NCBI RefSeq assembly: GCF_008806975.1 | Contig: NZ_CP031728.1 | Location: 3,803,501-3,867,500, forward strand | Length of the DNA: 64,000 nucleotides | Source: Cellvibrio sp. KY-GH-1 | GTDB taxonomy: Bacteria > Pseudomonadota > Gammaproteobacteria > Pseudomonadales > Cellvibrionaceae | Direction: 5' to 3' | Shown: positions 1-64,000 of the stretch, piece by piece | Layout: each line of letters starts with the position of its first letter | How positions within the stretch are numbered: the first letter of the stretch is position 1 | Made by a program: the position numbers and the translations under genes | The notes under the pieces: generated by a model | What the model was told of the DNA's origin: nothing | Databases searched by the model: none | Seen by the model: only the letters and a program-made list of their open reading frames with translations

Positions 1-471
1 ACGGCAGAGCACTTCAAAATCCTTAAACGTACAGAAGTGAATGTTAGGGGTATTGTACCACTCGTAAGGCAGCAAATCCGACACCGGCATACGCCCGCGC
101 GTTGCGAGATAAAAGCGCGCTTTCCAGTGGCCAAAGTTCGGGAAAGTCACAATACATTCTTTGCCGACCCGCAGCATTTCATCCAATACCAGATGAGGAA
201 AGTGCAGGGTTTGCAGCGCTTGGGTCATTATCACTGTATCAAAACTTTTATCGGCAAAATTACCCAGACCACGATCGAGGTTTTGTTCGATTACGTTCAA
301 TCCTTTGTCGATGCATAGATTGATCTGCGCAGCATCGATCTCCAGCCCGTACCCTTGCACTTGTTTGGTGTCGATCAAAAATTTTAGCAATGTGCCATCG
401 CCACACCCCAAATCGAGTATGCGGCTGCTTTGCGTAATCCAATGTTGGATTTCATTTAAATCAATACGCAT
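1..471 (-). CDS. metW: MetW, methionine biosynthesis methyltransferase-like protein (3' end cut by window)
   Basis: The frame opens with ATG at 471 and stays open to base 1, giving 157 residues; the family is usually near 200, so the C-terminus lies outside. Near the N-terminus is a class I SAM-binding motif, ILDLGCGDGTLL. The middle reads VIMTQALQTLHFP and the end GKECIVTFPNFGHWKARFYL, both typical of MetW. The start shares one base with the metX stop (TGATG), so the two are translationally coupled. MetW is known to act with MetX in homoserine acylation, the first committed step of methionine synthesis. Whether it methylates anything is not evident from sequence. Confidence 0.93.
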   Translation of the reverse strand, partial: MRIDLNEIQHWITQSSRILDLGCGDGTLLKFLIDTKQVQGYGLEIDAAQINLCIDKGLNVIEQNLDRGLGNFADKSFDTVIMTQALQTLHFPHLVLDEMLRVGKECIVTFPNFGHWKARFYLATRGRMPVSDLLPYEWYNTPNIHFCTFKDFEVLCR

Positions 472-1613
472 CAGACTGTCACTCCCGCAAGGTATCGACC
501 GAAGACTTGTTGATAGCGCTCGTCGGGTAGTAAGAAGGCATCGTGACCGTGTTTGGATTCAATTTCTGCATAAGTCACTGCACGGTTAGCACCAACCAAT
601 GCATTCACAATTTCGCGCGAACGCTCGGGGGCAAAACGCCAGTCGGTACTAAAAGAAATCACCAGAAATTTTGCCCGTGTTTGTTGGAAGGCAATAACTG
701 GATCGTCATTGAACTCACGTGCGAGATCAAAATAATCCAGCGCTTTGGTGATGCGAATGTAGGAGTTGGCATCGAAGCTGTTGGCAAAGCTGTCGCCCTG
801 GTAGCGCAGGTAGCTTTCAATCTGGAATTCCACCGGCTCATCGGTACCCAATTCAAAACTGCCACTGCGCAAATCGCGCCCAAATTTTTCGCCCATCGCA
901 AAATCCGACAGGTAAGTGATGTGGCCAATCATGCGCGCCACCGCCAAACCATTCTTGGGGATAGCGTTATGCGCCTGATAATCACCATCAAAAAAATTCG
1001 GGTCACTGACAATCGCCTTGCGCGCGGCCTCATTAAACGCAATATTTTGTGCAGATAGTTTCATCGCAGAAGCGATGACGACGGCATGGCGCACACGCTG
1101 CGGATAATCCAGCGCCCAGCGCATCACCTGCATTCCGCCAAGACTGCCCCCGATAATCGCCGCCCAAACATCAATGCCCAGTACATCCGCCAAGCGCGCC
1201 TGGCTTGCCACCCAATCGCGCACGCGCACCATGGGAAAATCGGCGCCCCAGGGTTTGCCGGTCGCCAGATTGATGGAACGAGGCCCCGTAGAGCCATGAC
1301 AGCCGCCGAGATTATTTAGTGCCACCACAAAAAATTTGTTGGTATCGATGGGTTTGCCCGGGCCGATATAGGCATCCCACCAGCCTGGGCGCTTGTCGTC
1401 CATGCTGTGATAGCCCGCCGCATGGTGATGGCCTGACAGCGCATGGCAAATTAACACTGCGTTGGACTTGGTTGCGTTGAGCTGGCCGTAGGTTTCGTAG
1501 ACCAGATCGTATTCATCCAGCGTTTTGCCGCAGGCGAGCAGCAACGGCTGAGTGAAATGATGCGTCTGTGGCGTAACAAGACCCACCGAGTCAGCGGGTA
1601 ATTGGTTGGGCAT
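471..1613 (-). CDS. metX: Homoserine O-acyltransferase MetX
   Basis: 380 residues with an alpha/beta-hydrolase fold. The nucleophile elbow GGSLGGMQ places the catalytic serine at about residue 157, and the C-terminal GHDAFLLP supplies the catalytic histidine. The enzyme acylates the homoserine hydroxyl in the cytoplasm to start methionine synthesis. The automatic name is acetyltransferase, but many proteobacterial MetX proteins, including those of pseudomonads, are known to use succinyl-CoA; I cannot settle the acyl donor by eye. The gene starts at ATG 1613 with AAGAGA about 8 bases upstream and runs into metW with a one-base overlap. Its own promoter should lie in the roughly 115 bases between it and the terminator at 1729-1754. 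Confidence 0.95.
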
Positions 1614-1728
1614 GGCAATCTCTTAATACTGGCGTGAAGCCGGTGTGATTCAAAGTGGCGCCAGTCTAAAGAGACCGGCATTAGCCTGCAAGATTAGCTT
1701 GTGATTCACTGTGGAAGGGGCGGCAGAT

Positions 1729-1754
1729 AAAAAAACGGGCCAATGCGGCCCGTT
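1729..1754 (-). terminator. Rho-independent terminator of the aryl polyene operon
   Basis: A perfect 7-bp stem ACGGGCC/GGCCCGT (1735-1741 and 1747-1753) with a 5-base loop. Read on the minus strand it is followed by a run of T. It lies about 30 bases after the last gene of the operon and separates it from metX. Confidence 0.85.
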
Positions 1755-1781
1755 ATTTTAACGCTCTGAATTCGCTAAAAA

Positions 1782-3011
1782 TCAGTCCTGCCAGCGCTTA
1801 AAAATCAATGACGTATTAATCCCACCAAAGGCAAAGTTATTGCTCATCACTATATCGGTCTCAAACTCACGCCCGCTGCCCGTAAGGTAATCTAGCGGCG
1901 CGCAATCCGGATCCGGCTGGTGTAGATTCGCCGTGCCGTGAAACCAGCCATCGTGCATCATCGCGATACTGACCCAAGCCTCCAGCGCGCCACATGCTCC
2001 CAGCGTGTGGCCGGTGAAGCTTTTAAATGCGCTAATTGGGGTATTGCTACCAAACAGTTTGTAGGTCGCCTGACTTTCAGCAATATCGCCGCGGTCCGTC
2101 GCAGTACCGTGGGCGCTGATATAACCAACCTCGTCGGGGCTAATGTTCGCATCCGCCAAGGCCATCTCCATTGCCAAGCGCATAGTTTCTGACTGCGGCT
2201 GGGTGACATGAGCGCCGTCCGAGTTAGTACCGAACCCGATAATTTCTGCATAGATTCGCGCGCCGCGCGCCTGCGCATGCTCCAGCTCCTCGAGAATCAG
2301 AGTGCCAGCGCCCTCGCCAATGACCAATCCATCGCGATCGGTGTCAAAGGGGCGCGGTGAAGATGAAGGGGTGTCGTTGCGGGTACTTGTTGCAAACAAG
2401 GTATCGAATACTGCTGCTTCAGACGCACAGAGCTCTTCCGCCCCGCCCGCAACCATCAACTTTTGCTTCCCAAACTTGATGGCTTCGTAGGCGTAGCCCA
2501 ACCCTTGGCTCCCTGAGGTGCAAGCGCTGGAGGTAGTGATAACCCGGCCTTTCAGCTGAAAGAAAACACCAATGTTCACTGCTGTGGTGTGACCCATCAT
2601 CTTTAGATAGGAATTGGCGTTCAGCCCACTTGAATCACCGTTCAACAACATATGGCCAAAATCAGCGATAGCATCGGGGCTACCGGCAGAAGAACCATAA
2701 CTGACGCCCATACGACCATCCTGAATACAGGGATCGCCTAACAAGCCAGCGTCGGCAAGGGCGAGCTCGGTGGCAGCAGTCGCCATCAGCGCGACACGCC
2801 CCATACTGCGAGTCAGCTTGCGATTGAAATGTTCAGGTTTCTCAAAATCCGTGACCGGAGCCCCCAATCGGGTATTGAGATCGGCATACTTATCCCACTC
2901 ATGCATGGTACAAATGCCCGTTTTACCGTCGCGCAAGTTGGCTTTAATTTGCTCCCAGGTCGAGCCAATCGGGGAAATTCCGGCCATACCAGTTATTACA
3001 ACGCGCTTCAT
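1782..3011 (-). CDS. apeR: Beta-ketoacyl-ACP synthase (FabF/KAS II type), APE locus ketosynthase
   Basis: 409 residues from ATG 3011, preceded by GGAGG at 9 bases; an upstream GTG at 3017 is possible but the family normally starts MKRVVITG. The complete thiolase-fold triad is visible: cysteine in SSACTSGSQG, histidines in SAHGTATDRGD and SFTGHTLGACG, then the closing NNFAFGGINTSL. It should condense malonyl-ACP onto the growing polyene chain. It is the last gene of the operon; its start shares one base with the upstream reductase stop (TAATG). The symbol follows APE nomenclature recalled from memory and rests on family plus position. FabF housekeeping function is less likely because no fabD/fabG/acpP cluster surrounds it. 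Confidence 0.88.
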   Translation of the reverse strand: MKRVVITGMAGISPIGSTWEQIKANLRDGKTGICTMHEWDKYADLNTRLGAPVTDFEKPEHFNRKLTRSMGRVALMATAATELALADAGLLGDPCIQDGRMGVSYGSSAGSPDAIADFGHMLLNGDSSGLNANSYLKMMGHTTAVNIGVFFQLKGRVITTSSACTSGSQGLGYAYEAIKFGKQKLMVAGGAEELCASEAAVFDTLFATSTRNDTPSSSPRPFDTDRDGLVIGEGAGTLILEELEHAQARGARIYAEIIGFGTNSDGAHVTQPQSETMRLAMEMALADANISPDEVGYISAHGTATDRGDIAESQATYKLFGSNTPISAFKSFTGHTLGACGALEAWVSIAMMHDGWFHGTANLHQPDPDCAPLDYLTGSGREFETDIVMSNNFAFGGINTSLIFKRWQD

Positions 3012-3751
3012 TAACACAGGCCTCCATTGACCGAAATCACCTGACGGGTGATGTAGGCCGCCTCACTACTCATTAAAAATTTAACCAATGCAGCCACTTC
3101 TTCAGGTTTGCCAACCCGGCGGGCTGGGATCATTTTGAGGGCTTCTTCAACCAGCGCCTCATCGACCATCTCGGTTTCAATCAGGCCGGGAGCTACACAG
3201 TTCACCGTGATATCACGCTTGGCCAATTCAATCGCCAGAGATTTACTGGCGGCGATAATACCGGCTTTGGCCGCGCTGTAGTTGGTTTGCCCACGGTTGC
3301 CAATCAACCCGGATACCGACGCCAGCGTCACAATGCGCCCCGCTGCCCGACGGCGAACCATCGGCATAATGACGGGATTTAAAACATTGTAGAAACTGTC
3401 CAGATTGGTATGAATCACAGCATCCCACTCCTCTCCGGACATAGCTGGAAAGGCGTTATCGCGCGCAATACCGGCGTTACAAACCACACCGTAATAGGCG
3501 CCGTGTGCCTCCATATCCGCTTCTAACACCGCTTTTACCTGTGCGCGGTCAGCAACATCAAATTGCACAATGCGCGCGTTGCCGCCGAGCGCAACAATTT
3601 CACTGGCCACTGATTCTGCCTGTTCGCGCTGAGCGCGACAGTGCAATACCAGATCATAACCCTGCTGTGCGAGAGCCAATGCTATCGCCTTGCCGATACC
3701 ACGGCTGGACCCAGTCACTAACACACTCAGGGATTCATTATTCATCGACAT
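3011..3751 (-). CDS. apeQ: 3-oxoacyl-ACP reductase (SDR family, FabG-like), APE ketoreductase
   Basis: 246 residues from ATG 3751; an alternative ATG lies two codons inside. It is a short-chain dehydrogenase with the NAD(P)-binding glycine motif TGSSRGIG near residue 12, CNAG in the middle, and the catalytic pair in NYSAAKAG (YxxxK). It ends ITRQVISVNGGLC, as FabG proteins do. The role is reduction of the beta-keto group in each extension cycle. The open frame extends upstream to 3904, but that stretch overlaps the dehydratase and shows no family similarity. Spacing to the dehydratase stop is 13 bases. Confidence 0.9.
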   Translation of the reverse strand: MSMNNESLSVLVTGSSRGIGKAIALALAQQGYDLVLHCRAQREQAESVASEIVALGGNARIVQFDVADRAQVKAVLEADMEAHGAYYGVVCNAGIARDNAFPAMSGEEWDAVIHTNLDSFYNVLNPVIMPMVRRRAAGRIVTLASVSGLIGNRGQTNYSAAKAGIIAASKSLAIELAKRDITVNCVAPGLIETEMVDEALVEEALKMIPARRVGKPEEVAALVKFLMSSEAAYITRQVISVNGGLC

Positions 3752-3764
3752 AGTTTGAAACTCT

Positions 3765-4253
3765 TTATTGTTCGGTAGCGCCAGACGCAAGAAACTGTTC
3801 CGGATCTTCAGGCTGAAATACGTTGATATTGGCACTGGCAGAAACATGGGAATAGCTGCCCATGCCCTTAAGCTCACATTCGAAGACGCTGAGCCCATTC
3901 TCACCGCGTATCAATTCCCTGACACTAACCTGTAACTTGCTACCCAGCGGGAAATAGCCATGACTTGCCGTGTAGCGGCGACTGCCCACTAGAAAACCAA
4001 TTTTGACTGGAAACCCGGCGCGGCGGGCACGGCATCCACCCAAAGCGCCAATGGTCTGTGCCATTAACTCAATCCCAACCCAAGCGGGTAGACCCTGCTC
4101 ATCCACAAAGGGAGCATCAGGGCGAATCGTCACGCTCGCCTGCAGGGCCTCGTCGTCCCAGGTATCAATGTGATCCAAAAGCACCATTGCGCCCTGATGG
4201 GGCACAACAGAATCAAACGAAAAAAGTGGATATTCAGCGGCTTGGTTGGCCAT
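3765..4253 (-). CDS. apeP: Hotdog-fold 3-hydroxyacyl-ACP dehydratase, APE type
   Basis: 162 residues from ATG 4253, with GGAG 8 bases upstream; the GTG just before it is a weaker choice. The sequence has the hotdog dehydratase layout, with an active-site histidine in VVPHQGAMVLLD and an acidic residue in WVGIELMAQTIGALGG. It should dehydrate 3-hydroxyacyl-ACP to the trans-enoyl form, leaving the double bonds of the polyene. It overlaps the upstream ketosynthase stop by 20 bases. A second dehydratase-like domain sits at the C-terminus of the ligase at 13767-15497, matching the two dehydratases known from APE loci. Confidence 0.82.
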   Translation of the reverse strand: MANQAAEYPLFSFDSVVPHQGAMVLLDHIDTWDDEALQASVTIRPDAPFVDEQGLPAWVGIELMAQTIGALGGCRARRAGFPVKIGFLVGSRRYTASHGYFPLGSKLQVSVRELIRGENGLSVFECELKGMGSYSHVSASANINVFQPEDPEQFLASGATEQ

Positions 4254-5409
4254 CACATAACTCCAGTATCAGTGAAATGTTATTGCCGCCAAACGCAAAA
4301 GAATTGCTCATTGCATAGCGCAACGGCTGATTAACTTTAGGTGCACCCAGGTTTTCCAACGGGGCCAGTTCAGGGTCGTTTACACCATCCCAGAGCTGAC
4401 GGGGCAAGGTGCCGTCTGCCCGCTTTAGCGCCAACAGACAGAAAACGGCCTCAAGTGCACCGGCGGCTCCTAACGTATGACCGGTCAGCCCTTTGGTAGA
4501 ACCACATGCGACCTGAGGACCGAAGACGCGGCCGACCGCAAGGCTTTCCATACGATCGTTTTGTTCCGTTGCTGTGCCATGCAAATTGATGTAACCAACC
4601 GCCTCTGGCTCTAGTGCCGCCATTGCGAGTGCCGCGCGCATGGCTGCTTCAGCACCGCGCCCCTCTGGCTCGGGTGCCGAAATATGATGTGCATCTGACG
4701 TTTCACCAATACCTACCAATCTAATCTGGCTAGGCGTCTTGGTAAGAATCATTACCGCGGCACCTTCTCCGATGTTGATGCCACGCCGGTTTTGACTAAA
4801 CGGATTGCAAAGCTGGTCGCTCACCGCCGCCAGGGACAAAAAACCCTCCACAGTGAGATGGCAAAGGCTATCCGCACCGCCCACAATCACCGCGTCACAT
4901 ACATCCAGCGCCAACAAACGCGCACCACTGGCGAGGGCTTTGGCACCTGATGTACAGGCCGTAGAGATAGTCCAGGCCGGCCCCGCCGCACCCAAGGTAC
5001 GCGCAAGAAACTCTGACGGCGCTGCAATTTCCTGTTGGGTGTAGTGATACGCCGGAGGAAAGCTGCCCGTTTGCACAAGAGAGGCAATGGCGGCTTCACC
5101 TTCTGCAATACCTGAAGTACTGCTGCCGAGCACGACCCCTATACGATGAGCGCCATATTGCGCTTTGAGGGCATCTACCGCTGGAATTAATTTTACCGCT
5201 GCCGACAGCAGTAACGCATTATTACGGGTATCCGCCTGCTCGGGAATGCGTTCTACAACACCCAGCGGGAGCGCCCGGCCGGGGCTGTAGCTGTCCGTGA
5301 CAACCAAGGGTGAAGTTTGGACACTGAATAGTTGGTCGTTGATTGATTGCAAGTCCTGACCCAGTGCACAGATAGCAGCGACTTCATGGATATAGCACTG
5401 GCTGGTCAT
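4234..5409 (-). CDS. apeO: Beta-ketoacyl-ACP synthase, APE locus (second ketosynthase)
   Basis: 391 residues from ATG 5409, which overlaps the upstream lipoprotein stop as ATGA; GGA sits about 7 bases upstream. The triad is complete: cysteine in ISTACTSGAKAL, histidines in INLHGTATEQND and GLTGHTLGAAGAL, then SNSFAFGGNNISL. It is only moderately similar to the ketosynthase at 1782-3011, so the pair is not a recent duplication. In studied APE systems this ketosynthase pairs with the short chain-length-factor-like protein; here that would be the product of 17447-18130. That pairing is inferred from family knowledge. Confidence 0.86.
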   Translation of the reverse strand: MTSQCYIHEVAAICALGQDLQSINDQLFSVQTSPLVVTDSYSPGRALPLGVVERIPEQADTRNNALLLSAAVKLIPAVDALKAQYGAHRIGVVLGSSTSGIAEGEAAIASLVQTGSFPPAYHYTQQEIAAPSEFLARTLGAAGPAWTISTACTSGAKALASGARLLALDVCDAVIVGGADSLCHLTVEGFLSLAAVSDQLCNPFSQNRRGINIGEGAAVMILTKTPSQIRLVGIGETSDAHHISAPEPEGRGAEAAMRAALAMAALEPEAVGYINLHGTATEQNDRMESLAVGRVFGPQVACGSTKGLTGHTLGAAGALEAVFCLLALKRADGTLPRQLWDGVNDPELAPLENLGAPKVNQPLRYAMSNSFAFGGNNISLILELCDGQPSR

Positions 5410-6017
5410 GTCTTGGTCCACCGCACGTTGGTTACCGCTATGGTCAATGGCAAACGCAGATGCCTAACCCGAGCCCTATTACTAACTCCAAGCAGCGCAT
5501 CACCCAGACCCTGCTCAACTATGCGAGGAGGTACTCCCGAATATGTGATCTCCACTAGTGGTTTACCGCGATACCCTAGCTGGCGCCCGTCAGCAATCGA
5601 CTTCAGCTGCCAATCGGTTTGAGTTTGCAACGCCTGCTGCCAATCACGGTCCGGCCACCAGGCCAGCAAACTGCTCGCCAGTAAAAACCGAGCCGGCAAG
5701 TCTTGCGGCAACTCCGGCGCCTTGTAGATCTCTAGCTGTGCGCCCTTTTTACTGACCGATAAAACGCGTCGTCCGAGCGGATCGAGTAACACCAAACTGG
5801 TGGCATCCCCCGACTGCGCCAGCGCTGCAGTAAGCTGGTAGTGGCGCGCCTGATAGTCGATATCCAGTTGCTGCAAAACCTGCCAACAGCAATTTCCACC
5901 CTGGTCGGCCGGTAAGGGTAAAGTCTCCAAGGTGCTGACACGCATCTGGCCACATCCGACCAGCGCCATCAACGCTGCCACCACCAGCAGCAATTTCTTG
6001 CCCATTGCGCGACTCAT
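5406..6017 (-). CDS. apeN: DUF3261-type outer-membrane lipoprotein, APE locus
   Basis: 203 residues from ATG 6017, chosen because it shares one base with the methyltransferase stop (TGATG); an inner ATG at 6005 is possible. The N-terminus is a lipoprotein signal, KKLLLVVAALMALVGCG, with the modified cysteine in LVGC. The mature part resembles the DUF3261 lipoproteins found in APE and related pigment loci. With the LolA-like protein and MMPL exporter it probably forms the route that places the polyene lipid in the outer membrane. No catalytic motif is evident. Confidence 0.75.
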   Translation of the reverse strand: MSRAMGKKLLLVVAALMALVGCGQMRVSTLETLPLPADQGGNCCWQVLQQLDIDYQARHYQLTAALAQSGDATSLVLLDPLGRRVLSVSKKGAQLEIYKAPELPQDLPARFLLASSLLAWWPDRDWQQALQTQTDWQLKSIADGRQLGYRGKPLVEITYSGVPPRIVEQGLGDALLGVSNRARVRHLRLPLTIAVTNVRWTKT

Positions 6018-7078
6018 CAAGTCTTTCTGCACTCGAGCAAGGTGTGATAGCTGCCGTCTAGCAACGGATATTCCTGACTCACCACCAACCCGGCCTGACT
6101 TACCAGGTTTTTCATGACCTCGACGCTATACATCTTGCTATTACCGTTGGCGATAGTGGTGAAATACAGCGACGTGCCAATCAAACTATGCTTGGCGGCA
6201 GCGTATTTCTGGTTGTCAAAAAACGGCTCAAGAATGTAAATACGCGTATTTTGATTGGCGGCCTGGCAAACATTTTTCAAGATGGCAACGATTTCTTCTA
6301 CTGCAAAGCAATCCAGGAATTGGCTCATCCAAATGACATCCGCCCCTTGGGGAACTTTCTGGCTGGTGTCGAGCAGATTAATCTGGTGGAAATCGATGCG
6401 CTCCAACAAATTGCGCTGACGCGCATTTTCACGCGACACCGCCAGCTGCCCGGGCAGATCGAGGATTTTTACGCGCACGTCCGGATCATATTCGCAGCAC
6501 AGCATCGACCATTTGCCGGTATTACCACCGATATCGAAGATGTACGCAGGTTTGGGGTCGAATACGATTTTTAGGGCCGATGGGAAGGCGTTGTCGGAGT
6601 AAAAATGATCAAATTCAAACCAGGATTTCTTCACCCGGTCAGGCAATTGCGACAAACCTTCATAAACCGTTGGCCAGTTGCCAAACACCTTTAACCCCTC
6701 CGGTTTGCCATTTTTAACGCAGTCTTCGAGGACCCTTGCGCCTTCGTAGCAAACGTCTTGAACAAAATTAAAATTTACCTGGGTCATCCGATCTTTCAAA
6801 ATAAAAAAACCGGTTTTGGTCACCTCTAACAACCCCGCCTCATTGACCGACAAGGCACCTGCTGACTCAGCGGCCTCCACCAACAAACGCACACCATAGT
6901 CGGATAATCCCAGGTCGCGAACTATATCCTCAATAGTGGCCTGACCATCTTTATCGAAGATGTAATCGAGGATTCCCAAATTGCGGATGGTTAATACGGC
7001 CTGAAAAAACAGCGGCGAAAAAGCCAGTTTTTGTGCTTCGTGAAGTGCGTCAATGGCATGCATCTTTTTTGTTGTCAT
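6017..7078 (-). CDS. SAM-dependent methyltransferase with winged-helix dimerisation domain
   Basis: 353 residues. Residues 1-90 look like the N-terminal dimerisation/winged-helix domain of O-methyltransferases (IRNLGILDYIFD, IVRDLGLSDYGVRLLVEAAE). The SAM site begins at FDIGGNTGKWSM and is followed by VKILDLPGQL. It overlaps the upstream MMPL gene as ATGA and the next gene as TGATG. In APE loci a methyltransferase decorates the aryl head group, and that is the likely role; whether it is O- or C-methylation cannot be told from sequence. It may correspond to ApeB of other species, but it lies inside the operon here, so I give no symbol. Confidence 0.83.
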   Translation of the reverse strand: MTTKKMHAIDALHEAQKLAFSPLFFQAVLTIRNLGILDYIFDKDGQATIEDIVRDLGLSDYGVRLLVEAAESAGALSVNEAGLLEVTKTGFFILKDRMTQVNFNFVQDVCYEGARVLEDCVKNGKPEGLKVFGNWPTVYEGLSQLPDRVKKSWFEFDHFYSDNAFPSALKIVFDPKPAYIFDIGGNTGKWSMLCCEYDPDVRVKILDLPGQLAVSRENARQRNLLERIDFHQINLLDTSQKVPQGADVIWMSQFLDCFAVEEIVAILKNVCQAANQNTRIYILEPFFDNQKYAAAKHSLIGTSLYFTTIANGNSKMYSVEVMKNLVSQAGLVVSQEYPLLDGSYHTLLECRKT

Positions 7079-9438
7079 TTATCTTCCTCATTTATCAGGG
7101 GGTGCGCCGCGACCCTAGTCGGGGCAAAAAACAGCGGGGTCAGGAGCCAGCAAGTCAGGATCCCAACCAGAATAATCAAACCAAATTGATGCAACACCGG
7201 CACAGCGCTCAATGATAACAAACCAAACGCCAGAATTGAGGTGCCACACGCCAAACTGGATGCCAGCCAAGACTCGGGGTTAAAGCCGCCTTCGGTATAA
7301 AAAACGGCTGTGTCCAGACCAATGCCTATTACCAGTAACAGCGCCATCACGTGAAACAGGGTAATACCATCAATGGCAGCGCTGCCCAAGGCAAAAACCA
7401 TCGCAACCAGCAGCGGCAAAAGTAACCGCCAGGCGCGCCGGCGATAACGCACCAGCAAACCGGCGGCGAGCAGCACCAGGGTTACTGCAAGAACGCTGCA
7501 AACACTCCAGCGATAGCGCCCCAGCAGTTGTGATAAATCATCCGTCTGATTGATTAGCTTCACCCCCGGCAGGGACGCCGTTAGTTCAGCCAGAGTTTGA
7601 TCCGACGCGGGAGAGACCAGGGTTACTACTGAGTACCAAGTGTCGTCTTTTGGTATCATCGGTGGCGCTAATTGCCCCAGACTGCTCGCCGTGAACTCGG
7701 CAGGCGTGAGCACGGTGTCCGCTAATCGCGGCGCCTGGCATTGGGTAGTTAACTTGGCACAGAGTTGCGCCAATGCCCCTCGTTCTCCGTATAGCTTTGC
7801 GAAAACCAGTTGACGATCCGCCAGTTGCTGGGCCGTTGCCGGCAGATACTGGGTCAACCCTTGCCAGCGCCAACCAGACTGATCTGCCTGAGCCAAGCGC
7901 TCAGACAGCGCCTGTGCACGAATCAACAATTCTTCTGCCGATGCTGCCTCCACAAAGAAAAAGCGACTTACGGACGGCTGCAGCAGAATCTCCTGTACCT
8001 GCTGCTCCGAAACCAGGAGCGCCTTTGGCGAGGTATTCAGATTCAGTACTGCGTCGTTCGCGCCACCGCGTACCACGACTGCCGTCGCCACCACCATCAG
8101 CGCCGCTAAACACAAGGTTACGCTCTTTGGGTGACACCAAAGGGGTTGATAAAGCCCTAGGCCCACTCTGAAAAAACTGGTCGCAGCGCGCAAGGGGGCG
8201 GGGAGCGATGACAACGCCGCTCCGCCGGCCGGTCGGGGTCGGTAAAACGGCCCGAGCGCCAATACAGTCATCCAGGCCCCAAAAATACCCGAAGCACAAA
8301 AAATCGCCATTTGCTGGAGTCCGGGAAAGGGAGTCGTAAATTGCAGCAGATAAGCCCCGATTCCAGTAAGTGCGCCTATGGCCATCGCAAAGCGCAGCTC
8401 GTGACGCGCGATCAAACCGCCACCCTCGCGCTGACTTCCCATTAGGAAATGAAGCACGTAATCACCAGCCACCCCCAGTAAGGTACTGCCGAATGCCAAG
8501 GTGATGATGTGGATACGTCCGAATACCAACAGGCTTACGGTTAACGCGAGGAAGTAGGCACTAGTCATGGTCAGCAGAACCGCACCGAGCGGCACCGGGC
8601 TACGGAAAACCCAAAGCACCATCGCCACTATCCCGAGCATCGAACCTAATCCAACCGTGTTTATCTCCAGGGTAGCCTGCTCAGTACCTGCCGCCGCATG
8701 AAAAATCATCCCGGAAGTGAGTAATTGAGCATCAGGCCAGCTCGACCTAAATGCTGCAAGAACACCGGTAACATACTCTTGTACCTCAGGATCAAAGGGG
8801 CTTTGGCGCAATCGGGCACTCACCAACAACCACTGTTCACCGCGGGCTTCCACTATGGGAAACCCCTGATACTCCTGCAACTTTACCGCAGGAGCCAAAC
8901 TGGTAAGCCACCGCCCCCCCAAGTTAAATGGGTCTTCGGCAAACCCATAAGGCCGGGGCACTGCTATGGGATTAAATAAATCGCCATAAGCCTGCTCGGC
9001 CAGTTGCTCCGGGCTGTGTCGCTCCAGCCATAGTCGGGTTTCAGCGCTGAGTAATTGTTGGCTATACGGCCGATAGAGTGCCTGAAGTTGTTGTTGCAAC
9101 CCATCGCTGGTTTGGTCCTCCTGCAGCTGGTTACTGTGGAGCAACCGCGCTTTCAGGTCCTGTGCCTGACTCAGCCCCAGATCCTTGTCACGCGCGGCTA
9201 TCAATACCAACAAACGATCCTGAAACCGGCTGGCGAGCAACAAACTCAAATCGTGGAGTACCGGATTGCGCTCATCGCGCGGCAACAACTCCAATAAATT
9301 GCTGTGGAAAGGTTTGGTATAAAGCAACTGCCGCGCACTAAACACTGCGCAGAAGACGAACGCCAGCAGCCAAACCGCGGCAAAGAACAGGTTTCGGCGG
9401 TGAGCAGCGGGCGTCGAAAGTAGAGCTAACGATTTCAC
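7075..9438 (-). CDS. apeM: MMPL/RND-type lipid exporter of the APE locus
   Basis: 787 residues starting at GTG 9438, which overlaps the LolA-like stop as GTGA. One membrane helix follows the N-terminus (residues 17-37), then a large periplasmic loop, then two bundles of helices near residues 265-400 and 650-780, the MMPL arrangement of two repeated halves. GxxxD-type residues appear in helices (LLGVAGDYVLHFLMGS, VIGIGLDTAVFYTEG), as in proton-driven RND/MMPL pumps. It should extract the finished aryl polyene lipid from the inner membrane and pass it to the LolA-like carrier encoded just upstream. Confidence 0.87.
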   Translation of the reverse strand: MKSLALLSTPAAHRRNLFFAAVWLLAFVFCAVFSARQLLYTKPFHSNLLELLPRDERNPVLHDLSLLLASRFQDRLLVLIAARDKDLGLSQAQDLKARLLHSNQLQEDQTSDGLQQQLQALYRPYSQQLLSAETRLWLERHSPEQLAEQAYGDLFNPIAVPRPYGFAEDPFNLGGRWLTSLAPAVKLQEYQGFPIVEARGEQWLLVSARLRQSPFDPEVQEYVTGVLAAFRSSWPDAQLLTSGMIFHAAAGTEQATLEINTVGLGSMLGIVAMVLWVFRSPVPLGAVLLTMTSAYFLALTVSLLVFGRIHIITLAFGSTLLGVAGDYVLHFLMGSQREGGGLIARHELRFAMAIGALTGIGAYLLQFTTPFPGLQQMAIFCASGIFGAWMTVLALGPFYRPRPAGGAALSSLPAPLRAATSFFRVGLGLYQPLWCHPKSVTLCLAALMVVATAVVVRGGANDAVLNLNTSPKALLVSEQQVQEILLQPSVSRFFFVEAASAEELLIRAQALSERLAQADQSGWRWQGLTQYLPATAQQLADRQLVFAKLYGERGALAQLCAKLTTQCQAPRLADTVLTPAEFTASSLGQLAPPMIPKDDTWYSVVTLVSPASDQTLAELTASLPGVKLINQTDDLSQLLGRYRWSVCSVLAVTLVLLAAGLLVRYRRRAWRLLLPLLVAMVFALGSAAIDGITLFHVMALLLVIGIGLDTAVFYTEGGFNPESWLASSLACGTSILAFGLLSLSAVPVLHQFGLIILVGILTCWLLTPLFFAPTRVAAHPLINEEDK

Positions 9439-10016
9439 GGAGCGGTACGCGTCACTTTACCCGTTGTCAGCTGGATACGAGTAGCGTCGCCATTGGCTTC
9501 GGCAATATCCAACTGTTCGGTAATTTCATGCCCCTGCAGCTCAATTTTTTTGATGTAGGCCGCTAGATTCGGTGAACGAGGAACCAGAATAATTTGCCAT
9601 TTGGTGCTGGAACCAGCACTGGTAGCCACGAAGTACTCGTTGAGCGCAGCCAGATCGCCGGCAATGACACCGGAAAAGATGCGGGCAATAACTTCTGCGC
9701 CAGCTGCCGGCCCCTGCCCTTCCAGCAATGACTTGCCCTGGGCATCCTCAAATTTGATAGTTCCGGCACTGATCTGCAAACTGTTGCGCACCGGTTCTAG
9801 CGTTTCCCAAAGCACTCCCACCTTGCGATCGAAAGAGAATTTGCCCGTGGAAGTGATAGGGACGGGTAGTACTGCAATCGACTTGGTCTGGACAAAACTG
9901 CCCTCTAAGGTCTGGATGGCCACGCTACGACGGGTCAACTCGGCAAGCAGATCGGCATCGGCCTGGGCAATGGTTGTAACGGCCAGCAAGCAACTGGCCA
10001 AAATAAGTCTTAACAT
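9435..10016 (-). CDS. apeL: LolA-like periplasmic carrier protein
   Basis: 193 residues with a cleavable signal peptide (MLRLILASCLLAVTTIAQA). The mature protein follows the LolA pattern, including TLEGSFVQTKSIAVLPVPITS and GVLWETLEPV, a half-barrel that shields a lipid tail. It is encoded between a thioesterase (7-base overlap) and the MMPL exporter (4-base overlap). The inferred task is carrying the aryl polyene or its lipid across the periplasm. It is not the housekeeping LolA, which is normally next to ftsK/lolA genes. Confidence 0.82.
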   Translation of the reverse strand: MLRLILASCLLAVTTIAQADADLLAELTRRSVAIQTLEGSFVQTKSIAVLPVPITSTGKFSFDRKVGVLWETLEPVRNSLQISAGTIKFEDAQGKSLLEGQGPAAGAEVIARIFSGVIAGDLAALNEYFVATSAGSSTKWQIILVPRSPNLAAYIKKIELQGHEITEQLDIAEANGDATRIQLTTGKVTRTAP

Positions 10017-10450
10017 CCGATTACCCCAAGTTTTTCCAACAAAATAGGCGGCGATGCGAGCGACATTTCGCCGGTTGCCAGACTTACGGCCACCTGATCA
10101 GTACTGCCTTTGGTAAGCCGTGAACCAGTGGCAGCGTCACTAATCAGGTATTGGATCCGCAGGCGATTTTCCCAATCTTCAACCCAGGCAGAGACAATGA
10201 CCCGCTGCTGGAACTTCAGCGGCTGGACGTAGCGGATATGCATATCGATAACAGGCCAGGAATAACCGGAATCGCGCATCTGGCGATAGTTGTAATCCAG
10301 CTGGTCAAATAGTTTGCAACGCGCAATTTCTAAATAGCGCGCATAGTGGCCATGCCAAGCCACTTCCATCATATCCACATCGTGAAACGGAATTTCCAAT
10401 TCCACACTGGCACGCCAAGCTTCGGGGATAACCTTATCCTTGCGTGCCAT
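10010..10450 (-). CDS. apeK: 4-hydroxybenzoyl-CoA-type thioesterase, APE locus
   Basis: 146 residues from ATG 10450, chosen because GAGGGG sits 7 bases upstream; two further starts at 10456 and 10465 are less well spaced. It has the 4HBT hotdog signature FHDVDMMEVAWHGHYARYLE, with the catalytic aspartate in HDVD and the WHGHYARYLE helix. It could release the chain from ACP or clear stalled intermediates. It overlaps the ammonia-lyase stop by 17 bases. Confidence 0.85.
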   Translation of the reverse strand: MARKDKVIPEAWRASVELEIPFHDVDMMEVAWHGHYARYLEIARCKLFDQLDYNYRQMRDSGYSWPVIDMHIRYVQPLKFQQRVIVSAWVEDWENRLRIQYLISDAATGSRLTKGSTDQVAVSLATGEMSLASPPILLEKLGVIGC

Positions 10451-12008
10451 CGTCATTCCCCTCACGATAAAGGCTCAGCCCCTGCGCCTGAATACGGGCG
10501 ATCAACTGGCGCAATTCCCCTTCCAGCGCACGATCTTCGGCTAAAAAGCCGTGTACGGTGCGAATTTCTTCAAAGGTGGTTTTTAGTCCACCCTCAATTC
10601 CATGTTCGCTATTGCCTGCTTGCTGACGCAACTCAAGCCCCTGGCAAGCCGCCAGCAAGACTGCCGCTGCAACCTGCTCAGTCAATTGCAACACGCGCAA
10701 GCAATCGCGCGCCGCGATAGTTCCCATACTGACCTTGTCCTGATTGTGACATTCCGTTGAGCGCGAAAATACGCTAGCGGGCATAGTGAGTTTCAACGCC
10801 TCAGCGGTCCAGGCAGACACGCCGATTTGCACGGCTTTAAACCCGTGATTTATCGCACGGCGCTCCAGCGGCGCACCGGACAGATTCGCGGGTAAACCAT
10901 GGTTGAATTTGGGATCAACCAATTGCGCCAGTTGGCGATCCAACAAATCAGCGATGTTAGCGACGGCATTTTTCATAGTGTCCATGACAAAGGCGATGTG
11001 CCCGCCGTAAAAATGTCCACCGTGCAGTACGTGCTCGCCTTCCCCATCAATAATCGGATTATCGTTGGCACTATTGAGTTCATTTTCTATGAACTGGCGC
11101 CACCAGGGCAGGCTATCCACCGCCACACCAATCACGTGGGGTGCACAACGCAGGGAATAGCGGTCTTGCAGACGGTTGGGATTGCGCGGCGGTTCGCCCG
11201 CATGCAAATCCTCACGTAACCAGGCTGCCACTTGCTGCTGGCCGGGATGGGGTTTTACCGCAAACAGCAACTCATCGAAGTGATGGGCGTTGCCCTGGGC
11301 AGCCACAGTCATCAACGCCGTGATCCGGGTTGCCAGTTTGGTCAGGTAGTCAGTCCGCTCAAATGCCAGACAGGCCAACGCCGTCATAACCGCCGTGCCA
11401 TTCATCAAGGCCAAACCTTCCTTCGGGCGCAACTTGAGCGGTTTGATATCCAGCTCGCTAAACACCTCAGCGGTGTTGCGGCGCACGCCCCGTAAATAGA
11501 CTTCACGTTCACCACAAAGCACTGCCGCGACATAAGAAAGCGGGGTTAGATCACCACTGGCCCCCACCGAACCTTCTTCGGGGATAATTGGCACTATGTC
11601 CCGCTGCAAGAGCGTCACCAGTTGCTGCAGCAGGCCATAACTTACCCCTGAATACCCGCGCGTCAGCGATGTCAGGCGCACCGCCAGGACAGCCCGCCCG
11701 GCTACCGGCGAAAGCTCCGCACCCAATCCACAACCGTGAAAGGTATACAAGTGCTGGGGTAACTGCTCCACCAGCTCGCGCGGGATATGCGTGGTGCAGG
11801 AGTCGCCATAACCGGTAGTTACGCCATAAATCACGCCGTCTTCCTGCAGTAAACGGTCAAGGAATCTGGCCCCTTGTTCAATGCGCTGGATAAACTCTGG
11901 CGAATTGCCCAAAACGGGGGGGCGACGCTGGTGCGCGGTGGCAAGTATGTCCTCGATGCTCAAGCGTTGACTATCGAAGACCAGAGGGGTGCTGACTGGG
12001 TGACTCAT
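10434..12008 (-). CDS. Aromatic amino acid ammonia-lyase (HAL/PAL/TAL family)
   Basis: 524 residues. The self-forming MIO cofactor comes from A150-S151-G152 in GSVGASGDLTPLS, and the catalytic tyrosine is Y61 in VIYGVTTGYGD. By-eye alignment of the substrate loop QHLYTFHGCGLG puts F90-H91 at the selectivity position, unlike S-H of histidine lyases, H-L of classic tyrosine lyases and F-L of phenylalanine lyases. The gene is translationally coupled to the acyltransferase upstream (ATGA) and lies inside the pigment operon. It is therefore more likely to make the cinnamoyl or coumaroyl starter than to degrade histidine. No other hut gene is near. The true substrate is not provable by eye. Confidence 0.85.
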   Translation of the reverse strand: MSHPVSTPLVFDSQRLSIEDILATAHQRRPPVLGNSPEFIQRIEQGARFLDRLLQEDGVIYGVTTGYGDSCTTHIPRELVEQLPQHLYTFHGCGLGAELSPVAGRAVLAVRLTSLTRGYSGVSYGLLQQLVTLLQRDIVPIIPEEGSVGASGDLTPLSYVAAVLCGEREVYLRGVRRNTAEVFSELDIKPLKLRPKEGLALMNGTAVMTALACLAFERTDYLTKLATRITALMTVAAQGNAHHFDELLFAVKPHPGQQQVAAWLREDLHAGEPPRNPNRLQDRYSLRCAPHVIGVAVDSLPWWRQFIENELNSANDNPIIDGEGEHVLHGGHFYGGHIAFVMDTMKNAVANIADLLDRQLAQLVDPKFNHGLPANLSGAPLERRAINHGFKAVQIGVSAWTAEALKLTMPASVFSRSTECHNQDKVSMGTIAARDCLRVLQLTEQVAAAVLLAACQGLELRQQAGNSEHGIEGGLKTTFEEIRTVHGFLAEDRALEGELRQLIARIQAQGLSLYREGNDDGTQG

Positions 12009-13009
12009 GTTGATCCTTTATTGCTCTCCGACGCTTTTTTCAAGGTCGGATTAGTAGGTTGCGACACAGACGGGGTGACGGATGGCAAATGCCAAAAATC
12101 AAAAAAATTAAACCACTGCAACGGCTCGCGCCGGCAAAAGTATTCCAGTCGCTCTGCATAAGTTTGCGCGAGCTGTGTCAGCTGCTCACGGCGATGCGAA
12201 CGGGATACCTGCACAGCGGCACTCAGTTGCTGAAAATATATCTGGTAACGGCCCTGCTCGCGCAGGCAAAAAAGCGCGATTAATGGCGTACGTAGAATCG
12301 CGGCCAACATGAACGGCCCAACCGGCAAGGGGGCCTGATCACCCAGAAAATCTACCGACAAGCAATTCTCTGGATGCGTGACTGCCACCCGATCACCCGC
12401 AATTGCAATAAACTCGCCGCGCTCCGCGCGCTCGCTCAACATCATTGCGGTTGCGGGAGTAATCTCGGTTACCTGGATAATATCGATATTGCTCTGCCCC
12501 ACCTGTTCTTCCAGCAGGCGATTGAATTTTTGTGCGTGCTTGGTATGCATCAACACAGTCAGCCGCATAGTCGCGTGACGCGCTGAAAGGCAGCGACAGA
12601 TTTCAAAGTTGCCCAGGTGGGAAATCAAAAAAAGCGCTCCCTGTTTGCGGGCCATTAGGTCTTCAATCAGCTCGTCATTGTGGATAACAACATCCGCCAA
12701 TTTGATGCGCCCCATCCACACACCCAACTTATCAATCAATGCCAAACCAAAAGACCAAAAATGGGCGAATCCCAAGCGCCAGGCATTTCCTGTTTGAGGA
12801 GTGAACCCTGGTATCGCACGCTGCAGATATGCCTGGGAATGCTGGCGCGCGTCCCGGCGAAACAAAAAGAAATAGACCATTACTGGAAACAGGAACAGTT
12901 TGAACAGGGGGGCTCCGCCAAGTTTGTAACACCCCAGCAAAAAGCGCATTCCAGTGGTTGCGCCAGCCTCGCTGATATTGGCCCAGTGGGTTTGGTGTTC
13001 GCCGCTCAC
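12005..13009 (-). CDS. LpxL/HtrB-like lipid acyltransferase, APE locus
   Basis: 334 residues starting at GTG 13009, which overlaps the glycosyltransferase stop as GTGA. The N-terminal HWANISEAGATTGMRFLL is typical of the LpxL-like proteins in APE loci. The acceptor motif HLGNFE (HX4E) lies near residue 131, followed by LPVGPFMLA. It should move an acyl chain, possibly the polyene itself, onto a glycosylated lipid carrier. In some APE loci this domain is fused behind a glycosyltransferase as one protein (ApeJ); here the two are separate genes. Confidence 0.82.
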   Translation of the reverse strand: MSGEHQTHWANISEAGATTGMRFLLGCYKLGGAPLFKLFLFPVMVYFFLFRRDARQHSQAYLQRAIPGFTPQTGNAWRLGFAHFWSFGLALIDKLGVWMGRIKLADVVIHNDELIEDLMARKQGALFLISHLGNFEICRCLSARHATMRLTVLMHTKHAQKFNRLLEEQVGQSNIDIIQVTEITPATAMMLSERAERGEFIAIAGDRVAVTHPENCLSVDFLGDQAPLPVGPFMLAAILRTPLIALFCLREQGRYQIYFQQLSAAVQVSRSHRREQLTQLAQTYAERLEYFCRREPLQWFNFFDFWHLPSVTPSVSQPTNPTLKKASESNKGST

Positions 13010-13767
13010 TCAACCTCCGCTTTGAACTTTTGCAGTAACAGGCGTGGCAAACGCCACAACATGCCGAAAAATAACCGTGTATGCATCCAGGAAATTAATT
13101 TGTTATCGCGCCAGGCCAAAAAATGGGAAACCCCATTTTCCGGATAGATAACTCGCGTTGAAAGCTGATGGATAGGCCAATGGCGCCAGCGCCAACGGAC
13201 CATAAATTCGGAATCAAAGTCCATGCGATCGCCCATAGGTTCTTCGGCCAGCAAACGGCATGAGCGCTGCAAAGGATAGACACGAAAACCACACATGGAA
13301 TCCTTGATGACGAGCGAAAGCGTATTAATCCAAACCCAAACATGCGTCAGATAACGACCATACAGGCGCCCTTTGGGTACCGAGTCATCATATTCCGGCA
13401 TACCCGCTATCAGACACCCGGGGCGAGCTTCGGCCAGACGCAGAAACCCTGGTATGTCATCGGTGTTGTGCTGGCCATCTGCATCAATTTGCAACGCATG
13501 GCTAAACCCCAGTTGAGCCGCCGCCTGCATGCCGGTTTTCAGCGCAGCACCCTTACCGCCATTGTGGGGCCGCTCTATCAGATGCACCTGATCCATCTCG
13601 CGTGCGAGCTGGCGCATTACTTTTTTGCACGCCTCATTACTGCCATCATCAACCATGACTACCGGCAGTCCTAGCCTGCGGATACTCGCCAGAGTCAGCC
13701 CAAGTACCTGCTCATGGTTGAACACGGGCACCAGAGCACAGGGGTTAAACAAGCTCGAACCCGACAT
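13006..13767 (-). CDS. Family 2 glycosyltransferase, APE locus
   Basis: 253 residues. A GT-A fold is shown by ALVPVFNHEQVL, the nucleotide-sugar motif VMVDDGSNEAC and the metal-binding LQIDADGQHNTDD. SMCGFRVYP follows, as in dolichyl-phosphate-mannose synthase-like enzymes. No membrane helix is obvious apart from a hydrophobic C-terminal stretch. It shares one base with the ligase stop (TGATG) and four with the next acyltransferase. The likely role is adding a sugar to the lipid anchor of the polyene, in concert with the acyltransferases at 12005 and 16665. The donor sugar is unknown. Confidence 0.83.
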   Translation of the reverse strand: MSGSSLFNPCALVPVFNHEQVLGLTLASIRRLGLPVVMVDDGSNEACKKVMRQLAREMDQVHLIERPHNGGKGAALKTGMQAAAQLGFSHALQIDADGQHNTDDIPGFLRLAEARPGCLIAGMPEYDDSVPKGRLYGRYLTHVWVWINTLSLVIKDSMCGFRVYPLQRSCRLLAEEPMGDRMDFDSEFMVRWRWRHWPIHQLSTRVIYPENGVSHFLAWRDNKLISWMHTRLFFGMLWRLPRLLLQKFKAEVE

Positions 13768-15497
13768 CAGTTAACCCTCCGGGTAAACGCTACGCGGCCA
13801 CTGGCATGGGCAACTGGTGCTGAATCAGGACCACTGGTGTAAGCGAAGTAAAGCTTGTTCTTCTCCGATTGATATTCCAGCGACAACGCCAGTGACTGGT
13901 TTGCGCAAATTACCTGCTGAAACTTCAAGACTTCCAGCGCGCCAAATTCACCCAAATCCCCCCAGTGCTGACGCGCATAGTGAACCGCCCAATGGGTTTG
14001 AACTACACCGGGTAATACTGGCCGACCGGGGAAATGACCATCGAAATAATACAAATTAGCGGGCACGAACAACTTGAGCGATAGGGTATTTGTCTCCGCC
14101 GTACGTTCAAGCAGCTCTGGCAAACGCGGTAATTCGGCGTCGGTAAACAACGCCTGCAGATCGTCCAGCGTGGTTTTGCCTTGGCGATTACAAGGCAATT
14201 GAGCCATGTAGCGCCAATACCTAGGTATTGCCACCCTGTCACACAGGCCATCTAACGCCTGTTTGAATATCTGGTTAAGTGCGAACTTACCCTGATCCAC
14301 CAACTGCTTGTTACCCGCGTTATTAAGCACCAGCACCGCGCCCAAACGCTCACCGCGATCGGGCAGCAGTAACAGACGCACTTGCGCTACCAGAGGATGT
14401 CGCTCCAGGATCTGTTCAATGGCTGTCAGCGAAATCCGTTTGCCACCTACTTTGACTATACGATCGGCGCGACCACATAACTCAAACTGCCCCTCCCCCA
14501 CTAAACGCGCTGCATCGGCGCTGGTAAACCATTCTGCATCGGCAAGGTGAGGGCTGCGTACCTGCAGCAAGCCGTCAGCTTCCGCCAAACGAACCTCAAC
14601 CCCCGGCAGGCATCGCCAGATATCGTCTTTATCCTGTTCACGCCACGCGATACCACCGGTTTCGGTGCTGCCATAAATCTCGCTCACCGGGCAGTGCAAC
14701 CGGCGTAAAACCTCCAGGGAGGCTTCGCGCCGCAATGGAGCTCCCGAGGAAAAAACAGCCGTTAACTGCGCATTGAGTGGCCAATCCAGCGGTGGAATAC
14801 GCCCCAAATGCGCCGGGCTACTAATAATCGCCAACGGTTTCCCTGTACCCGCTAACTGTGCCAATTCTTCCCAGTAATCGCATTCATAGCGACTAAAACA
14901 GCGGCCTGCACAGAGCGGCCAGAGCAACCTGAACAAGAGTCCATAAATGTGGTGATGTGAAACACTGGTAGCAATACGCGCGCCGGCAAGCTGCGCGCCC
15001 CACAGCGTATCCAGGGCACGCAACTCCGTGTTTAACTGCGCAAAGCTTTTGTTGATCGCAACTGGCGCCCCTGATGAGCCGGAGGTGTAGAGTGTCAATG
15101 CAGCTTGCGGCAAAGTGACTGGCGCCAAGCGAGCCAATTCCCGCGGCTCCACTTCGGAGTCGGGTTGAAGGCGATGCGGAAGATCAAAGTCGCCGGCAAA
15201 GTCACTGGTCAACTTGGCCGCCCGGGAAAGAGTATCCGGGAGGTTGTTCGCTGGGATCAAGGCCTGCTTCCCCTGACGCCAGAGGGCAACTAACGCCGCA
15301 GCAAACTCAACACTATCGCGCAGGTATAATGCGACTATCTGACTTTTTAGCGGTGTGAAAACTGTTTCCCATGCCGAAATGCGCAAACTAAACTGGCCCC
15401 AACTCAATTCACTGTTGGCGTCAAACGCCAGTGGTTGGTGAGCGGGAAAAGCATTGCCGGGATTGGCAATCAACTCAGGTAGATTAATTATCGGCAT
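13767..15497 (-). CDS. apeH: Aryl acyl-ACP ligase fused to a hotdog dehydratase-like domain
   Basis: 576 residues. Residues 1-440 form an AMP-dependent ligase: phosphate loop LTLYTSGSSGAPVAINKS, adenine motif IYGSTETGGIAWR, hinge RIVKVGGKRISLTAIE. Residues from about 465 read like FabA/FabZ, with FDGHFPGRPVLPGVVQTHW containing the catalytic histidine. The ligase half should activate the aryl starter and load it on ACP; the C-terminal half corresponds to the separately encoded dehydratase ApeI of other species. Here they form one chain. There is a 56-base gap to the upstream gene, the widest inside the operon, which might hold an internal processing or regulatory site. Confidence 0.85.
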   Translation of the reverse strand: MPIINLPELIANPGNAFPAHQPLAFDANSELSWGQFSLRISAWETVFTPLKSQIVALYLRDSVEFAAALVALWRQGKQALIPANNLPDTLSRAAKLTSDFAGDFDLPHRLQPDSEVEPRELARLAPVTLPQAALTLYTSGSSGAPVAINKSFAQLNTELRALDTLWGAQLAGARIATSVSHHHIYGLLFRLLWPLCAGRCFSRYECDYWEELAQLAGTGKPLAIISSPAHLGRIPPLDWPLNAQLTAVFSSGAPLRREASLEVLRRLHCPVSEIYGSTETGGIAWREQDKDDIWRCLPGVEVRLAEADGLLQVRSPHLADAEWFTSADAARLVGEGQFELCGRADRIVKVGGKRISLTAIEQILERHPLVAQVRLLLLPDRGERLGAVLVLNNAGNKQLVDQGKFALNQIFKQALDGLCDRVAIPRYWRYMAQLPCNRQGKTTLDDLQALFTDAELPRLPELLERTAETNTLSLKLFVPANLYYFDGHFPGRPVLPGVVQTHWAVHYARQHWGDLGEFGALEVLKFQQVICANQSLALSLEYQSEKNKLYFAYTSGPDSAPVAHASGRVAFTRRVN

Positions 15498-15553
15498 GTA
15501 ACTGCGTTTATCTCAATTTATTGCACTCACGGGTCTACCGTGAGCATTGTTAC

Positions 15554-16147
15554 TTAAGGCTCGAGCCTGGTGTTTGCTTTATGCTTGTACTCAACCCATT
15601 TGCGCAGCGGGTATTCGCCAACCAACAGGATTCCAATGGCAAGATAAGACAGCAAGCCGTTATACAACGCCCATAATTCGTCACTGGCATAGACAGTAGC
15701 GAAGGCTATCGCCCCGTTCGCGACAAAGAAACCACACCAGACCCAGGTAACCTTGCGCGTATAGGCTATAGCGTAAGAAGGTAAATCCGCGTGTTGCAGG
15801 CGAGCGAAGCGCTCTATAACCGTCGGCGGACGCCACAGACTCAATCCAAACACCATGAGTAATACCAGACTGACCAATACCGGATAAAACTTCAGGCCAA
15901 TCGACGAACCACTCGCCAGGGTCACCAGAGTTGCAATAACGGCCGCAAGTAATAGCCAAAGGTTATGAGATTGCGCAACGCCAACACCAAGTACTTTGAC
16001 CAGCAGTAAACGAGCACCGACAACCACTAATAAAATCACTGCCAACCAACGTGGCCCTAAAAAATCGAGGCCGACGTAAACTAACAGCGGGTACAGAATT
16101 AGCACCCCGCCAACGATTATCCCCGGCCAGCGCCCCGAGGGCTTCAT
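15554..16147 (-). CDS. apeG: Small integral membrane protein of the APE locus
   Basis: 197 residues from ATG 16147 (TGATG with the ACP stop); GTG at 16150 would also fit. There are about five to six hydrophobic helices (IIVGGVLILYPLLVYVGLDF, a second near LAVILLVVVGARLLLV, and pairs later). The segment LWRPPTVIERFARLQH is conserved-looking in the DUF-type membrane proteins of APE and flexirubin loci. The function is unknown; a scaffold for the assembly line at the membrane or a lipid-handling partner would fit. I see no catalytic motif. Confidence 0.72.
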   Translation of the reverse strand: MKPSGRWPGIIVGGVLILYPLLVYVGLDFLGPRWLAVILLVVVGARLLLVKVLGVGVAQSHNLWLLLAAVIATLVTLASGSSIGLKFYPVLVSLVLLMVFGLSLWRPPTVIERFARLQHADLPSYAIAYTRKVTWVWCGFFVANGAIAFATVYASDELWALYNGLLSYLAIGILLVGEYPLRKWVEYKHKANTRLEP

Positions 16148-16401
16148 CACTCAGCCTTGTCCATCAGCTCGCTTACAGCATTGACAATATCTTCAACGGT
16201 GCGCACTGCCTTGAAATCTTCCGGGCTGATTTTTTTCCCGACGAATTTCTTTAGTTCCACGACCAGATCAATTGCATCAATACTGTCGATATCCAAATCG
16301 TCCCCCAAATGGGATTCAAGGTGGATCTCTTTGGGATCAAGGTCAAACAGATCGGCCAGGGTTGTTACTACATGCTCAAAAATCGCATTCTTGTCTGCCA
16401 T
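16147..16401 (-). CDS. apeF: Acyl carrier protein 2, APE locus
   Basis: 84 residues from ATG 16401, supported by AAGGAG 8 bases upstream; the longer open frame has no family similarity. The phosphopantetheine serine is in DDLDIDSIDAIDLV. The protein is strongly acidic with the usual four-helix ACP pattern. It carries the starter or the growing chain between the ketosynthases, reductase and dehydratase of the operon. It follows ACP 1 after 10 bases. The two ACPs differ clearly in sequence, suggesting separate loading and extension roles. Confidence 0.9.
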   Translation of the reverse strand: MADKNAIFEHVVTTLADLFDLDPKEIHLESHLGDDLDIDSIDAIDLVVELKKFVGKKISPEDFKAVRTVEDIVNAVSELMDKAE

Positions 16402-16411
16402 GGCACACTCC

Positions 16412-16687
16412 TTACTTGGTACGGCGATCCGCGACCAGCGCGCAGAGGTTTTGAATACTAGCGAAATGCTTGCGGGTTTCTTCCGCCTCGGCATCCAGCT
16501 TGACCCCATAGCGTTTCTGCAACGCGACGCCCAGCTCAAGTGCGTCAATGGAATCCAGCCCTAAACCGGTAACGAACAGTGGGGCAGAATCGTCTATGTC
16601 ATCCGCACTGATATCTTCCAAGTCCAGCGTCTCAATAATCAGTTGTTTCAGCTCCAATGCCAAATCAGTTACAAATGGGTTTGTCAT
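16412..16687 (-). CDS. apeE: Acyl carrier protein 1, APE locus
   Basis: 91 residues. The 4'-phosphopantetheine attachment serine lies in GLGLDSIDALELG. The N-terminus (ALELKQLIIETLDLEDIS) and acidic composition fit an ACP. The start overlaps the acyltransferase gene by 23 bases, so translation is probably coupled. In APE biosynthesis one ACP is known to be loaded with the aryl starter and to carry the polyene intermediates; which of the two here does so is not decidable from sequence. Confidence 0.88.
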   Translation of the reverse strand: MTNPFVTDLALELKQLIIETLDLEDISADDIDDSAPLFVTGLGLDSIDALELGVALQKRYGVKLDAEAEETRKHFASIQNLCALVADRRTK

Positions 16688-17447
16688 TTGCTCGTATTTC
16701 CTCAGTAAAGTAATCCTGCAAGTCTTGCGTCAATTGACGCGCAGCTAATGCAGGCGTTTGTCGATCATAGGTAGAAACGGCTATATCCTGCCCCACCCGT
16801 AAAGTCATATGTAACTTGCGTGGCGGGATATGATACCACCGGTGCTTTTTGGTCAGTGTTAGGGGCTCGCATAAAATCGTGACCGGCGTGACCGCCGTGC
16901 CGGTGCGCAACGCTACATTGGCTGCACCGCGCTGGAATTTTAGGCCAGCGCCCGGTTGGGATCTGGTCCCTTCCGGAAAAATAATCAGTGCACTTCCTGC
17001 GGCAAGAGATTTACCTGCCGCCTCTACCAACTCAGCGCCTGAATCATTGGTTAAAAACCCGGTTAAGCGTAGATATCCCCGCATGGCAGGATTAGTCAGT
17101 AAACGCCCTTTTACTATGCAGTCCGGATTCGGAATAAACGCGATGAGAAAAACCACATCGATAAGGCAGGGGTGGTTCGCCAGCACCAACAGGCCCGGGC
17201 GCTGCAATAGTGTTTCGCCACTAATCTGCCAGCTGAGCACACCGAGAAATCGCAGCGTATGGATATAGAGACGAAAAGTGCGATGAATCAACAAGCGCGC
17301 GCGCCGCTGCCGCACGATTGGTGAACGCGAGGTCAATTTAATCCATGGGGACGCCAATAGCGGAATAAGCACACCGCCGATGCCAAACAGGGCAAAACTG
17401 AAGCCCGTCGCACATAATCGCCAGTAGTAGTTAATCGAATTGAACAT
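16665..17447 (-). CDS. apeD: 1-acylglycerol-3-phosphate acyltransferase-like protein (PlsC family)
   Basis: 260 residues. A membrane helix occupies residues 10-35. The acyltransferase motif is ANHPCLIDVVF (HX4D) and the phosphate-binding motif is IIFPEGTRSQ. It shares one base with the gene upstream (TGATG). In this setting it probably attaches a fatty chain to the lipid anchor of the pigment rather than making bulk phospholipid. A housekeeping plsC role is possible but unlikely given the tight coupling to the ketosynthase-like gene and the ACPs. Confidence 0.85.
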   Translation of the reverse strand: MFNSINYYWRLCATGFSFALFGIGGVLIPLLASPWIKLTSRSPIVRQRRARLLIHRTFRLYIHTLRFLGVLSWQISGETLLQRPGLLVLANHPCLIDVVFLIAFIPNPDCIVKGRLLTNPAMRGYLRLTGFLTNDSGAELVEAAGKSLAAGSALIIFPEGTRSQPGAGLKFQRGAANVALRTGTAVTPVTILCEPLTLTKKHRWYHIPPRKLHMTLRVGQDIAVSTYDRQTPALAARQLTQDLQDYFTEEIRANDKPICN

Positions 17448-18130
17448 CAGCTGGCACTGCGCTGAATTGACCAGACGCTGCCATTCGCGGGAAGAGTCAG
17501 GGTAGATAAGGTCGAGTCTTCAAGTAGGGTCAGTAGAGTCAACGACTGGGGATTGGCATCTGCTGCCTCTGTATTCTCAGCAACCTGGCCCGAACTGGTC
17601 AACGACCACTCGCTGCCCGCAGAAACCACTATTGCTAAAGCATAAGCGTGCTCAGGTTGGTTGACATGGAGTTTATAGAGGTCGGGCGGCGGCTCATCGC
17701 AAAATACGCAAAGCACCGGGCCGCCGTTAGCGTGGCACAAACCCAAAACTTCCAATAACGCGGGTATGAGGTCCTGGCGCCCGCCACTGATAGCCGTGAT
17801 ATTGGCAGTCAACCCCTGATGTATGGAGAAAAGCCCGGCAATCGCATTATGTACTGACAAACTGAACGCCGTCGGCGACATTGGCTCCGCGTGAGCAAGA
17901 TCCCGTAATAATCCCAGGGTACGATTAAGGTCGCCGTGGCGAGATACATACACCAAAGGCATGGAACCATGGGTGTCTACCAGCGGAATTATGACACTAA
18001 GCGCAGCGCGGCCCACCAGACTGAGACGACGTCTGAGCATAGCCGGAATGATGGTGACATCGGGCTGTGAATCCGCCGCCCGAGCAGACCAAGCCTTCCA
18101 GCCAAGGATATTGAAACCTAGCGCTGACAT
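17447..18130 (-). CDS. apeC: Short ketosynthase-like (chain-length-factor) protein, first gene of the APE operon
   Basis: 227 residues from ATG 18130; the frame is open to 18196, but the family begins close to GFNILGWKAWSAR. It matches the short N-terminal ketoacyl-synthase family (about half the length of a full ketosynthase), with VSRHGDLNRTLGLLRDL and PTAFSLSVHNAIAGL. The usual active-site cysteine motif is absent, so it cannot condense by itself. In known APE systems such a protein forms a heterodimer with a ketosynthase and sets chain length; that is the expected role with the protein of 4234-5409. Confidence 0.8.
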   Translation of the reverse strand: MSALGFNILGWKAWSARAADSQPDVTIIPAMLRRRLSLVGRAALSVIIPLVDTHGSMPLVYVSRHGDLNRTLGLLRDLAHAEPMSPTAFSLSVHNAIAGLFSIHQGLTANITAISGGRQDLIPALLEVLGLCHANGGPVLCVFCDEPPPDLYKLHVNQPEHAYALAIVVSAGSEWSLTSSGQVAENTEAADANPQSLTLLTLLEDSTLSTLTLPANGSVWSIQRSAS

Positions 18131-18363
18131 TATTATTTTCCGCGAATCCGAGTTGCTTTTGTTAACGGTCTTACTAACCCCCAAGGTCAGGCCCACATTG
18201 TTACAGACAACACTTGGAATGTGAACTATTACGACAATCCAATAACCCAGTAATCTACCACGGCTCGCTCATTGGCCATGAATATCATAGTATGCTTGCC
18301 GCTTCACTTAGCTAAAATGCAGTGATCGTCTCAACCCATTCATCACAAAACACGGAGTTACCT
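18131..18363. promoter_or_regulatory. Divergent intergenic region: APE operon promoter region and upstream region of 18364
   Basis: This is the only gap upstream of the 18-gene operon, so its promoter must lie here. I could not identify a convincing -35/-10 pair or operator palindrome on either strand. A GGAG ribosome site for the plus-strand gene sits just before 18364. Confidence 0.5.
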
Positions 18364-18804
18364 ATGAAGCATCTTGCCTCCAACCTCGGTATTCTTACTC
18401 TCAGCTTATGTGCCCTTAATGCCAGCGCACGCGATGATATTCAGGATTACTCTATCGCCGATGCCTTGGCATCTGCACAAGCAAAGGAAATCCTGGGTAC
18501 CGATATTAAATTCTACTTTGGCGACCAAGCCCACGGCGCTATCGTCAAAAAGTTTGTGGAATCACGTACCAACAAAAAAACCAATGGCGCCAACAAAAGC
18601 GATAAGGAAGCTTGCGAGTGGGCATTCTTATCAACAATGAAGGCCCTGCGGGAAAAAGCCCAAAGCCTGGGTGCGAATGCCGTGGTAAATATTCGCTCAA
18701 ATTACCGCAACAACCTCACTAGCAGCGCTACTACATTTAAATGTGGTTCGGGCATGTTGGTTTCCGGTGTTGCACTGGTTGGTGATGTGGTGGAGTTAAA
18801 GTAA
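18364..18804 (+). CDS. Small secreted protein of unknown function
   Basis: 146 residues from ATG 18364, with GGAG upstream. The signal peptide (HLASNLGILTLSLCALNASA) ends near residue 21. The mature part contains EILGTDIKFYFGDQ, a two-cysteine pattern (KEACEWAF, TFKCGSGM) and SLGANAVVNIRSNYRNN. The last segment resembles secreted YbjQ-like or heavy-metal-binding-like small proteins that are often mislabelled as excinuclease subunits. I assign no function. It is transcribed away from the APE operon and followed by a weak terminator. Confidence 0.7.
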   Translation: MKHLASNLGILTLSLCALNASARDDIQDYSIADALASAQAKEILGTDIKFYFGDQAHGAIVKKFVESRTNKKTNGANKSDKEACEWAFLSTMKALREKAQSLGANAVVNIRSNYRNNLTSSATTFKCGSGMLVSGVALVGDVVELK

Positions 18805-18813
18805 CTTCAAATG

Positions 18814-18843
18814 CACTGAGCACGGCAGTGTTAAATTTTTTTG
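18814..18843 (+). terminator. Possible weak terminator
   Basis: A 5-bp stem CACTG/CAGTG (18814-18818, 18826-18830) with a 7-base loop is followed by TTAAATTTTTTT. It lies just after the stop at 18804. Confidence 0.5.
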
Positions 18844-18903
18844 AGCCAGCAAAATCAGCCCTCTTGGATAAAAACGGTGCGACTCTAAATAACGGAGATA
18901 ATT

Positions 18904-19383
18904 ATGAAGAAAAAATTTTTTATTGCATTAGCCTTGCTAATATCTGGCAGTGCTGGCGCTAAAGAACTTACGCTGAACCAGGCAGTTGGCTTTTACAACG
19001 ACAAATTTGTCCCAGCAAAAATCAGAAATGAGTGTACCAATTTGGGCAGCAAATTTGCAGAATCAACTGCGACTGCTGTTCAGGAAAGTGGCTGGTCGGT
19101 GTTAAAAAAGGACAGCCTGGACACCGCCGCACCGGGTGTTAATCTGAAACTGATCATCGTTAATGCTGTCAGTGCCGGCAACGCATTCATCGGCCACAGC
19201 AAATCAGTTTCCATCATGGCCGAGCTCTATAAAGACGGTAAACTTGTTGATACCTACGAAGGGGAGAGGAACTCTAGTGGCGGATTCGGTGCAGGGTTTA
19301 AAAGCTCTTGCGCAGTCCTGGAACGCTGTGTTGTCACCCTTGGTAAAGACGTTAGCAAATGGTTGAGCACAAAAAATATTTAG
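18904..19383 (+). CDS. Secreted protein of unknown function (DUF4410-like)
   Basis: 159 residues with a clear signal peptide (KKKFFIALALLISGSAGA) and GGAGA upstream of ATG 18904. The mature region GVNLKLIIVNAVSAGNAF, then IMAELYKDGKLVDTYEGE and a glycine-rich GGFGAGFKSSC, resembles periplasmic or outer-membrane-associated proteins of the DUF4410/GNA1162 sort, but this is a by-eye impression. Cysteines at CTNL, CAVL and CVVT could form disulfides. It converges on the dynamin-like gene, with an 11-bp hairpin between them. Confidence 0.7.
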   Translation: MKKKFFIALALLISGSAGAKELTLNQAVGFYNDKFVPAKIRNECTNLGSKFAESTATAVQESGWSVLKKDSLDTAAPGVNLKLIIVNAVSAGNAFIGHSKSVSIMAELYKDGKLVDTYEGERNSSGGFGAGFKSSCAVLERCVVTLGKDVSKWLSTKNI

Positions 19384-19431
19384 CCTGCATCACTGGCGCT
19401 ATTGAAAAATACCACCGTCGAATAAAATGTT

Positions 19432-19458
19432 TAACGCGCGGCTAGTTGCCGCGCGTTA
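19432..19458 (-). terminator. Hairpin terminator overlapping a stop codon, between convergent genes
   Basis: A perfect 11-bp stem (19432-19442 and 19448-19458, core AACGCGCGGC) with a 5-base loop. The stop codon of the dynamin-like gene lies in the loop. Read on the minus strand it is followed by AACATTTTATT, a moderate U-tract. Confidence 0.65.
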
Positions 19459-21463
19459 GCTGTCTCCCTTGGTGAATTGAAACCACTTGCGCGGTAGTTT
19501 TTTCCGCACTCACATCCGCATCCACTAACAATTCAGGTTCCAAAGGCGCGCTAAGAATTTCTCGATAGAGAGGTTCGATATTTCCTAACGCCGTCTGTAG
19601 TTGGTAGAGATTGGTTTGCAAAGATTCCAATTGTTCCGCCACTGAGTTGCGCTGGCTTTGCAATTGGGTCAAACGCAACATGTGATGCTCCAGCAATTGC
19701 TTCTGATATTGGTTTTGGTGAAACAACGGCGCCAAGGCTTCTTGCATCCAGTGGTTGATATGCTGATTTAACTCGACATACACATTGCGAACTTCCTGCA
19801 CCAAGGTATTGATGAAGCGACTGATCAACGCGCCTTTGTGGGAGAAGACTGTACTTAGGGACTTGCGGAAATCGTCAGCCCGCTTATGCAGCTGGCGTAA
19901 CTGGCGGCGCTGTTTTTGAATTTTCAGCAAGTGACGCATCATTAGATGGTCATCACCGCGCGGCTGCTCAGGGCGTTCGTAAATTGACGCCATAACCCGA
20001 TTGCAACGCTCAATTTCGCGCTCCAGATGGCTAATGCTGCTATCTACATCATCAAAAAATTTGCCGATGGCGCGCGTCAGGCCCACAGTCGTCCAGCTTT
20101 GTGCGAGGTTTTTATGGGCCTCGGCGACTTGCTGCTCCAACTGAGCCAAGCTAACTGGCGCTAACAGCGGTACTTTTTGCGATTCCAATAACCGTTGGCT
20201 GGTGCGCAGCGACAGCGCCTGCTTGTGGTAGTCGTGATGGACGCGGCGAATGGTGTCGCGCAGTTCTTGCAGCTTGGTAGCAGCATTTTCCGGTGCCGCT
20301 GCGCGCAACTCGTTAAACTCCTGCTCGGCCTCGGCAAAGCGGCGCAGCAAACCATTGCGCGCATTGATAATCATCTCGTAGCTATCGCCCACCAGGCGAT
20401 GACCGATAATCTGCTGCTGGTTGCGCATGACGATTTCCGCCAGCATCCGCTCCAGTTGCGGGAAGTTGCTGCGCAGCAATTGCGCCTGATTGCGTCCTAC
20501 TTTACCCAACAACCCCTGCTTGGCGGACAGCGCCACTACGTGGCTAGGCGATAAATCCAGCTGGCGCGCCGTGAGCTGGCGCAATTGGTTGATGTTGGCG
20601 TCTATTTCTTGGGGCGGCGTTAAATCATCCCAGAGACTGTCGACTTTATTCAGCAGGGCAATTACCGCGGTACAGTTTTCCTCGCGCAGCGTCTGGATAT
20701 GGTCGCGCCAGATATCCATGTCGCTCGCGGTCACGCCCGCATCGGCCGACAGCAAAAACAAAATCGCCTGGGCATCGGGCAATGTTTTCAACGTGAGTTC
20801 GGGTTCGTTGCCCAGTGCGTTCAGCCCAGGGGTATCTACAATGCGCAGCCCCTGACGCAGCAAAGGATGATCCAAACTAATCAAGGCGTGGCGCCATGCA
20901 GGAATGGTTACCAGACCCATCTCATCGCGCTCGCCCAATTCATCCTGGGCAAAACCCAATTTAATAGCGTCAGCCACACTGACTTTCTTGCTCGCCGATA
21001 CCTGATTGATAGCCGCGCGCGTCTGCTCGTGATCCTCGGCATTAAAATGGATAGTCACCCAGTTTTGCGGGATGCGTTTGAAACTTTGCAGGCTGGTATT
21101 GGTACGGCGGGTTTCAATGGGCAAAAGACGCACACAATTGGCAGGTTGGTGTGCATCCCAGAAAATCTCGGTCGGGCACATAGTTGTGCGCCCGGGTTGT
21201 GACGGCAGCAAACGGCGGCCACCACCGGTATAGAGCAAGGCATTGATCAATTCGGTTTTGCCGCGCGAAAACTCGCCCACGCAAGCAATAGTAAAACTTT
21301 CACCGCGCAATAGCTGCCGCGCCCGCTGCAGGGTTTTCCCCATAGGCGCCGCAAACACACCATGGTTATTCAGCCAATGCTCAAAACGCTGCAAACGCTC
21401 GTCTAACTGGCGTTTCCAGCGATTGTAATGGTTCATTTGGCGATGCAAGGCTCTTACGTCCAT
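19442..21463 (-). CDS. Dynamin-like GTPase
   Basis: 673 residues. GTPase motifs appear in order: P-loop GEFSRGKT (residues 63-70), switch region TTMCPTE, G3 DTPGLNALG, G4 LLNKVDSLWDD. The C-terminal half is helical and glutamine/leucine-rich (for example RRQLRQLHKRADDFRKS and LRLTQLQSQRNSVAEQLE), consistent with a coiled-coil stalk. Bacterial dynamin-like proteins are membrane-remodelling or membrane-repair GTPases. Nothing nearby fixes its role; it is a single gene flanked by a hairpin and a 247-base gap. No transmembrane segment is obvious, so membrane contact would be peripheral. Confidence 0.85.
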   Translation of the reverse strand: MDVRALHRQMNHYNRWKRQLDERLQRFEHWLNNHGVFAAPMGKTLQRARQLLRGESFTIACVGEFSRGKTELINALLYTGGGRRLLPSQPGRTTMCPTEIFWDAHQPANCVRLLPIETRRTNTSLQSFKRIPQNWVTIHFNAEDHEQTRAAINQVSASKKVSVADAIKLGFAQDELGERDEMGLVTIPAWRHALISLDHPLLRQGLRIVDTPGLNALGNEPELTLKTLPDAQAILFLLSADAGVTASDMDIWRDHIQTLREENCTAVIALLNKVDSLWDDLTPPQEIDANINQLRQLTARQLDLSPSHVVALSAKQGLLGKVGRNQAQLLRSNFPQLERMLAEIVMRNQQQIIGHRLVGDSYEMIINARNGLLRRFAEAEQEFNELRAAAPENAATKLQELRDTIRRVHHDYHKQALSLRTSQRLLESQKVPLLAPVSLAQLEQQVAEAHKNLAQSWTTVGLTRAIGKFFDDVDSSISHLEREIERCNRVMASIYERPEQPRGDDHLMMRHLLKIQKQRRQLRQLHKRADDFRKSLSTVFSHKGALISRFINTLVQEVRNVYVELNQHINHWMQEALAPLFHQNQYQKQLLEHHMLRLTQLQSQRNSVAEQLESLQTNLYQLQTALGNIEPLYREILSAPLEPELLVDADVSAEKTTAQVVSIHQGRQLTRGN

Positions 21464-21710
21464 AGCGGTATACTCATTATCTACGTTGTGTAATAGCTGA
21501 CCGAAATAACCAGTAGTGGATAAATTCTATTTTTATGTTTTTGGCATTAAAGCGGAAAAGCCTGCCATTGACCAGATCTTGAGCAGTGAGTGGTTACTTC
21601 AGGGGCGTAAAAGGCGGGAAAATGCTACTTGAGGAAACAGATGCCACGCTTTGCAGCGTGCTTGGTAAATCCGCGCACCAACATTCAGTGCGCGAATCCG
21701 GGCTTGTCTA
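21464..21710. other. Intergenic stretch without a supported gene
   Basis: It contains two small stem-loops, CACGCT/AGCGTG (21645-21660) and a GCGCAC/GTGCGC pair just downstream. They could affect the 3' end of the yggT transcript on the minus strand, but no U-tract follows. The reading frames here have no ribosome site or family similarity. Confidence 0.4.
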
Positions 21711-22304
21711 TCACCAATTGCCCAGCGTAACCAGGGGATTGACGCCGAGGAACATGGCGAAGCGAATAATCAACATATCAACTATTTTTAATCCCAATAA
21801 AATAATAATCGGCGATACATCGATCACGCCCCCCAGCGGCGGCAACACTTTACGAATGGGCGCTGCAAGCGGATTGATAATTTGATTTGCCAAGGTCAAC
21901 AAAGGGTGATGGCTAAACGGGGCAACAAAGCTGCCGATAATGCTGATAATCATGCACCAGAAAAAAATGCTGGACATAATCGTCAGCGCACCAACAAACC
22001 CCCAGGCGATTAATAAAAATGGATTGGCGATTAAACCCGTTTGACCGACGACCACACTCAAAATCGCACTGGCGAGAAATTGTACCAACAGTATCAACAC
22101 CACCGATGCCATATCGATTCCCAGGAACCCGGGAATAATTTTGCGCAGGGGTTTTAATAGAGGCATGGTCACTTTCACGATTCCCTGGGACACCGGATTA
22201 TAAAAATCGGCCCGCACCAATTGCAGTAAAAAACGCAAGACCACAATCACCAGAAACAACAGCATCAAGCTGGATACAATCAAATGCAAAATATTGGCAA
22301 TCAT
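21711..22304 (-). CDS. yggT: YggT family membrane protein
   Basis: 197 residues from ATG 22304, with GGAG 7 bases upstream; the frame is open to 22379 but overlaps proC. It has two YggT repeats, each a pair of helices around a basic amphipathic stretch (VTMPLLKPLRKIIPG and NQIINPLAAPIRKVLPPLGG). It sits in the common order yggS, proC, yggT. The family is linked to osmotic tolerance and cell-envelope biology in some bacteria, but no biochemical activity is established. Confidence 0.9.
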   Translation of the reverse strand: MIANILHLIVSSLMLLFLVIVVLRFLLQLVRADFYNPVSQGIVKVTMPLLKPLRKIIPGFLGIDMASVVLILLVQFLASAILSVVVGQTGLIANPFLLIAWGFVGALTIMSSIFFWCMIISIIGSFVAPFSHHPLLTLANQIINPLAAPIRKVLPPLGGVIDVSPIIILLGLKIVDMLIIRFAMFLGVNPLVTLGNW

Positions 22305-22333
22305 GAGTTTCTCCGGTGATAAAACATTTAAAG

Positions 22334-23155
22334 TTAGTTGCCCAACAATTCCGATAATTCGACCGCGCGATTCGAGCAAGCCGTCATGGCCTTTAGTACC
22401 GTTGCTCGCAATTGGTCTTGTTCAAAACTGTTAATCGCTTGCTCGGTCGTGCCTTTGGGTGACATCACCCGGCGACGCAATTCTGCCACATCACACTCGC
22501 TTTCTTTCGCCAACTGGGCAGCACCCAATGCAGTTTGCAAAGTCAATTCAGTAGCGCATTCACGGCTTAGGCCGAGCTTTTCACCCGCTTCTATCATTGC
22601 TTCCATAAATAAAAAGAAATAGGCTGGGCCAGAGCCAGAAACGGCGGTCACCGGATTTAATAAGCTTTCATCATCCAGCCATTGCACAATCCCAACAGCA
22701 GAGAGGATGGCATTAGCCGCCGATTTTTGTGCATCACTTACCGCCGCATTCGCAAATGCGCCGCTGGCACCAAGACGCAATTGCGAAGGGGTATTCGGCA
22801 TGCAGCGTACAATAGATTGGTCAACTCCCAGCCAGTTCGCCAGACTTGCGGTTGTAATACCGGCGGCGACCGAAATGATCAGTGGTTTGTGCGCAAGCGA
22901 TTCACGCAACGCCAGACTCACTTCTTTCAGCATTTGCGGCTTTACCGCCAGCACAATGACATCGGCTTGCACCGCTGCCGCTGCGTTGTCAGTGCTGACG
23001 TCGATGTGAAATTCCCGCTGCACGTTTTCCAGCGTTTTAATGCGCGGGCCAGCGGCAATAATTTGCTGCGCATTAAACCCTTCCGCCAGCATGCCCCCAA
23101 TAATTGCTTTGGCCATATTGCCGGCGCCGATAAAGGCAATTTTTGATTTACTCAC
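22334..23155 (-). CDS. proC: Pyrroline-5-carboxylate reductase
   Basis: 273 residues, a normal length. The N-terminal dinucleotide fold IAFIGAGNMAKAIIGGM is followed by VKPQMLKEV. The proline-site segment is CMPNTPSQLRLGASGAF, and the dimer signature is VTAVSGSGPAYFFLFMEAM. It catalyses the last step of proline synthesis in the cytoplasm. It follows yggS by 56 bases and precedes yggT by 29, so the three are probably one transcript reading away from pilT. Confidence 0.96.
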   Translation of the reverse strand: MSKSKIAFIGAGNMAKAIIGGMLAEGFNAQQIIAAGPRIKTLENVQREFHIDVSTDNAAAAVQADVIVLAVKPQMLKEVSLALRESLAHKPLIISVAAGITTASLANWLGVDQSIVRCMPNTPSQLRLGASGAFANAAVSDAQKSAANAILSAVGIVQWLDDESLLNPVTAVSGSGPAYFFLFMEAMIEAGEKLGLSRECATELTLQTALGAAQLAKESECDVAELRRRVMSPKGTTEQAINSFEQDQLRATVLKAMTACSNRAVELSELLGN

Positions 23156-23211
23156 GATAAATCCTTAACGATTAAACAATCATTTCAAATTCAGAATTTC
23201 AAAACATTAAT

Positions 23212-23898
23212 TCAGCTGCGCGCCCCAAAAACATCCGTACCCACTCGCACAAAGGTGGCTCCTTCGGCAATGGCAGATTCCATATCACCAGACATGCCCA
23301 TTGATAAGGTGTCCAGCCTGTAACCTTGCAGGTTTAACACCTCTAAGGCGCCGCGCAGTTTGGCGAAAGCGCTGCGCTGTTGTCCTGGGTCGTCAGTCGC
23401 GGCGGGAATGGCCATCAGCCCGCGCAGCGTCAAATGAGTCAGCGGTGCTATCGCTGCGATCAAGGTCGGCAATTCTGCCAGACTCACACCGGACTTGGTG
23501 GTTTCATCGTCAATATTTACCTGCACACAGATATTGAGCGGCGGCAAATGTGACGGGCGTTGTTCATTTAGGCGCTGGGCAATTTTCAATCGATCCACCG
23601 AATGCACCCACTGAAAGTGTTCCGCAATCGGCCTGGTTTTGTTGGATTGAATGGGGCCAATAAAGTGCCATTCAAGCTCCTCCAACTGCTGCAAAGCTAT
23701 TAGTTTGTCCAACGCCTCTTGCAGGTAATTTTCGCCAAAAAGGCGCTGCCCCCAGGCGTAGGCCCGGGCAATCGCCTCTGGTGGCTGGGTTTTGCTAACC
23801 GCGATTAACTGCACACTTTGGGGATCTCGGCCAGCGGCGGCAGCGGCTTGATGAATTCGTGCGGTGACTTTCGCGAGCTTGTCGTCTATCTTGTGCAT
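23212..23898 (-). CDS. yggS: YggS family PLP-binding homeostasis protein
   Basis: 228 residues from ATG 23898. An open frame continues to 24423 but overlaps the divergent pilT and has no family similarity. The PLP lysine lies in LIAVSKTQPPEAI, and other family signatures are LFGENYLQEA, WHFIGPIQSNK and TLSMGMSGDMESAI. The protein binds pyridoxal phosphate on an alanine-racemase-like barrel and buffers its level; it is not an enzyme of a pathway. Pairing with proC is widespread in bacteria. Confidence 0.94.
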   Translation of the reverse strand: MHKIDDKLAKVTARIHQAAAAAGRDPQSVQLIAVSKTQPPEAIARAYAWGQRLFGENYLQEALDKLIALQQLEELEWHFIGPIQSNKTRPIAEHFQWVHSVDRLKIAQRLNEQRPSHLPPLNICVQVNIDDETTKSGVSLAELPTLIAAIAPLTHLTLRGLMAIPAATDDPGQQRSAFAKLRGALEVLNLQGYRLDTLSMGMSGDMESAIAEGATFVRVGTDVFGARS

Positions 23899-23961
23899 AT
23901 CCAGTTGTATTGACTCATTACATAAATCGGCCCGGCCGATGCATAACAAAAGGTTACCCTG

Positions 23962-24996
23962 ATGGATATCACCGAACTCCTGGCTTTTAGCGCCAAACAA
24001 GGCGCATCGGACTTGCACTTGTCGGCGGGTTTGCCGCCCATGATCCGTGTGGATGGCGATGTGCGCCGCATCAACCTGCCGCCCATGGAGCACAAGCAGG
24101 TACACGGCTTGATTTACGACATTATGAATGACAAGCAGCGCAAGGACTACGAAGAATTCCTGGAAACCGACTTTTCGTTTGAAGTTCCGGGCGTGGCACG
24201 CTTCCGTGTTAACGCCTTTAACCAGAACCGCGGCGCCGGCGCCGTGTTTCGTACCATTCCCTCCAAAGTACTCACTATGGAAGAGTTGGGGATGGGCAAT
24301 GTGTTCCGCGATATCTGCGCGGTACCACGCGGTTTGGTGTTGGTAACCGGTCCCACGGGTTCGGGTAAGTCCACTACCCTCGCCGCTATGATTGATTACA
24401 TCAACGACAACAAATACGAACACGTATTAACCATCGAAGACCCGATCGAATTCGTACACGAATCCAAAAAATGCCTCGTCAACCAACGCGAAGTTCACCG
24501 CGATACCCACGGTTTTAACGAAGCACTCCGCTCCGCCCTCCGCGAAGACCCGGATATTATTCTGGTAGGTGAAATGCGCGATCTGGAAACCATCCGCCTT
24601 GCGCTCACCGCCGCAGAAACCGGTCACTTGGTGTTCGGCACCTTGCACACCACCTCCGCCGCAAAAACCATCGACCGTATTGTGGACGTGTTCCCTGCGA
24701 ACGAAAAATCCATGGTGCGCTCAATGCTGTCCGAATCGCTGCAAGCGGTTATCTCGCAGACCTTGATGAAAAAAAATGGCGGCGGTCGTGTTGCTGCGCA
24801 CGAAATCATGCGCGGTACATCAGCAATTCGCAATTTGATCCGCGAAGATAAAGTGGCGCAAATGTATTCGGCAATTCAAACCGGTGCATCTCTGGGTATG
24901 CAGACCATGGATCAGTGTCTGGCCGATTTGGTATCACGTCGCATTGTCAGTCGCGAAGCGGCCAAGTCGAAGGCCAAGTTCCCCGAAAATTTCTAA
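23962..24996 (+). CDS. pilT: Type IV pilus retraction ATPase PilT
   Basis: 344 residues. An N-terminal PAS-like domain (GASDLHLSAGLPPMIRV) is followed by Walker A GPTGSGKST at residues 130-138, the Asp box, Walker B IILVGEMRD, the His box TGHLVFGTLHTTSA, and the C-terminal AIRNLIRED, a hallmark of retraction-competent PilT. It is a cytoplasmic hexamer that powers pilus retraction and twitching. It is divergent from yggS over a 63-base gap and followed by pilU after 70 bases. Confidence 0.98.
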   Translation: MDITELLAFSAKQGASDLHLSAGLPPMIRVDGDVRRINLPPMEHKQVHGLIYDIMNDKQRKDYEEFLETDFSFEVPGVARFRVNAFNQNRGAGAVFRTIPSKVLTMEELGMGNVFRDICAVPRGLVLVTGPTGSGKSTTLAAMIDYINDNKYEHVLTIEDPIEFVHESKKCLVNQREVHRDTHGFNEALRSALREDPDIILVGEMRDLETIRLALTAAETGHLVFGTLHTTSAAKTIDRIVDVFPANEKSMVRSMLSESLQAVISQTLMKKNGGGRVAAHEIMRGTSAIRNLIREDKVAQMYSAIQTGASLGMQTMDQCLADLVSRRIVSREAAKSKAKFPENF

Positions 24997-25066
24997 TTAG
25001 AAAATTTCGGATTGTTGTGTTTCATTTCAGTCACAGCTATTTCAATAATTTTTCAGGTGGTTGGTT

Positions 25067-26212
25067 ATGGATTTTGATCGGTTATTAACACTAATGGTTG
25101 AGAAGGGCGCGTCAGATTTATTTATTACCGCCGGTGTTCCTCCGTCGATCAAAGTTCATGGCAAAATTGTGCCTGTGACGGCCACGCCGCTCGCCCCGGA
25201 AAAAGCGCGCGAGCTGGTGCTCAGTGTCATGAATGAAAAACAGCGCACCGAATTTCTGGAAAACAAGGAACTTAACTTTGCCGTGAGTGCACGTGGGATT
25301 GGCCGCTTCCGTGCCAGCGCATTTTACCAGCGCAACCTGGCGGGGATGGTATTGCGTCGCATCGAAACCAAGATCCCAACAATCGACGAATTAAACCTGC
25401 CGGAAGTGATCAAAGAGCTGGCGATGACCAAACGCGGCTTGATTATTTTTGTGGGCGCTACCGGTACCGGTAAATCAACCTCGCTAGCCTCCATGATTGG
25501 TCATCGCAACCAGAACTCCAAAGGCCATATTATTTCTATCGAAGACCCGATTGAGTTTATTCACCAGCATCAGGGTTGCATTATCACTCAGCGCGAAGTA
25601 GGAATTGACACTGAATCGTTTGAAATTGCGCTGAAAAACACCCTGCGGCAGGCACCAGATGTAATTTTGATTGGCGAGGTACGCTCGCGTGAAACCATGG
25701 ACCATGCGATCGCGTTTGCGGAAACTGGTCACTTGTGTTTGTGTACACTCCACGCCAACAACGCCAACCAAGCCTTGGACCGAATCATTCACTTCTTCCC
25801 GGCTGATCGCCATCGCCAATTGTGGATGGATTTGTCGCTCAACTTAAAAGCGATTGTTGCGCAGCAGTTGATTCCAACTCCCGATGGAAACGGCCGCCGC
25901 GCCTGTCTCGAAATTATGATCAATACGCCACTCGCACAGGATTTGATTCGCAAAGGTGAAGTATCAGATTTGAAAGAGTTGATGAAGCGCTCAACCGAAT
26001 TGGGCATGCAAACATTCGACCAGGCGCTTTATGCACTTTACGACAATGGCGAAATTACTTATGAAGATGCATTGTTGCACGCTGACTCACCTAACGATTT
26101 GCGTCTGATGATTAAGCTCGGTTCCGAAACCGATGCAAACTATTTGTCGCATGCTGCAGACAGTTTGTCGATCCAGAGTGATGAACACACGAATCGCGGC
26201 AAAATGTTTTAA
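25067..26212 (+). CDS. pilU: PilT-like pilus retraction ATPase PilU
   Basis: 381 residues from ATG 25067 after AGGTGG; a TTG two codons earlier is less likely. Walker A is GATGTGKSTS, Walker B ILIGEVRSRET, and the His box TGHLCLCTLHANN. The serine-rich C-terminal tail beyond the ATPase core makes it longer than PilT, as in other PilU proteins. It is known to act with PilT in retraction under load. It is followed by a strong terminator, so pilT-pilU form their own unit. Confidence 0.97.
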   Translation: MDFDRLLTLMVEKGASDLFITAGVPPSIKVHGKIVPVTATPLAPEKARELVLSVMNEKQRTEFLENKELNFAVSARGIGRFRASAFYQRNLAGMVLRRIETKIPTIDELNLPEVIKELAMTKRGLIIFVGATGTGKSTSLASMIGHRNQNSKGHIISIEDPIEFIHQHQGCIITQREVGIDTESFEIALKNTLRQAPDVILIGEVRSRETMDHAIAFAETGHLCLCTLHANNANQALDRIIHFFPADRHRQLWMDLSLNLKAIVAQQLIPTPDGNGRRACLEIMINTPLAQDLIRKGEVSDLKELMKRSTELGMQTFDQALYALYDNGEITYEDALLHADSPNDLRLMIKLGSETDANYLSHAADSLSIQSDEHTNRGKMF

Positions 26213-26234
26213 CGATTTTTCCACGTGTGGATAG

Positions 26235-26265
26235 AAAAATGCCGGATAATGCCCGGCATTTTTTT
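26235..26265. terminator. Strong bidirectional terminator between pilU and ruvX
   Basis: An 11-bp stem AAAAATGCCGG/CCGGCATTTTT (26235-26245, 26253-26263) with a 7-base loop. T-runs follow on both strands, so it can end pilTU and the convergent gshB-ruvX operon. Confidence 0.88.
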
Positions 26266-26280
26266 GCTAGATCGAATTAA

Positions 26281-26694
26281 TTAATTTCGCTCCAACCAAC
26301 TCTCTAGTATTAAACGCGCCGCAATTGAATCCACCGGATTATTTTTATAATCACGCGATCCACCCCGACTTATTACTTCGCCCTTAGCTTCAAAACTGGT
26401 GAGACGTTCATCCACCAGTTCCACTTTGACACCAAAGCGCCCGTGAATACGGTTGGCGAATTTGCGAGCTCGTGCACTCAATTCACTTTCGCTATCATCC
26501 ATATTGAGTGGCAATCCCACCAATACCAAGTCCGGTTTCCATTCAGCTAATAATTTTTCTATCTGGCTCCAATCAGGAATACCGTCTTTGGCTTTTAAAG
26601 GCGTAAGAAAATTAGCTGAGCGGGTGATCATTTGACCTGATGCAACACCAATATTTTTGGTGCCGTAATCAAAGGCAAGCAGTGTTTTAATCAT
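26281..26694 (-). CDS. ruvX: RuvX/YqgF, RNase H-fold 16S rRNA processing nuclease
   Basis: 137 residues, normal for the family. The catalytic acidic residues are in [23 protein letters not shown] and [13 protein letters not shown]. Members are annotated as Holliday junction resolvases but are known mainly for maturation of the 16S rRNA 5' end. It is the last gene of the gshB-tonB-yqgE-ruvX operon, a conserved order in pseudomonads. Confidence 0.95.
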
Positions 26695-26713
26695 GGAATA
26701 AACTTTGGAAAGA

Positions 26714-27307
26714 TCAGGCGTGGCCTGCAGTAAGGGGGATTAAATTGACATCAATACCCAATGACTGGGCAGCCGCCGTCCAGCGCTGCTCAAACGGCGT
26801 GTTGAAAATAATGTCTTTATCTGCCGCCACCGTAAGCCAGGAATTCGCAGCAATTTCGGCTTCCAATTGCCCCTCACCCCAACCAGCATAACCCAAGGTA
26901 ATCAAGCACTGTTTGGGACCACGACCTTCGGCGAGCGCAGCGATGATATCGCGCGATGCGGTTAGGCTGATTTCAGGGGAAACCTCCAGCGTAGATTGCC
27001 ATTTGGTTTCATTGGAATGAAGCACAAAGCCGCGCTCGGGTTGTACCGGCCCTCCACTCATCACAATTTGCTCGCCTTGATCAGACTGGTCACTCAGATC
27101 CATCTGCGCAAAAATTTCTTTTAGCAGCATGGGTGTGGCGGTATTGATCACTACGCCCATAGCTCCCTTGTCACTGTGTTCACAGATATAGGTCACTGTG
27201 TGGGCAAACGATGAATCGTTTAAGCCAGGCATGGCAATAAGAAAATGGTCGCGCAGACTGCCCGGCGTAAGTTCATCGTAATTGGTAGGGGTATTTTTTT
27301 GCGTCAT
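26714..27307 (-). CDS. yqgE: YqgE/AlgH family protein
   Basis: 197 residues. The family signature is at the N-terminus ([19 protein letters not shown]), followed by [29 protein letters not shown] and [14 protein letters not shown]. The biochemical function is unknown; in Pseudomonas it is called AlgH and has been linked to alginate control, though the mechanism is unclear. It sits 19 bases upstream of ruvX in the same operon. Confidence 0.94.
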
Positions 27308-27370
27308 AATTTCAGTATGAGGCTAAAGCCGGTTAAAACAAGCCGGACGACTAAATTTATTCGCCCGGGA

Positions 27371-28291
27371 TTAATTGGCCGAGGTAGTGATCGTGGAATT
27401 CTTTCCCGTAATTTCAAATCGCCAAGTGCGGATAATCTGCAGTCGATCCGCATTTTTACGAATTTCCGCGGGAAAACTGGCAAAGGGTGCTGAGAGACGT
27501 ACTATCTGGCGAGCAGCATCATCCAGAATACGCTGTCCCGAAGACTGCAACACTTTGATTTCATAGATAGTGCCGTCGGGATTAATCATCACCGACAGGC
27601 GCAAATTGCCGGTAATATGGCGCGATAATGCTTCCCTGGGGTAATTCCTGTTGCCCACCTGCTCGATCTTGGCACTCCAGTCGTGCAGATATTTTGCGTC
27701 AAAAGAAGCTTTGGTAGAAACCGAAGTCAAAGTTCGCACACGCGGCCGTTTGGCATATTCCTGACGCTGTTTATCCAGCTTGGCCTGCAGGCTGGCGATT
27801 TCGGTAGATACCAATGCTTGATCTTCGCTAGTTCCTTCTAATGGCTCACGCTCGTCGCGCTCGTCCGGGTTCAACTTAAGCTGGGTTTTGTGCTTGGATT
27901 TTTCGGTAGTACTCAACAATTGTTGGTCTTTTATTTTTCGGGTGGAGGCGGCCTGCTGCTGCAATGGGGTGACATCGCGCACTTGGGAATCAGCAAATTG
28001 TGCCTGTCGCTCAGTCGTCAACTGTCGGGCATCATCTACCGTACCGCTCGCTTCCTGATTGTGTTGGGCAAGAAAATCGGCATCTTTGGGAGCATGCAGG
28101 GATTGATGCGTCGCCAAAGTAATCTCAATGGTTTGCGAGGTATTTTTATGTTCAGGCAATTTAAAGCCAATACCCAACAACACCAAACCATGGAGCACTA
28201 TGGCCATAAAAAAAGTAAAACTCAGGCGGTCACCCGAGTCCACTGGAGGCGCATTGAGTACTTCTTGTTCCAGGGCAAGTGCCTGATTCAT
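27371..28291 (-). CDS. tonB: Energy transducer TonB (TonB3-like)
   Basis: 306 residues from ATG 28291; a TTG at 28300 would add three residues. One N-terminal membrane helix (FFMAIVLHGLVLLGIGF) anchors it in the inner membrane. A charged, glutamine-rich periplasmic linker follows, and the C-terminal TonB domain ends with NYPREALSRHITGNLRLSV, IKVLQSSGQRILDDAA and TWRFEI. It passes proton-motive force to outer-membrane receptors. The proline-rich region of classic TonB is missing. Its place between gshB and yqgE beside the pil genes matches Pseudomonas TonB3, which is tied to twitching; that link is inference from order. Confidence 0.87.
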   Translation of the reverse strand: MNQALALEQEVLNAPPVDSGDRLSFTFFMAIVLHGLVLLGIGFKLPEHKNTSQTIEITLATHQSLHAPKDADFLAQHNQEASGTVDDARQLTTERQAQFADSQVRDVTPLQQQAASTRKIKDQQLLSTTEKSKHKTQLKLNPDERDEREPLEGTSEDQALVSTEIASLQAKLDKQRQEYAKRPRVRTLTSVSTKASFDAKYLHDWSAKIEQVGNRNYPREALSRHITGNLRLSVMINPDGTIYEIKVLQSSGQRILDDAARQIVRLSAPFASFPAEIRKNADRLQIIRTWRFEITGKNSTITTSAN

Positions 28292-28311
28292 CTGCAACAA
28301 CTCTACACTGA

Positions 28312-29265
28312 TTAACGGGACGCCAATTTACGCTCAATGGCATCAATTAGCCGTGACCCAATTCCGGTGTTGTAGGCCTTATCTATTTCACGCGCGCAGG
28401 TAGGGCTGGTGACGTTGATTTCAGTCAGGTATTCACCGATCACATCCAGGCCGACAAACATCAGCCCTTTGGCCTTGAGCACGGGGGCGACCTGTTGGAC
28501 GATCCAAAAATCTTTATCCGTTAGCGGCTGAGCCACTCCAGTACCGCCAGCGGCCAGATTGCCGCGCGTTTCACCCTTGGCGGGGACACGAGCCAGGCAA
28601 TAGGGTACCGGCTCACCATCTACTACCAGAATACGCTTATCGCCTTCACTAATCGCCGGAATATAGCGCTGCGCCATAATCAATTGCCCACCAAACTCGG
28701 TCAAGGTTTCCAGGATCACCCCCACATTAGGGTCGTCATGGCGGCAGCGAAAAATACGACTCCCCCCCATCCCATCGAGCGGTTTGAAGATCACATCGCC
28801 ATGCTGCTGGTGGAACTCGCGCAAACGCAACATATCCCGACTAACCAATACTGGCGGGCAGCATTGGGGAAACTGGGTGGCAAAGATTTTCTCATTGCAG
28901 TCGCGCAAGCTACGAGGATCGTTTACTACTAACGCGCCCTGCTGTTGCGCAGCCTCTAAAATATAAGTGCTATAAATATATTCGTTGTCAAACGGAGGGT
29001 CTTTGCGCATAAGGATTACATCCAAATCACCCAGCTTTTTATCCTCATGCAAACCCAGTTCAAACCAGCTATCTCCATTATCGGCGACAAACAAATTGCG
29101 GGTATTAGCGCGCGCCTCACCCTGCAGTAGGTACAAATCCCCCTGCTCCATGTAGTGCAGATCCCACCCTCGCTCCTGCGCCGCCAATAGCAGTGCCAGG
29201 GTAGTGTCTTTGTAGAATTTAATGTCCGCGATAGGATCCATTACCACGCCGAGGGAAATAGCCAT
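28312..29265 (-). CDS. gshB: Glutathione synthetase
   Basis: 317 residues from ATG 29265; a GTG at 29274 is possible. It is an ATP-grasp enzyme with VVMDPIADIKFYKDTTLAL at the N-terminus, MRKDPPFDNEYIYSTYILE, the ATP-binding FKPLDGMGGSRIFR, and the C-terminal metal-binding DVIGEYLTEINVTSPTCARE. It joins gamma-glutamylcysteine and glycine to make glutathione. It is the first gene of a four-gene minus-strand operon, divergent from pilG. Confidence 0.97.
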   Translation of the reverse strand: MAISLGVVMDPIADIKFYKDTTLALLLAAQERGWDLHYMEQGDLYLLQGEARANTRNLFVADNGDSWFELGLHEDKKLGDLDVILMRKDPPFDNEYIYSTYILEAAQQQGALVVNDPRSLRDCNEKIFATQFPQCCPPVLVSRDMLRLREFHQQHGDVIFKPLDGMGGSRIFRCRHDDPNVGVILETLTEFGGQLIMAQRYIPAISEGDKRILVVDGEPVPYCLARVPAKGETRGNLAAGGTGVAQPLTDKDFWIVQQVAPVLKAKGLMFVGLDVIGEYLTEINVTSPTCAREIDKAYNTGIGSRLIDAIERKLASR

Positions 29266-29617
29266 AGAAGTCACTCTAATAAGTAATACAATTTATGTAT
29301 TATTAAGCCACATAAAAAATTGCCGGAGTGGCAATCGCGGGCTAAAGTTAAGTCCTTGGGGCAATTAAAGCAAGGTTATTGAGCTGTAACAATTACTCAC
29401 AAAAAGCTATAAAAACTGAATAGATTGCTCATATATTCAAACGGTTATGGCATAACGTTAAAAACTGTGTTAAAAGTTGGCCTTTCAAAGATGGCGTTAT
29501 TTTGACGCTATCTCTTGTGAAGGATTTAAGCGCGCGTCCCTGGCTTTAATTTAACAATATCAACCGATCAACGCGTATTTCTGGCAACTACGGCAATAAC
29601 AAAGGCAAGGTCAGAGT
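29266..29617. promoter_or_regulatory. Divergent gshB / pilG regulatory region
   Basis: 352 bases, AT-rich, with no supported gene. It must hold the promoters of both operons. Short TTGAGC- and TATAAA-like words occur near 29370-29420 on the plus strand, but their spacing is not convincing enough to name a promoter. pilG has only a weak purine-rich ribosome site before ATG 29618. Confidence 0.5.
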
Positions 29618-30013
29618 ATGGAAGTAACTTACGAAAGCCTGAAAGTGATGGTTATAGACGACAGTAAAACCATCCGTCGCACGGCTGAAACACTGCTCAA
29701 AAAAGCGGGTTGTATGGTGATTACCGCCACCGATGGCTTCGATGCTCTGGCAAAAATCGCCGACACCCGCCCCGACATTATTTTTGTGGACATTATGATG
29801 CCGCGTCTCGACGGTTATCAGACTTGCGCCCTGATCAAAAATAATAGCGAGTTCAAAACCACCCCGGTCATCATGTTATCCAGTAAAGATGGATTGTTCG
29901 ACAAAGCCAAAGGGCGCATTGTCGGCTCTGACCAATACCTCACCAAACCCTTCAGCAAAAGCGAGTTGCTCGGTGCTATCGAAGCGCACGTCAAGCATCT
30001 AAAGGCATCCTGA
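29618..30013 (+). CDS. pilG: Twitching motility response regulator PilG
   Basis: 131 residues forming a single receiver domain: acidic pocket VMVIDDSKTIRR, phospho-aspartate in IIFVDIMMPRLDGYQ, conserved VIMLSSKDG, and lysine in YLTKPFSKSE. PilG is a stand-alone CheY-like protein of the Chp pathway, phosphorylated by ChpA, and in Pseudomonas promotes pilus extension and cAMP signalling. It is the first gene of the pil-chp cluster, and the order pilG, pilH, pilI, pilJ, pilK, chpA matches Pseudomonas. Confidence 0.97.
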   Translation: MEVTYESLKVMVIDDSKTIRRTAETLLKKAGCMVITATDGFDALAKIADTRPDIIFVDIMMPRLDGYQTCALIKNNSEFKTTPVIMLSSKDGLFDKAKGRIVGSDQYLTKPFSKSELLGAIEAHVKHLKAS

Positions 30014-30147
30014 TTGGGTTTAGACTCCGTCCTCGAACGGCGTTAAGAGATTTGGCTTTACGGTTAACTATCTGGATCAATTCCCAAAGGACTGTCTAAA
30101 TATTCACCGCGCCCCTGTGGAGCCCTTATTCGTTTTTTGGAGCAATT

Positions 30148-30510
30148 ATGGCCAGAGTATTGATTATTGATGACTCACCCACTGAAACTTACAAGCTCAC
30201 CAGCATGTTGGAAAAAAACGGCCATGTAGTCATGACTGCCGATAATGGTGAAGCGGGTATTGCACTGGCGCAGAAAGAGCTGCCCGATGTGGTGTTGATG
30301 GATGTGGTTATGCCCGGACTAAACGGTTTTCAGGCAACCCGCCAGTTGACCAAGGCACCAGAAACCGCGCATATCCCAGTTATTATCGTAACCACAAAAG
30401 ACCAGCAGACTGACCGGGTCTGGGGAATGCGTCAGGGCGCCAAAGCTTATTTATCCAAACCCATCACGCAGGAAGTTTTGATGGCAGCCATGGCGGAAGT
30501 ATTGCGTTAA
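30148..30510 (+). CDS. pilH: Twitching motility response regulator PilH
   Basis: 120 residues forming one receiver domain with VLIIDDSPTETYKL, phospho-aspartate in VVLMDVVMPGLNGFQ, VIIVTTKDQQTDR and LSKPITQE. PilH is the second CheY-like output of ChpA; in Pseudomonas it opposes PilG, possibly as a phosphate sink or by favouring PilT action. It starts at ATG 30148 with GGAG upstream. The 134-base spacers on both sides hold no gene. Confidence 0.97.
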   Translation: MARVLIIDDSPTETYKLTSMLEKNGHVVMTADNGEAGIALAQKELPDVVLMDVVMPGLNGFQATRQLTKAPETAHIPVIIVTTKDQQTDRVWGMRQGAKAYLSKPITQEVLMAAMAEVLR

Positions 30511-30645
30511 TCGATTCAGCTGACCTGCCATATTGAGGGTAATCGCATCAGCACTCAGGGAGTGATAGCGCGACAATAACAACAGACATCAACGCCGACC
30601 ATTTGGCAGACCACAGGGCTTGATGCAGACAGTTACGGAATTGCT

Positions 30646-31188
30646 ATGTCAGAACCACAGGCCGCTTTTCAGGCCTTGCTTACATTGGCGCAACGCAGTC
30701 GTGCGGCCGCAAAGGGTTTGCCTGCCCAGGCAGACATTCGGCCCCATTGGAGCGGCATCGGCTTTTCATTGATGGGTAACTACTTTGTTGCGCCTATTGG
30801 TGAGGTATCCGAAATGCTTGAAGTTCCAAACCACACCCATCTGCCCGGCGTACAACCCTGGGTAAAAGGGGTAGCGAACGTGCGCGGTCGCCTGCTGCCG
30901 CTATTTGATTTGGCGATGTTTTTTGGCGATCGTCTAACCGGCAGCCGTAAACATCGCCGGGTATTAATTTTGGAAACCGAAACCCTGTATTCCGGCCTGA
31001 TAGTCGATCAAGTATTCGGTATGCAGCATTTTCCTATGGATGAATATAACGAACAGGCTGGCGCCGTTGCAGAGAGTATTTTGCCGTTTGTTACGGGTAG
31101 TTACCCCCAGGGTAGGGAACAGTGGTCGCTATTTCGGCCGGCACTTCTAGCAGAAGATCCGCGCTTTACCAACGCGGCAAAATCCTAG
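30646..31188 (+). CDS. pilI: CheW-like adaptor PilI
   Basis: 180 residues. The CheW fold is shown by NYFVAPIGEVSEMLEVPNH, LPGVQPWVKGVANVRGRLLP and the closing YSGLIVDQVFGMQHF. It couples the receptor PilJ to the kinase ChpA at the cell pole. The first 40 residues precede the CheW core, as in other PilI proteins. It lies between pilH (135 bases) and pilJ (173 bases). Confidence 0.95.
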   Translation: MSEPQAAFQALLTLAQRSRAAAKGLPAQADIRPHWSGIGFSLMGNYFVAPIGEVSEMLEVPNHTHLPGVQPWVKGVANVRGRLLPLFDLAMFFGDRLTGSRKHRRVLILETETLYSGLIVDQVFGMQHFPMDEYNEQAGAVAESILPFVTGSYPQGREQWSLFRPALLAEDPRFTNAAKS

Positions 31189-31361
31189 GCCAGCCCGGAT
31201 AGAGTTAGCAATTTTAGCAAGATGAAAAGTTAGTCCGAATGGATTTAGTTCCAACAAACAAGAGAGACCCAATCAACACTTTTTGTTTTGGCAATTTCAC
31301 CAGATACAAATTGTGCAGTGGATAGAAAAAATAAAACCGAACGCTGGTTAGGAGTGCTTAG

Positions 31362-33518
31362 ATGAAAACTGATTCAAAGATTGCCGCGCTCAGGGCAAAA
31401 CCTATAACGGTTGTAGCTCTGGTAGTTCTGGTAGCCTCATTCTTTGGTGCAATGGCGCTGATCTTTTTGATCAACCAGAGCAAAACCAACGATCAACGCT
31501 ATCTGCAACAAGCATCTGACTTGCGCGCGCAAGCCTATCGATTGACTTCTTTGGCGCGCGATGCGACATCCGGCGACGAAAAAGCATTCGACGAGCTAAA
31601 TGGCGTGGTAACGACCATGGATAGCACCTGGAGTATGCTGGACACCAGTGATGAGCGTACCCGGGAAAACCTCGCTAGCGAATTCAATCAGTATAAATCT
31701 ATCTGGGCGAGAGCCAAAAACAATGCCCAGACTATTGTTACCAACAAAGACTTGATCGTGTCGCTCAACAGCGTAGGTAAAACCCTGAACGACAACCTGC
31801 CTACCCTGCAGACCGAGCACAACAATATTGTGGATATCCTGATGGAGTCCAATGCACCCACTGATCAAGCCATTCAGGCCCAGCTACTCTCCTGGCGTGC
31901 CGAACGTATCGGTCGTAACGTAGATAAAATGCTGCGCGGCGATGCCGATGCCAACAATGCAGCAGACGTATTTAACCGCGACGCCAACTTCTACGCCCGC
32001 GTACTGACGGCCATGAAAGATGGCGACCCCGCTCTGCGGATTACCCGCGTATCGGACAGTCAGGCACGCGCTAGTTTGGAGCAAATCACCCAATTGTTTG
32101 ACGGTGTCAATAAATCGATTCAGGAAATGGTCGAAGGTTCCACTACCCTGACCCGCGCCCGTCAAGCGTCTGATGCTCTGCTGAACGATACACCGCAATT
32201 GCTGGAAGCATTGACCGCCATCTCGGACAAGGTTGCTGTGCAAACCGATAGCCATCCGTATATAAACAACATTACCGTTATTGTGCTTGCTGCTCTCGGA
32301 TTGGGCGCATTGTTTTTCTTGGGTTTTAACCAATACCGCGGCGCCCGTAAACGCGCTGATGAAACCGCTGAAACCAACGAGCGTAACCAAACGGCAATTT
32401 TGCGTTTGCTTGACGAACTGGCCGACCTCGCGGACGGTGACTTGACCACCACTGCAACCGTAACCGAAGACTTCACCGGCGCGATCGCGGACTCTATCAA
32501 CTTCACCATCGACCAGCTGCGTATTCTGGTAGCGCGAATCAACGAAACGGCGGTAAACGTATCGGCGGCGGCACAAGAAACCCAGCAGACTGCGCTGCAC
32601 CTCGCAGAAGCATCTGAACATCAGGCGCAAGAAATCGCCGGTGCATCTGCCGCGGTAAACGAAATGGCGGTCACCATTGACCAGGTATCTGCCAACGCTG
32701 CCGAATCGGCAGCGGTAGCGGAGAGAGCGGTATCGATCGCCGGAAACGGTGCAAAAGTGGTACAAAACACCATTAACGGGATGGATACCATCCGTGAACA
32801 GATCCAAGATACGTCCAAGCGTATTAAACGTCTCGGTGAATCGTCACAAGAGATCGGTGACATCGTAAGTTTGATTAACGACATTGCGGACCAAACCAAC
32901 ATCCTCGCACTTAACGCAGCGATTCAGGCATCGATGGCCGGTGACGCGGGCCGCGGCTTCGCGGTGGTAGCGGACGAAGTTCAACGCCTTGCGGAACGTT
33001 CTGCAGCAGCAACCAAGCAGATCGAAGCGCTGGTAAAAACCATTCAGAACGATACCAACGAAGCGGTAATTTCGATGGAGCAAACCACATCTGAAGTGGT
33101 GCGCGGTGCGCGCCTCGCACAGGATGCGGGTGTGGCACTGGAAGAAATTGAAAACGTATCGTCAAGCCTCGCGGAATTGATCCAGAACATTTCCAACGCC
33201 GCACGCCAACAAGCGTCGTCTGCGGGTCACATCTCCAACACGATGAATGTTATTCAGGAAATCACCACCCAAACCTCTGCCGGTACCTCGGCTACCGCGC
33301 AGTCGATCGGTAACCTCGCCGAGATGGCCCTCGACCTGCGTGAATCCGTAGCCGGTTTCAAACTACCTGAGGAAGACCTGTCCGATGCACGTGCCAGTGC
33401 AGCGCGCAAAGCCATGGCCACACCAGCGATGGACTTTGATAGCACCACTGAGGTCATCGATTTGGATGACGAATTATTGCCAGAAGACGATGTGTTTGCC
33501 CACACATCCAAAGCTTGA
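31362..33518 (+). CDS. pilJ: Pilus-associated chemoreceptor PilJ
   Basis: 718 residues. The first membrane helix is [20 protein letters not shown] (about residues 17-36), followed by a periplasmic region of about 260 residues; the second helix is near residue 305. A HAMP-like segment and a long signalling coiled coil come next, with the hairpin tip [20 protein letters not shown]. The substitution [13 protein letters not shown] for the usual IEAARAGEQGRGF is a PilJ hallmark. It senses surface contact or pilin and controls ChpA. A 13-bp hairpin terminator begins five bases after the stop. Confidence 0.97.
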
Positions 33519-33522
33519 TAAC

Positions 33523-33553
33523 AACTGCCACCAGCATGGCTGGTGGTAGTTTT
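33523..33553 (+). terminator. Terminator or attenuator between pilJ and pilK
   Basis: A 13-bp stem with one G-U pair (33523-33535 and 33539-33551) and a 3-base loop, core GCCACCAGC/GCTGGTGGT. The short U-tract TTTT overlaps and follows the stem. It sits immediately after the pilJ stop, splitting the cluster into pilGHIJ and pilK-chpABC. Confidence 0.7.
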
Positions 33554-33602
33554 ATATGTTCTGGCAACAAGCTCGCGTCGCTTCACAAGCAAATTAGTCA
33601 CT

Positions 33603-34457
33603 ATGGCCTGGTCATTACGCACTCTACCAACGCTCTCCGAAGACCAGTTCCTCCAATGGGGAAAACTGCTGGAGGAGCGCACGGGCATTCAGTTGGTATT
33701 TCAGCAAAAGGCTTGGCTCGAATCGCAGATTTATGCACGTCTGCGCGATATGGGTTACAGCGATTACGATAGTTATTACTTGTTCGTCGCCGAGGAAAGT
33801 ATCGATTCCAAGTTGGAATGGGCGCGCTTGGTGGATCGCATCGCGGTCAAGGAAACCAGCTTTTTTCGCCATCGTGAATCCATTGAGTATGTGCGTAATT
33901 ACCTGCAACAGAAAATCAACAATCAGTCCTTACACGATAGTTTTGATGTCTGGAGCTTAGGCTGCGCCACCGGAGAGGAAGCCTACTCTCTAGCCATGGT
34001 AGTGAATGATTGTTTTGAACTGGCGGCAATTAACCCCTATTACGGAATTACCGCCCTGGATATTAGCCCCTCTGCACTAGCGGCAGGCCGCAAGGCACGC
34101 TACAGCAAGCGCCGGGTGGAACAGGTAAAACTGGATGAAGTAAAACGCTATCTGCAAGTCTGTGCCGATGGCAGCTTTGAGGTCGTCAGTAAGTTGCGCG
34201 ATCGCGTTTGCTTTACCCAAAGCAATATTATCAACGCGCGCCAATTGCCGCAGGTACAGGTCGACGTGATTTTCTGCCAAAACCTGTTGGTGTATTTCCG
34301 CCGCTGGTTGCGCCGGGACGTATTAAATGCCCTGGTCGAAAGACTCAAGCCAGGCGGCTTGTTGATCGTTGGCTTGGGCGAAGTGATGGATTGGGAACAC
34401 CCGGATATGCAGCGCACCAACGAAGATCAGGTGCAGGCCTATATTCGCCAGCGCTGA
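33603..34457 (+). CDS. pilK: CheR-like chemoreceptor methyltransferase PilK
   Basis: 284 residues from ATG 33603; the frame is open from 33543, but MAWSLRTLPTLSEDQF is the family-like start. No good ribosome site precedes either start. The N-terminal CheR domain is followed by the SAM-binding VWSLGCATGEEAYSLAM and ALDISPSALAAGRKARYS, then VDVIFCQNLLVYF and LKPGGLLIVGLGEV. It should methylate PilJ glutamates as the adaptation enzyme of the Chp pathway. Expression may be lowered by the terminator just upstream. Confidence 0.94.
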   Translation: MAWSLRTLPTLSEDQFLQWGKLLEERTGIQLVFQQKAWLESQIYARLRDMGYSDYDSYYLFVAEESIDSKLEWARLVDRIAVKETSFFRHRESIEYVRNYLQQKINNQSLHDSFDVWSLGCATGEEAYSLAMVVNDCFELAAINPYYGITALDISPSALAAGRKARYSKRRVEQVKLDEVKRYLQVCADGSFEVVSKLRDRVCFTQSNIINARQLPQVQVDVIFCQNLLVYFRRWLRRDVLNALVERLKPGGLLIVGLGEVMDWEHPDMQRTNEDQVQAYIRQR

Positions 34458-34562
34458 CACATCGCCAGCCAAAGAATAGCGATAGCTAAAAAGAAGAATG
34501 CTAGCACCACAAATAAATAGCATAGGTCGCATTGAGCGAGACTAACGAGAGGACAGCTCTGC

Positions 34563-37500
34563 ATGGCAGACAATCGCAATTTTGCCGCGTTGGATTGGTT
34601 GATCCACGAGATCAGCGAAACGCTTAAAGAAGCGCGCCAATCGCTCGAAAGTTACGTGGAAAATCCCAAGGATGCCGCGCGTATCCGTTTTTGCCTGACA
34701 CACATTCATCAGGTGCACGGCAGTTTGCAGATGGTAGAGTTTTATGGCGCTGCCATGCTCGCCAGCGAAATGGAACAACTGACTCAGGCAATGATTGCGG
34801 GCAATGTCGCCAATGCGAGTGAGGCGCAGGAAGTATTAATGCGCGCGATCTTGCAATTCCCACTTTATCTCGACCAGGTCAAAGCGACTCGCAAAGACAA
34901 CCCGCTAATAGTACTGCCACTGTTGAACGATTTACGTGCGGTGCGCGGCGAAAGCTTGTTGACTGACACCAAACTCTTTGTACCCAACCTGACCCCGGCT
35001 AAAAAGGTCAATGGTACACGCCTTCCGGTCACTCAGGACAATGTGCAATTCCAGGCGATGGTGCTCAAGCTGCGCCAGATGTACCAATACGCCGCCTCGG
35101 GTTTTATTCGGGGGGTTAACCCGGAAGAAAATTTAGCTTACCTGCATAAGGCTTTCTCTCGCCTGCAAAAACTTACCCACGGCACCGCGCGATTTGCGCT
35201 CTGGGATATCTGCCTCGCACTGGTAGAAGCTGTTGAAATTGATGCAATAGAAATGAGCGTTGCGGTTAAAAACCTGCTGCGTCAATTGGATAAAGAAATC
35301 AAAGTGCTCGCTGTGCACGGGGTTAAAGCACTTAACAGCTTTACCAACGATGAACTGATTAAAAATCTGCTCTACTACGTTGCGCGCGCAGGCAAACACG
35401 CCCCTGGTTTTCCACCGAATTCCCAGCTGCAGCGCATCTACGAAACCTACAGCCTGGAAGAGGCGTTACTCGAAGGCAAGGAAACGGGTGATGACACCCA
35501 GGATATGCTTTCCGTGCCTGATGCTGACGCCATGCGCTCAGTGGTTGGTGCATTAAAAGAAGAGCTGAACCTGATCAAAAATAGCCTGGATGTGTGCCTC
35601 GCCGGCGGCGATACTCATGCCAGCCTGAGCGATGCCCTGCCCATTGTAAAACGTGTAGCCGATACCATGGCTGTGTTGGGGTTGGGAGATTTACGCAAGC
35701 GCATTCTGGAACAAGGCGCGGCGCTGGAGTTGGTAGTTGAGTCTCACAGCACCCTGAATGATGAGCAATTACTGTCGGTTGCCAGCCAGATTATTTCGGT
35801 CGAAAACTCGCTCGACAGCTTGATCGAACCCGGCGGGCAAGATGCGCACAACGTTGACGAAGCCGATATCACCCTGACTCGCGCCAAGGAATCCGTATTG
35901 CGTGAAGCACGCAACGGTCTCGAACATGCCAAAGACGCAATCATCGAATACATCGCGTCCCAATGGAATCGCCAGCACTTACAAAGCGTGCCTGCCACAC
36001 TGCGCGAGATTCGCGGTGGTTTGGAAATCATGCCACTGCCGCGCCCGGCCCGAATTCTCGGCGCCTGTGCCCGCTTTATTGAAGAGCAATTGCTGGAGCA
36101 GGAAGCCAATCCACAGTGGGCTACCCTGGATACGCTCGCCGATGCGATTACCAGTGTTGAATACTATTTAGAACGCCTGAGCAGTGGCGGCCGCAAAGAA
36201 GAAAATGACTTGCTGCTGAGCGTGGCCGAGGAGAGTGTTGCGAGCTTGGGCTATGCCGTTGCCAAAATCAGTAAACCGGATACCCCTGAAACAAGCAGCG
36301 AGTTAGCAGAAGAAGCGGTATTAACCGCCGCCTATGGTGCAAGTGCCTATGTAGAAACGGCACCTGCAGCAGAGCCCGGTGTGGATGAATCCAGCCAGCT
36401 GGAAGCAATCTACGCCCAAGCAGCTCCGGCAGACGCGCTTGCTTTGCAACCGGACTACACCGACGAAGAATCATTGATTGTTGAGGCGGAGGCCGATGCG
36501 CCAAGCGATGAATCTGCTGAAGAAACCCCTGCCTTAACCAGCGAGACCTTGCCAGTTGCAGTGCTGGAAGAAGTCGCAGATGACGCTGATGAAACAATGC
36601 TGGTTGCTGAAGCGGAAGAAGAGCCTGAATTAGAAGTAGCTGCCGCTATAGAATCCAATCTGGTTGCCACCAATAATGCCCCGGTAATTCAGCGCGAGAA
36701 CAACGAAGATATAGACGATGAAATCATCGAGATCTTCATTGAAGAGGCAGGCGAAGTTACTGAGACCATTGGCGAGTACTTCCCTCAATGGGCACAAAAT
36801 TTTGAGGACAACAACGCGCTCATCGAATTCCGCCGTGCCTTTCACACGCTAAAAGGCAGCGGACGCATGGTCGGCGCCAATGAGATCGGCGAGCTGGCTT
36901 GGTCCATTGAGAACATGCTCAACCGCGTGATTGACCACAGCATAGTGGCGCAAGCAGTACACGTGCACATCATTGAAAAAGTGCGCCTCCTTTTGCCAGA
37001 TATGATTGCTGCCTTCCGCGACAATATCGTTAATCCCCACGCCGAACTGGCGGAAACCTATCGCCAACAAGCGCATTCCCTGTCACAAGGTGTTATTCCT
37101 GATGCCCTGCTGAATGAGTTGGAACTGGCCCCCGCTGGCCAGGCAAGCGCCGCGCAACTGATTGAACAAGCAGAAGCGCCGGACGAAGAGCCCTATATCG
37201 CCGAAGATGCTGAAGCGCTTGGTCTGGAAGATGCAATTGTTGAAGACCAGCTTGAGCCGGAATTACCCGTACTCGAACTGGCCACTTCTGATGAAGAGCT
37301 CCATATTGAAGAGGTCGCGGCGGAATCCGCAGCCGATGAAAGGGTTATCGAGCTGATTGAGGAAGCGACTGGTAGTGATGAGGCCACACTGACTCAGGCC
37401 TACTCCGAGCATCAACTCAGCAACCCGACCTACAGCGAATCAGTCGATGAAGATATCGACATAGATGATCCCGATGCTCAACTCTGGGACATCTTCGGCG

Positions 37501-40500
37501 CCGAAGCTGTGTATCACCTCCATGTGGTGCAGCAGTTTATTCATCGGATGGAAGCGGAAGCGCCCATCTACGAACCGCCCAGTGAAGATATGCAGCGCGC
37601 CTTGCACACGCTCAAAGGCAGTGCCCATATGGCGGAAGTGACTCCCGTCGCGGAGTTGGCCACGCCGCTGGAGCGCTTTGTCAAAGAATTGCGCTCTTAC
37701 CAAGTCAATATCAATGACGATATCCTCCAATTACTGCGGGATGCAGTGAGTTACACCCAAGTTGCACTAAAGCAAATAGAAACCGGTGAAACCGTTGAAA
37801 TCCCACGATTGCAACAATTTATCGCCCGTGTACATGAGTTGCGTGATATTCATGTAGCGCCGCTGGTCAGCCTGCAGGAAATGGACGAACTGGGCAAACG
37901 TCCGGTCGATCCCGAATTGCTCGCCATTTTTATGGCCGAGGAAATGAACCTGCTGCTGGATGCAGACAAAATCATCTCGCAATGGCAAGACAACCCGGCT
38001 GATACTGCCCACTTGGTTCCAGTAATGGACGAATTGGACAAACTCACTCAAGCAGCCGCCCACGCCTATTTGCCTGCCATGGCAGAATTGGGCTCCAAGA
38101 TTCACAATGTCTATGAAGCTGTGATCGCGGGCCAATTGCGCTGCTCACCACGTATTTGCGATACCCTGAATCAAGCTCACACCGCCCTGCTGGATATGGT
38201 CGATGCCATTGCCGCAGGCCAAAACTTGAACGGTATTCCCGAGGCGGTTAACGACGCTTTGGATGACCTACTCAGCAATGAAGTCGTCACTATCACCAGC
38301 CTTGCCAGCGATCAGGTGCCTGTACTCGACGAAGACATTCCGCTGGTTGACCAACTGGCCGACGAAATTCAGCCAGAAATTGCTGCCAACAGCGACTTTG
38401 ATGTAGATGCCCTGCCCATCCTTGCGCTGGATGATGCTTATGCGCCGGACGCGGAAGAGCTGGAGCTTGCTACCGAAGATGAAGAGCTGGAACTGACATC
38501 CTTTGTCGCAGACGCAACAATTCCAGACGATGAAACTCTCGAATTGATCGAAGAAGTTGAGCTGGCAAGCAACATCCAGGATGAATCAATCGAGTTGGCA
38601 GATATCGAGCTGCTTGAAGAACCCGCTACTGAATACTCACTCACCAACGTTGCGCAAGAGCCCTTAACACTCGGTGATCCCATCGATCTCGGCGACACAC
38701 TGGAGTTAATCGAAGAACCAGCGTTAATGGACGACGTGGTCGAGCTGCATGAAGTCATCGAGCTGGAAACTCCGTCAACGTTTAGCTTTGAAACATCGTC
38801 AGATGCGCAAACTCTGGATCCGGGCGAGGCATTTGAACCGGTCGAGGCCATTCCAGTTGAAGCGCTGGCATTGAATGAGCCTGTACAACTGAGCGAAGTA
38901 GCAGTTTCGGACTCTTTCGTAAACCTTGCCATTGAAGCGCCGTCTGATTTTGAAACTCTGGATCTCGGAGAGGCCATTGATCTGGCGGAGTCTCTCGCGC
39001 CTGACGAAGCGTTAGATTTAGAAGAACCGGTACAGTTGGGCGACGTTGTCGAATTGATCGACGAAGATGCCTATGAACTCAATGATCAAATCCCGGAATT
39101 AACGATCGAAGCCGAAGCCGAAGCCGAAGCCGAAGCCGAAGCCGAAGCCGAAGCCGAAGCCGAAGCCGAAGCCGAAGCCGAAGCCGAAGCCGAAGCCGAA
39201 GCCGAAGCCGAAGCCGAAGCCGAAGCCGAAGCCGAAGCCGAAGCCGAAGCCGAACAAGATGATGTTGTGCTGCTCGACGACGAGCAAGAAGAAGTCGATG
39301 AGGACTTCGATCCGGAAATTGTTGAGATTTTCCTCGAGGAAGCCGGCGAGTTACTGGAAGAAATCGACGGTGCACTCAACGAGTGGCAGGACGACTGGAA
39401 CAATACCGATTGCGTGGAACAACTCAAGCGCTCACTGCACACCTTCAAGGGCGGCGCGCGTCTGGCCGGCTTGATGGATTTGGGCGACCTGTCACACGAC
39501 TTTGAAACCATCCTGATCGACATGGATGCGGACGCCGAGTTGGATCAATCCTTCTTTAGCCGCCTGCACAGCTACCAGGATCGTCTGCATTCCGGCGTTG
39601 AACGCTCACGTGCCCGTCTGAGCGGCAACTTTATCCCTGACGTAGCACCGATCAAAACATCGGTTGTATCAGAACCTCCAGTGTTGGATAACTACGTCAG
39701 CGTAGATGAAGTCGTTGCCGATATTGAATATGTCGCCACCGAGGTTACCAACAATAGCCTCATCGATGAAGAACCGAATGACCTTGCGGCACCGGCGCCA
39801 AGCTTTAATAAACCACGCGTAGTGGTGGATAACACCCGCGAAGCGGCGGTGCCTTTCTCGACCGATGGCGCACCGGTAGAAAAACCCAATGTGCTGACCT
39901 TTGCGCCCAAGGCCAAACCAGCGCCAACCAATACACCTGCCATTCCGGGCAGTGAGTTTGGCAGTGTGCGTGGAGGCCAGGGTGGCCCCGTACCTCAGGT
40001 ACAACACTTGGCGGCGCGTCGCACCGGCCCACAAGAAGTGGTGAAGGTGTCCGCCGAATTGCTCGAAGAGCTGGTAAACCTCGCCGGAGAAACCTCCATT
40101 AGCCGCGGCCGTATGGAGCAACAAGTCAGCGATCTGGGCGGTGCCATCGAAGAAATGGATTCCACCATCCAGCGCTTGCAGGAACAGCTGCGCCGTCTGG
40201 ATATTGAAACCGAAGCACAGGTTCTGTTCCGTCAGGAGCAAATGGCGCAACACGAAGAATTCGACCCGCTGGAGATGGACCGCTACTCGCAATTGCAGCA
40301 GCTGTCACGCTCGCTCATCGAATCTGCGTCCGACTTGATGGACTTGAAATACACCCTCGCGGACAAGACCCGCGACACCGAAACCCTGCTTCTACAACAG
40401 TCGCGCATCAACACCGATTTGCAGGAAGGCCTGATGCGTTCGCGCATGGTGCCCTTCTCCCGACTGGTGCCGCGCTTGCGCCGTATCGTGCGCCAGGCCG

Positions 40501-41855
40501 CGACCGAACTGGGCAAAGAGGTAGATTTCGAACTGGATAACGTGGAAGGTGAACTGGACCGTACCGTTTTGGAACGCATGGTCGCGCCGCTCGAGCACAT
40601 GTTGCGGAATGCGGTGGACCACGGCATCGAAATGCCGGACGAGCGTATTGCTGCTGGTAAAAACCCCAATGGCCGTATCCTGTTAACTCTGGGTCGCGAA
40701 GGCGGCGATGTGATCCTCCGTCTGGTTGACGATGGCCGTGGTATCAACCTGAAACGCGTGCGCGAAAAAGCCATTGAACGCGGTTTGATGGCCGCCGATG
40801 CGCAGTTGGCTGATCAGGATGTGATCCAGTTTATTTTGCACGCTGGCTTCAGCACGGCCGAGAAAGTCACCCAGATTTCTGGCCGCGGTGTGGGCATGGA
40901 CGTGGTGCACTCCGAGATCAAACAACTCGGTGGCGCCATGTTTATCGACTCCAACTGGGGCACCGGTACCGAATTCACCATCCGCCTGCCGTTTACCGTA
41001 TCGGTGAACCGCGCGTTGATGGTACAGATCGGCGACGATCTCTATGCGATTCCGCTCAATACCATTGAAGGTATTGTGCGCGTCAGCCCCTTCGAGCTGG
41101 AACACTATTATCAAGATGAAAGCGCTCGCTTCGACTACGCCGGCGAGCAATATCTGGTGCGCTACCTGGGTAACCTCCTGGATTCTGCCGCCCAACCCAA
41201 ACTGGACGGCCAATTGCTACCATTGCCAGTTGTGCTGGTGCGCAGTACCGAGCACACAGTGGCATTACAGGTAGATCGCCTGCTGGGCTCACGTGAAATT
41301 GTAGTGAAGACGCTCGGCGCTCAGTTCAGTGCTGTGCGCGGAGTTTCCGGCGCCACCGTAATGGGTGACGGTAACGTGGTGGTGATTCTGGATCTGCATG
41401 CCATGATCCGCGAACAGCTAGCCCTGGGCCAGCACGCTATCCAATTGGAGCCACTCAAGGCATTGCCGGTTGCCGAGGAAGACCAGAGCGAAAAAACCAT
41501 TATGGTGGTGGACGACTCGGTAACCGTACGCAAGGTAACCGGCCGCTTCCTGGAGCGCGAAGGTTTCCGTGTGATCACCGCCAAAGACGGGGTAGAGGCA
41601 CTGCAATTACTGCAAGACCATATCCCGGATGTGATGCTGCTGGATATTGAAATGCCGCGCATGGATGGCTTCGAAGTTGCCAAAAACGTACGCACCAGTT
41701 CGCGCCTGAAAGATTTGCCGATCATTATGATCACCTCGCGTACCGGTGAAAAACACCGCGAGCGCGCCTTCAGTCTGGGCGTGAACAAGTACATGGGTAA
41801 ACCCTATCAGGAGGACCTGCTGCTCACCAATATCCACGAGCTGCTGAAAAAATAA
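34563..41855 (+). CDS. chpA: ChpA, multi-HPt hybrid histidine kinase of the pilus chemosensory system
   Basis: 2430 residues. A degenerate HPt-like module has HQVHGSLQM around H52. Canonical phosphoacceptor histidines lie in FHTLKGSGR (H761), LHTLKGSAH (H1015) and LHTFKGGAR (H1626). Acid-rich linkers occupy roughly 560-700 and 1250-1590, and a Glu-Ala tract covers 1516-1563. The dimerisation helices precede the kinase N-box LEHMLRNAVDHGIE near 2010 and G-box ISGRGVGMDVV near 2105. A CheW-like domain follows (about 2145-2280), then a receiver with phospho-aspartate D2361 in MLLDIEMPRMDG. It is the central kinase for PilG and PilH. It has fewer recognisable HPt sites than I recall for Pseudomonas ChpA. 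Confidence 0.97.
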   Translation: MADNRNFAALDWLIHEISETLKEARQSLESYVENPKDAARIRFCLTHIHQVHGSLQMVEFYGAAMLASEMEQLTQAMIAGNVANASEAQEVLMRAILQFPLYLDQVKATRKDNPLIVLPLLNDLRAVRGESLLTDTKLFVPNLTPAKKVNGTRLPVTQDNVQFQAMVLKLRQMYQYAASGFIRGVNPEENLAYLHKAFSRLQKLTHGTARFALWDICLALVEAVEIDAIEMSVAVKNLLRQLDKEIKVLAVHGVKALNSFTNDELIKNLLYYVARAGKHAPGFPPNSQLQRIYETYSLEEALLEGKETGDDTQDMLSVPDADAMRSVVGALKEELNLIKNSLDVCLAGGDTHASLSDALPIVKRVADTMAVLGLGDLRKRILEQGAALELVVESHSTLNDEQLLSVASQIISVENSLDSLIEPGGQDAHNVDEADITLTRAKESVLREARNGLEHAKDAIIEYIASQWNRQHLQSVPATLREIRGGLEIMPLPRPARILGACARFIEEQLLEQEANPQWATLDTLADAITSVEYYLERLSSGGRKEENDLLLSVAEESVASLGYAVAKISKPDTPETSSELAEEAVLTAAYGASAYVETAPAAEPGVDESSQLEAIYAQAAPADALALQPDYTDEESLIVEAEADAPSDESAEETPALTSETLPVAVLEEVADDADETMLVAEAEEEPELEVAAAIESNLVATNNAPVIQRENNEDIDDEIIEIFIEEAGEVTETIGEYFPQWAQNFEDNNALIEFRRAFHTLKGSGRMVGANEIGELAWSIENMLNRVIDHSIVAQAVHVHIIEKVRLLLPDMIAAFRDNIVNPHAELAETYRQQAHSLSQGVIPDALLNELELAPAGQASAAQLIEQAEAPDEEPYIAEDAEALGLEDAIVEDQLEPELPVLELATSDEELHIEEVAAESAADERVIELIEEATGSDEATLTQAYSEHQLSNPTYSESVDEDIDIDDPDAQLWDIFGAEAVYHLHVVQQFIHRMEAEAPIYEPPSEDMQRALHTLKGSAHMAEVTPVAELATPLERFVKELRSYQVNINDDILQLLRDAVSYTQVALKQIETGETVEIPRLQQFIARVHELRDIHVAPLVSLQEMDELGKRPVDPELLAIFMAEEMNLLLDADKIISQWQDNPADTAHLVPVMDELDKLTQAAAHAYLPAMAELGSKIHNVYEAVIAGQLRCSPRICDTLNQAHTALLDMVDAIAAGQNLNGIPEAVNDALDDLLSNEVVTITSLASDQVPVLDEDIPLVDQLADEIQPEIAANSDFDVDALPILALDDAYAPDAEELELATEDEELELTSFVADATIPDDETLELIEEVELASNIQDESIELADIELLEEPATEYSLTNVAQEPLTLGDPIDLGDTLELIEEPALMDDVVELHEVIELETPSTFSFETSSDAQTLDPGEAFEPVEAIPVEALALNEPVQLSEVAVSDSFVNLAIEAPSDFETLDLGEAIDLAESLAPDEALDLEEPVQLGDVVELIDEDAYELNDQIPELTIEAEAEAEAEAEAEAEAEAEAEAEAEAEAEAEAEAEAEAEAEAEAEAEAEQDDVVLLDDEQEEVDEDFDPEIVEIFLEEAGELLEEIDGALNEWQDDWNNTDCVEQLKRSLHTFKGGARLAGLMDLGDLSHDFETILIDMDADAELDQSFFSRLHSYQDRLHSGVERSRARLSGNFIPDVAPIKTSVVSEPPVLDNYVSVDEVVADIEYVATEVTNNSLIDEEPNDLAAPAPSFNKPRVVVDNTREAAVPFSTDGAPVEKPNVLTFAPKAKPAPTNTPAIPGSEFGSVRGGQGGPVPQVQHLAARRTGPQEVVKVSAELLEELVNLAGETSISRGRMEQQVSDLGGAIEEMDSTIQRLQEQLRRLDIETEAQVLFRQEQMAQHEEFDPLEMDRYSQLQQLSRSLIESASDLMDLKYTLADKTRDTETLLLQQSRINTDLQEGLMRSRMVPFSRLVPRLRRIVRQAATELGKEVDFELDNVEGELDRTVLERMVAPLEHMLRNAVDHGIEMPDERIAAGKNPNGRILLTLGREGGDVILRLVDDGRGINLKRVREKAIERGLMAADAQLADQDVIQFILHAGFSTAEKVTQISGRGVGMDVVHSEIKQLGGAMFIDSNWGTGTEFTIRLPFTVSVNRALMVQIGDDLYAIPLNTIEGIVRVSPFELEHYYQDESARFDYAGEQYLVRYLGNLLDSAAQPKLDGQLLPLPVVLVRSTEHTVALQVDRLLGSREIVVKTLGAQFSAVRGVSGATVMGDGNVVVILDLHAMIREQLALGQHAIQLEPLKALPVAEEDQSEKTIMVVDDSVTVRKVTGRFLEREGFRVITAKDGVEALQLLQDHIPDVMLLDIEMPRMDGFEVAKNVRTSSRLKDLPIIMITSRTGEKHRERAFSLGVNKYMGKPYQEDLLLTNIHELLKK
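39108..39251 (+). repeat. Hexanucleotide microsatellite (GAAGCC)24 inside chpA
   Basis: Twenty-four perfect, uninterrupted copies of GAAGCC encode 24 Glu-Ala pairs. There is not one synonymous change, although other glutamates nearby use both GAA and GAG. The unit is a multiple of three, so gain or loss of copies changes linker length without a frameshift. On the other strand it reads as artificial Leu-Arg, Ser-Ala and Gly-Phe repeats. Confidence 0.98.
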
Positions 41856-41864
41856 GGCGCAATC

Positions 41865-42833
41865 ATGCTTCGCCTGGGAATACTGGTCGATAGCGCAGCC
41901 AAGCAGCAGATATTGGCGCAGTTGATTGCCAAATCCGGCCATAAGCTGGCGCATCAACTGCTCTTGGGGCAGGCCAAGCAGTTGGTCGATGACACCGACC
42001 TGGATGCCTGGCTGGTGGATGTGGCGGAAGACTATGCCGATGAACAGCTGCTGCTGGAAACCCTGTTCAGCCGCAGTCGCATCCCGGTGATTTTGAGCGA
42101 TAGCAGTGAATTTACTGCCGGATCAGAAGCCCACAGCGCCTGGCTCAGACGCACCAGCCTGCGCCTACAGCGTCTGCGCAGTGACATTAACCTGCAGCAG
42201 GCCGAACCGGCGCAGGAGCTGTGGGTTTTGGCAGCCTCCACCGGCGGACCCGCAGCAGTAAAACGATTTTTAGCGGCGTTGCCCGGCGATCTGGGCATCG
42301 CCTTTTTGTACGTACAACATATTGACGCCAACCAGTCAGTTACCCTGAACCGCATGATGACCAACGCCGGCAATTACCCGGCGCTGGTTGCCAGCCAGGG
42401 ACTGGTGCTGGAGGCCAATAGCCTGACGCTGATTACGGCCAAAGACCCGGTCGAGCTGCTCGGCAACGGTACCTTGATGGTCAACTACGGCCAAGCCTGG
42501 AAAGGCGATTACGCTCCGTCCATCGACCAGGTTGCCGCCAACGCCGCGCAGGTTTATCGCGAGCGCAGCGGTTTGATTATCTTTACCGGAATGGGCGATG
42601 ATGGCGCCGCCAGTTGTCGCATAATGAAACAGGTTGGCGGGCAAGTCTGGGTACAACGACCGGACGATTGCACCAGCGATTCCATGCCTGTTTCAGCGAT
42701 GGCCACCGGTTGTGTCGGGTTATCAGGTACGCCGGAATATCTGGCCAAAGCCTTGGCTAAGCTGGTCGCCAAACATCGCCTGACACGCGGTGTGAGAGCG
42801 CCCATCCGGGTCATTAAAAATGCAGCGCCCTAA
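41865..42833 (+). CDS. chpB: ChpB, CheB-like chemoreceptor methylesterase
   Basis: 322 residues. The N-terminal 110 residues resemble a decayed receiver domain without a clear phospho-aspartate pocket. The CheB catalytic domain carries the serine in LAASTGGPAAVKRF, the histidine in YVQHIDANQS and the aspartate in FTGMGDDGAAS. It removes methyl groups from PilJ, opposing PilK. It starts 9 bases after chpA. Loss of the receiver pocket suggests it is not controlled by phosphorylation in the way CheB is. Confidence 0.93.
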   Translation: MLRLGILVDSAAKQQILAQLIAKSGHKLAHQLLLGQAKQLVDDTDLDAWLVDVAEDYADEQLLLETLFSRSRIPVILSDSSEFTAGSEAHSAWLRRTSLRLQRLRSDINLQQAEPAQELWVLAASTGGPAAVKRFLAALPGDLGIAFLYVQHIDANQSVTLNRMMTNAGNYPALVASQGLVLEANSLTLITAKDPVELLGNGTLMVNYGQAWKGDYAPSIDQVAANAAQVYRERSGLIIFTGMGDDGAASCRIMKQVGGQVWVQRPDDCTSDSMPVSAMATGCVGLSGTPEYLAKALAKLVAKHRLTRGVRAPIRVIKNAAP

Positions 42834-42874
42834 TCCGTCGCTACAATAATTGCAGTCACAGAACAGGAAACACC

Positions 42875-43357
42875 ATGAGAGCGCCCCAACGCATAGAAAA
42901 GAAAATCGAAGAAGTGGCGAGCCTGCTAATCCCGCTGCAAGGGCGCATGCTGCTAGCACCCAACGTAACTGTGGCCGAAATCGTTCCTGTGTCCCAGGTA
43001 ATTCCCGTGCAAGACGCCCCGGCCTGGTACCTGGGCAATTGCAGCTGGCGCGAGCAAACCATCCCATTGCTCTCCTTTGAAGTGATGAACGGCGAGGAAA
43101 AACCGGGTGTTGTATCCCGTTCCCGTTTTGCCGTGATCAACACCACGGGGCTGCATGACGCTCTGCCCTTTATCGCCATTCTCACCCAGGGCTTGCCGCG
43201 TTTGGCGCGCGTGACTGAAGAAGAAATCACCGAGCGTGAAGACGCCGATAAAAAGCCCTTCGAACTAATGCATGTCAGCTGGGCGGGTGAAGAAGCGGTG
43301 ATCCCCGACGTCGAAGCTATGGAGCGAACCTTCCTCGACTACCTGCACCTGGAATAA
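42875..43357 (+). CDS. chpC: ChpC, CheW-like adaptor
   Basis: 160 residues with a CheW fold: LLIPLQGRMLLAPNVTVAEI, then PAWYLGNCSWREQTIPLLSF, FAVINTTG and the final EEAVIPDVEAMERTFL. In Pseudomonas ChpC is an accessory adaptor linking extra receptors to ChpA. It is the last gene of the cluster, 41 bases after chpB, with a GGAAA ribosome site. Confidence 0.93.
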   Translation: MRAPQRIEKKIEEVASLLIPLQGRMLLAPNVTVAEIVPVSQVIPVQDAPAWYLGNCSWREQTIPLLSFEVMNGEEKPGVVSRSRFAVINTTGLHDALPFIAILTQGLPRLARVTEEEITEREDADKKPFELMHVSWAGEEAVIPDVEAMERTFLDYLHLE

Positions 43358-43387
43358 ACCATCGCTGCGCGAACTCCCCCCTCTGTT

Positions 43388-43726
43388 ATGAACGAACTTA
43401 TCATTGAGGACCTGCAACTTGGCGACGGAAAAACCGTCGTCAAAGGCGCCCTTATCACTACCCACTACACCGGCTGGCTCGAAGACGGCACCGAATTCGA
43501 TTCCTCCCACCGCAAAGGCAAACCCTTCCAATGCGTCATCGGCACCGGCCGTGTAATTAAAGGATGGGACCAAGGCCTGATGGGCATGCAAGTCGGCGGC
43601 AAACGCAAACTCCAAGTCCCCGCCCATTTAGCCTATGGCGAACGCCAGATCGGCGCGTTGATTAAACCCAATTCGAATTTGGTGTTTGAGATTGAGTTGT
43701 TGGAAGTGCTTACAAGGGATGATTAA
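43388..43726 (+). CDS. FKBP-type peptidyl-prolyl isomerase
   Basis: 112 residues, the size of a minimal single FKBP domain without a signal peptide, so it is cytoplasmic. The core reads VVKGALITTHYTGWLEDGTE, FDSSHRKGKPF, VIKGWDQGLMGMQVGGKRKL and PAHLAYGERQIGALIKPNSN, carrying the conserved active-site aromatics. It starts 30 bases after chpC and reads in the same direction, so it may be co-transcribed with the Chp genes. The partner protein is unknown. Confidence 0.95.
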   Translation: MNELIIEDLQLGDGKTVVKGALITTHYTGWLEDGTEFDSSHRKGKPFQCVIGTGRVIKGWDQGLMGMQVGGKRKLQVPAHLAYGERQIGALIKPNSNLVFEIELLEVLTRDD

Positions 43727-43728
43727 AC

Positions 43729-43774
43729 CGTAGGTTGGTGCGGGCCGCGTAGGCTGAGCTTGCGAACCCCAACA
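43729..43774 (+). repeat. REP-like intergenic repeat, copy 1
   Basis: It begins CGTAGGTTGG and ends CGAACCCCAACA, the same ends as the element at 47267-47297, but its centre is longer and different. It lies directly after the FKBP stop. Confidence 0.55.
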
Positions 43775-43811
43775 TTTCTGCCTCTCGCCACTTGCACAAA
43801 TTTTGCCCAAT

Positions 43812-43837
43812 GATATACATTATGAGATATGTATATC
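43812..43837 (+). promoter_or_regulatory. Palindromic operator of the toxin-antitoxin pair
   Basis: A perfect 9-bp inverted repeat, GATATACAT (43812-43820) and ATGTATATC (43829-43837), separated by 8 bases. It ends 15 bases before the antitoxin start. AbrB-type antitoxins are known to bind such palindromes over their own promoter, so this is probably the autoregulatory site. It also argues against the ATG at 43829, which lies inside it. Confidence 0.65.
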
Positions 43838-43852
43838 CAAGGTAATACCATC

Positions 43853-44080
43853 ATGCAAATCGCCAAATGGGGCAATAGCCTCGCCATTCGCATCCCTGCG
43901 AATGTCGCCAAATCGCTCGAACTTAAAGCCGGTGATGAAGTTGAAATTGTGGCATCCCCCACCGGCTTTGAAGTCATCAAAGACGATCGCAAAAGCAAAG
44001 CACTGGAAACCCTCAACCGCTTCAAAGGTCGTTTGCCCAAAAATTTTACATTTAATCGGGATGAATTGAATGAGAGATAG
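43853..44080 (+). CDS. AbrB/MazE-type antitoxin
   Basis: 75 residues from ATG 43853; the upstream ATG at 43829 falls inside the palindromic operator. The swapped-hairpin DNA-binding domain is at the N-terminus: IAKWGNSLAIRIPANVAKSL followed by LKAGDEVEIVASPTGFEV. The basic and then acidic tail would bind the toxin. It overlaps the toxin gene by 11 bases, the usual coupling in such pairs, and should repress its own promoter with the toxin as co-repressor. Confidence 0.9.
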   Translation: MQIAKWGNSLAIRIPANVAKSLELKAGDEVEIVASPTGFEVIKDDRKSKALETLNRFKGRLPKNFTFNRDELNER

Positions 44081-44471
44081 GATTTTTCTCGACACCAATA
44101 TTCTGGTGTACGTCCTCTTGGACGAAGGCCCCAAACAACAAACCGCACTCGAACTTCTCCAATCAGGTTGCGTTATCAGCACCCAAGTGCTGAATGAATT
44201 CAGTCAGGTCGCCCGCAAAAAAGCCAAGCTCGAATGGCAAGAAATATCCGACCTCAGCCACGCCATCCAAACACTTACCGAAGTCATTCCACTTACACAA
44301 GAAATCCACAACACAGCGCTGGAAATTGCAGCGCAATATGGTTATGGGTTTTATGATTCGTTGATTATTGCCGCTGCGCATGAAAGCCAATGTAATTTGC
44401 TGGCATCGGGGGATATGCAAAACTTGCAAACGATAAAACAACTGGCAATAACTAACCCTTTCCACACTTAA
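44070..44471 (+). CDS. PIN-domain ribonuclease toxin (VapC family)
   Basis: 133 residues. The PIN-domain acidic residues are in FLDTNILVYVLL, TQVLNEFSQVA, YGYGFYDSLIIAAA and LLASGDMQNL, so the metal-binding active site appears intact. VapC-type toxins cut tRNA or rRNA when their antitoxin is degraded. The gene overlaps the antitoxin by 11 bases and ends 18 bases before the SIR2-TPR gene, so toxin pair and SIR2 gene may share a transcript. Confidence 0.92.
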   Translation: MRDRIFLDTNILVYVLLDEGPKQQTALELLQSGCVISTQVLNEFSQVARKKAKLEWQEISDLSHAIQTLTEVIPLTQEIHNTALEIAAQYGYGFYDSLIIAAAHESQCNLLASGDMQNLQTIKQLAITNPFHT

Positions 44472-44489
44472 AGGATTTTAAAATTTACT

Positions 44490-46076
44490 ATGGCTAAATT
44501 TACCAAAGACCAAATAAAACTATTAGCAAGACAAATGCTGACCAAGAGAGATTCAGGAAGGCCGTTTAACCTACTGACTGGCGCTGGCTGTTCCAAATCT
44601 TCTGACATACCTCTCGCCGCAGAATTGGTTAAAGAAATCCAAGAAAAATTTGGCGCTGAAATTGAAGATAAACTTGATCAACATCAAAGGAATGACTACG
44701 GCGCGTGTATGAGTTGCTTGGGCACCAATGAGCGCCGAGAACTGTTATCAAAATATCTTGATAATCCTAAAATTAATTGGGCACATATTGCCATCGCAAG
44801 TTTAATTCACGCAGGTTTTGTAAGCCGAGTGATTACCTTTAACTTTGATTCTATTCTGGCAAGAGCATGTAGCCTATTAGGACTGTACCCAGCAACTTAT
44901 GATTTTGCCGCAGCAGCAACTGTAGACACAGACTATATTGCTCAACAAGCTATTATTCATTTACACGGTCAAGGTACAGGAAAAAGCCTTCTTAATTCGG
45001 ATGAAGAAACTAAAGCACACGCCGAAAATATCCGTCCTTTAATACGTGCCACCTTTCAAGATAGCCCCTTGCTAGTGATTGGCTACAGCGGTTCGTCTGA
45101 CGCTGTATTTCCAGTCATCGCAGAAGAATACAAACGAAAAGAAAGATTGTGGTGGGCAGGTTATGCAGATATTCCAGATACATCGATTGCTAATTTCATA
45201 AATTTAAATAGTAAAGTTTCATACTATCTGGGGGGATGTGATGCAGATGAATTCTTGATCGAATTAGCCAAAGAACTGAATTGCTTTCCACCAGCTCTAT
45301 TTAGTGATCCCTATGGGCATTTGCTAAAAGACCTTGAACCTGTCACAGAGTTTCCATTTGAAAAACTAGGTTCTGTAGACCTATTAACACATCTAAAAAA
45401 AGAGCTTGCAAAATCTCAACAGAGATATAATGTAAATCGAAAAATTCCCGAACTGATGATGAAAGGTGATTGGGATGCAGTAATTTCTCTAAGTGATCGC
45501 AAAAATCCTGATCATCAAGACGCCCTTGCTTGGGCTCATACGATGTATGCTGGTCAACTTGTAAAATCTGGAAAAGCAAACAAAGATGAAAGTTTGTTAA
45601 AGAAAAGTTTTGAACAATTTTAGCACGCCACTACGATAAAGCCTGACTTACACGAAGCATTCAATAATTGGGGAAATGCTTTGCTAGCTCTTGCAAGAAT
45701 AAAATTGGATGAAAATTTCTTCTTGCAAAGCTTTGATAAATACCAAAAGTCCATATCCATTAAACCAGATAAACATTCAGCCTTTAATAATTGGGGCAGT
45801 GCACTACTAGGCATCTTTCAACTAACAAAAAACCATGAATACTTAGATCAAGCAAAGACTGTTCTTGGCACAGCAGAAAAATTAGATCCCGATAAAGTTT
45901 ATAATCAAGCATGCTTATACTCAATTCTTGATGAAAATGATAACTGCAGAGAAAAATTATTGCATTGCAAACAATCTAATACTCTTCCTGACAAAAATTT
46001 TCTTATGCAGGATAGAGATCTAGACAACATTCGCAATGAACCATGGTTTAAAGAATTGCTCAATAGTATTGAATGA
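44490..46076 (+). pseudogene. SIR2-domain / TPR protein interrupted by an in-frame amber codon
   Basis: The first open part gives 377 residues. It has a SIR2-like NAD-binding core with LLTGAGCSKSS (residues 29-38), VITFNFDSIL (N118, D120) and IIHLHGQG (H159), then FQDSPLLVIGYSGSSDAVFP. Codon 378 is TAG at 45621-45623. The same frame then stays open for another 150 codons to 46076. It encodes TPR-like repeats (LHEAFNNWGNALLAL and HSAFNNWGSALLGI) and the terminal DLDNIRNEPWFKELL that often closes TPR proteins. By repeat alignment the amber replaces a glutamine (CAG to TAG). The gene is visibly AT-richer than its neighbours. SIR2 proteins of this kind often act as NADase effectors in phage defence. 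Without readthrough the product is a SIR2 domain lacking its TPR sensor. Confidence 0.8.
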
Positions 46077-46102
46077 CAGCGCTTCAAACAAATGAACTTA
46101 AA

Positions 46103-46356
46103 AATACTCCACACAAATACTGCGCCAGACTAATCGCCACAACCGGTGCAGTTTCTGTTCTTAATACTCTTGGCTCAAGCGTTAACGCATTGAAATTTAT
46201 TGCTTGGGCTTGGGCAATTTCGTTTTCACTTAGACCCCCTCCGGGGCCAATTAACAAGCTGACACTTTGTGGTGTTTGTTCAGTGGGAAGGAATTTACTG
46301 TTGCGGTGATGCAGGACAAAACGCAGGCTGGAATTCACTTTTAGATAATCAGTTAT
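46103..46356 (-). pseudogene. Decayed 3' fragment of rsmE
   Basis: The translation from LRFVLHHRNSKFLP to VAISLAQYLCGVF matches the C-terminal 75 residues of the intact RsmE at 48169-48894 at 63 of 75 positions. It has no N-terminal domain or plausible start. The SAM-site motif GPEGG has become GPGGG, and the stop at the normal place is lost. It lies in the same orientation as the intact gene. It marks an old duplication or an insertion that carried an rsmE end with it. Confidence 0.9.
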
Positions 46357-46453
46357 CTGCAATGATTACCAGAAGATTCTATTACCCTATTCCTTACTTG
46401 CGCTAATATCTCTTATCGTTTCGAATGTTTATTATATTACTTCAGGCATAATT

Positions 46454-47235
46454 ATGACTACTTACGCCCCCAACAAAAACTCCGTGCAAGGAAAGCGAGT
46501 CAACCTAGGTAATATCGATATCCACTACGAAGAATTCGGGGATGGTAAGCCGCTGATACTTTTGCATGGGTTTGGGGGTTGTACGCAGAATTGGTATCCG
46601 TTTGTTGATGCGTTGGCGCAACACTATCGGTTAATTCTGGTGGATTTACGCGGGCATGGTTATTCCACTAATCCCGATAATTTGTTTACGCACAAAGCTG
46701 CCGCGCAGGATGTTTTTCAATTGTTGCATCACTTGGAAATACATTCTTTTTCTGCAATGGGAATGAGCAGTGGTGGTATGACGCTGCTGCATATGGCGAC
46801 CAGCCAGCCCGAGCGGATTGAGGCGATGGTGTTAATCAGCGCAACAACGCATTTCCCCGCGCAAGCCCGCGCCATTATGCGCAACGCTTCCTTGGCGACT
46901 ATGCCGCGTGCGGTGCAAGAAATGTATCGCGCCTGTGCAACACGCGGCGATGAGCAGATTCAACAACTCATTGCCCAATTCAACGCCTGGCCGACAACAA
47001 CGAGGATATGAATTTTACCGAGCAGGATTTGGCGCGCATTCGCGCCCGTACGTTGATTGTCCATGGCGATAATGACCGTTTCTTCCCTGTTGATATTCCG
47101 CAGGCTATGTATCGCGCCATTCCCAATTCCGAATTGTGGCTAATCCCCGGCGGTGATCACGCTGTTATTTTTGAGCCTGCCATTGGGTTTGCTGAAAGAG
47201 CGCTTGGGTTTTTGAAGAGGAATCAAATTGCCTGA
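46454..47235 (+). pseudogene. Alpha/beta hydrolase with a one-base frameshift
   Basis: Frame 1 (46454-47011) gives IDIHYEEFGDGKPLILLHGF, the oxyanion-loop HGFGG and the nucleophile elbow AMGMSSGGMTLL. After QFNAW the frame breaks, near 46984-46990. The downstream frame continues with LADNNEDMNFTEQDL, HGDNDRFFPVDIP (catalytic aspartate) and IPGGDHAVIFEP (catalytic histidine) to 47235. All three triad residues are present but split between frames, so a single lost base explains the break. The intact enzyme would have about 260 residues. An internal ATG at 47008 exists but would give only the C-terminal third. A sequencing error is possible. Confidence 0.85.
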
Positions 47236-47266
47236 TTTAGCATTTATATAATCGGATGGATGGTCA

Positions 47267-47297
47267 TGTTGGGGTTCGTTCCTCACCCCAACCTACG
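47267..47297 (-). repeat. REP-like intergenic repeat, copy 2
   Basis: On the minus strand it reads CGTAGGTTGGGGTGAGG followed by AACGAACCCCAACA, a 31-base imperfect palindrome whose arms pair through TTGGGGT/ACCCCAA. It lies between the broken hydrolase and the DTW gene. Similar sequences are common between genes in gammaproteobacteria. Confidence 0.65.
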
Positions 47298-47298
47298 T

Positions 47299-47766
47299 TT
47301 AGGTGTGAGTTATTTTTGAATTGAAAATTGCGAATTCTGCCTCTAACCGCTGCGCAGCGTTCGTGTGATTTTTTGATTTGAGTATTTCTATTACACACTC
47401 AGCGGTACACAAACCTCCGTCCGGCTGATTGCGCCTTAGTTTATACCGGGAAATCGTCCGGGTTTTAAACTGGGCTTTAGGTAAGTTTTTTAAATAGGGG
47501 CTTTTGTTAAACATTTTGCGTGCCTCTTGCCAAGTGGCGTCTAACAAAATGATATTTTCAAAGGATTCTATCGGTTCAGCAGCGTCGTCGGCGGGATAAA
47601 GCAAGACCGTATTTTCACTATGGATTGCATCCAGCAAAGCCGGATCAGGTGAGTTTCTCGCCCAAATAATTCGCTCTACTATTTCCGGTGCAAGACTCGC
47701 TGCCAATGCGCCCGTATTGGATGCGCGCAGGAGTTCGCGCTCATGGGTGAGTAGAAATATCTTCAT
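47299..47766 (-). CDS. DTW-domain protein, probable tRNA-uridine aminocarboxypropyltransferase
   Basis: 155 residues from ATG 47766; the ATG at 47784 would add MLNTFP, but family members start close to MKIFLLTHERELLRASNTGAL. The signature reads ILLDATWQEARKMFNKSPYL (DATW variant of DTW), followed by RRNQPDGGLCTAECVIEIL. The family is known to transfer the aminocarboxypropyl group of SAM to tRNA uridine. The cysteine-rich zinc segment of longer members is absent, so this is the short form. It is downstream of the parvulin gene. Confidence 0.88.
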   Translation of the reverse strand: MKIFLLTHERELLRASNTGALAASLAPEIVERIIWARNSPDPALLDAIHSENTVLLYPADDAAEPIESFENIILLDATWQEARKMFNKSPYLKNLPKAQFKTRTISRYKLRRNQPDGGLCTAECVIEILKSKNHTNAAQRLEAEFAIFNSKITHT

Positions 47767-47805
47767 TGGAAATGTATTTAGCATTCACCCAAATAAAACG
47801 CACGT

Positions 47806-48096
47806 TTAGCTGCGGTAGATTGTTTCAATCAAATGAAAGCCAAATTGCGTTTTGATGGGGCCATGAACTACATTGGTAGGCAACTTAAAGACCACGTTAT
47901 CAAATGCTTTTACCATTTGGCCCAGGCTAAACTCTCCCAGATTGCCGCCTTTTTTAGCTGAGCTACAGCTCGAATATTTTTTTGCCATAGCACCAAAGTC
48001 GGCACCCTTAGCAATAAGCTGTTTGATCTTCTCCGCTTCCTCTTTCGTTTTTACCAAAATATGTCGCGCTGATGCCGATTGTCTTTTTGAATTCAT
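47806..48096 (-). CDS. Parvulin-type peptidyl-prolyl isomerase (PpiC-like)
   Basis: 96 residues, a single rotamase domain without a signal peptide. The parvulin pattern is clear: ARHILVKTKEEAEKIKQLI, FGAMAKKYSSCSSAKKGGNL, GEFSLGQMVKAFDNVVF and the closing TQFGFHLIETIYRS. It is close in length to E. coli PpiC. It reads in the same direction as rsmE and DTW but with a 72-base gap after rsmE. Confidence 0.95.
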   Translation of the reverse strand: MNSKRQSASARHILVKTKEEAEKIKQLIAKGADFGAMAKKYSSCSSAKKGGNLGEFSLGQMVKAFDNVVFKLPTNVVHGPIKTQFGFHLIETIYRS

Positions 48097-48168
48097 AGTC
48101 TGGACTCTTGTTTTCTAATTAAGGGCAGATTACGCGCCCAGGTTTCTGAATATCTCATTCATAACCTG

Positions 48169-48894
48169 CTAAAAATCCCCCCACAAATACTGCACCAGAC
48201 TAATCGCCGCGACCGGTGCAGTTTCTGTTCTTAATACTCGTGGGCCTAACGTGAGCGCGTTGAAGTTTTTCGCTTGCGCGTGGGCGATTTCACTTTCGCT
48301 TAATCCACCTTCGGGGCCGATTAATAAGCTGACGCTTTGCGGTGTTTGTTCAGCGGGGAGGGTTTTGCTGTCGCGGTGATGAAGAACAAAACGCAAGTCG
48401 GAATCCACCGTGTTTAACCAATCTGAAATCTGAACAGGTGCGGATAGTTCCGGTAGTAAATTGCGTTGGCATTGTTCGCAGGCGCTGATAATGATGTGTT
48501 GCCAGCGATCAATTAGTTTTTCCTGGCGCTCACCGCCTACTTTTACTTCGGTGCGCTCGGTGACTAACGGCGTAATTTTGGTGACGCCGAGTTCGGTGGC
48601 TTTTTGTAATACCCATTCGAAACGTTCACCGCGGGAGATACCGATGGCCAATTCCAGTTGCAGGGGCGATTCGCGATTGTCTGCTGTGTGCTCAGCGACG
48701 GTAACAGCGACATGCTTCTTGCTCACTTCCTGAATGGTCGCGGCAAATTCACCGCCCGTACCATTAAACAAAATTAATTCGCGCCCGGCCTGCATACGTA
48801 ACACTTTGCTTAAGTGATGTGATGCCGATTCTTCCAGTTGCATCAGTTCGCCGGTTACTAAAGTTTGCTCGGTAAAAATTCTTGGGATGCGCAT
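48169..48894 (-). CDS. rsmE: 16S rRNA (uracil-1498-N3)-methyltransferase RsmE
   Basis: 241 residues from ATG 48894, five bases after the stop of the upstream gene; the frame is open to 48972 but overlaps it. A PUA-like N-terminal domain (RIPRIFTEQTL, HHLSKVLRMQAGRELILFNG) precedes the SPOUT knot with ISRGERFEWVLQKATELGV, SLLIGPEGGLSESEI and LGPRVLRTETAPVAAI. It methylates U1498 of 16S rRNA. It is probably co-transcribed with the glycosyltransferase operon. A decayed partial copy lies at 46103-46356. Confidence 0.96.
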   Translation of the reverse strand: MRIPRIFTEQTLVTGELMQLEESASHHLSKVLRMQAGRELILFNGTGGEFAATIQEVSKKHVAVTVAEHTADNRESPLQLELAIGISRGERFEWVLQKATELGVTKITPLVTERTEVKVGGERQEKLIDRWQHIIISACEQCQRNLLPELSAPVQISDWLNTVDSDLRFVLHHRDSKTLPAEQTPQSVSLLIGPEGGLSESEIAHAQAKNFNALTLGPRVLRTETAPVAAISLVQYLWGDF

Positions 48895-48898
48895 GCTA

Positions 48899-49969
48899 TT
48901 AGTGTTCGCTGTGAAGTTGTGCGTCGGTATTGTTGTACGGCAGCGACGATGAAATAAATAAACGCGCCGCACCTGTGTGTTCGGTAAGGGCGTCGGCCGC
49001 TAATAGAATTGCGCCGGTCGTCCAGGTGGTTTTTTCGCGCGGCCAAATTACCTGGTCGCGAAAATTAAATCCGGTCCAGTAGCCGCCATCCACATCCATA
49101 AATTGGTGCAGCCAGCTAAATAAATTTACCGCTTTGGCGTGTTCGCCCGCCGCGAGCAGCGCAAGCGTCAGTTCACAGGATTCCGCCACTGTTACCCAGG
49201 GCTCATCGCTGACGCAGCGGCAACCCACGTTGGTTTCTACAAAGGTGTGCCATTTGGTTTCGATGCGCTGCTGTGCGGCTTTACCTTCCACTACGCCAGT
49301 GAGAATGGGATAAAACCAATCCATGGAAAAACGGGTTTTGGGTTCCCAGGTGCGATCAAAATATTCCGGGTGATTGCGCAAGGTATGGCCCAGTTGTTGG
49401 TGCGCACTGCGCCAGTGGCTTGCGCTCAAGCCTAATTGCTCCGCGCATAAAATCGCACATTCCAGGCTTTTATAGATCGAGCTGGATGCCGTTACCAAGG
49501 CATCTTTTTTTGCGCTGCCATCTTCAGCGACTGCCCAATAGATTTCACCGGTAGGTGATTGGTAGTGCAACACAAAATTGATGGCTTTTTTTACAGCGGG
49601 GAAAAAGCGATGCAAAAAACTTTCATCGTCTGTCACTAAAAAATAATGCCAAATGCCGGTAGCAATATAGGCAATAAAATTGGTTTCGCGATGGTTTTTA
49701 TCAACCGGTTGATCATCCAGATAGTTCGCCCACCAACTGCCATCGCTTAATTGTTCTTGTACCAACCATTCGTAGGCACGCTGGGCTGCCGCATATTCAC
49801 CGCCAATGGTTAAGCCCATTGCCGCTTCAATATGATCCCAAGGGTCCGCTTTGCCACCGGTAAACCAGGGTATACAGCCATTGGGTAATTGGGTTTGCAA
49901 AATATAGTTAACCGTTGGACGCAGTAGCGACTCGGGGAAAAAGCCTTTGGAGAACAATAGATTTTTCAT
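48899..49969 (-). CDS. Alpha/alpha-barrel protein (prenyltransferase-like or glycan-processing)
   Basis: 356 residues from ATG 49969, which shares one base with the methyltransferase stop (TAATG); the longer frame to 50176 overlaps that gene. Repeated helical motifs (QLPNGCIPWFTGGKADPWDH, YEWLVQEQLSDGSWWANYL, QFMDVDGGYWTGF) are those of alpha/alpha toroids, which include prenyltransferases and several glycoside hydrolases. The tryptophan-rich GSWW and GGYW turns recur along the chain. No signal peptide is seen. The co-encoded glycosyltransferase points to glycan or glycolipid work, but no substrate can be named. Confidence 0.7.
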   Translation of the reverse strand: MKNLLFSKGFFPESLLRPTVNYILQTQLPNGCIPWFTGGKADPWDHIEAAMGLTIGGEYAAAQRAYEWLVQEQLSDGSWWANYLDDQPVDKNHRETNFIAYIATGIWHYFLVTDDESFLHRFFPAVKKAINFVLHYQSPTGEIYWAVAEDGSAKKDALVTASSSIYKSLECAILCAEQLGLSASHWRSAHQQLGHTLRNHPEYFDRTWEPKTRFSMDWFYPILTGVVEGKAAQQRIETKWHTFVETNVGCRCVSDEPWVTVAESCELTLALLAAGEHAKAVNLFSWLHQFMDVDGGYWTGFNFRDQVIWPREKTTWTTGAILLAADALTEHTGAARLFISSSLPYNNTDAQLHSEH

Positions 49970-50679
49970 TATAAGTTTTCTTTCCTGAAATACATCACCA
50001 CACTTTTTCCCATTATTGGATTCAATAATTTTTCCAGAGTTTGCGTGAGCCACGGCTTTTCCATTAAATCCCATACCAATAGACGATGATAAAGTTTGAT
50101 CAATGGATTGGAGTCCCGGGTTTTCCACCAGAGGCATTTCATCCACCAAAATGGCGAATGAAGGGCGTGCGCCCAATGGCGCTTATAAAATGAAAATGGG
50201 TGCTGCTCTATTTCCCTGCGCAACTCTTTTCCATTAAAAATGCGGATATGCCCACCTTCCACCAGATGATATTCCTCGCTCAGCCACCAGCAAATTTTTT
50301 CCGGCCAGGCGCGCGGTACCGTAATCGCAAGCACACCACCGGGTTTTAAAATACGCGCTATCTCGGTCAACACGCCTTGATAGTCCGGGATATGTTCCAG
50401 CACTTCACTGCAAATAATTTTATCAAAACTGTTATCTGAAAACGGCAAGCGAGTTGCGTCGGCCTGCTGCAAATAAAGTTGTTTATTGGTCGATTCTTGC
50501 TGGAACGGCAAAAATCGTTCGCGACTGGTCAGTAAATCGCGGTGGCTTAAATCTACACCTATCGCGGTTACATCCGCGTGCAAATACACATTGATGACAT
50601 GGCGACCTTCGCCGCAGCCCAGATCCAACACTCGATCGCCCGCCGCAAGCGGAAAGTCGGTGAAATTAATCGTCAACAT
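49969..50679 (-). CDS. Class I SAM-dependent methyltransferase
   Basis: 236 residues from ATG 50679, overlapping the glycosyltransferase stop by 7 bases; the longer frame to 50751 lies inside that gene. The SAM motifs are VLDLGCGEGRHVIN, GVDLSHRDLL, QQADATRLPFSDNSFDKIIC and ILKPGGVLAITVP. The C-terminal third is tryptophan-rich and basic (HSPFWWMKCLWWKTRDSNPL), which may dock at the membrane. Its place between a glycosyltransferase and the barrel protein suggests methylation of a sugar or glycolipid; this is inference. Confidence 0.82.
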   Translation of the reverse strand: MLTINFTDFPLAAGDRVLDLGCGEGRHVINVYLHADVTAIGVDLSHRDLLTSRERFLPFQQESTNKQLYLQQADATRLPFSDNSFDKIICSEVLEHIPDYQGVLTEIARILKPGGVLAITVPRAWPEKICWWLSEEYHLVEGGHIRIFNGKELRREIEQHPFSFYKRHWAHALHSPFWWMKCLWWKTRDSNPLIKLYHRLLVWDLMEKPWLTQTLEKLLNPIMGKSVVMYFRKENL

Positions 50680-52013
50680 GATTCGCGACTGCCCTGTTGG
50701 TTGAGCAGTTCGAAATAATACGCCTGCATTTTTTTGCCGACACAATCCCAACTTAATTGTTGCAAGATGTGTTCGCGGCCGCGTTCGCCCAATTGCGAAC
50801 GCAATACCGGATTCCGGATTAAGTCACCTAACGCATCCGTTAAGGATTCAACACTGCCCGCCGTTACCAAGCGCGCGCCCTCGCCCACGACTTCCGGCAA
50901 GGCGCCACCGTCACTGCAAACCAAGGGCACACCACAGGCCATGGCTTCGGCGGCGGGTAAGCCGAAACCTTCGTAGAGCGAAGGTACTATGGCAATCGCG
51001 GCGCGCGCGTATTCTTCAACCAACTCCTGATTGCTAATGCCGAATTTGAATTGCACCACATCCAGTAATTGCAACGCGGCTAGTTCCTTTTGGGTATCGC
51101 CATCTTCTTTTAATTTGCCAATCACCGTGAGTTGCAACTGCGGAAATTCACCGCGCAGCTGCGCCAGGGCGCGCAATAAAATGCTGAGGCCTTTTAACGG
51201 TTGATCGGAAGAGGCAGTAGTAATTAACGCAAATTCGCACCGTGAAATTTCTGCCAGGGGTTTAAAGATGTTGGTGTCCACACCATTGGGAATTACGTGA
51301 ATTTTTTCGGCTGGCCGCGCAAAGGCCTGCTCGATATCGCGCTGCGATTGTGCCGAGACCGTAATCACGTGCTGCAACTTTTGCACTACTTTTTTCTGCA
51401 TGGATAAAAAGCTGTACCAGCGATTAATTAACCAGCGCTGGCCTTTATCCGTTGCAGCAGCCAACGCGAGATCGCGATCGCGCGTGATGGGGTGATGCAC
51501 AGTCGCGACAACTTTCACGCCGCGCTTTTGCAAAGTAAGAAGGCCATAGCCCAAGCTTTGATTGTCGTGGACAATATCGTACCGGGATGAATGGTTTTTG
51601 AAATGTTTTACTAACCGGCGACCAAAACAATAAGGCTCACCAAATGCACCACTTAATTTACTCCACCATTCATAAAAATCCGTGAAGGATAATAAATGTT
51701 GTAGCCGCAACGCGCGGGTGGGGTTGGGGTGCGCGTATAAATCCAGACTGGGAATTTTGATAAGCGTAACGCGCGCATCCAATTCTGGATAAGGCGGGCC
51801 GGAAATGACATCTACCTCATGACCCAATTCCACCAGCGCCTTGCTCAGGTAATGCAAATAAATCCCCTGCCCGCCAACATGCGGGTGACTGCGATACCCG
51901 AGCAGCGCAATGCGCAAACGGCCCTGAACCGGCGTGGCGCAAGTGCCCTTGGCAAAGGAATCAACACTGGCGGAATTTTCATGGGCCTCTAGAGCCCGGG
52001 GCAAATAGGACAT
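50673..52013 (-). CDS. Family 4 glycosyltransferase (GT-B fold)
   Basis: 446 residues. The acceptor domain starts with RIALLGYRSHPHVGGQGIYL after a 32-residue N-terminal extension. The donor domain carries VIPNGVDTNIFKPL, TTASSDQPLKGLSILLRAL and the retaining-GT signature IVPSLYEGFGLPAAEAMACG (EX7E), then VVGEGARLV. It is the first gene of a probable operon with the methyltransferase, the barrel protein and rsmE. The product may be a cell-surface or storage glycan; donor and acceptor are unknown. Confidence 0.88.
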   Translation of the reverse strand: MSYLPRALEAHENSASVDSFAKGTCATPVQGRLRIALLGYRSHPHVGGQGIYLHYLSKALVELGHEVDVISGPPYPELDARVTLIKIPSLDLYAHPNPTRALRLQHLLSFTDFYEWWSKLSGAFGEPYCFGRRLVKHFKNHSSRYDIVHDNQSLGYGLLTLQKRGVKVVATVHHPITRDRDLALAAATDKGQRWLINRWYSFLSMQKKVVQKLQHVITVSAQSQRDIEQAFARPAEKIHVIPNGVDTNIFKPLAEISRCEFALITTASSDQPLKGLSILLRALAQLRGEFPQLQLTVIGKLKEDGDTQKELAALQLLDVVQFKFGISNQELVEEYARAAIAIVPSLYEGFGLPAAEAMACGVPLVCSDGGALPEVVGEGARLVTAGSVESLTDALGDLIRNPVLRSQLGERGREHILQQLSWDCVGKKMQAYYFELLNQQGSRESC

Positions 52014-52168
52014 TGAGCAAGCTTACCTGGTGAAGTTCGCGCATTATAGGCGCAGCAGGTAACTGGCTCCATCGTTGAAGATACGGCGCGCCGGCTTTAT
52101 CGTCCTGGAAACCGGCGCACCGTGGATGAGTGAACGGTGAATTCTTGTAACAAGAGACTGCGAAAAAA

Positions 52169-52288
52169 CTAGTGTTGGCGATGCACATCGACTTTTTTAT
52201 CGACCACTGCCAAAGCCATGCCGCCAACGAACAATAGAACCAATACTGCGACCAATGATCCAGCGCCGATGATGCCTGATACTAACAT
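52169..52288 (-). CDS. 39-residue single-helix membrane protein, copy A
   Basis: ATG 52288 is preceded by GGAG at 9 bases, and the frame ends with TAG at 52169. The peptide begins MLVSGIIGAGSLVAVLVLLF and ends DKKVDVHRQH: one hydrophobic helix and a charged tail. It has the same length and layout as the gene at 52511-52630, sharing the pattern S-x-I-(I/V)-G-x-G and a helix ending in V-(D/E)-(K/N)-(K/R). The function is unknown. It stands alone between a terminator upstream and the glycosyltransferase operon downstream. Confidence 0.7.
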   Translation of the reverse strand: MLVSGIIGAGSLVAVLVLLFVGGMALAVVDKKVDVHRQH

Positions 52289-52446
52289 GATGACTTCTCC
52301 ATCCCGATTACTGCACTGGTTGTCAGTGCCACGTGGATAGATTGCGCGATTGCCGGCCGGCAGTTTTTGATTTCAATCAAGCTATTTTTTGCGCAGTTTG
52401 ATCTGGCGCAAATAGATCGCTGAGTAGCTATTTGGGAGTGAATGGC

Positions 52447-52476
52447 AAAAAAAACCGGGCTTTAAGCCCGGTTTTT
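52447..52476. terminator. Bidirectional terminator between the two 39-residue genes
   Basis: A 7-bp GC stem ACCGGGC/GCCCGGT (52454-52460, 52466-52472) is extended by A/T pairs, with a T-run on both strands. It ends the transcript of the retropepsin/ATP-grasp group and the small gene at 52511. Confidence 0.88.
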
Positions 52477-52510
52477 CGCATCGCATTTCACTGTTGTCGC
52501 TAGCGACAAC

Positions 52511-52630
52511 TTAGTGCGCGCGGCTAGCTGCCAAACGGTTTTCAACGATGGACAGAACAAAGCCAATAACGATGGTAAGGGCAAACACGCCCATCAACAA
52601 ACCTGGTCCAACAATAGCTGAGGTCGACAT
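52511..52630 (-). CDS. 39-residue single-helix membrane protein, copy B
   Basis: ATG 52630 with GGAG 8 bases upstream; TAA at 52511. The peptide begins MSTSAIVGPGLLMGVFALTI and ends ENRLAASRAH: a single helix and a short polar tail. It is a diverged paralogue of the 52169-52288 product. It lies 43 bases after the ATP-grasp gene and before a strong terminator, so it is probably the last gene of that transcript and may be a small partner of the multi-pass protein encoded there. Function unknown. Confidence 0.72.
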   Translation of the reverse strand: MSTSAIVGPGLLMGVFALTIVIGFVLSIVENRLAASRAH

Positions 52631-52673
52631 AGTTTTACTCCGATTAGATTGAATGATTAAAAAGCTTTAATGG

Positions 52674-53711
52674 TTACAAACCATCCGCGTTAAAGGTTTT
52701 CATTACATAGTCCACCCGCTGCTCAGCGGTGCGGTGCATACGTTCTTTCAGGGATTCAATGTGGCGCAGGCGCGGCAGCAAGCCACGGCCATTGGCAACT
52801 TGAATCGCCAGACCCGGGCGAGCATTCAGCTCCAAGAGTTGCGCACCGCGGGTTTTATCCAGTACCAAATCGGTACCTATATAACCCAGGCCGGTCATTT
52901 CGTAGCACTTGGAAGCGAGCAGTAGCCAACTGCGCCAATCGGCAATCTGGATTTCCTTCAGCTCGCGCTTGGTATCCGGGTGATGCGTCACAGGTTTGGA
53001 GTGCTGCACCGCATTGAGTGCGCGGCCCGTAGCGATATCCAACCCCACCCCCACAGCGCCCTGGTGCAGGTTGGCTTTACCATCGGACTTGTGGGTGGCG
53101 AGGCGCAACATCGCCATCACCGGATAGCCTTTGAAAATGATGATGCGGATATCCGGAACACCTTCGTAGGAATAATCCTTGAAGTAGTCGTCGAACTGGA
53201 TAAGGTCTTCCACAATTACCACATCCGGCTTGCCACCCAGCGAATAGAGGCCCGCCAGGGCGTTGGTCATATGGCGCTTGATATCCTCGATGGTAATTTC
53301 AACCCCCGAAGACTTAATGAATTTGTCGCCCTTGCGGCCGATAATCACCAAAATCCCCTTTCCACCTGACCCTTTAGCGGGCTTGATGGCAAAGGCTTCC
53401 AGTGCCATTAACTTGTCTTCGATGTGGGCGATTTCGTGCTGAACATTCACCACAAAGAATAACTTGGGCGTAGCTACCTCGTATTCTTCTGCCAGCAACT
53501 TGGTTTTGAGCTTGTTATCCACCAACGGAAACAGGCTGCGCGGGTTGTAGGCGGCGATAAAGTCGTGGTTGCGACAGTTCATTCCCAATATGCCCAAGCT
53601 TTTGAGACGCCAGGGACTAACCCAGGAATTCCACCAGCGCTTGATGCCCGATGGTGCCGCGGGTTTGCTTGCCGGGCTGGCAGGTGCAGACGAGGTTGAT
53701 GCCTCACTCAT
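52674..53711 (-). CDS. ATP-grasp protein, alpha-L-glutamate ligase-like (RimK-related)
   Basis: 345 residues. After a Ser/Ala/Pro-rich start, the core shows AFAIKPAKGSGGKGILVI (ATP loop), VVIVEDLIQF, RIIIFKGYPVMAMLRLAT, LHQGAVGVGLDIATGRALN and the metal-binding LGYIGTDLVLDKTRGAQLLE with ELNARPGLAIQ. It should form an amide or peptide-like bond using ATP; the substrate is unknown. The start overlaps the membrane-transglutaminase gene as ATGA, so the two proteins are made together. Such genes are widely found next to the two genes upstream here. Confidence 0.88.
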   Translation of the reverse strand: MSEASTSSAPASPASKPAAPSGIKRWWNSWVSPWRLKSLGILGMNCRNHDFIAAYNPRSLFPLVDNKLKTKLLAEEYEVATPKLFFVVNVQHEIAHIEDKLMALEAFAIKPAKGSGGKGILVIIGRKGDKFIKSSGVEITIEDIKRHMTNALAGLYSLGGKPDVVIVEDLIQFDDYFKDYSYEGVPDIRIIIFKGYPVMAMLRLATHKSDGKANLHQGAVGVGLDIATGRALNAVQHSKPVTHHPDTKRELKEIQIADWRSWLLLASKCYEMTGLGYIGTDLVLDKTRGAQLLELNARPGLAIQVANGRGLLPRLRHIESLKERMHRTAEQRVDYVMKTFNADGL

Positions 53712-55255
53712 GACTCAGCCCCTTTTTTTTCAACATTGTCCACCATGGCGCGGAAGCGGCGCAGTTCCGACAGTTTGTAGCCAGTGTATTGACCCATCAA
53801 CATAATCAAGGCCAGTGCTACCAAATTCAATTCGGGGAAGTTAAATGTCAGGTGCCCCACCAACGGCAACTGCATCAAGGCATAGGCCAGCACCGCTACC
53901 AGCAAGCTGCCACCGCCTTGCACCATCACCTCTTTGGGGCCTTCTTCTTCCCACAGGATAGACATACGCTCGATGGTCCAGGCGATGATGATCATGGGGA
54001 AGAAAGTGATGGTCATGCCGGTATTAAAGCCCATCTGGTAGCCGATCAGGCTAAGCGCGGAGATGATAAAAATCACCAAGACTACGAGCGTCGCGATCCG
54101 CGATATCAACAACAGGTTCAGCCGCGATAAGTAGGTGCGTAGCACCAGGCCCATCGCCACTACCGTCACGAAACTCACCACCCCCAGGACCAGCGAAGTT
54201 TGCAAAAAGGCCATGGCGATCAAAATGGGCATAAAGGTGCCCGAGGTTTTCAGGCCAATAATGATGCGCATAAACACCACCACCAGCGCGCCCATTGGCA
54301 ACAGCAGCAGCAGTTTAAACATGCTCTGCTCTTCAATCGGCAGATGCTGGATGCTCAACACGCTGAAGGCGCTCTCTTTGAACTGGGCCTTGATCAGGTC
54401 CAGCGCCGGCACTGTTTGGTGGATCATCGAGAAGCTCACGCGTGAACGATTGCCGCCCGCCACATCCAGAATTGACTCGCCGCCGGTATGCCAAAGCAGC
54501 AGATTTTCCGGCACACCCTGTTCACCGGTAGAGGGATTAAACAATACCCAGTTTTTACCATCGTAAACCTGCACTAACCGGGAAAGGCTCTGGTGGCGAC
54601 GGGCATCTTCCAGATACAGACCCAGCGCGGGGCGCGCGGGGATTCCCGCCTGGTTGACCAGTTTTTCAATCAATGCTGAACGATCAGTCTGCGCGGATAA
54701 CAACAGCGCCGCGTTTTGGTCCAGGTTGTCATTGCTGAACTGTTTGATCAGTTCGCGCGTCAGGCTTTGCGGATTGCTGGATCTGGCCAAGGCGGTGTCC
54801 AATACCTGCTGGGCCGCCGTTTCCTGTGAAGGGCCATCCCAATCCACATGCGCCACTTGCGGTTGTTCCAGCTGGGTCGCTAGCGCTGCTTCATCCTGTA
54901 CGTCAATAAACTGGGTTTTGTAATAAATGGTTTGCGGGCCCTGGGCATCGCGCTTGGACCATTCGCCACGACGCACCGCATTTTCAGTCACTACTGAATA
55001 GCCGTAACCGGGCGCCGCGGCTTGCTCACTAAAGCTGCGGAAACCAGGCGGATTGTCGGGCAGGCCCAAACGCGCGGTGACCGGCTCGCCGGTCGCATCA
55101 AAGTCGATGCGCGCTTCAATCAGCCAGACCGGCTTTTGCACACCGGGGGTAAAAGGAATCTCCATCTGCACATGACGCATCCAGGCAGTGATCAAACCAA
55201 ACAGGGCCAATATGCCAATGACAGTGTAAAAGGGAGCGCGGGAAGGTTTCTTCAT
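53708..55255 (-). CDS. Inactive-transglutaminase protein with seven-helix membrane domain
   Basis: 515 residues from ATG 55255, with AGGACG upstream. A first helix lies at residues 9-28, then a periplasmic region to about 300 with a transglutaminase-like fold (GIPARPALGLYLEDARRHQS, LVQVYDGKNWVLFNPSTGEQ). The catalytic cysteine and histidine are not seen, and the usual DP after the tryptophan reads NPS. The C-terminal half has about seven helices. Family knowledge describes exactly this fusion of an inactive transglutaminase to 7TM. It is translationally coupled to the ATP-grasp gene and follows the retropepsin-like lipoprotein by 80 bases, suggesting one envelope system. Confidence 0.87.
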   Translation of the reverse strand: MKKPSRAPFYTVIGILALFGLITAWMRHVQMEIPFTPGVQKPVWLIEARIDFDATGEPVTARLGLPDNPPGFRSFSEQAAAPGYGYSVVTENAVRRGEWSKRDAQGPQTIYYKTQFIDVQDEAALATQLEQPQVAHVDWDGPSQETAAQQVLDTALARSSNPQSLTRELIKQFSNDNLDQNAALLLSAQTDRSALIEKLVNQAGIPARPALGLYLEDARRHQSLSRLVQVYDGKNWVLFNPSTGEQGVPENLLLWHTGGESILDVAGGNRSRVSFSMIHQTVPALDLIKAQFKESAFSVLSIQHLPIEEQSMFKLLLLLPMGALVVVFMRIIIGLKTSGTFMPILIAMAFLQTSLVLGVVSFVTVVAMGLVLRTYLSRLNLLLISRIATLVVLVIFIISALSLIGYQMGFNTGMTITFFPMIIIAWTIERMSILWEEEGPKEVMVQGGGSLLVAVLAYALMQLPLVGHLTFNFPELNLVALALIMLMGQYTGYKLSELRRFRAMVDNVEKKGAES

Positions 55256-55335
55256 GGGAATTCGTCCTGGGGCGGCTGGCACTGGGGCCAGCCTGTTTAA
55301 GCAAACTTATTGGATATCAACTCAGTGATGCGCAC

Positions 55336-56145
55336 TCAGTTTTTCGCGGTGGTATCGTTTTTTGCGGCAGCGTCATTGCGTTGGAGTGGAGCGAGATTGT
55401 TGCCGCTTACATCTACCAACATCACATCGCGCAGCAGGTTGCGGCCGATCAGTATGGGGTACTCAGAGCTGCTGCGATCGGCCAGAATAAATTCACCCTT
55501 TTGACTCAGCTTGCCGATGGTAAAGCGGATTTCCACCACCGGGCGGCGATCTGGCGTAGGGTTAGCACTTTGCACTGTTTGGAAACGCAGGCGTTTGCGC
55601 TCCAGCACGTGGGGTTCTTTGGTGTCCGGGTTGTAGATGGTAAAGCGCACCCACTCTTCGCCGTTGCGCTCAAACATCTGGATATTGCGCGCATCGATCA
55701 CCGAGTTGGCCACGTTGGTGCTGATACGGGCATTCATCACCACATTCAAACCGCCGATAAGTGCCTGCTCACGCAAACCAACGATTTGCTTATCGGTTTG
55801 CAATTGTTCGCGCGGGCCACCTTTTTTGGCGGCTTCCGCCACGGGTGCCGGGCAATCTACTTTTGGTGCCGGGCGCTCAACTACCTGCGGGCGAGAATCC
55901 AGGGCTTTTTGCTGGGCCGCCAGCTGGGTTTGCATCTGCTGCAACTGGGTCAAAATTTGCCCCTGCTGCTGGGTGACTTGCTCGGCATGGGCTTGATGCT
56001 GGGCAATGCACTGTTGGGCACCGGCCAACTCGGTTTGAGTTTGCTGGTTAACTTTAGGTTGGTTGGTACAGGCACTGAGCGCGGTCACGGCTAGCGCCAT
56101 CAAGCTCAATTTATACAGAACGCGATTTGCAGAGGTATTTTTCAT
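55336..56145 (-). CDS. Retropepsin-like lipoprotein (ATP-dependent zinc protease family) with degenerate active site
   Basis: 269 residues from ATG 56145; the frame is open to 56319 but overlaps the next gene. The lipoprotein signal is LYKLSLMALAVTALSAC with lipid-modified C26. A glutamine-rich coiled-coil segment follows (residues 45-85). The protease-like domain begins near 120, with NARISTNVANSVIDARNIQM and FERNGEEWVRFTIYN, then EFILADRSSSEYPILIGRNL. Where the family carries the catalytic D-T-G (as in ARIDTGA), this protein has S142-T143-N144. It is therefore unlikely to cleave peptides and may be a binding subunit for the inactive-transglutaminase protein encoded next. Confidence 0.8.
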   Translation of the reverse strand: MKNTSANRVLYKLSLMALAVTALSACTNQPKVNQQTQTELAGAQQCIAQHQAHAEQVTQQQGQILTQLQQMQTQLAAQQKALDSRPQVVERPAPKVDCPAPVAEAAKKGGPREQLQTDKQIVGLREQALIGGLNVVMNARISTNVANSVIDARNIQMFERNGEEWVRFTIYNPDTKEPHVLERKRLRFQTVQSANPTPDRRPVVEIRFTIGKLSQKGEFILADRSSSEYPILIGRNLLRDVMLVDVSGNNLAPLQRNDAAAKNDTTAKN

Positions 56146-56255
56146 CACAACAACCGGGGCTATCACAGGGGTGAAATGGTTATAAAAAGTTAAGTGGACT
56201 AATTGTAGCCGCTGGTAATGGCTAAACACACCCGCCAGCCGCGATAAGTCCGGTT

Positions 56256-57140
56256 TTATTTGGCCTGATAAACCCGGGGATACTCCGCTGGCAAGCGGCG
56301 GAAGCGTTTGTATTCCCACTGGTACTGCGCCGGGGCACGGCGTACACAGGCTTCCACACTGGCATTCAATCCTGATACCGAGGTGTGTTGATCTTCGCTA
56401 TAAATGGCGGCATCTGCCTCCATCACTACCATTTTGAACCCACCGGGAACCCGTTCGGCATAGCAGGAGCAGACCGCGCAGCCGGTACGCTGGATCAACC
56501 CCTGTACCAGAGTCATGGTCAGCGCCGGCTGGCCCATAAAGGGCGCCACTTCACCGCCTGCATCTTTCGCCGGCACCTGGTCGGGCAGGATGCCCACAAT
56601 AGTGCCGCCCTGCAGGGCTTTTAACAGCATCATTACGCCTTTGCGATTAGTAGGCGCCATGGTGATATTCAACTTGCTGCGCCCCGCCAACACCAGCTCG
56701 TCCATTTTGGGATTTTCCAATGGCTGGTACATCGCCGTGAGGTTCGCCACGCTGGCCAGGTAGGGTGCGACCACTTCCCAATTGCCGTGGTGCGGGGCCA
56801 ATACCAATACGCCTTTACCGTCCGCGAGTTTGGCGCGGAGCAGTTCATCGCCCTCTTTCGCAATTATCTTACTGTCCAGCCAGGCCCAGGAATTGCGCCA
56901 AACGGCGCCCGCTTCCATGGCCGTCTTCGCGGTATCTTGCAGGCTTTGTTTGCTCAAGGCGATTTGTTCAGCGGGATTCAACTCGGGGAAACACAGGGCA
57001 ATGTTAGTGCGGGTCACCTTGGCCGAGCGCCCATTCATCCACCAAACGACACTGCCAATGGCATTGCCGATACTGCGCAACAGGCCGAGTGGCAGATGCG
57101 CCATGGCTTTTACCAGCAAAGGGGCCAAGTGGTTTTTCAT
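56256..57140 (-). CDS. LpxL/HtrB-like lysophospholipid or lipid A acyltransferase
   Basis: 294 residues from ATG 57140; a TTG at 57155 is less likely. The acyltransferase motif APHHGNWEVV (HX4E) is near residue 120, followed by YQPLENPKMDELVLAGR, the GILPDQVP segment and QYQWEYKRFRRLP at the end, all typical of LpxL-like enzymes. The N-terminal region (LLVKAMAHLPLGLLRSIGNAIG) anchors it to the membrane. It should add a secondary acyl chain to lipid A. It is separate from the APE-locus acyltransferase at 12005. Confidence 0.9.
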   Translation of the reverse strand: MKNHLAPLLVKAMAHLPLGLLRSIGNAIGSVVWWMNGRSAKVTRTNIALCFPELNPAEQIALSKQSLQDTAKTAMEAGAVWRNSWAWLDSKIIAKEGDELLRAKLADGKGVLVLAPHHGNWEVVAPYLASVANLTAMYQPLENPKMDELVLAGRSKLNITMAPTNRKGVMMLLKALQGGTIVGILPDQVPAKDAGGEVAPFMGQPALTMTLVQGLIQRTGCAVCSCYAERVPGGFKMVVMEADAAIYSEDQHTSVSGLNASVEACVRRAPAQYQWEYKRFRRLPAEYPRVYQAK

Positions 57141-57336
57141 GAACGGGCGACTCAAAGCAGAAAGTGCGCGCAGCTTACCGGAAATTGCCTGCCAACTGAA
57201 CGCCTGTTGCGGCGATTAGAATTCAACTCAAACAGGTTGGTTATAAATGGCGCTGAAGAATTAATATCTGAGGGAAATAGCGATTAGTTGCACGTTGACC
57301 TAAAAGCGCAACCGCCATCGAGCAAGCACAACCGCC

Positions 57337-57373
57337 AAAAAAAGAAAGCAGGCTCAGGAGTAAGCCTGCTTTC
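57337..57373 (-). terminator. Terminator of the CBS-domain gene
   Basis: An 11-bp perfect stem GAAAGCAGGCT/AGCCTGCTTTC (57344-57354, 57363-57373) with an 8-base loop. On the minus strand it is followed by a T-run. It lies 30 bases after the stop at 57403. Confidence 0.85.
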
Positions 57374-57402
57374 AAGCTGGTTGTAAACCATTGGAGCGTG
57401 AA

Positions 57403-57969
57403 CTAGTGAACTTTGACTGCCGAAAAGATATCGGCAAAGGTTAATTCTTTTTCAATTTTCACCGGTGTATGCAACCGGCGGGAAATATCGCGCGATGACA
57501 CTATTCCGCGAATATGGTGGGCATCCTGATCTACTACCAACAAATATTCCTGATGGTTTTTCTTCAAGGTGGATACCACATCGGCAACGGTTGCGCGCTT
57601 AAATTGTTCGTAATCCACTGCGCTAATTTGGCTGCGGCTGTGCATTAAATCGCGCACCAATAATTCATCGCGTTTGATGTGCAGGGCCATTTGCTTGAGC
57701 AGCATATTGTGCTCGGCCAGATCGTCCAGGCTAATAACACCGACAAATTCTTTTTTGTCATCTACCACCAGTTTGATTTCCACATCTTCAGCGTGCATCA
57801 CTTCGATTGCTTCTGACGCTTCAAGATGGCTATCCACCATGTGGGGTTTATGGCTGCGGAAATCCGTGAGTATGGCCAAGGCAGAAGTGCTGCCCTGAAT
57901 ATCTTCAAATTCTTCTGGTTGTACCAGGTGGTCGTTAGCAGCCAACGCAAACACATTCAAATTCTTCAT
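57403..57969 (-). CDS. Tandem CBS-domain protein
   Basis: 188 residues. Two CBS motifs are visible: SEAIEVMHAEDVEIKLVVDD with EFVGVISLDDL (residues 50-85), and ATVADVVSTLKKNHQEYLLV with HIRGIVSSRDISRRL (125-170). CBS pairs bind adenine nucleotides and act as energy sensors. There is no fused catalytic or DNA-binding domain, so the target is unknown. It is a single-gene unit with its own terminator and a 218-base upstream gap. Confidence 0.9.
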   Translation of the reverse strand: MKNLNVFALAANDHLVQPEEFEDIQGSTSALAILTDFRSHKPHMVDSHLEASEAIEVMHAEDVEIKLVVDDKKEFVGVISLDDLAEHNMLLKQMALHIKRDELLVRDLMHSRSQISAVDYEQFKRATVADVVSTLKKNHQEYLLVVDQDAHHIRGIVSSRDISRRLHTPVKIEKELTFADIFSAVKVH

Positions 57970-58187
57970 AACAAGCCCCGTAAAAATTAATCACATCAAG
58001 GGGGAGAAGAGATTGCTCACCTGAACCAATCACCGCGAATTCGTCGCCGTCTCTTCGCTCACTCTGTGATTACAACATAGGCTTGTCAGCGGCTGATTAA
58101 AACCCGTCCACACCGGCTTTTACGCCCGATTTACTCCCTGTTTACGACGGGTTTACTCGGCGGAGCTTTGACGCGTAAATTTCCCGT

Positions 58188-58733
58188 TTAACGGCCAAAC
58201 ATTCGACGCAAGGTCTGATCTTTATCAAACACATGATGTTTCAGCGCTCCGGCGATGTGCAGGACTATGGCAGCAATCAGGATATATCCCAGCCAGTGAT
58301 GAACCGCTTCCCCTAACCCACTCAACCCGGCATGGAAAGGTTCAGTTTGGCCCGTTTCAGGATTCTTATTGCCCGGGATCAACACCCAGCCGAACACCTT
58401 CACCCCATAGCCACCCAAACCGGAATACATCATTCCCGAAATCGGCATCAGCAGCGTGCTTACTATCAACACCCAGTGAGTCAACTGCGCCAGGCGATGC
58501 TCCAGTGCCGGGTAGGCGCGCACCGGCACCGGCCAGCCATTCTTCACCCGCCACCAGATGCGCACCAGCACAAAAGCCAGAATTACCACGCCGAAACTTT
58601 TGTGCCAGTCATAAAGCGGGTAGTACTCGTAGGTGGACATATACAGGCCAACGCCCGTTAGCCCGATCATGGTCAGGGCAATAATCCAATGGAGGAAAAT
58701 AGTCAGGGGGCTTAATTGTTGTTGATTATCCAT
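58188..58733 (-). CDS. Cytochrome b561
   Basis: 181 residues from ATG 58733 with AAGGA 7 bases upstream; the longer frame to 58916 has no family similarity. Four membrane helices carry the haem histidines (TIFLHWIIALTMIGL, YDWHKSFGVVIL, AVHHWLGYILIAAIVLHIAG). The loop GMMYSGLGGYGVKVFG and the end DQTLRRMFGR are typical. It is a quinol-oxidising di-haem protein of the inner membrane, of the type that can act as a superoxide:quinone oxidoreductase. It is a single gene. Confidence 0.94.
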   Translation of the reverse strand: MDNQQQLSPLTIFLHWIIALTMIGLTGVGLYMSTYEYYPLYDWHKSFGVVILAFVLVRIWWRVKNGWPVPVRAYPALEHRLAQLTHWVLIVSTLLMPISGMMYSGLGGYGVKVFGWVLIPGNKNPETGQTEPFHAGLSGLGEAVHHWLGYILIAAIVLHIAGALKHHVFDKDQTLRRMFGR

Positions 58734-58947
58734 AGGAATTCCTTGGGATGTTGTAGTTATAGAATTACAAAAACACGGTTGTGGAGGCCAATCGGCGGGG
58801 GATTGGTCAACTGTCGCTATTTCTGGTTCCCGGGTTTTACAGATCCTTACCAACGCGCAAATGTTATAAGCAAATAGGTCAATTTTTGATGTGGTAAATG
58901 GTATATTTCGCGCCACTGCTACACCGCAAATCCAGAACCATCATAAC

Positions 58948-59061
58948 TTCCGATAAATGGAGCTTACCATGCTTAAAAAACTCGCCCGCACCTTGGGCTT
59001 AGCCACACTTTTACTCTCCGCTACCACGCAAGCACTACCCATCGTTCAGGCAGATGCCTTT
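58948..59061 (+). repeat. 114-base identity block shared with 60553-60666
   Basis: This block covers the leader, ribosome site and first codons of the first PEP-CTERM gene and is identical to the same part of the third gene. The second gene differs here at many silent sites after the first 45 bases. Confidence 0.9.
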
Positions 59062-59682
59062 TCTGCAGGCGATAACAAGGCCGCGCTGGAAACATCGACC
59101 GGATTGGTGTGGATGGATTTTGGGGTAAATTCACATCGAACTTTCAGCGATGTAGTCAGCTCACTAGACACCGACTACGCCGGTTGGCGCCTGCCTACGA
59201 TTGCAGAAGTGGATCATCTTTGGACCAACTTGTTTGGTGGACTAGATGAATGGTCACGCCTGCAGCCAACTTTCGCATCGTTAAGTACATTTGATAAGAA
59301 CATTACGATGTATGACGACTACTTCAACAGTCTTATGGGCGTTTTTGGAAATTTAGTTGGACTTAACGGACACTATACGTACTACAGAGATGACGTTTTA
59401 ATTTACTCCGCAGACTATACCTATAAATCCTCTTTTGCAGTATTTAGTGACTCTGGAGTAAATGGCTTCGTCAATCTCTTTGTACCTACCGATAATAATA
59501 TCATCCCAAGACACGCTGCGTTTTCCTATGAAATGCGTATCCCGTTTCTACAAGATATATCCCTCCAACAAAGCACATTACTAGTAAAAAAATCTACCAA
59601 CGTCCCAGAACCCGCCAGCGGCCTTCTCGCGGTATTAGCGATTTTTATGCTGGCGGTGCGCCGGTTTAAATTCCGTGTTTAA
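58969..59682 (+). CDS. PEP-CTERM sorted exported protein, paralogue 1
   Basis: 237 residues from ATG 58969, with TGGAG as its ribosome site; the ATG at 58957 is part of that site. The signal peptide is KKLARTLGLATLLLSATTQA. The domain LETSTGLVWMDFG to AGWRLPTIAEVDHLWTNLF resembles DUF1566/Lcl-type domains. The end carries VPEPASG, a hydrophobic helix and RRFKFRV, the PEP-CTERM exosortase signal. PEP-CTERM proteins are exported and processed in the envelope, often with exopolysaccharide. No exosortase is encoded in this window. Confidence 0.88.
   Translation: MLKKLARTLGLATLLLSATTQALPIVQADAFSAGDNKAALETSTGLVWMDFGVNSHRTFSDVVSSLDTDYAGWRLPTIAEVDHLWTNLFGGLDEWSRLQPTFASLSTFDKNITMYDDYFNSLMGVFGNLVGLNGHYTYYRDDVLIYSADYTYKSSFAVFSDSGVNGFVNLFVPTDNNIIPRHAAFSYEMRIPFLQDISLQQSTLLVKKSTNVPEPASGLLAVLAIFMLAVRRFKFRV
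59104..59227 (+). repeat. 124-base identity block shared with 59907-60030
   Basis: This internal block of PEP-CTERM gene 1 is identical, silent positions included, to the matching part of gene 2, whereas sequence on both sides differs. Confidence 0.9.
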
Positions 59683-59694
59683 GGTGTAAGTAAG

Positions 59695-59730
59695 GCAGTT
59701 ACACATCGCCCTTGGGTAGGGTGTAGCTGC
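59695..59730 (+). other. Intergenic stem-loop after PEP-CTERM gene 1
   Basis: A 10-bp stem GCAGTTACAC/GTGTAGCTGC with one G-U pair and a 16-base loop. No T-run follows, so it looks more like an mRNA 3'-end stabiliser than a strong terminator. Confidence 0.45.
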
Positions 59731-59771
59731 TCAAACACTTAACAACAAATTTCCGATAAATGGAGCTTACC

Positions 59772-60494
59772 ATGCTTAAAAAACTCGCCCGCACCCTGGG
59801 CTTAGCCACACTTTTACTCTCCGCTACCTCTCAAGCCCTGCCAATCGTTGAAGCAGATGCGTTCAGCACAGGTGACAATAAAGCTGTACTTGAGACCTCC
59901 ACCGGGTTGGTGTGGATGGATTTTGGGGTAAATTCACATCGAACTTTCAGCGATGTAGTCAGCTCACTAGACACCGACTACGCCGGTTGGCGCCTGCCTA
60001 CGATTGCAGAAGTGGATCATCTTTGGACCAGCTTGTTTGGACACTTAGCGGGATGGCACCGCTGGAGTCCAGATTTTGGGATGTTCACTCTCAGAGAAAA
60101 CAATGAATTCGGCGTCCCAGTTTCGGTGTATGACGATTATTTAAACAGCATCCTCGATGTATTTGGTATCAGCGAGGAAGGTACGGCGGAGGTTACTTGG
60201 TACGAAGGCGGTATTCTTGTTAATCGCACTATTTACGACTACCGCGCCTCAGCTGCGGTTTTTAGTGATTCGGGACAAAACGGCTTCTTCAATCTATTGG
60301 TACCGATCAACAGCACCTTAGGTCCACACGCCATAATTGCATACGGTGAAGGATACTGGAAGAGCGATATATCTTCAGCGCAAGGCACGCTACTCGTAAA
60401 AGACTCTGTCGCAGTTCCCGAACCCGCTAGCGGCCTGCTCGCCGTACTGGCGATTTTTATTCTCACCGTTCGCCGACTCAGCTTCCGCCGTTAA
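59772..60494 (+). CDS. PEP-CTERM sorted exported protein, paralogue 2
   Basis: 240 residues from ATG 59772 with the same TGGAG leader. Signal peptide and LETSTGLVWMDFG domain are as in paralogue 1, and the central stretch through LPTIAEVDHLW is identical in DNA. The second half differs (SVYDDYLNSILDVFGISEEG, FSDSGQNGFFNLLVP). It ends VPEPASGLLAVLAIFILTVR. It is likely anchored or processed like its neighbours; the ligand or substrate is unknown. Confidence 0.88.
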   Translation: MLKKLARTLGLATLLLSATSQALPIVEADAFSTGDNKAVLETSTGLVWMDFGVNSHRTFSDVVSSLDTDYAGWRLPTIAEVDHLWTSLFGHLAGWHRWSPDFGMFTLRENNEFGVPVSVYDDYLNSILDVFGISEEGTAEVTWYEGGILVNRTIYDYRASAAVFSDSGQNGFFNLLVPINSTLGPHAIIAYGEGYWKSDISSAQGTLLVKDSVAVPEPASGLLAVLAIFILTVRRLSFRR

Positions 60495-60503
60495 CCCAAC
60501 TAA

Positions 60504-60528
60504 CTACACACCACTCAGTGGTATGTAG
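60504..60528 (+). other. Intergenic stem-loop after PEP-CTERM gene 2
   Basis: Nearly palindromic CTACACACCACT / AGTGGTATGTAG with one mismatch and a tight loop. No U-tract follows. It occupies the same position relative to its gene as the stem-loop at 59695. Confidence 0.45.
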
Positions 60529-60573
60529 GAACTGAATGTAAAACTGTTAGATTTCCGATAAATGGAGCTTACC

Positions 60574-61281
60574 ATGCTTAAAAAACTCGCCCGCACCTTG
60601 GGCTTAGCCACACTTTTACTCTCCGCTACCACGCAAGCACTACCCATCGTTCAGGCAGATGCCTTTACTGCAGGCGACAACAAGGCTGTGCTGGAAACAT
60701 CTACCGGGTTGGTGTGGATGGATTTTGGCATTACAGTCACCAAAGACTATACGTCGGATATGTTGTTTACCAATCTAGTGAAGAATCTCGGTACCACCTA
60801 CAAAGGCTGGCGTTTAGCCTCGGAAGCTGAGGTCACACACTTGTGGTTCAGCCTGTTCGGCAGTCAGGGAATCCCGGTTTCAACTTCAAACCCGGATGAA
60901 TATAGCCTGCAAGATTGGGATGGGGTTTTACTGCCTCGCTTCCAGGATATTGCCGATGTATTTGGATATACCTTTGACGGCCTTAGCTACATCAATCCAA
61001 CCGGGGAGGAAGGCGCAAGCATAGAGTTCCTTAACAAAGCGGCTATCGCTCACTTTTATACCGCTAGTGGTAAGCTCGGTTCCTTTATCTTCTTAACGCC
61101 ACATTCAGGTGCAGGCGTGAATATTAGCAACGCATGGCTAACTGTAAATGATGCATTCCCGCGGGAGATTGCTTATGGGGCCATGTTGGTAAAAGATACT
61201 TCCGTTCCAGAACCCTCTACTTTTATCTTACTAAGCCTTGGTTTACTGGGTTTGGGAATTGCCCGTCGCGCCACGAAATAA
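60574..61281 (+). CDS. PEP-CTERM sorted exported protein, paralogue 3
   Basis: 235 residues from ATG 60574. The signal peptide and first 36 codons match paralogue 1 almost base for base. The middle differs (GITVTKDYTSDMLFTNLVKN) but keeps the GWRLASEAEVTHLWFSLFG core. The sorting signal is the textbook form: VPEPSTFILLSLGLLGLG followed by IARRATK. A short hairpin follows the stop. The third copy is the most diverged in its mature domain and has the most canonical signal, so it may be closest to the ancestral gene. Confidence 0.9.
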   Translation: MLKKLARTLGLATLLLSATTQALPIVQADAFTAGDNKAVLETSTGLVWMDFGITVTKDYTSDMLFTNLVKNLGTTYKGWRLASEAEVTHLWFSLFGSQGIPVSTSNPDEYSLQDWDGVLLPRFQDIADVFGYTFDGLSYINPTGEEGASIEFLNKAAIAHFYTASGKLGSFIFLTPHSGAGVNISNAWLTVNDAFPREIAYGAMLVKDTSVPEPSTFILLSLGLLGLGIARRATK

Positions 61282-61297
61282 TCTTTTCCATCTAATG

Positions 61298-61326
61298 AAA
61301 CACCTCCCCTCGGGCGGTGTTTATTC
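61298..61326 (+). terminator. Probable terminator after PEP-CTERM gene 3
   Basis: Stem AAACACC/GGTGTTT (61298-61304, 61316-61322), with inner CCC/GGG pairing, is followed by the U-poor tail ATTC. It separates the PEP-CTERM group from glyQ. Confidence 0.5.
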
Positions 61327-61466
61327 GCCCCAAAGGGCTATTTGCTGGTTTATCCTGCTTATCGGTATAAGTCACTGCCAATCCGGCGCCATCTCCCGCT
61401 ATAATCCCCCGCATTTTTTACATCATCTACCCTAATTTCGACCCACTTTTACCAATCAGGTCTGCC

Positions 61467-62417
61467 ATGTCTGAAAAACGTTATGACGTAAGCACCTTTC
61501 AGGGCCTTATCCTCGCCCTGCAAGACTACTGGGCGCGCCAAGGCTGCGTGATTCTGCAACCCCTCGACCTCGAAGTCGGCGCCGGTACTTTCCACCCCGC
61601 CACCTTCCTGCGCGCTATAGGTCCGGAGACCTGGAACACCGCCTACGTCCAGCCCTGCCGCCGCCCGAAAGACGGCCGCTACGGCGAAAACCCCAACCGC
61701 TTGCAGCACTACTACCAATTCCAGGTGGCGATGAAACCCTCGCCCGAGAATATTCAGGATTTGTACCTGGGCTCGCTGCGCGAAATGGGAATCGACACCA
61801 ATGTGCACGACATCCGCTTTGTGGAAGACAACTGGGAATCGCCGACCCTCGGCGCCTGGGGTTTGGGTTGGGAAGTCTGGTTGAACGGTATGGAAGTTAC
61901 CCAGTTCACTTACTTCCAACAAGTCGGCGGTCTGGAATGTTTCCCGGTCACCGGTGAGATCACCTACGGTATCGAGCGTATCGCCATGTACCTACAGGGT
62001 GTGGATTCAATTTTTGATCTGGTCTGGACCATCAACCCGAACGGCGACAAGGTCACCTACGGCGATGTGTTCCATCAAAACGAAGTGGAGCAATCTACCT
62101 ACAACTTTGAAGAAGCCGACACCGCTTTCTTGTTCAACAATTTCGATTTCTACGAAAAAGAAAGTCAGCGTTTGATGGAAAAAAATCTGCCGCTGCCCGC
62201 CTACGAAATGGTGATGAAAGCCTCGCACGCGTTCAACCTGCTGGATGCGCGCCACGCGATTTCCGTAACCGAGCGCCAACGTTTTATTTTGCGTGTGCGC
62301 ACCCTGTCGCGCGCCGTTGCCCAAGCTTATTACGATAGCCGCAAAGCCCTCGGCTTCCCCCTTGCTCCTGAAGTCCTGCGCGCTGAAATGCTCGCCGCAA
62401 TTGCGGAGGAAAAATAA
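61467..62417 (+). CDS. glyQ: Glycyl-tRNA synthetase alpha subunit
   Basis: 316 residues. The class II catalytic core is recognisable from [59 protein letters not shown] and the motif 3-like [20 protein letters not shown]. It is the catalytic subunit of the bacterial alpha2beta2 enzyme. The stop shares one base with the glyS start (TAATG), so the subunits are made together. Confidence 0.98.
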
Positions 62418-64000
62418 TGTCTGCTGATTTTCTGGTTGAGTTGGGCACCGAAGAACTGCCCCCGAAAAATTTAAAAAATTTGATGAATGCGTTCGTAGAA
62501 AACATTCAAGCGGATCTCACCGCATTGGAATTATCCTTTGATTCCGTTAAAGCCTATGCTGCTCCACGCCGCTTGGCAGTGTTGGTGGAAAATCTTGCGA
62601 GTGAAACTCCCTCCAAAGAATTGGTTGTTTGGGGTCCACCGGCGGCGATTGCATTTGATAAAGAAGGTCAGCCGACCAAAGCTGCACTCGCCTTTGCTGA
62701 AAAAAATGGTATCGCACCGAGCGAATTAAAAGCCGAGAGCGATGGCAAGGCGGAAAAACTGGTTGCACGCATTTCGCAACAAGGTCAAAAAACTGCTGGC
62801 CTGTTGGAAAAAGTGGTGAGCGATGCACTGGCGAAATTGCCGATTGCCAAGCGCATGAAATGGGGTGCAAAACGCGAAGAGTTTGTGCGCCCGGTGCACT
62901 GGTTGGTCATGCTGCTCGGCAGCGATGTGGTCAACGCCAATATTCTCGGTTTGCAAGCGGGCCGCACCAGTCGCGGTCACCGCTTCCACTACAACAACAC
63001 TATCGAACTGGCTAAAGCCAGCGACTATGCCGCTGTGTTGAAAAACACCGGTTATGTGGTAGCCGATTTCGCCGAGCGCAGCGCCACTATCAAAGCCCAA
63101 GTGGAAGCCGAAGCGAAAAAAGTCGGCGGTGTGGCAGTGATTGATGCCGACCTGCTCGATGAAGTAACTGCATTGGTGGAGTGGCCGGTCGCACTGACTG
63201 GAAAATTTGAAGAGCGTTTCCTTGCGGTGCCGGCGGAAGCATTAATTGCCTCCATGAAAGAACACCAAAAATATTTCCACGTGGTGGATGCCAACGGCAA
63301 GTTGAAAAACAACTTCATCACCGTCGCCAATATTGAAAGCAAAGATGCCACACAAATTATCGACGGCAACGAGCGCGTGATTCGCCCGCGTCTATCGGAT
63401 GCGGCTTTCTTTTTTGAAACCGATAAAAAAACCACGCTCGCTTCACTGCGCGAGCGTTTAAAAACTATCGTATTCCAAGCGCAGCTCGGCACTATTTACG
63501 ATAAAACCGAACGCGTTGCTGGCCTCGCCAAATTAATTGCGGGCAAATTAAACGCCGATGTCGCCTCCGCAGAGCGCGCCGCGCAGCTGTGTAAATCGGA
63601 TTTGGTCACCAATATGGTGGGCGAGTTCGACGATATGCAGGGTATTGCCGGTTTCTACTATGCGCAAAACGACGGCGAAAATGCCGAAGTGGCCGCCGCC
63701 ATGAACGAGCAATATATGCCGCGCTTTGCCGGTGACCAATTGCCGCAAACTGTGACTGGCACCATTATCGCGCTTGCCGATCGCTTGGATACCATCAGCG
63801 GTATTTTTGGCATTGGCCAACAACCGTCTGGCTCCAAAGATCCATTCGCCTTGCGCCGTGCGAGCATCGCCGTATTGCGTTTGCTGGTAGAGAAAAATCT
63901 CACGTTGGATTTGCGTGAGTTGTTAACATTCGCTAAAGCACAACACAAAAACTTAACTGTTGGTGATGAACTGGTTGAGCAAGTACTCAGCTATATGCTC
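62417..64000 (+). CDS. glyS: Glycyl-tRNA synthetase beta subunit (3' end cut by window)
   Basis: ATG 62417 has GGAGG upstream and the frame is open to the window end, giving 528 residues of about 690 expected. Family features are FLVELGTEELPPKNL at the start, AYAAPRRLAVLV, RMKWGAKREEFVRPVHWLV and SMKEHQKYFHVVDANGKL. The HD-like and anticodon-binding domains follow (GEFDDMQGIAGFYYA, QPSGSKDPFALRRASIAVLR). The beta subunit recognises tRNA-Gly and is needed for activity with GlyQ. Confidence 0.98.
   Translation, partial: MSADFLVELGTEELPPKNLKNLMNAFVENIQADLTALELSFDSVKAYAAPRRLAVLVENLASETPSKELVVWGPPAAIAFDKEGQPTKAALAFAEKNGIAPSELKAESDGKAEKLVARISQQGQKTAGLLEKVVSDALAKLPIAKRMKWGAKREEFVRPVHWLVMLLGSDVVNANILGLQAGRTSRGHRFHYNNTIELAKASDYAAVLKNTGYVVADFAERSATIKAQVEAEAKKVGGVAVIDADLLDEVTALVEWPVALTGKFEERFLAVPAEALIASMKEHQKYFHVVDANGKLKNNFITVANIESKDATQIIDGNERVIRPRLSDAAFFFETDKKTTLASLRERLKTIVFQAQLGTIYDKTERVAGLAKLIAGKLNADVASAERAAQLCKSDLVTNMVGEFDDMQGIAGFYYAQNDGENAEVAAAMNEQYMPRFAGDQLPQTVTGTIIALADRLDTISGIFGIGQQPSGSKDPFALRRASIAVLRLLVEKNLTLDLRELLTFAKAQHKNLTVGDELVEQVLSYML

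Follow-up and report, generated by a model that had tools for sequence, protein, structure and literature searches.

Among the SIR2 effectors of antiphage defense, DSR2 offers a model of how such a protein may work: an N-terminal SIR2 NADase is held under a C-terminal sensor domain, as set out in the available excerpts of PMC10973363. According to the same excerpts, the SIR2 domain of DSR2 is by itself a monomer that does not efficiently cleave NAD+ in the presence of the phage activator, whereas the full protein does. Certain mutants of the DSR2 sensor domain nevertheless activate themselves, and in SIR2-APAZ/Ago, activation is cited there as following from SIR2 domain release (PMC10973363, excerpts). 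A figure legend in PMC12700824 lists tetratricopeptide repeats (TPR) as one kind of additional domain in SIR2_2 proteins, so the SIR2-TPR architecture is already in print. Our literature searches for SIR2-TPR proteins or the TPR end-of-group domain gave no match by name, in a coverage that excludes most subscription papers, and we found no family name for these proteins. Searches on defense-gene loss and on defense in Cellvibrio returned nothing on a split gene among titles and abstract openings.

Cellvibrio is a genus of environmental gammaproteobacteria. We analyzed a stretch of 64,000 nucleotides (here called the window) from Cellvibrio sp. KY-GH-1, the genome of which is estimated to be 100% complete and lies on a single contig of 5.76 Mb. 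A frame opening with the ATG at 44490 runs for 377 codons (to 45620), meets a TAG, and continues for 150 in-frame codons to a TGA at 46074-46076 (Table 1). The TAG is the sole internal stop within a 534-codon frame. The 150 codons beyond it were kept open in 0 of 20,000 base shuffles of the same 450 nt, so the open frame is far beyond chance; the other two frames of this stretch contain 8 and 23 stops. Rereading the sequence reproduced exactly the coordinates and codon counts of a preliminary description of this DNA, which had spoken of a SIR2 core of 377 codons. That number is right for the open frame, but the SIR2 domain itself takes up only about residues 1 to 300 (an estimate), with the remainder of the piece formed by a linker and the opening part of the first TPR, which the TAG interrupts. 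The gene had also been called AT-rich and placed 18 bases after a toxin-antitoxin pair. The G+C content is indeed 39% in the first piece and 34% in the second, against 51% in the window, and 18 nt separate the stop of the PIN gene from the SIR2 start codon.

Table 1. Features of the split SIR2-TPR gene and its chromosomal site (window positions)
Feature	Position	Strand	Evidence
FKBP-type peptidyl-prolyl isomerase gene, left border	43388..43726	+	73-97% identity matches in 17 other genus genomes
MazE/AbrB-like antitoxin (start 43829 or 43853, uncertain)	43853..44080	+	PF04014, 1.1e-12
PIN-domain (VapC-like) toxin	44070..44471	+	PF01850, 5.8e-16
N-terminal piece (SIR2_2, linker, and first half of first TPR; TAG end)	44490..45623	+	PF13289, 487 homologues
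In-frame TAG splitting the gene	45621..45623	+	Frame reading
C-terminal piece (TPRs and TPR end-of-group domain; 150 codons, TGA)	45624..46076	+	NF047558, PF06552, PF13414, 109/120 homologues
ORF, 3' fragment of second rsmE copy	46084..46362	-	46099-46338 82% identical to the window's rsmE
Alpha/beta-hydrolase gene, frameshifted into ORFs of 185 and 75 aa	46454..47235	+	Open in G017
rsmE (16S rRNA methyltransferase), right border, TAG end	48169..48972	-	Seen in relatives' stretches

In profile searches, the first piece matched SIR2_2 (PF13289; 34.3 bits, 3.1e-8) above the curated cut-off of 24.5 for this antiphage-effector domain. The second piece matched the TPR end-of-group domain NF047558 (4.3e-10) and PF06552 (over its cut-off), with PF13414 slightly under its cut-off, which bears out the TPR-like repeats previously noted after the stop. 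These C-terminal parts are homologous to those of SIR2-TPR proteins, but the SIR2 and TPR parts do not share one open frame, as the TAG lies in between. The motifs GAGCS, TFNFD, and HLHGQ, which we take to be catalytic, all lie in the first piece, as do residues G31, A32, G33, S35, N118, H157, and H159, invariant across 20 aligned sequences. A search of the same genome for further SIR2_2 genes gave no second match, no Rfam family reached its gathering score at 42000-50000, and promoter and terminator scans found fewer sites than in shuffles.

A protein search with the first piece as the query found 487 homologues at 1e-3 among 6,401 candidates. The 120 that were listed include the window's own first piece, and 109 of them are also matched by the second piece searched alone. 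The homologues thus do not all end at the stop without a TPR part, a case that the preliminary description had left to be checked. The nearest intact relative, P0002 (528 aa, the joined length of the two pieces), shares 79% identity with the first piece and 58% with the second. Since protein databases hide internal stops, we also read the genome DNA at 32 loci. At 26 of these, the gene reads as a single open frame that is 499 codons or longer (one, L057, contains a run of N, and two have differing C-terminal parts, L050 aligning with P0002 residues 12-348 and L061 with 12-401). The remaining loci comprise three that run off the contig, two that are broken (L062 and L074), and one distant SIR2 (L075). 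No stop was seen at the site equivalent to the TAG among the 32 loci. The alignment extends through that site in 99 of the 120 listed homologues, where the residues are E (43), K (17), A (13), Q (12), R (6), and others (7), with a gap in one. Among the nearest relatives, Q stands here in P0002, P0004, P0005, and P0018, and R in P0003 and P0006. An alignment of the gene's own repeats had been used to place the stop at a glutamine; given a homologue column of mostly E, K, A, or Q, this is a fair argument but not a compelling one.

Strong matches among the 144 genomes of the family came only from the window genome (G000) and from G008, both among the 21 genomes of the genus; eight further family genomes, including another member of the genus, G018, had matches no stronger than 1e-5, which came from TPR or distant SIR2 parts. 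When 369 genomes were drawn evenly from the class, two matched at 1e-40 (the window genome and G239), too few for a rate. The homologue P0001 has two member sequences on two contigs, possibly two records of one genome. Carriage on mobile elements was considered and rejected, as plasmid records gave no match at 1e-20 and phage records and viral contigs gave one distant match each (24% and 33% identity).

G008 is a draft Cellvibrio metagenome-assembled genome (MAG; 79% complete, 470 contigs) with its SIR2 copy, the broken locus L074, on a contig of 8,723 bases (C413). The gene order of FKBP, antitoxin, toxin, and SIR2 is that of the window, and the contig is colinear with window 43510-44538, from the FKBP gene to the start of SIR2, at 77%. 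The G008 copy lacks about 0.4 kb (window 44539-44947), after which a short SIR2 stretch corresponds to window 44948-45133. Codon 9 of its SIR2 frame is a stop, and searches with four intact relatives located no TPR part. Upstream, the PIN ORF is uninterrupted (136 aa). Given the shared site and order and the different breaks, the two copies look, from their sequences, like descendants of one toxin-antitoxin-SIR2 arrangement broken by different events. The early frameshift could be an error, as G008 is a draft MAG, but the 0.4-kb gap and the missing TPR part are less easily explained in this way. A further hint of broken copies comes from P0029 ("SIR2 family protein [Cellvibrio sp.]", 244 residues), which agrees at 239 of 244 positions with the N-terminal end of P0006, an intact protein of 610 residues; it ends either by mutation or at a contig end. 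In the other broken locus, L062 (position 6361; an Acinetobacter MAG), an in-frame TGA stands near residue 119, and the rest of the aligned SIR2-TPR frame is open.

The site itself lies between an FKBP gene and rsmE (these names, like those of the CheW-like, alpha/beta-hydrolase, and DTW-domain genes, are our assumed ones). We surveyed 18 stretches downstream of the FKBP gene in 17 genomes, two of them shorter than 3 kb. Either rsmE or the neighboring DTW-domain gene was present in 10 of the 18, and in G018 the FKBP and rsmE borders touch, giving an empty site. A CheW-like gene lies upstream of the FKBP gene in most of the fetched stretches. Farther upstream, window 34563-41855 carries a 2,430-codon gene with a long alternating Ala-Glu run, which we presume to be ChpA-like. 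Relatives of the antitoxin-toxin pair occupy the site without SIR2 in G011, G004, and G013. For defense genes, ten defense-like ORFs were hand-picked from five of the 13 listed stretches and the other eight were viewed by eye, which is not an unbiased census. The cargo consisted of a Lamassu-like LmuA/B/C set (L142), a C5 methyltransferase with an AAA ATPase (L144), a CBASS cyclase with a 2TM effector (L149), a TIR protein matching PDC-S35 (L145), and a weak PDC-M28C match (L143); the L143 and L149 stretches showed no rsmE. By its gene content, the FKBP-rsmE interval (window 43727-48168) is a variable site in Cellvibrio, holding other predicted defense genes in some relatives. The block at 46515-48058, which contains the hydrolase frameshift (near 46990), is 96.5% identical to G017, against 82% on the FKBP side (43301-43729), and this difference suggests a recent exchange on the rsmE side. 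The second rsmE fragment likewise suggests past recombination.

We therefore read the split gene as a SIR2-TPR gene of a predicted antiphage kind that was recently inactivated at a variable site, and give this reading a probability of about 0.84. The preliminary description had proposed either an inactivating mutation or regulated readthrough. Recent inactivation is now well supported, above all by the second Cellvibrio copy, broken in another way at the same site; readthrough is without support. As to age, the last 105 residues carry 10 or 11 changes found only in the window copy, compared with 8 to 11 in P0002, and comparisons with P0003 to P0006 gave no significant excess of such changes. 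Over SIR2 residues 1 to 300, changes unique to the window copy number 13, compared with 5 or 7 for P0002 (chi-square, 3.56 and 1.80), a tendency to faster change that is not significant. The TPR end shows no visible drift, so the stop would be young relative to the divergence from the nearest known relatives, and we infer that the loss is recent on that scale.

In intact relatives, the TPR part would sense an infection cue and let the SIR2 part destroy NAD+. In the window copy, translation would stop at residue 377 and leave a SIR2 fragment without a sensor or an assembly surface. By analogy with DSR2, such a fragment is more likely inert than toxic, although sensor loss might instead free the enzyme, as the self-activating mutants and SIR2-APAZ/Ago illustrate. 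The loss would fit gene turnover at a variable chromosomal site. Selection by self-toxicity of the intact gene is possible, and ordinary turnover explains the data as well.

A sequencing or assembly error, with the gene intact in the living strain, is an unlikely explanation. The TAG rests on one assembly, in which one wrong base would suffice, and 0.4 kb downstream the hydrolase gene carries a frameshift relative to its 96.5% identical relative, which could hint at local error as well as at decay. However, the genome is a single, complete contig by estimate, and tiled ORFs of 100 codons or more, 58 in all, total 89% of the window (some tiles are perhaps not genes). That the orthologous G008 copy is broken too makes a loss in the window less surprising.

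It is very unlikely that the 377-aa product works as a SIR2-only effector or that the gene now encodes two cooperating proteins, the TPR part being restarted at the TTG at 45681 (from which the ORF finder gives a 131-aa ORF). The first piece does retain all the invariant SIR2 motif residues, and P0104 (392 aa) and P0102 (406 aa) likewise end in the region of the first TPR, about 15 and 28 residues beyond the equivalent site as judged by eye. These two may themselves be broken, and several other homologues shorter than 440 aa have, again by eye, frameshift-like tails or possible contig-end cuts. The TAG falls in the middle of a TPR, and the SIR2 domain of DSR2 is inactive alone (PMC10973363, excerpts). 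Among the 120 listed homologues, 111 have at least 440 aa and 9 are shorter (the window's own piece included), and apart from that piece none has 377 aa. We rejected a natural end of the listed homologues at the stop. No count was taken from pairwise mapping of the 120 homologue ends, which is unreliable because the TPR repeats draw the query tail to the wrong repeat.

Amber readthrough, regulated or constitutive, which would yield small amounts of the complete SIR2-TPR sensor-effector along with the short form, is highly improbable, and so is its variant in which the stop acts as a switch, low-level readthrough limiting a dangerous SIR2-TPR sensor to a few copies per cell while most of the product is the short SIR2 protein. 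Beyond the stop the frame stays fully open, with no acceleration at its end, but recent loss predicts an open frame equally well. No tRNA with a CTA anticodon was present among 42 tRNA matches, a list that is incomplete (150 of 240 candidates were scored, and Ile-GAT and Ala-TGC are absent). A suppressor-like tRNA pattern, limited to standard T-loops, gave 11 matches, none with a CTA anticodon, against 20 for the reversed-pattern control; the sole match inside a tRNA gene was in tRNA-Arg (anticodon TCT). TAG also ends 6 of the 58 tiled ORFs, namely, the split gene and five others, rsmE among them. The RNA around the stop folds worse than the shuffle mean (z = +1.19), with 178 of 200 shuffles folding at least as well. 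Finally, the stop is not conserved, as 26 of the 32 loci are open through the region and the two broken loci are broken elsewhere. We rejected readthrough, which found no support in the incomplete tRNA list, the pattern search, stop usage, RNA folding, or relatives. Elsewhere in the genome, at about 2495050-2495193 of contig C1 (L040, 101-244), lie two adjoining tRNA-like genes with the odd anticodons AAA and AAG.

As a single case, a split SIR2-TPR gene is ordinary. Its interest lies in a predicted NAD+-depleting defense gene that is broken differently in two Cellvibrio genomes, at one site and beside a toxin gene that is still open. A comparison of many such sites could ask if SIR2 effectors are lost faster than their neighbors, a question relevant to the cost of abortive defense.

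Compared with known systems, the gene is closest to SIR2-TPR proteins such as P0002 and P0055 (Shewanella oneidensis MR-1; 571 aa), which have the same domain order and the SIR2 motifs and to which both window pieces align; these relatives are one open frame, whereas in the window copy a stop interrupts the first TPR. Its SIR2 part also matches the PADLOC candidate PDC-S65 (1.2e-17, residues 6-263), although only over positions 16-290 of the 592 in the profile; the intact P0002 likewise matches only 16-291. The nearest solved SIR2 structures are PDB 8in8 and others ("Sir2 superfamily protein"), at 0.004 with the window piece and 3.6e-11 with the family profile. We take 8in8 to be a SIR2-APAZ/short Argonaute system, from which the window gene differs in that its C-terminal part is TPR (Pfam) and no Argonaute is among the neighboring genes identified. 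It resembles DSR2 in layout, but no DSR2 profile was among the window matches, and Dsr1 appeared only at 0.006. Most likely, then, the split gene is a pseudogene of a known kind, and the variable site in which it lies also takes in defense genes.
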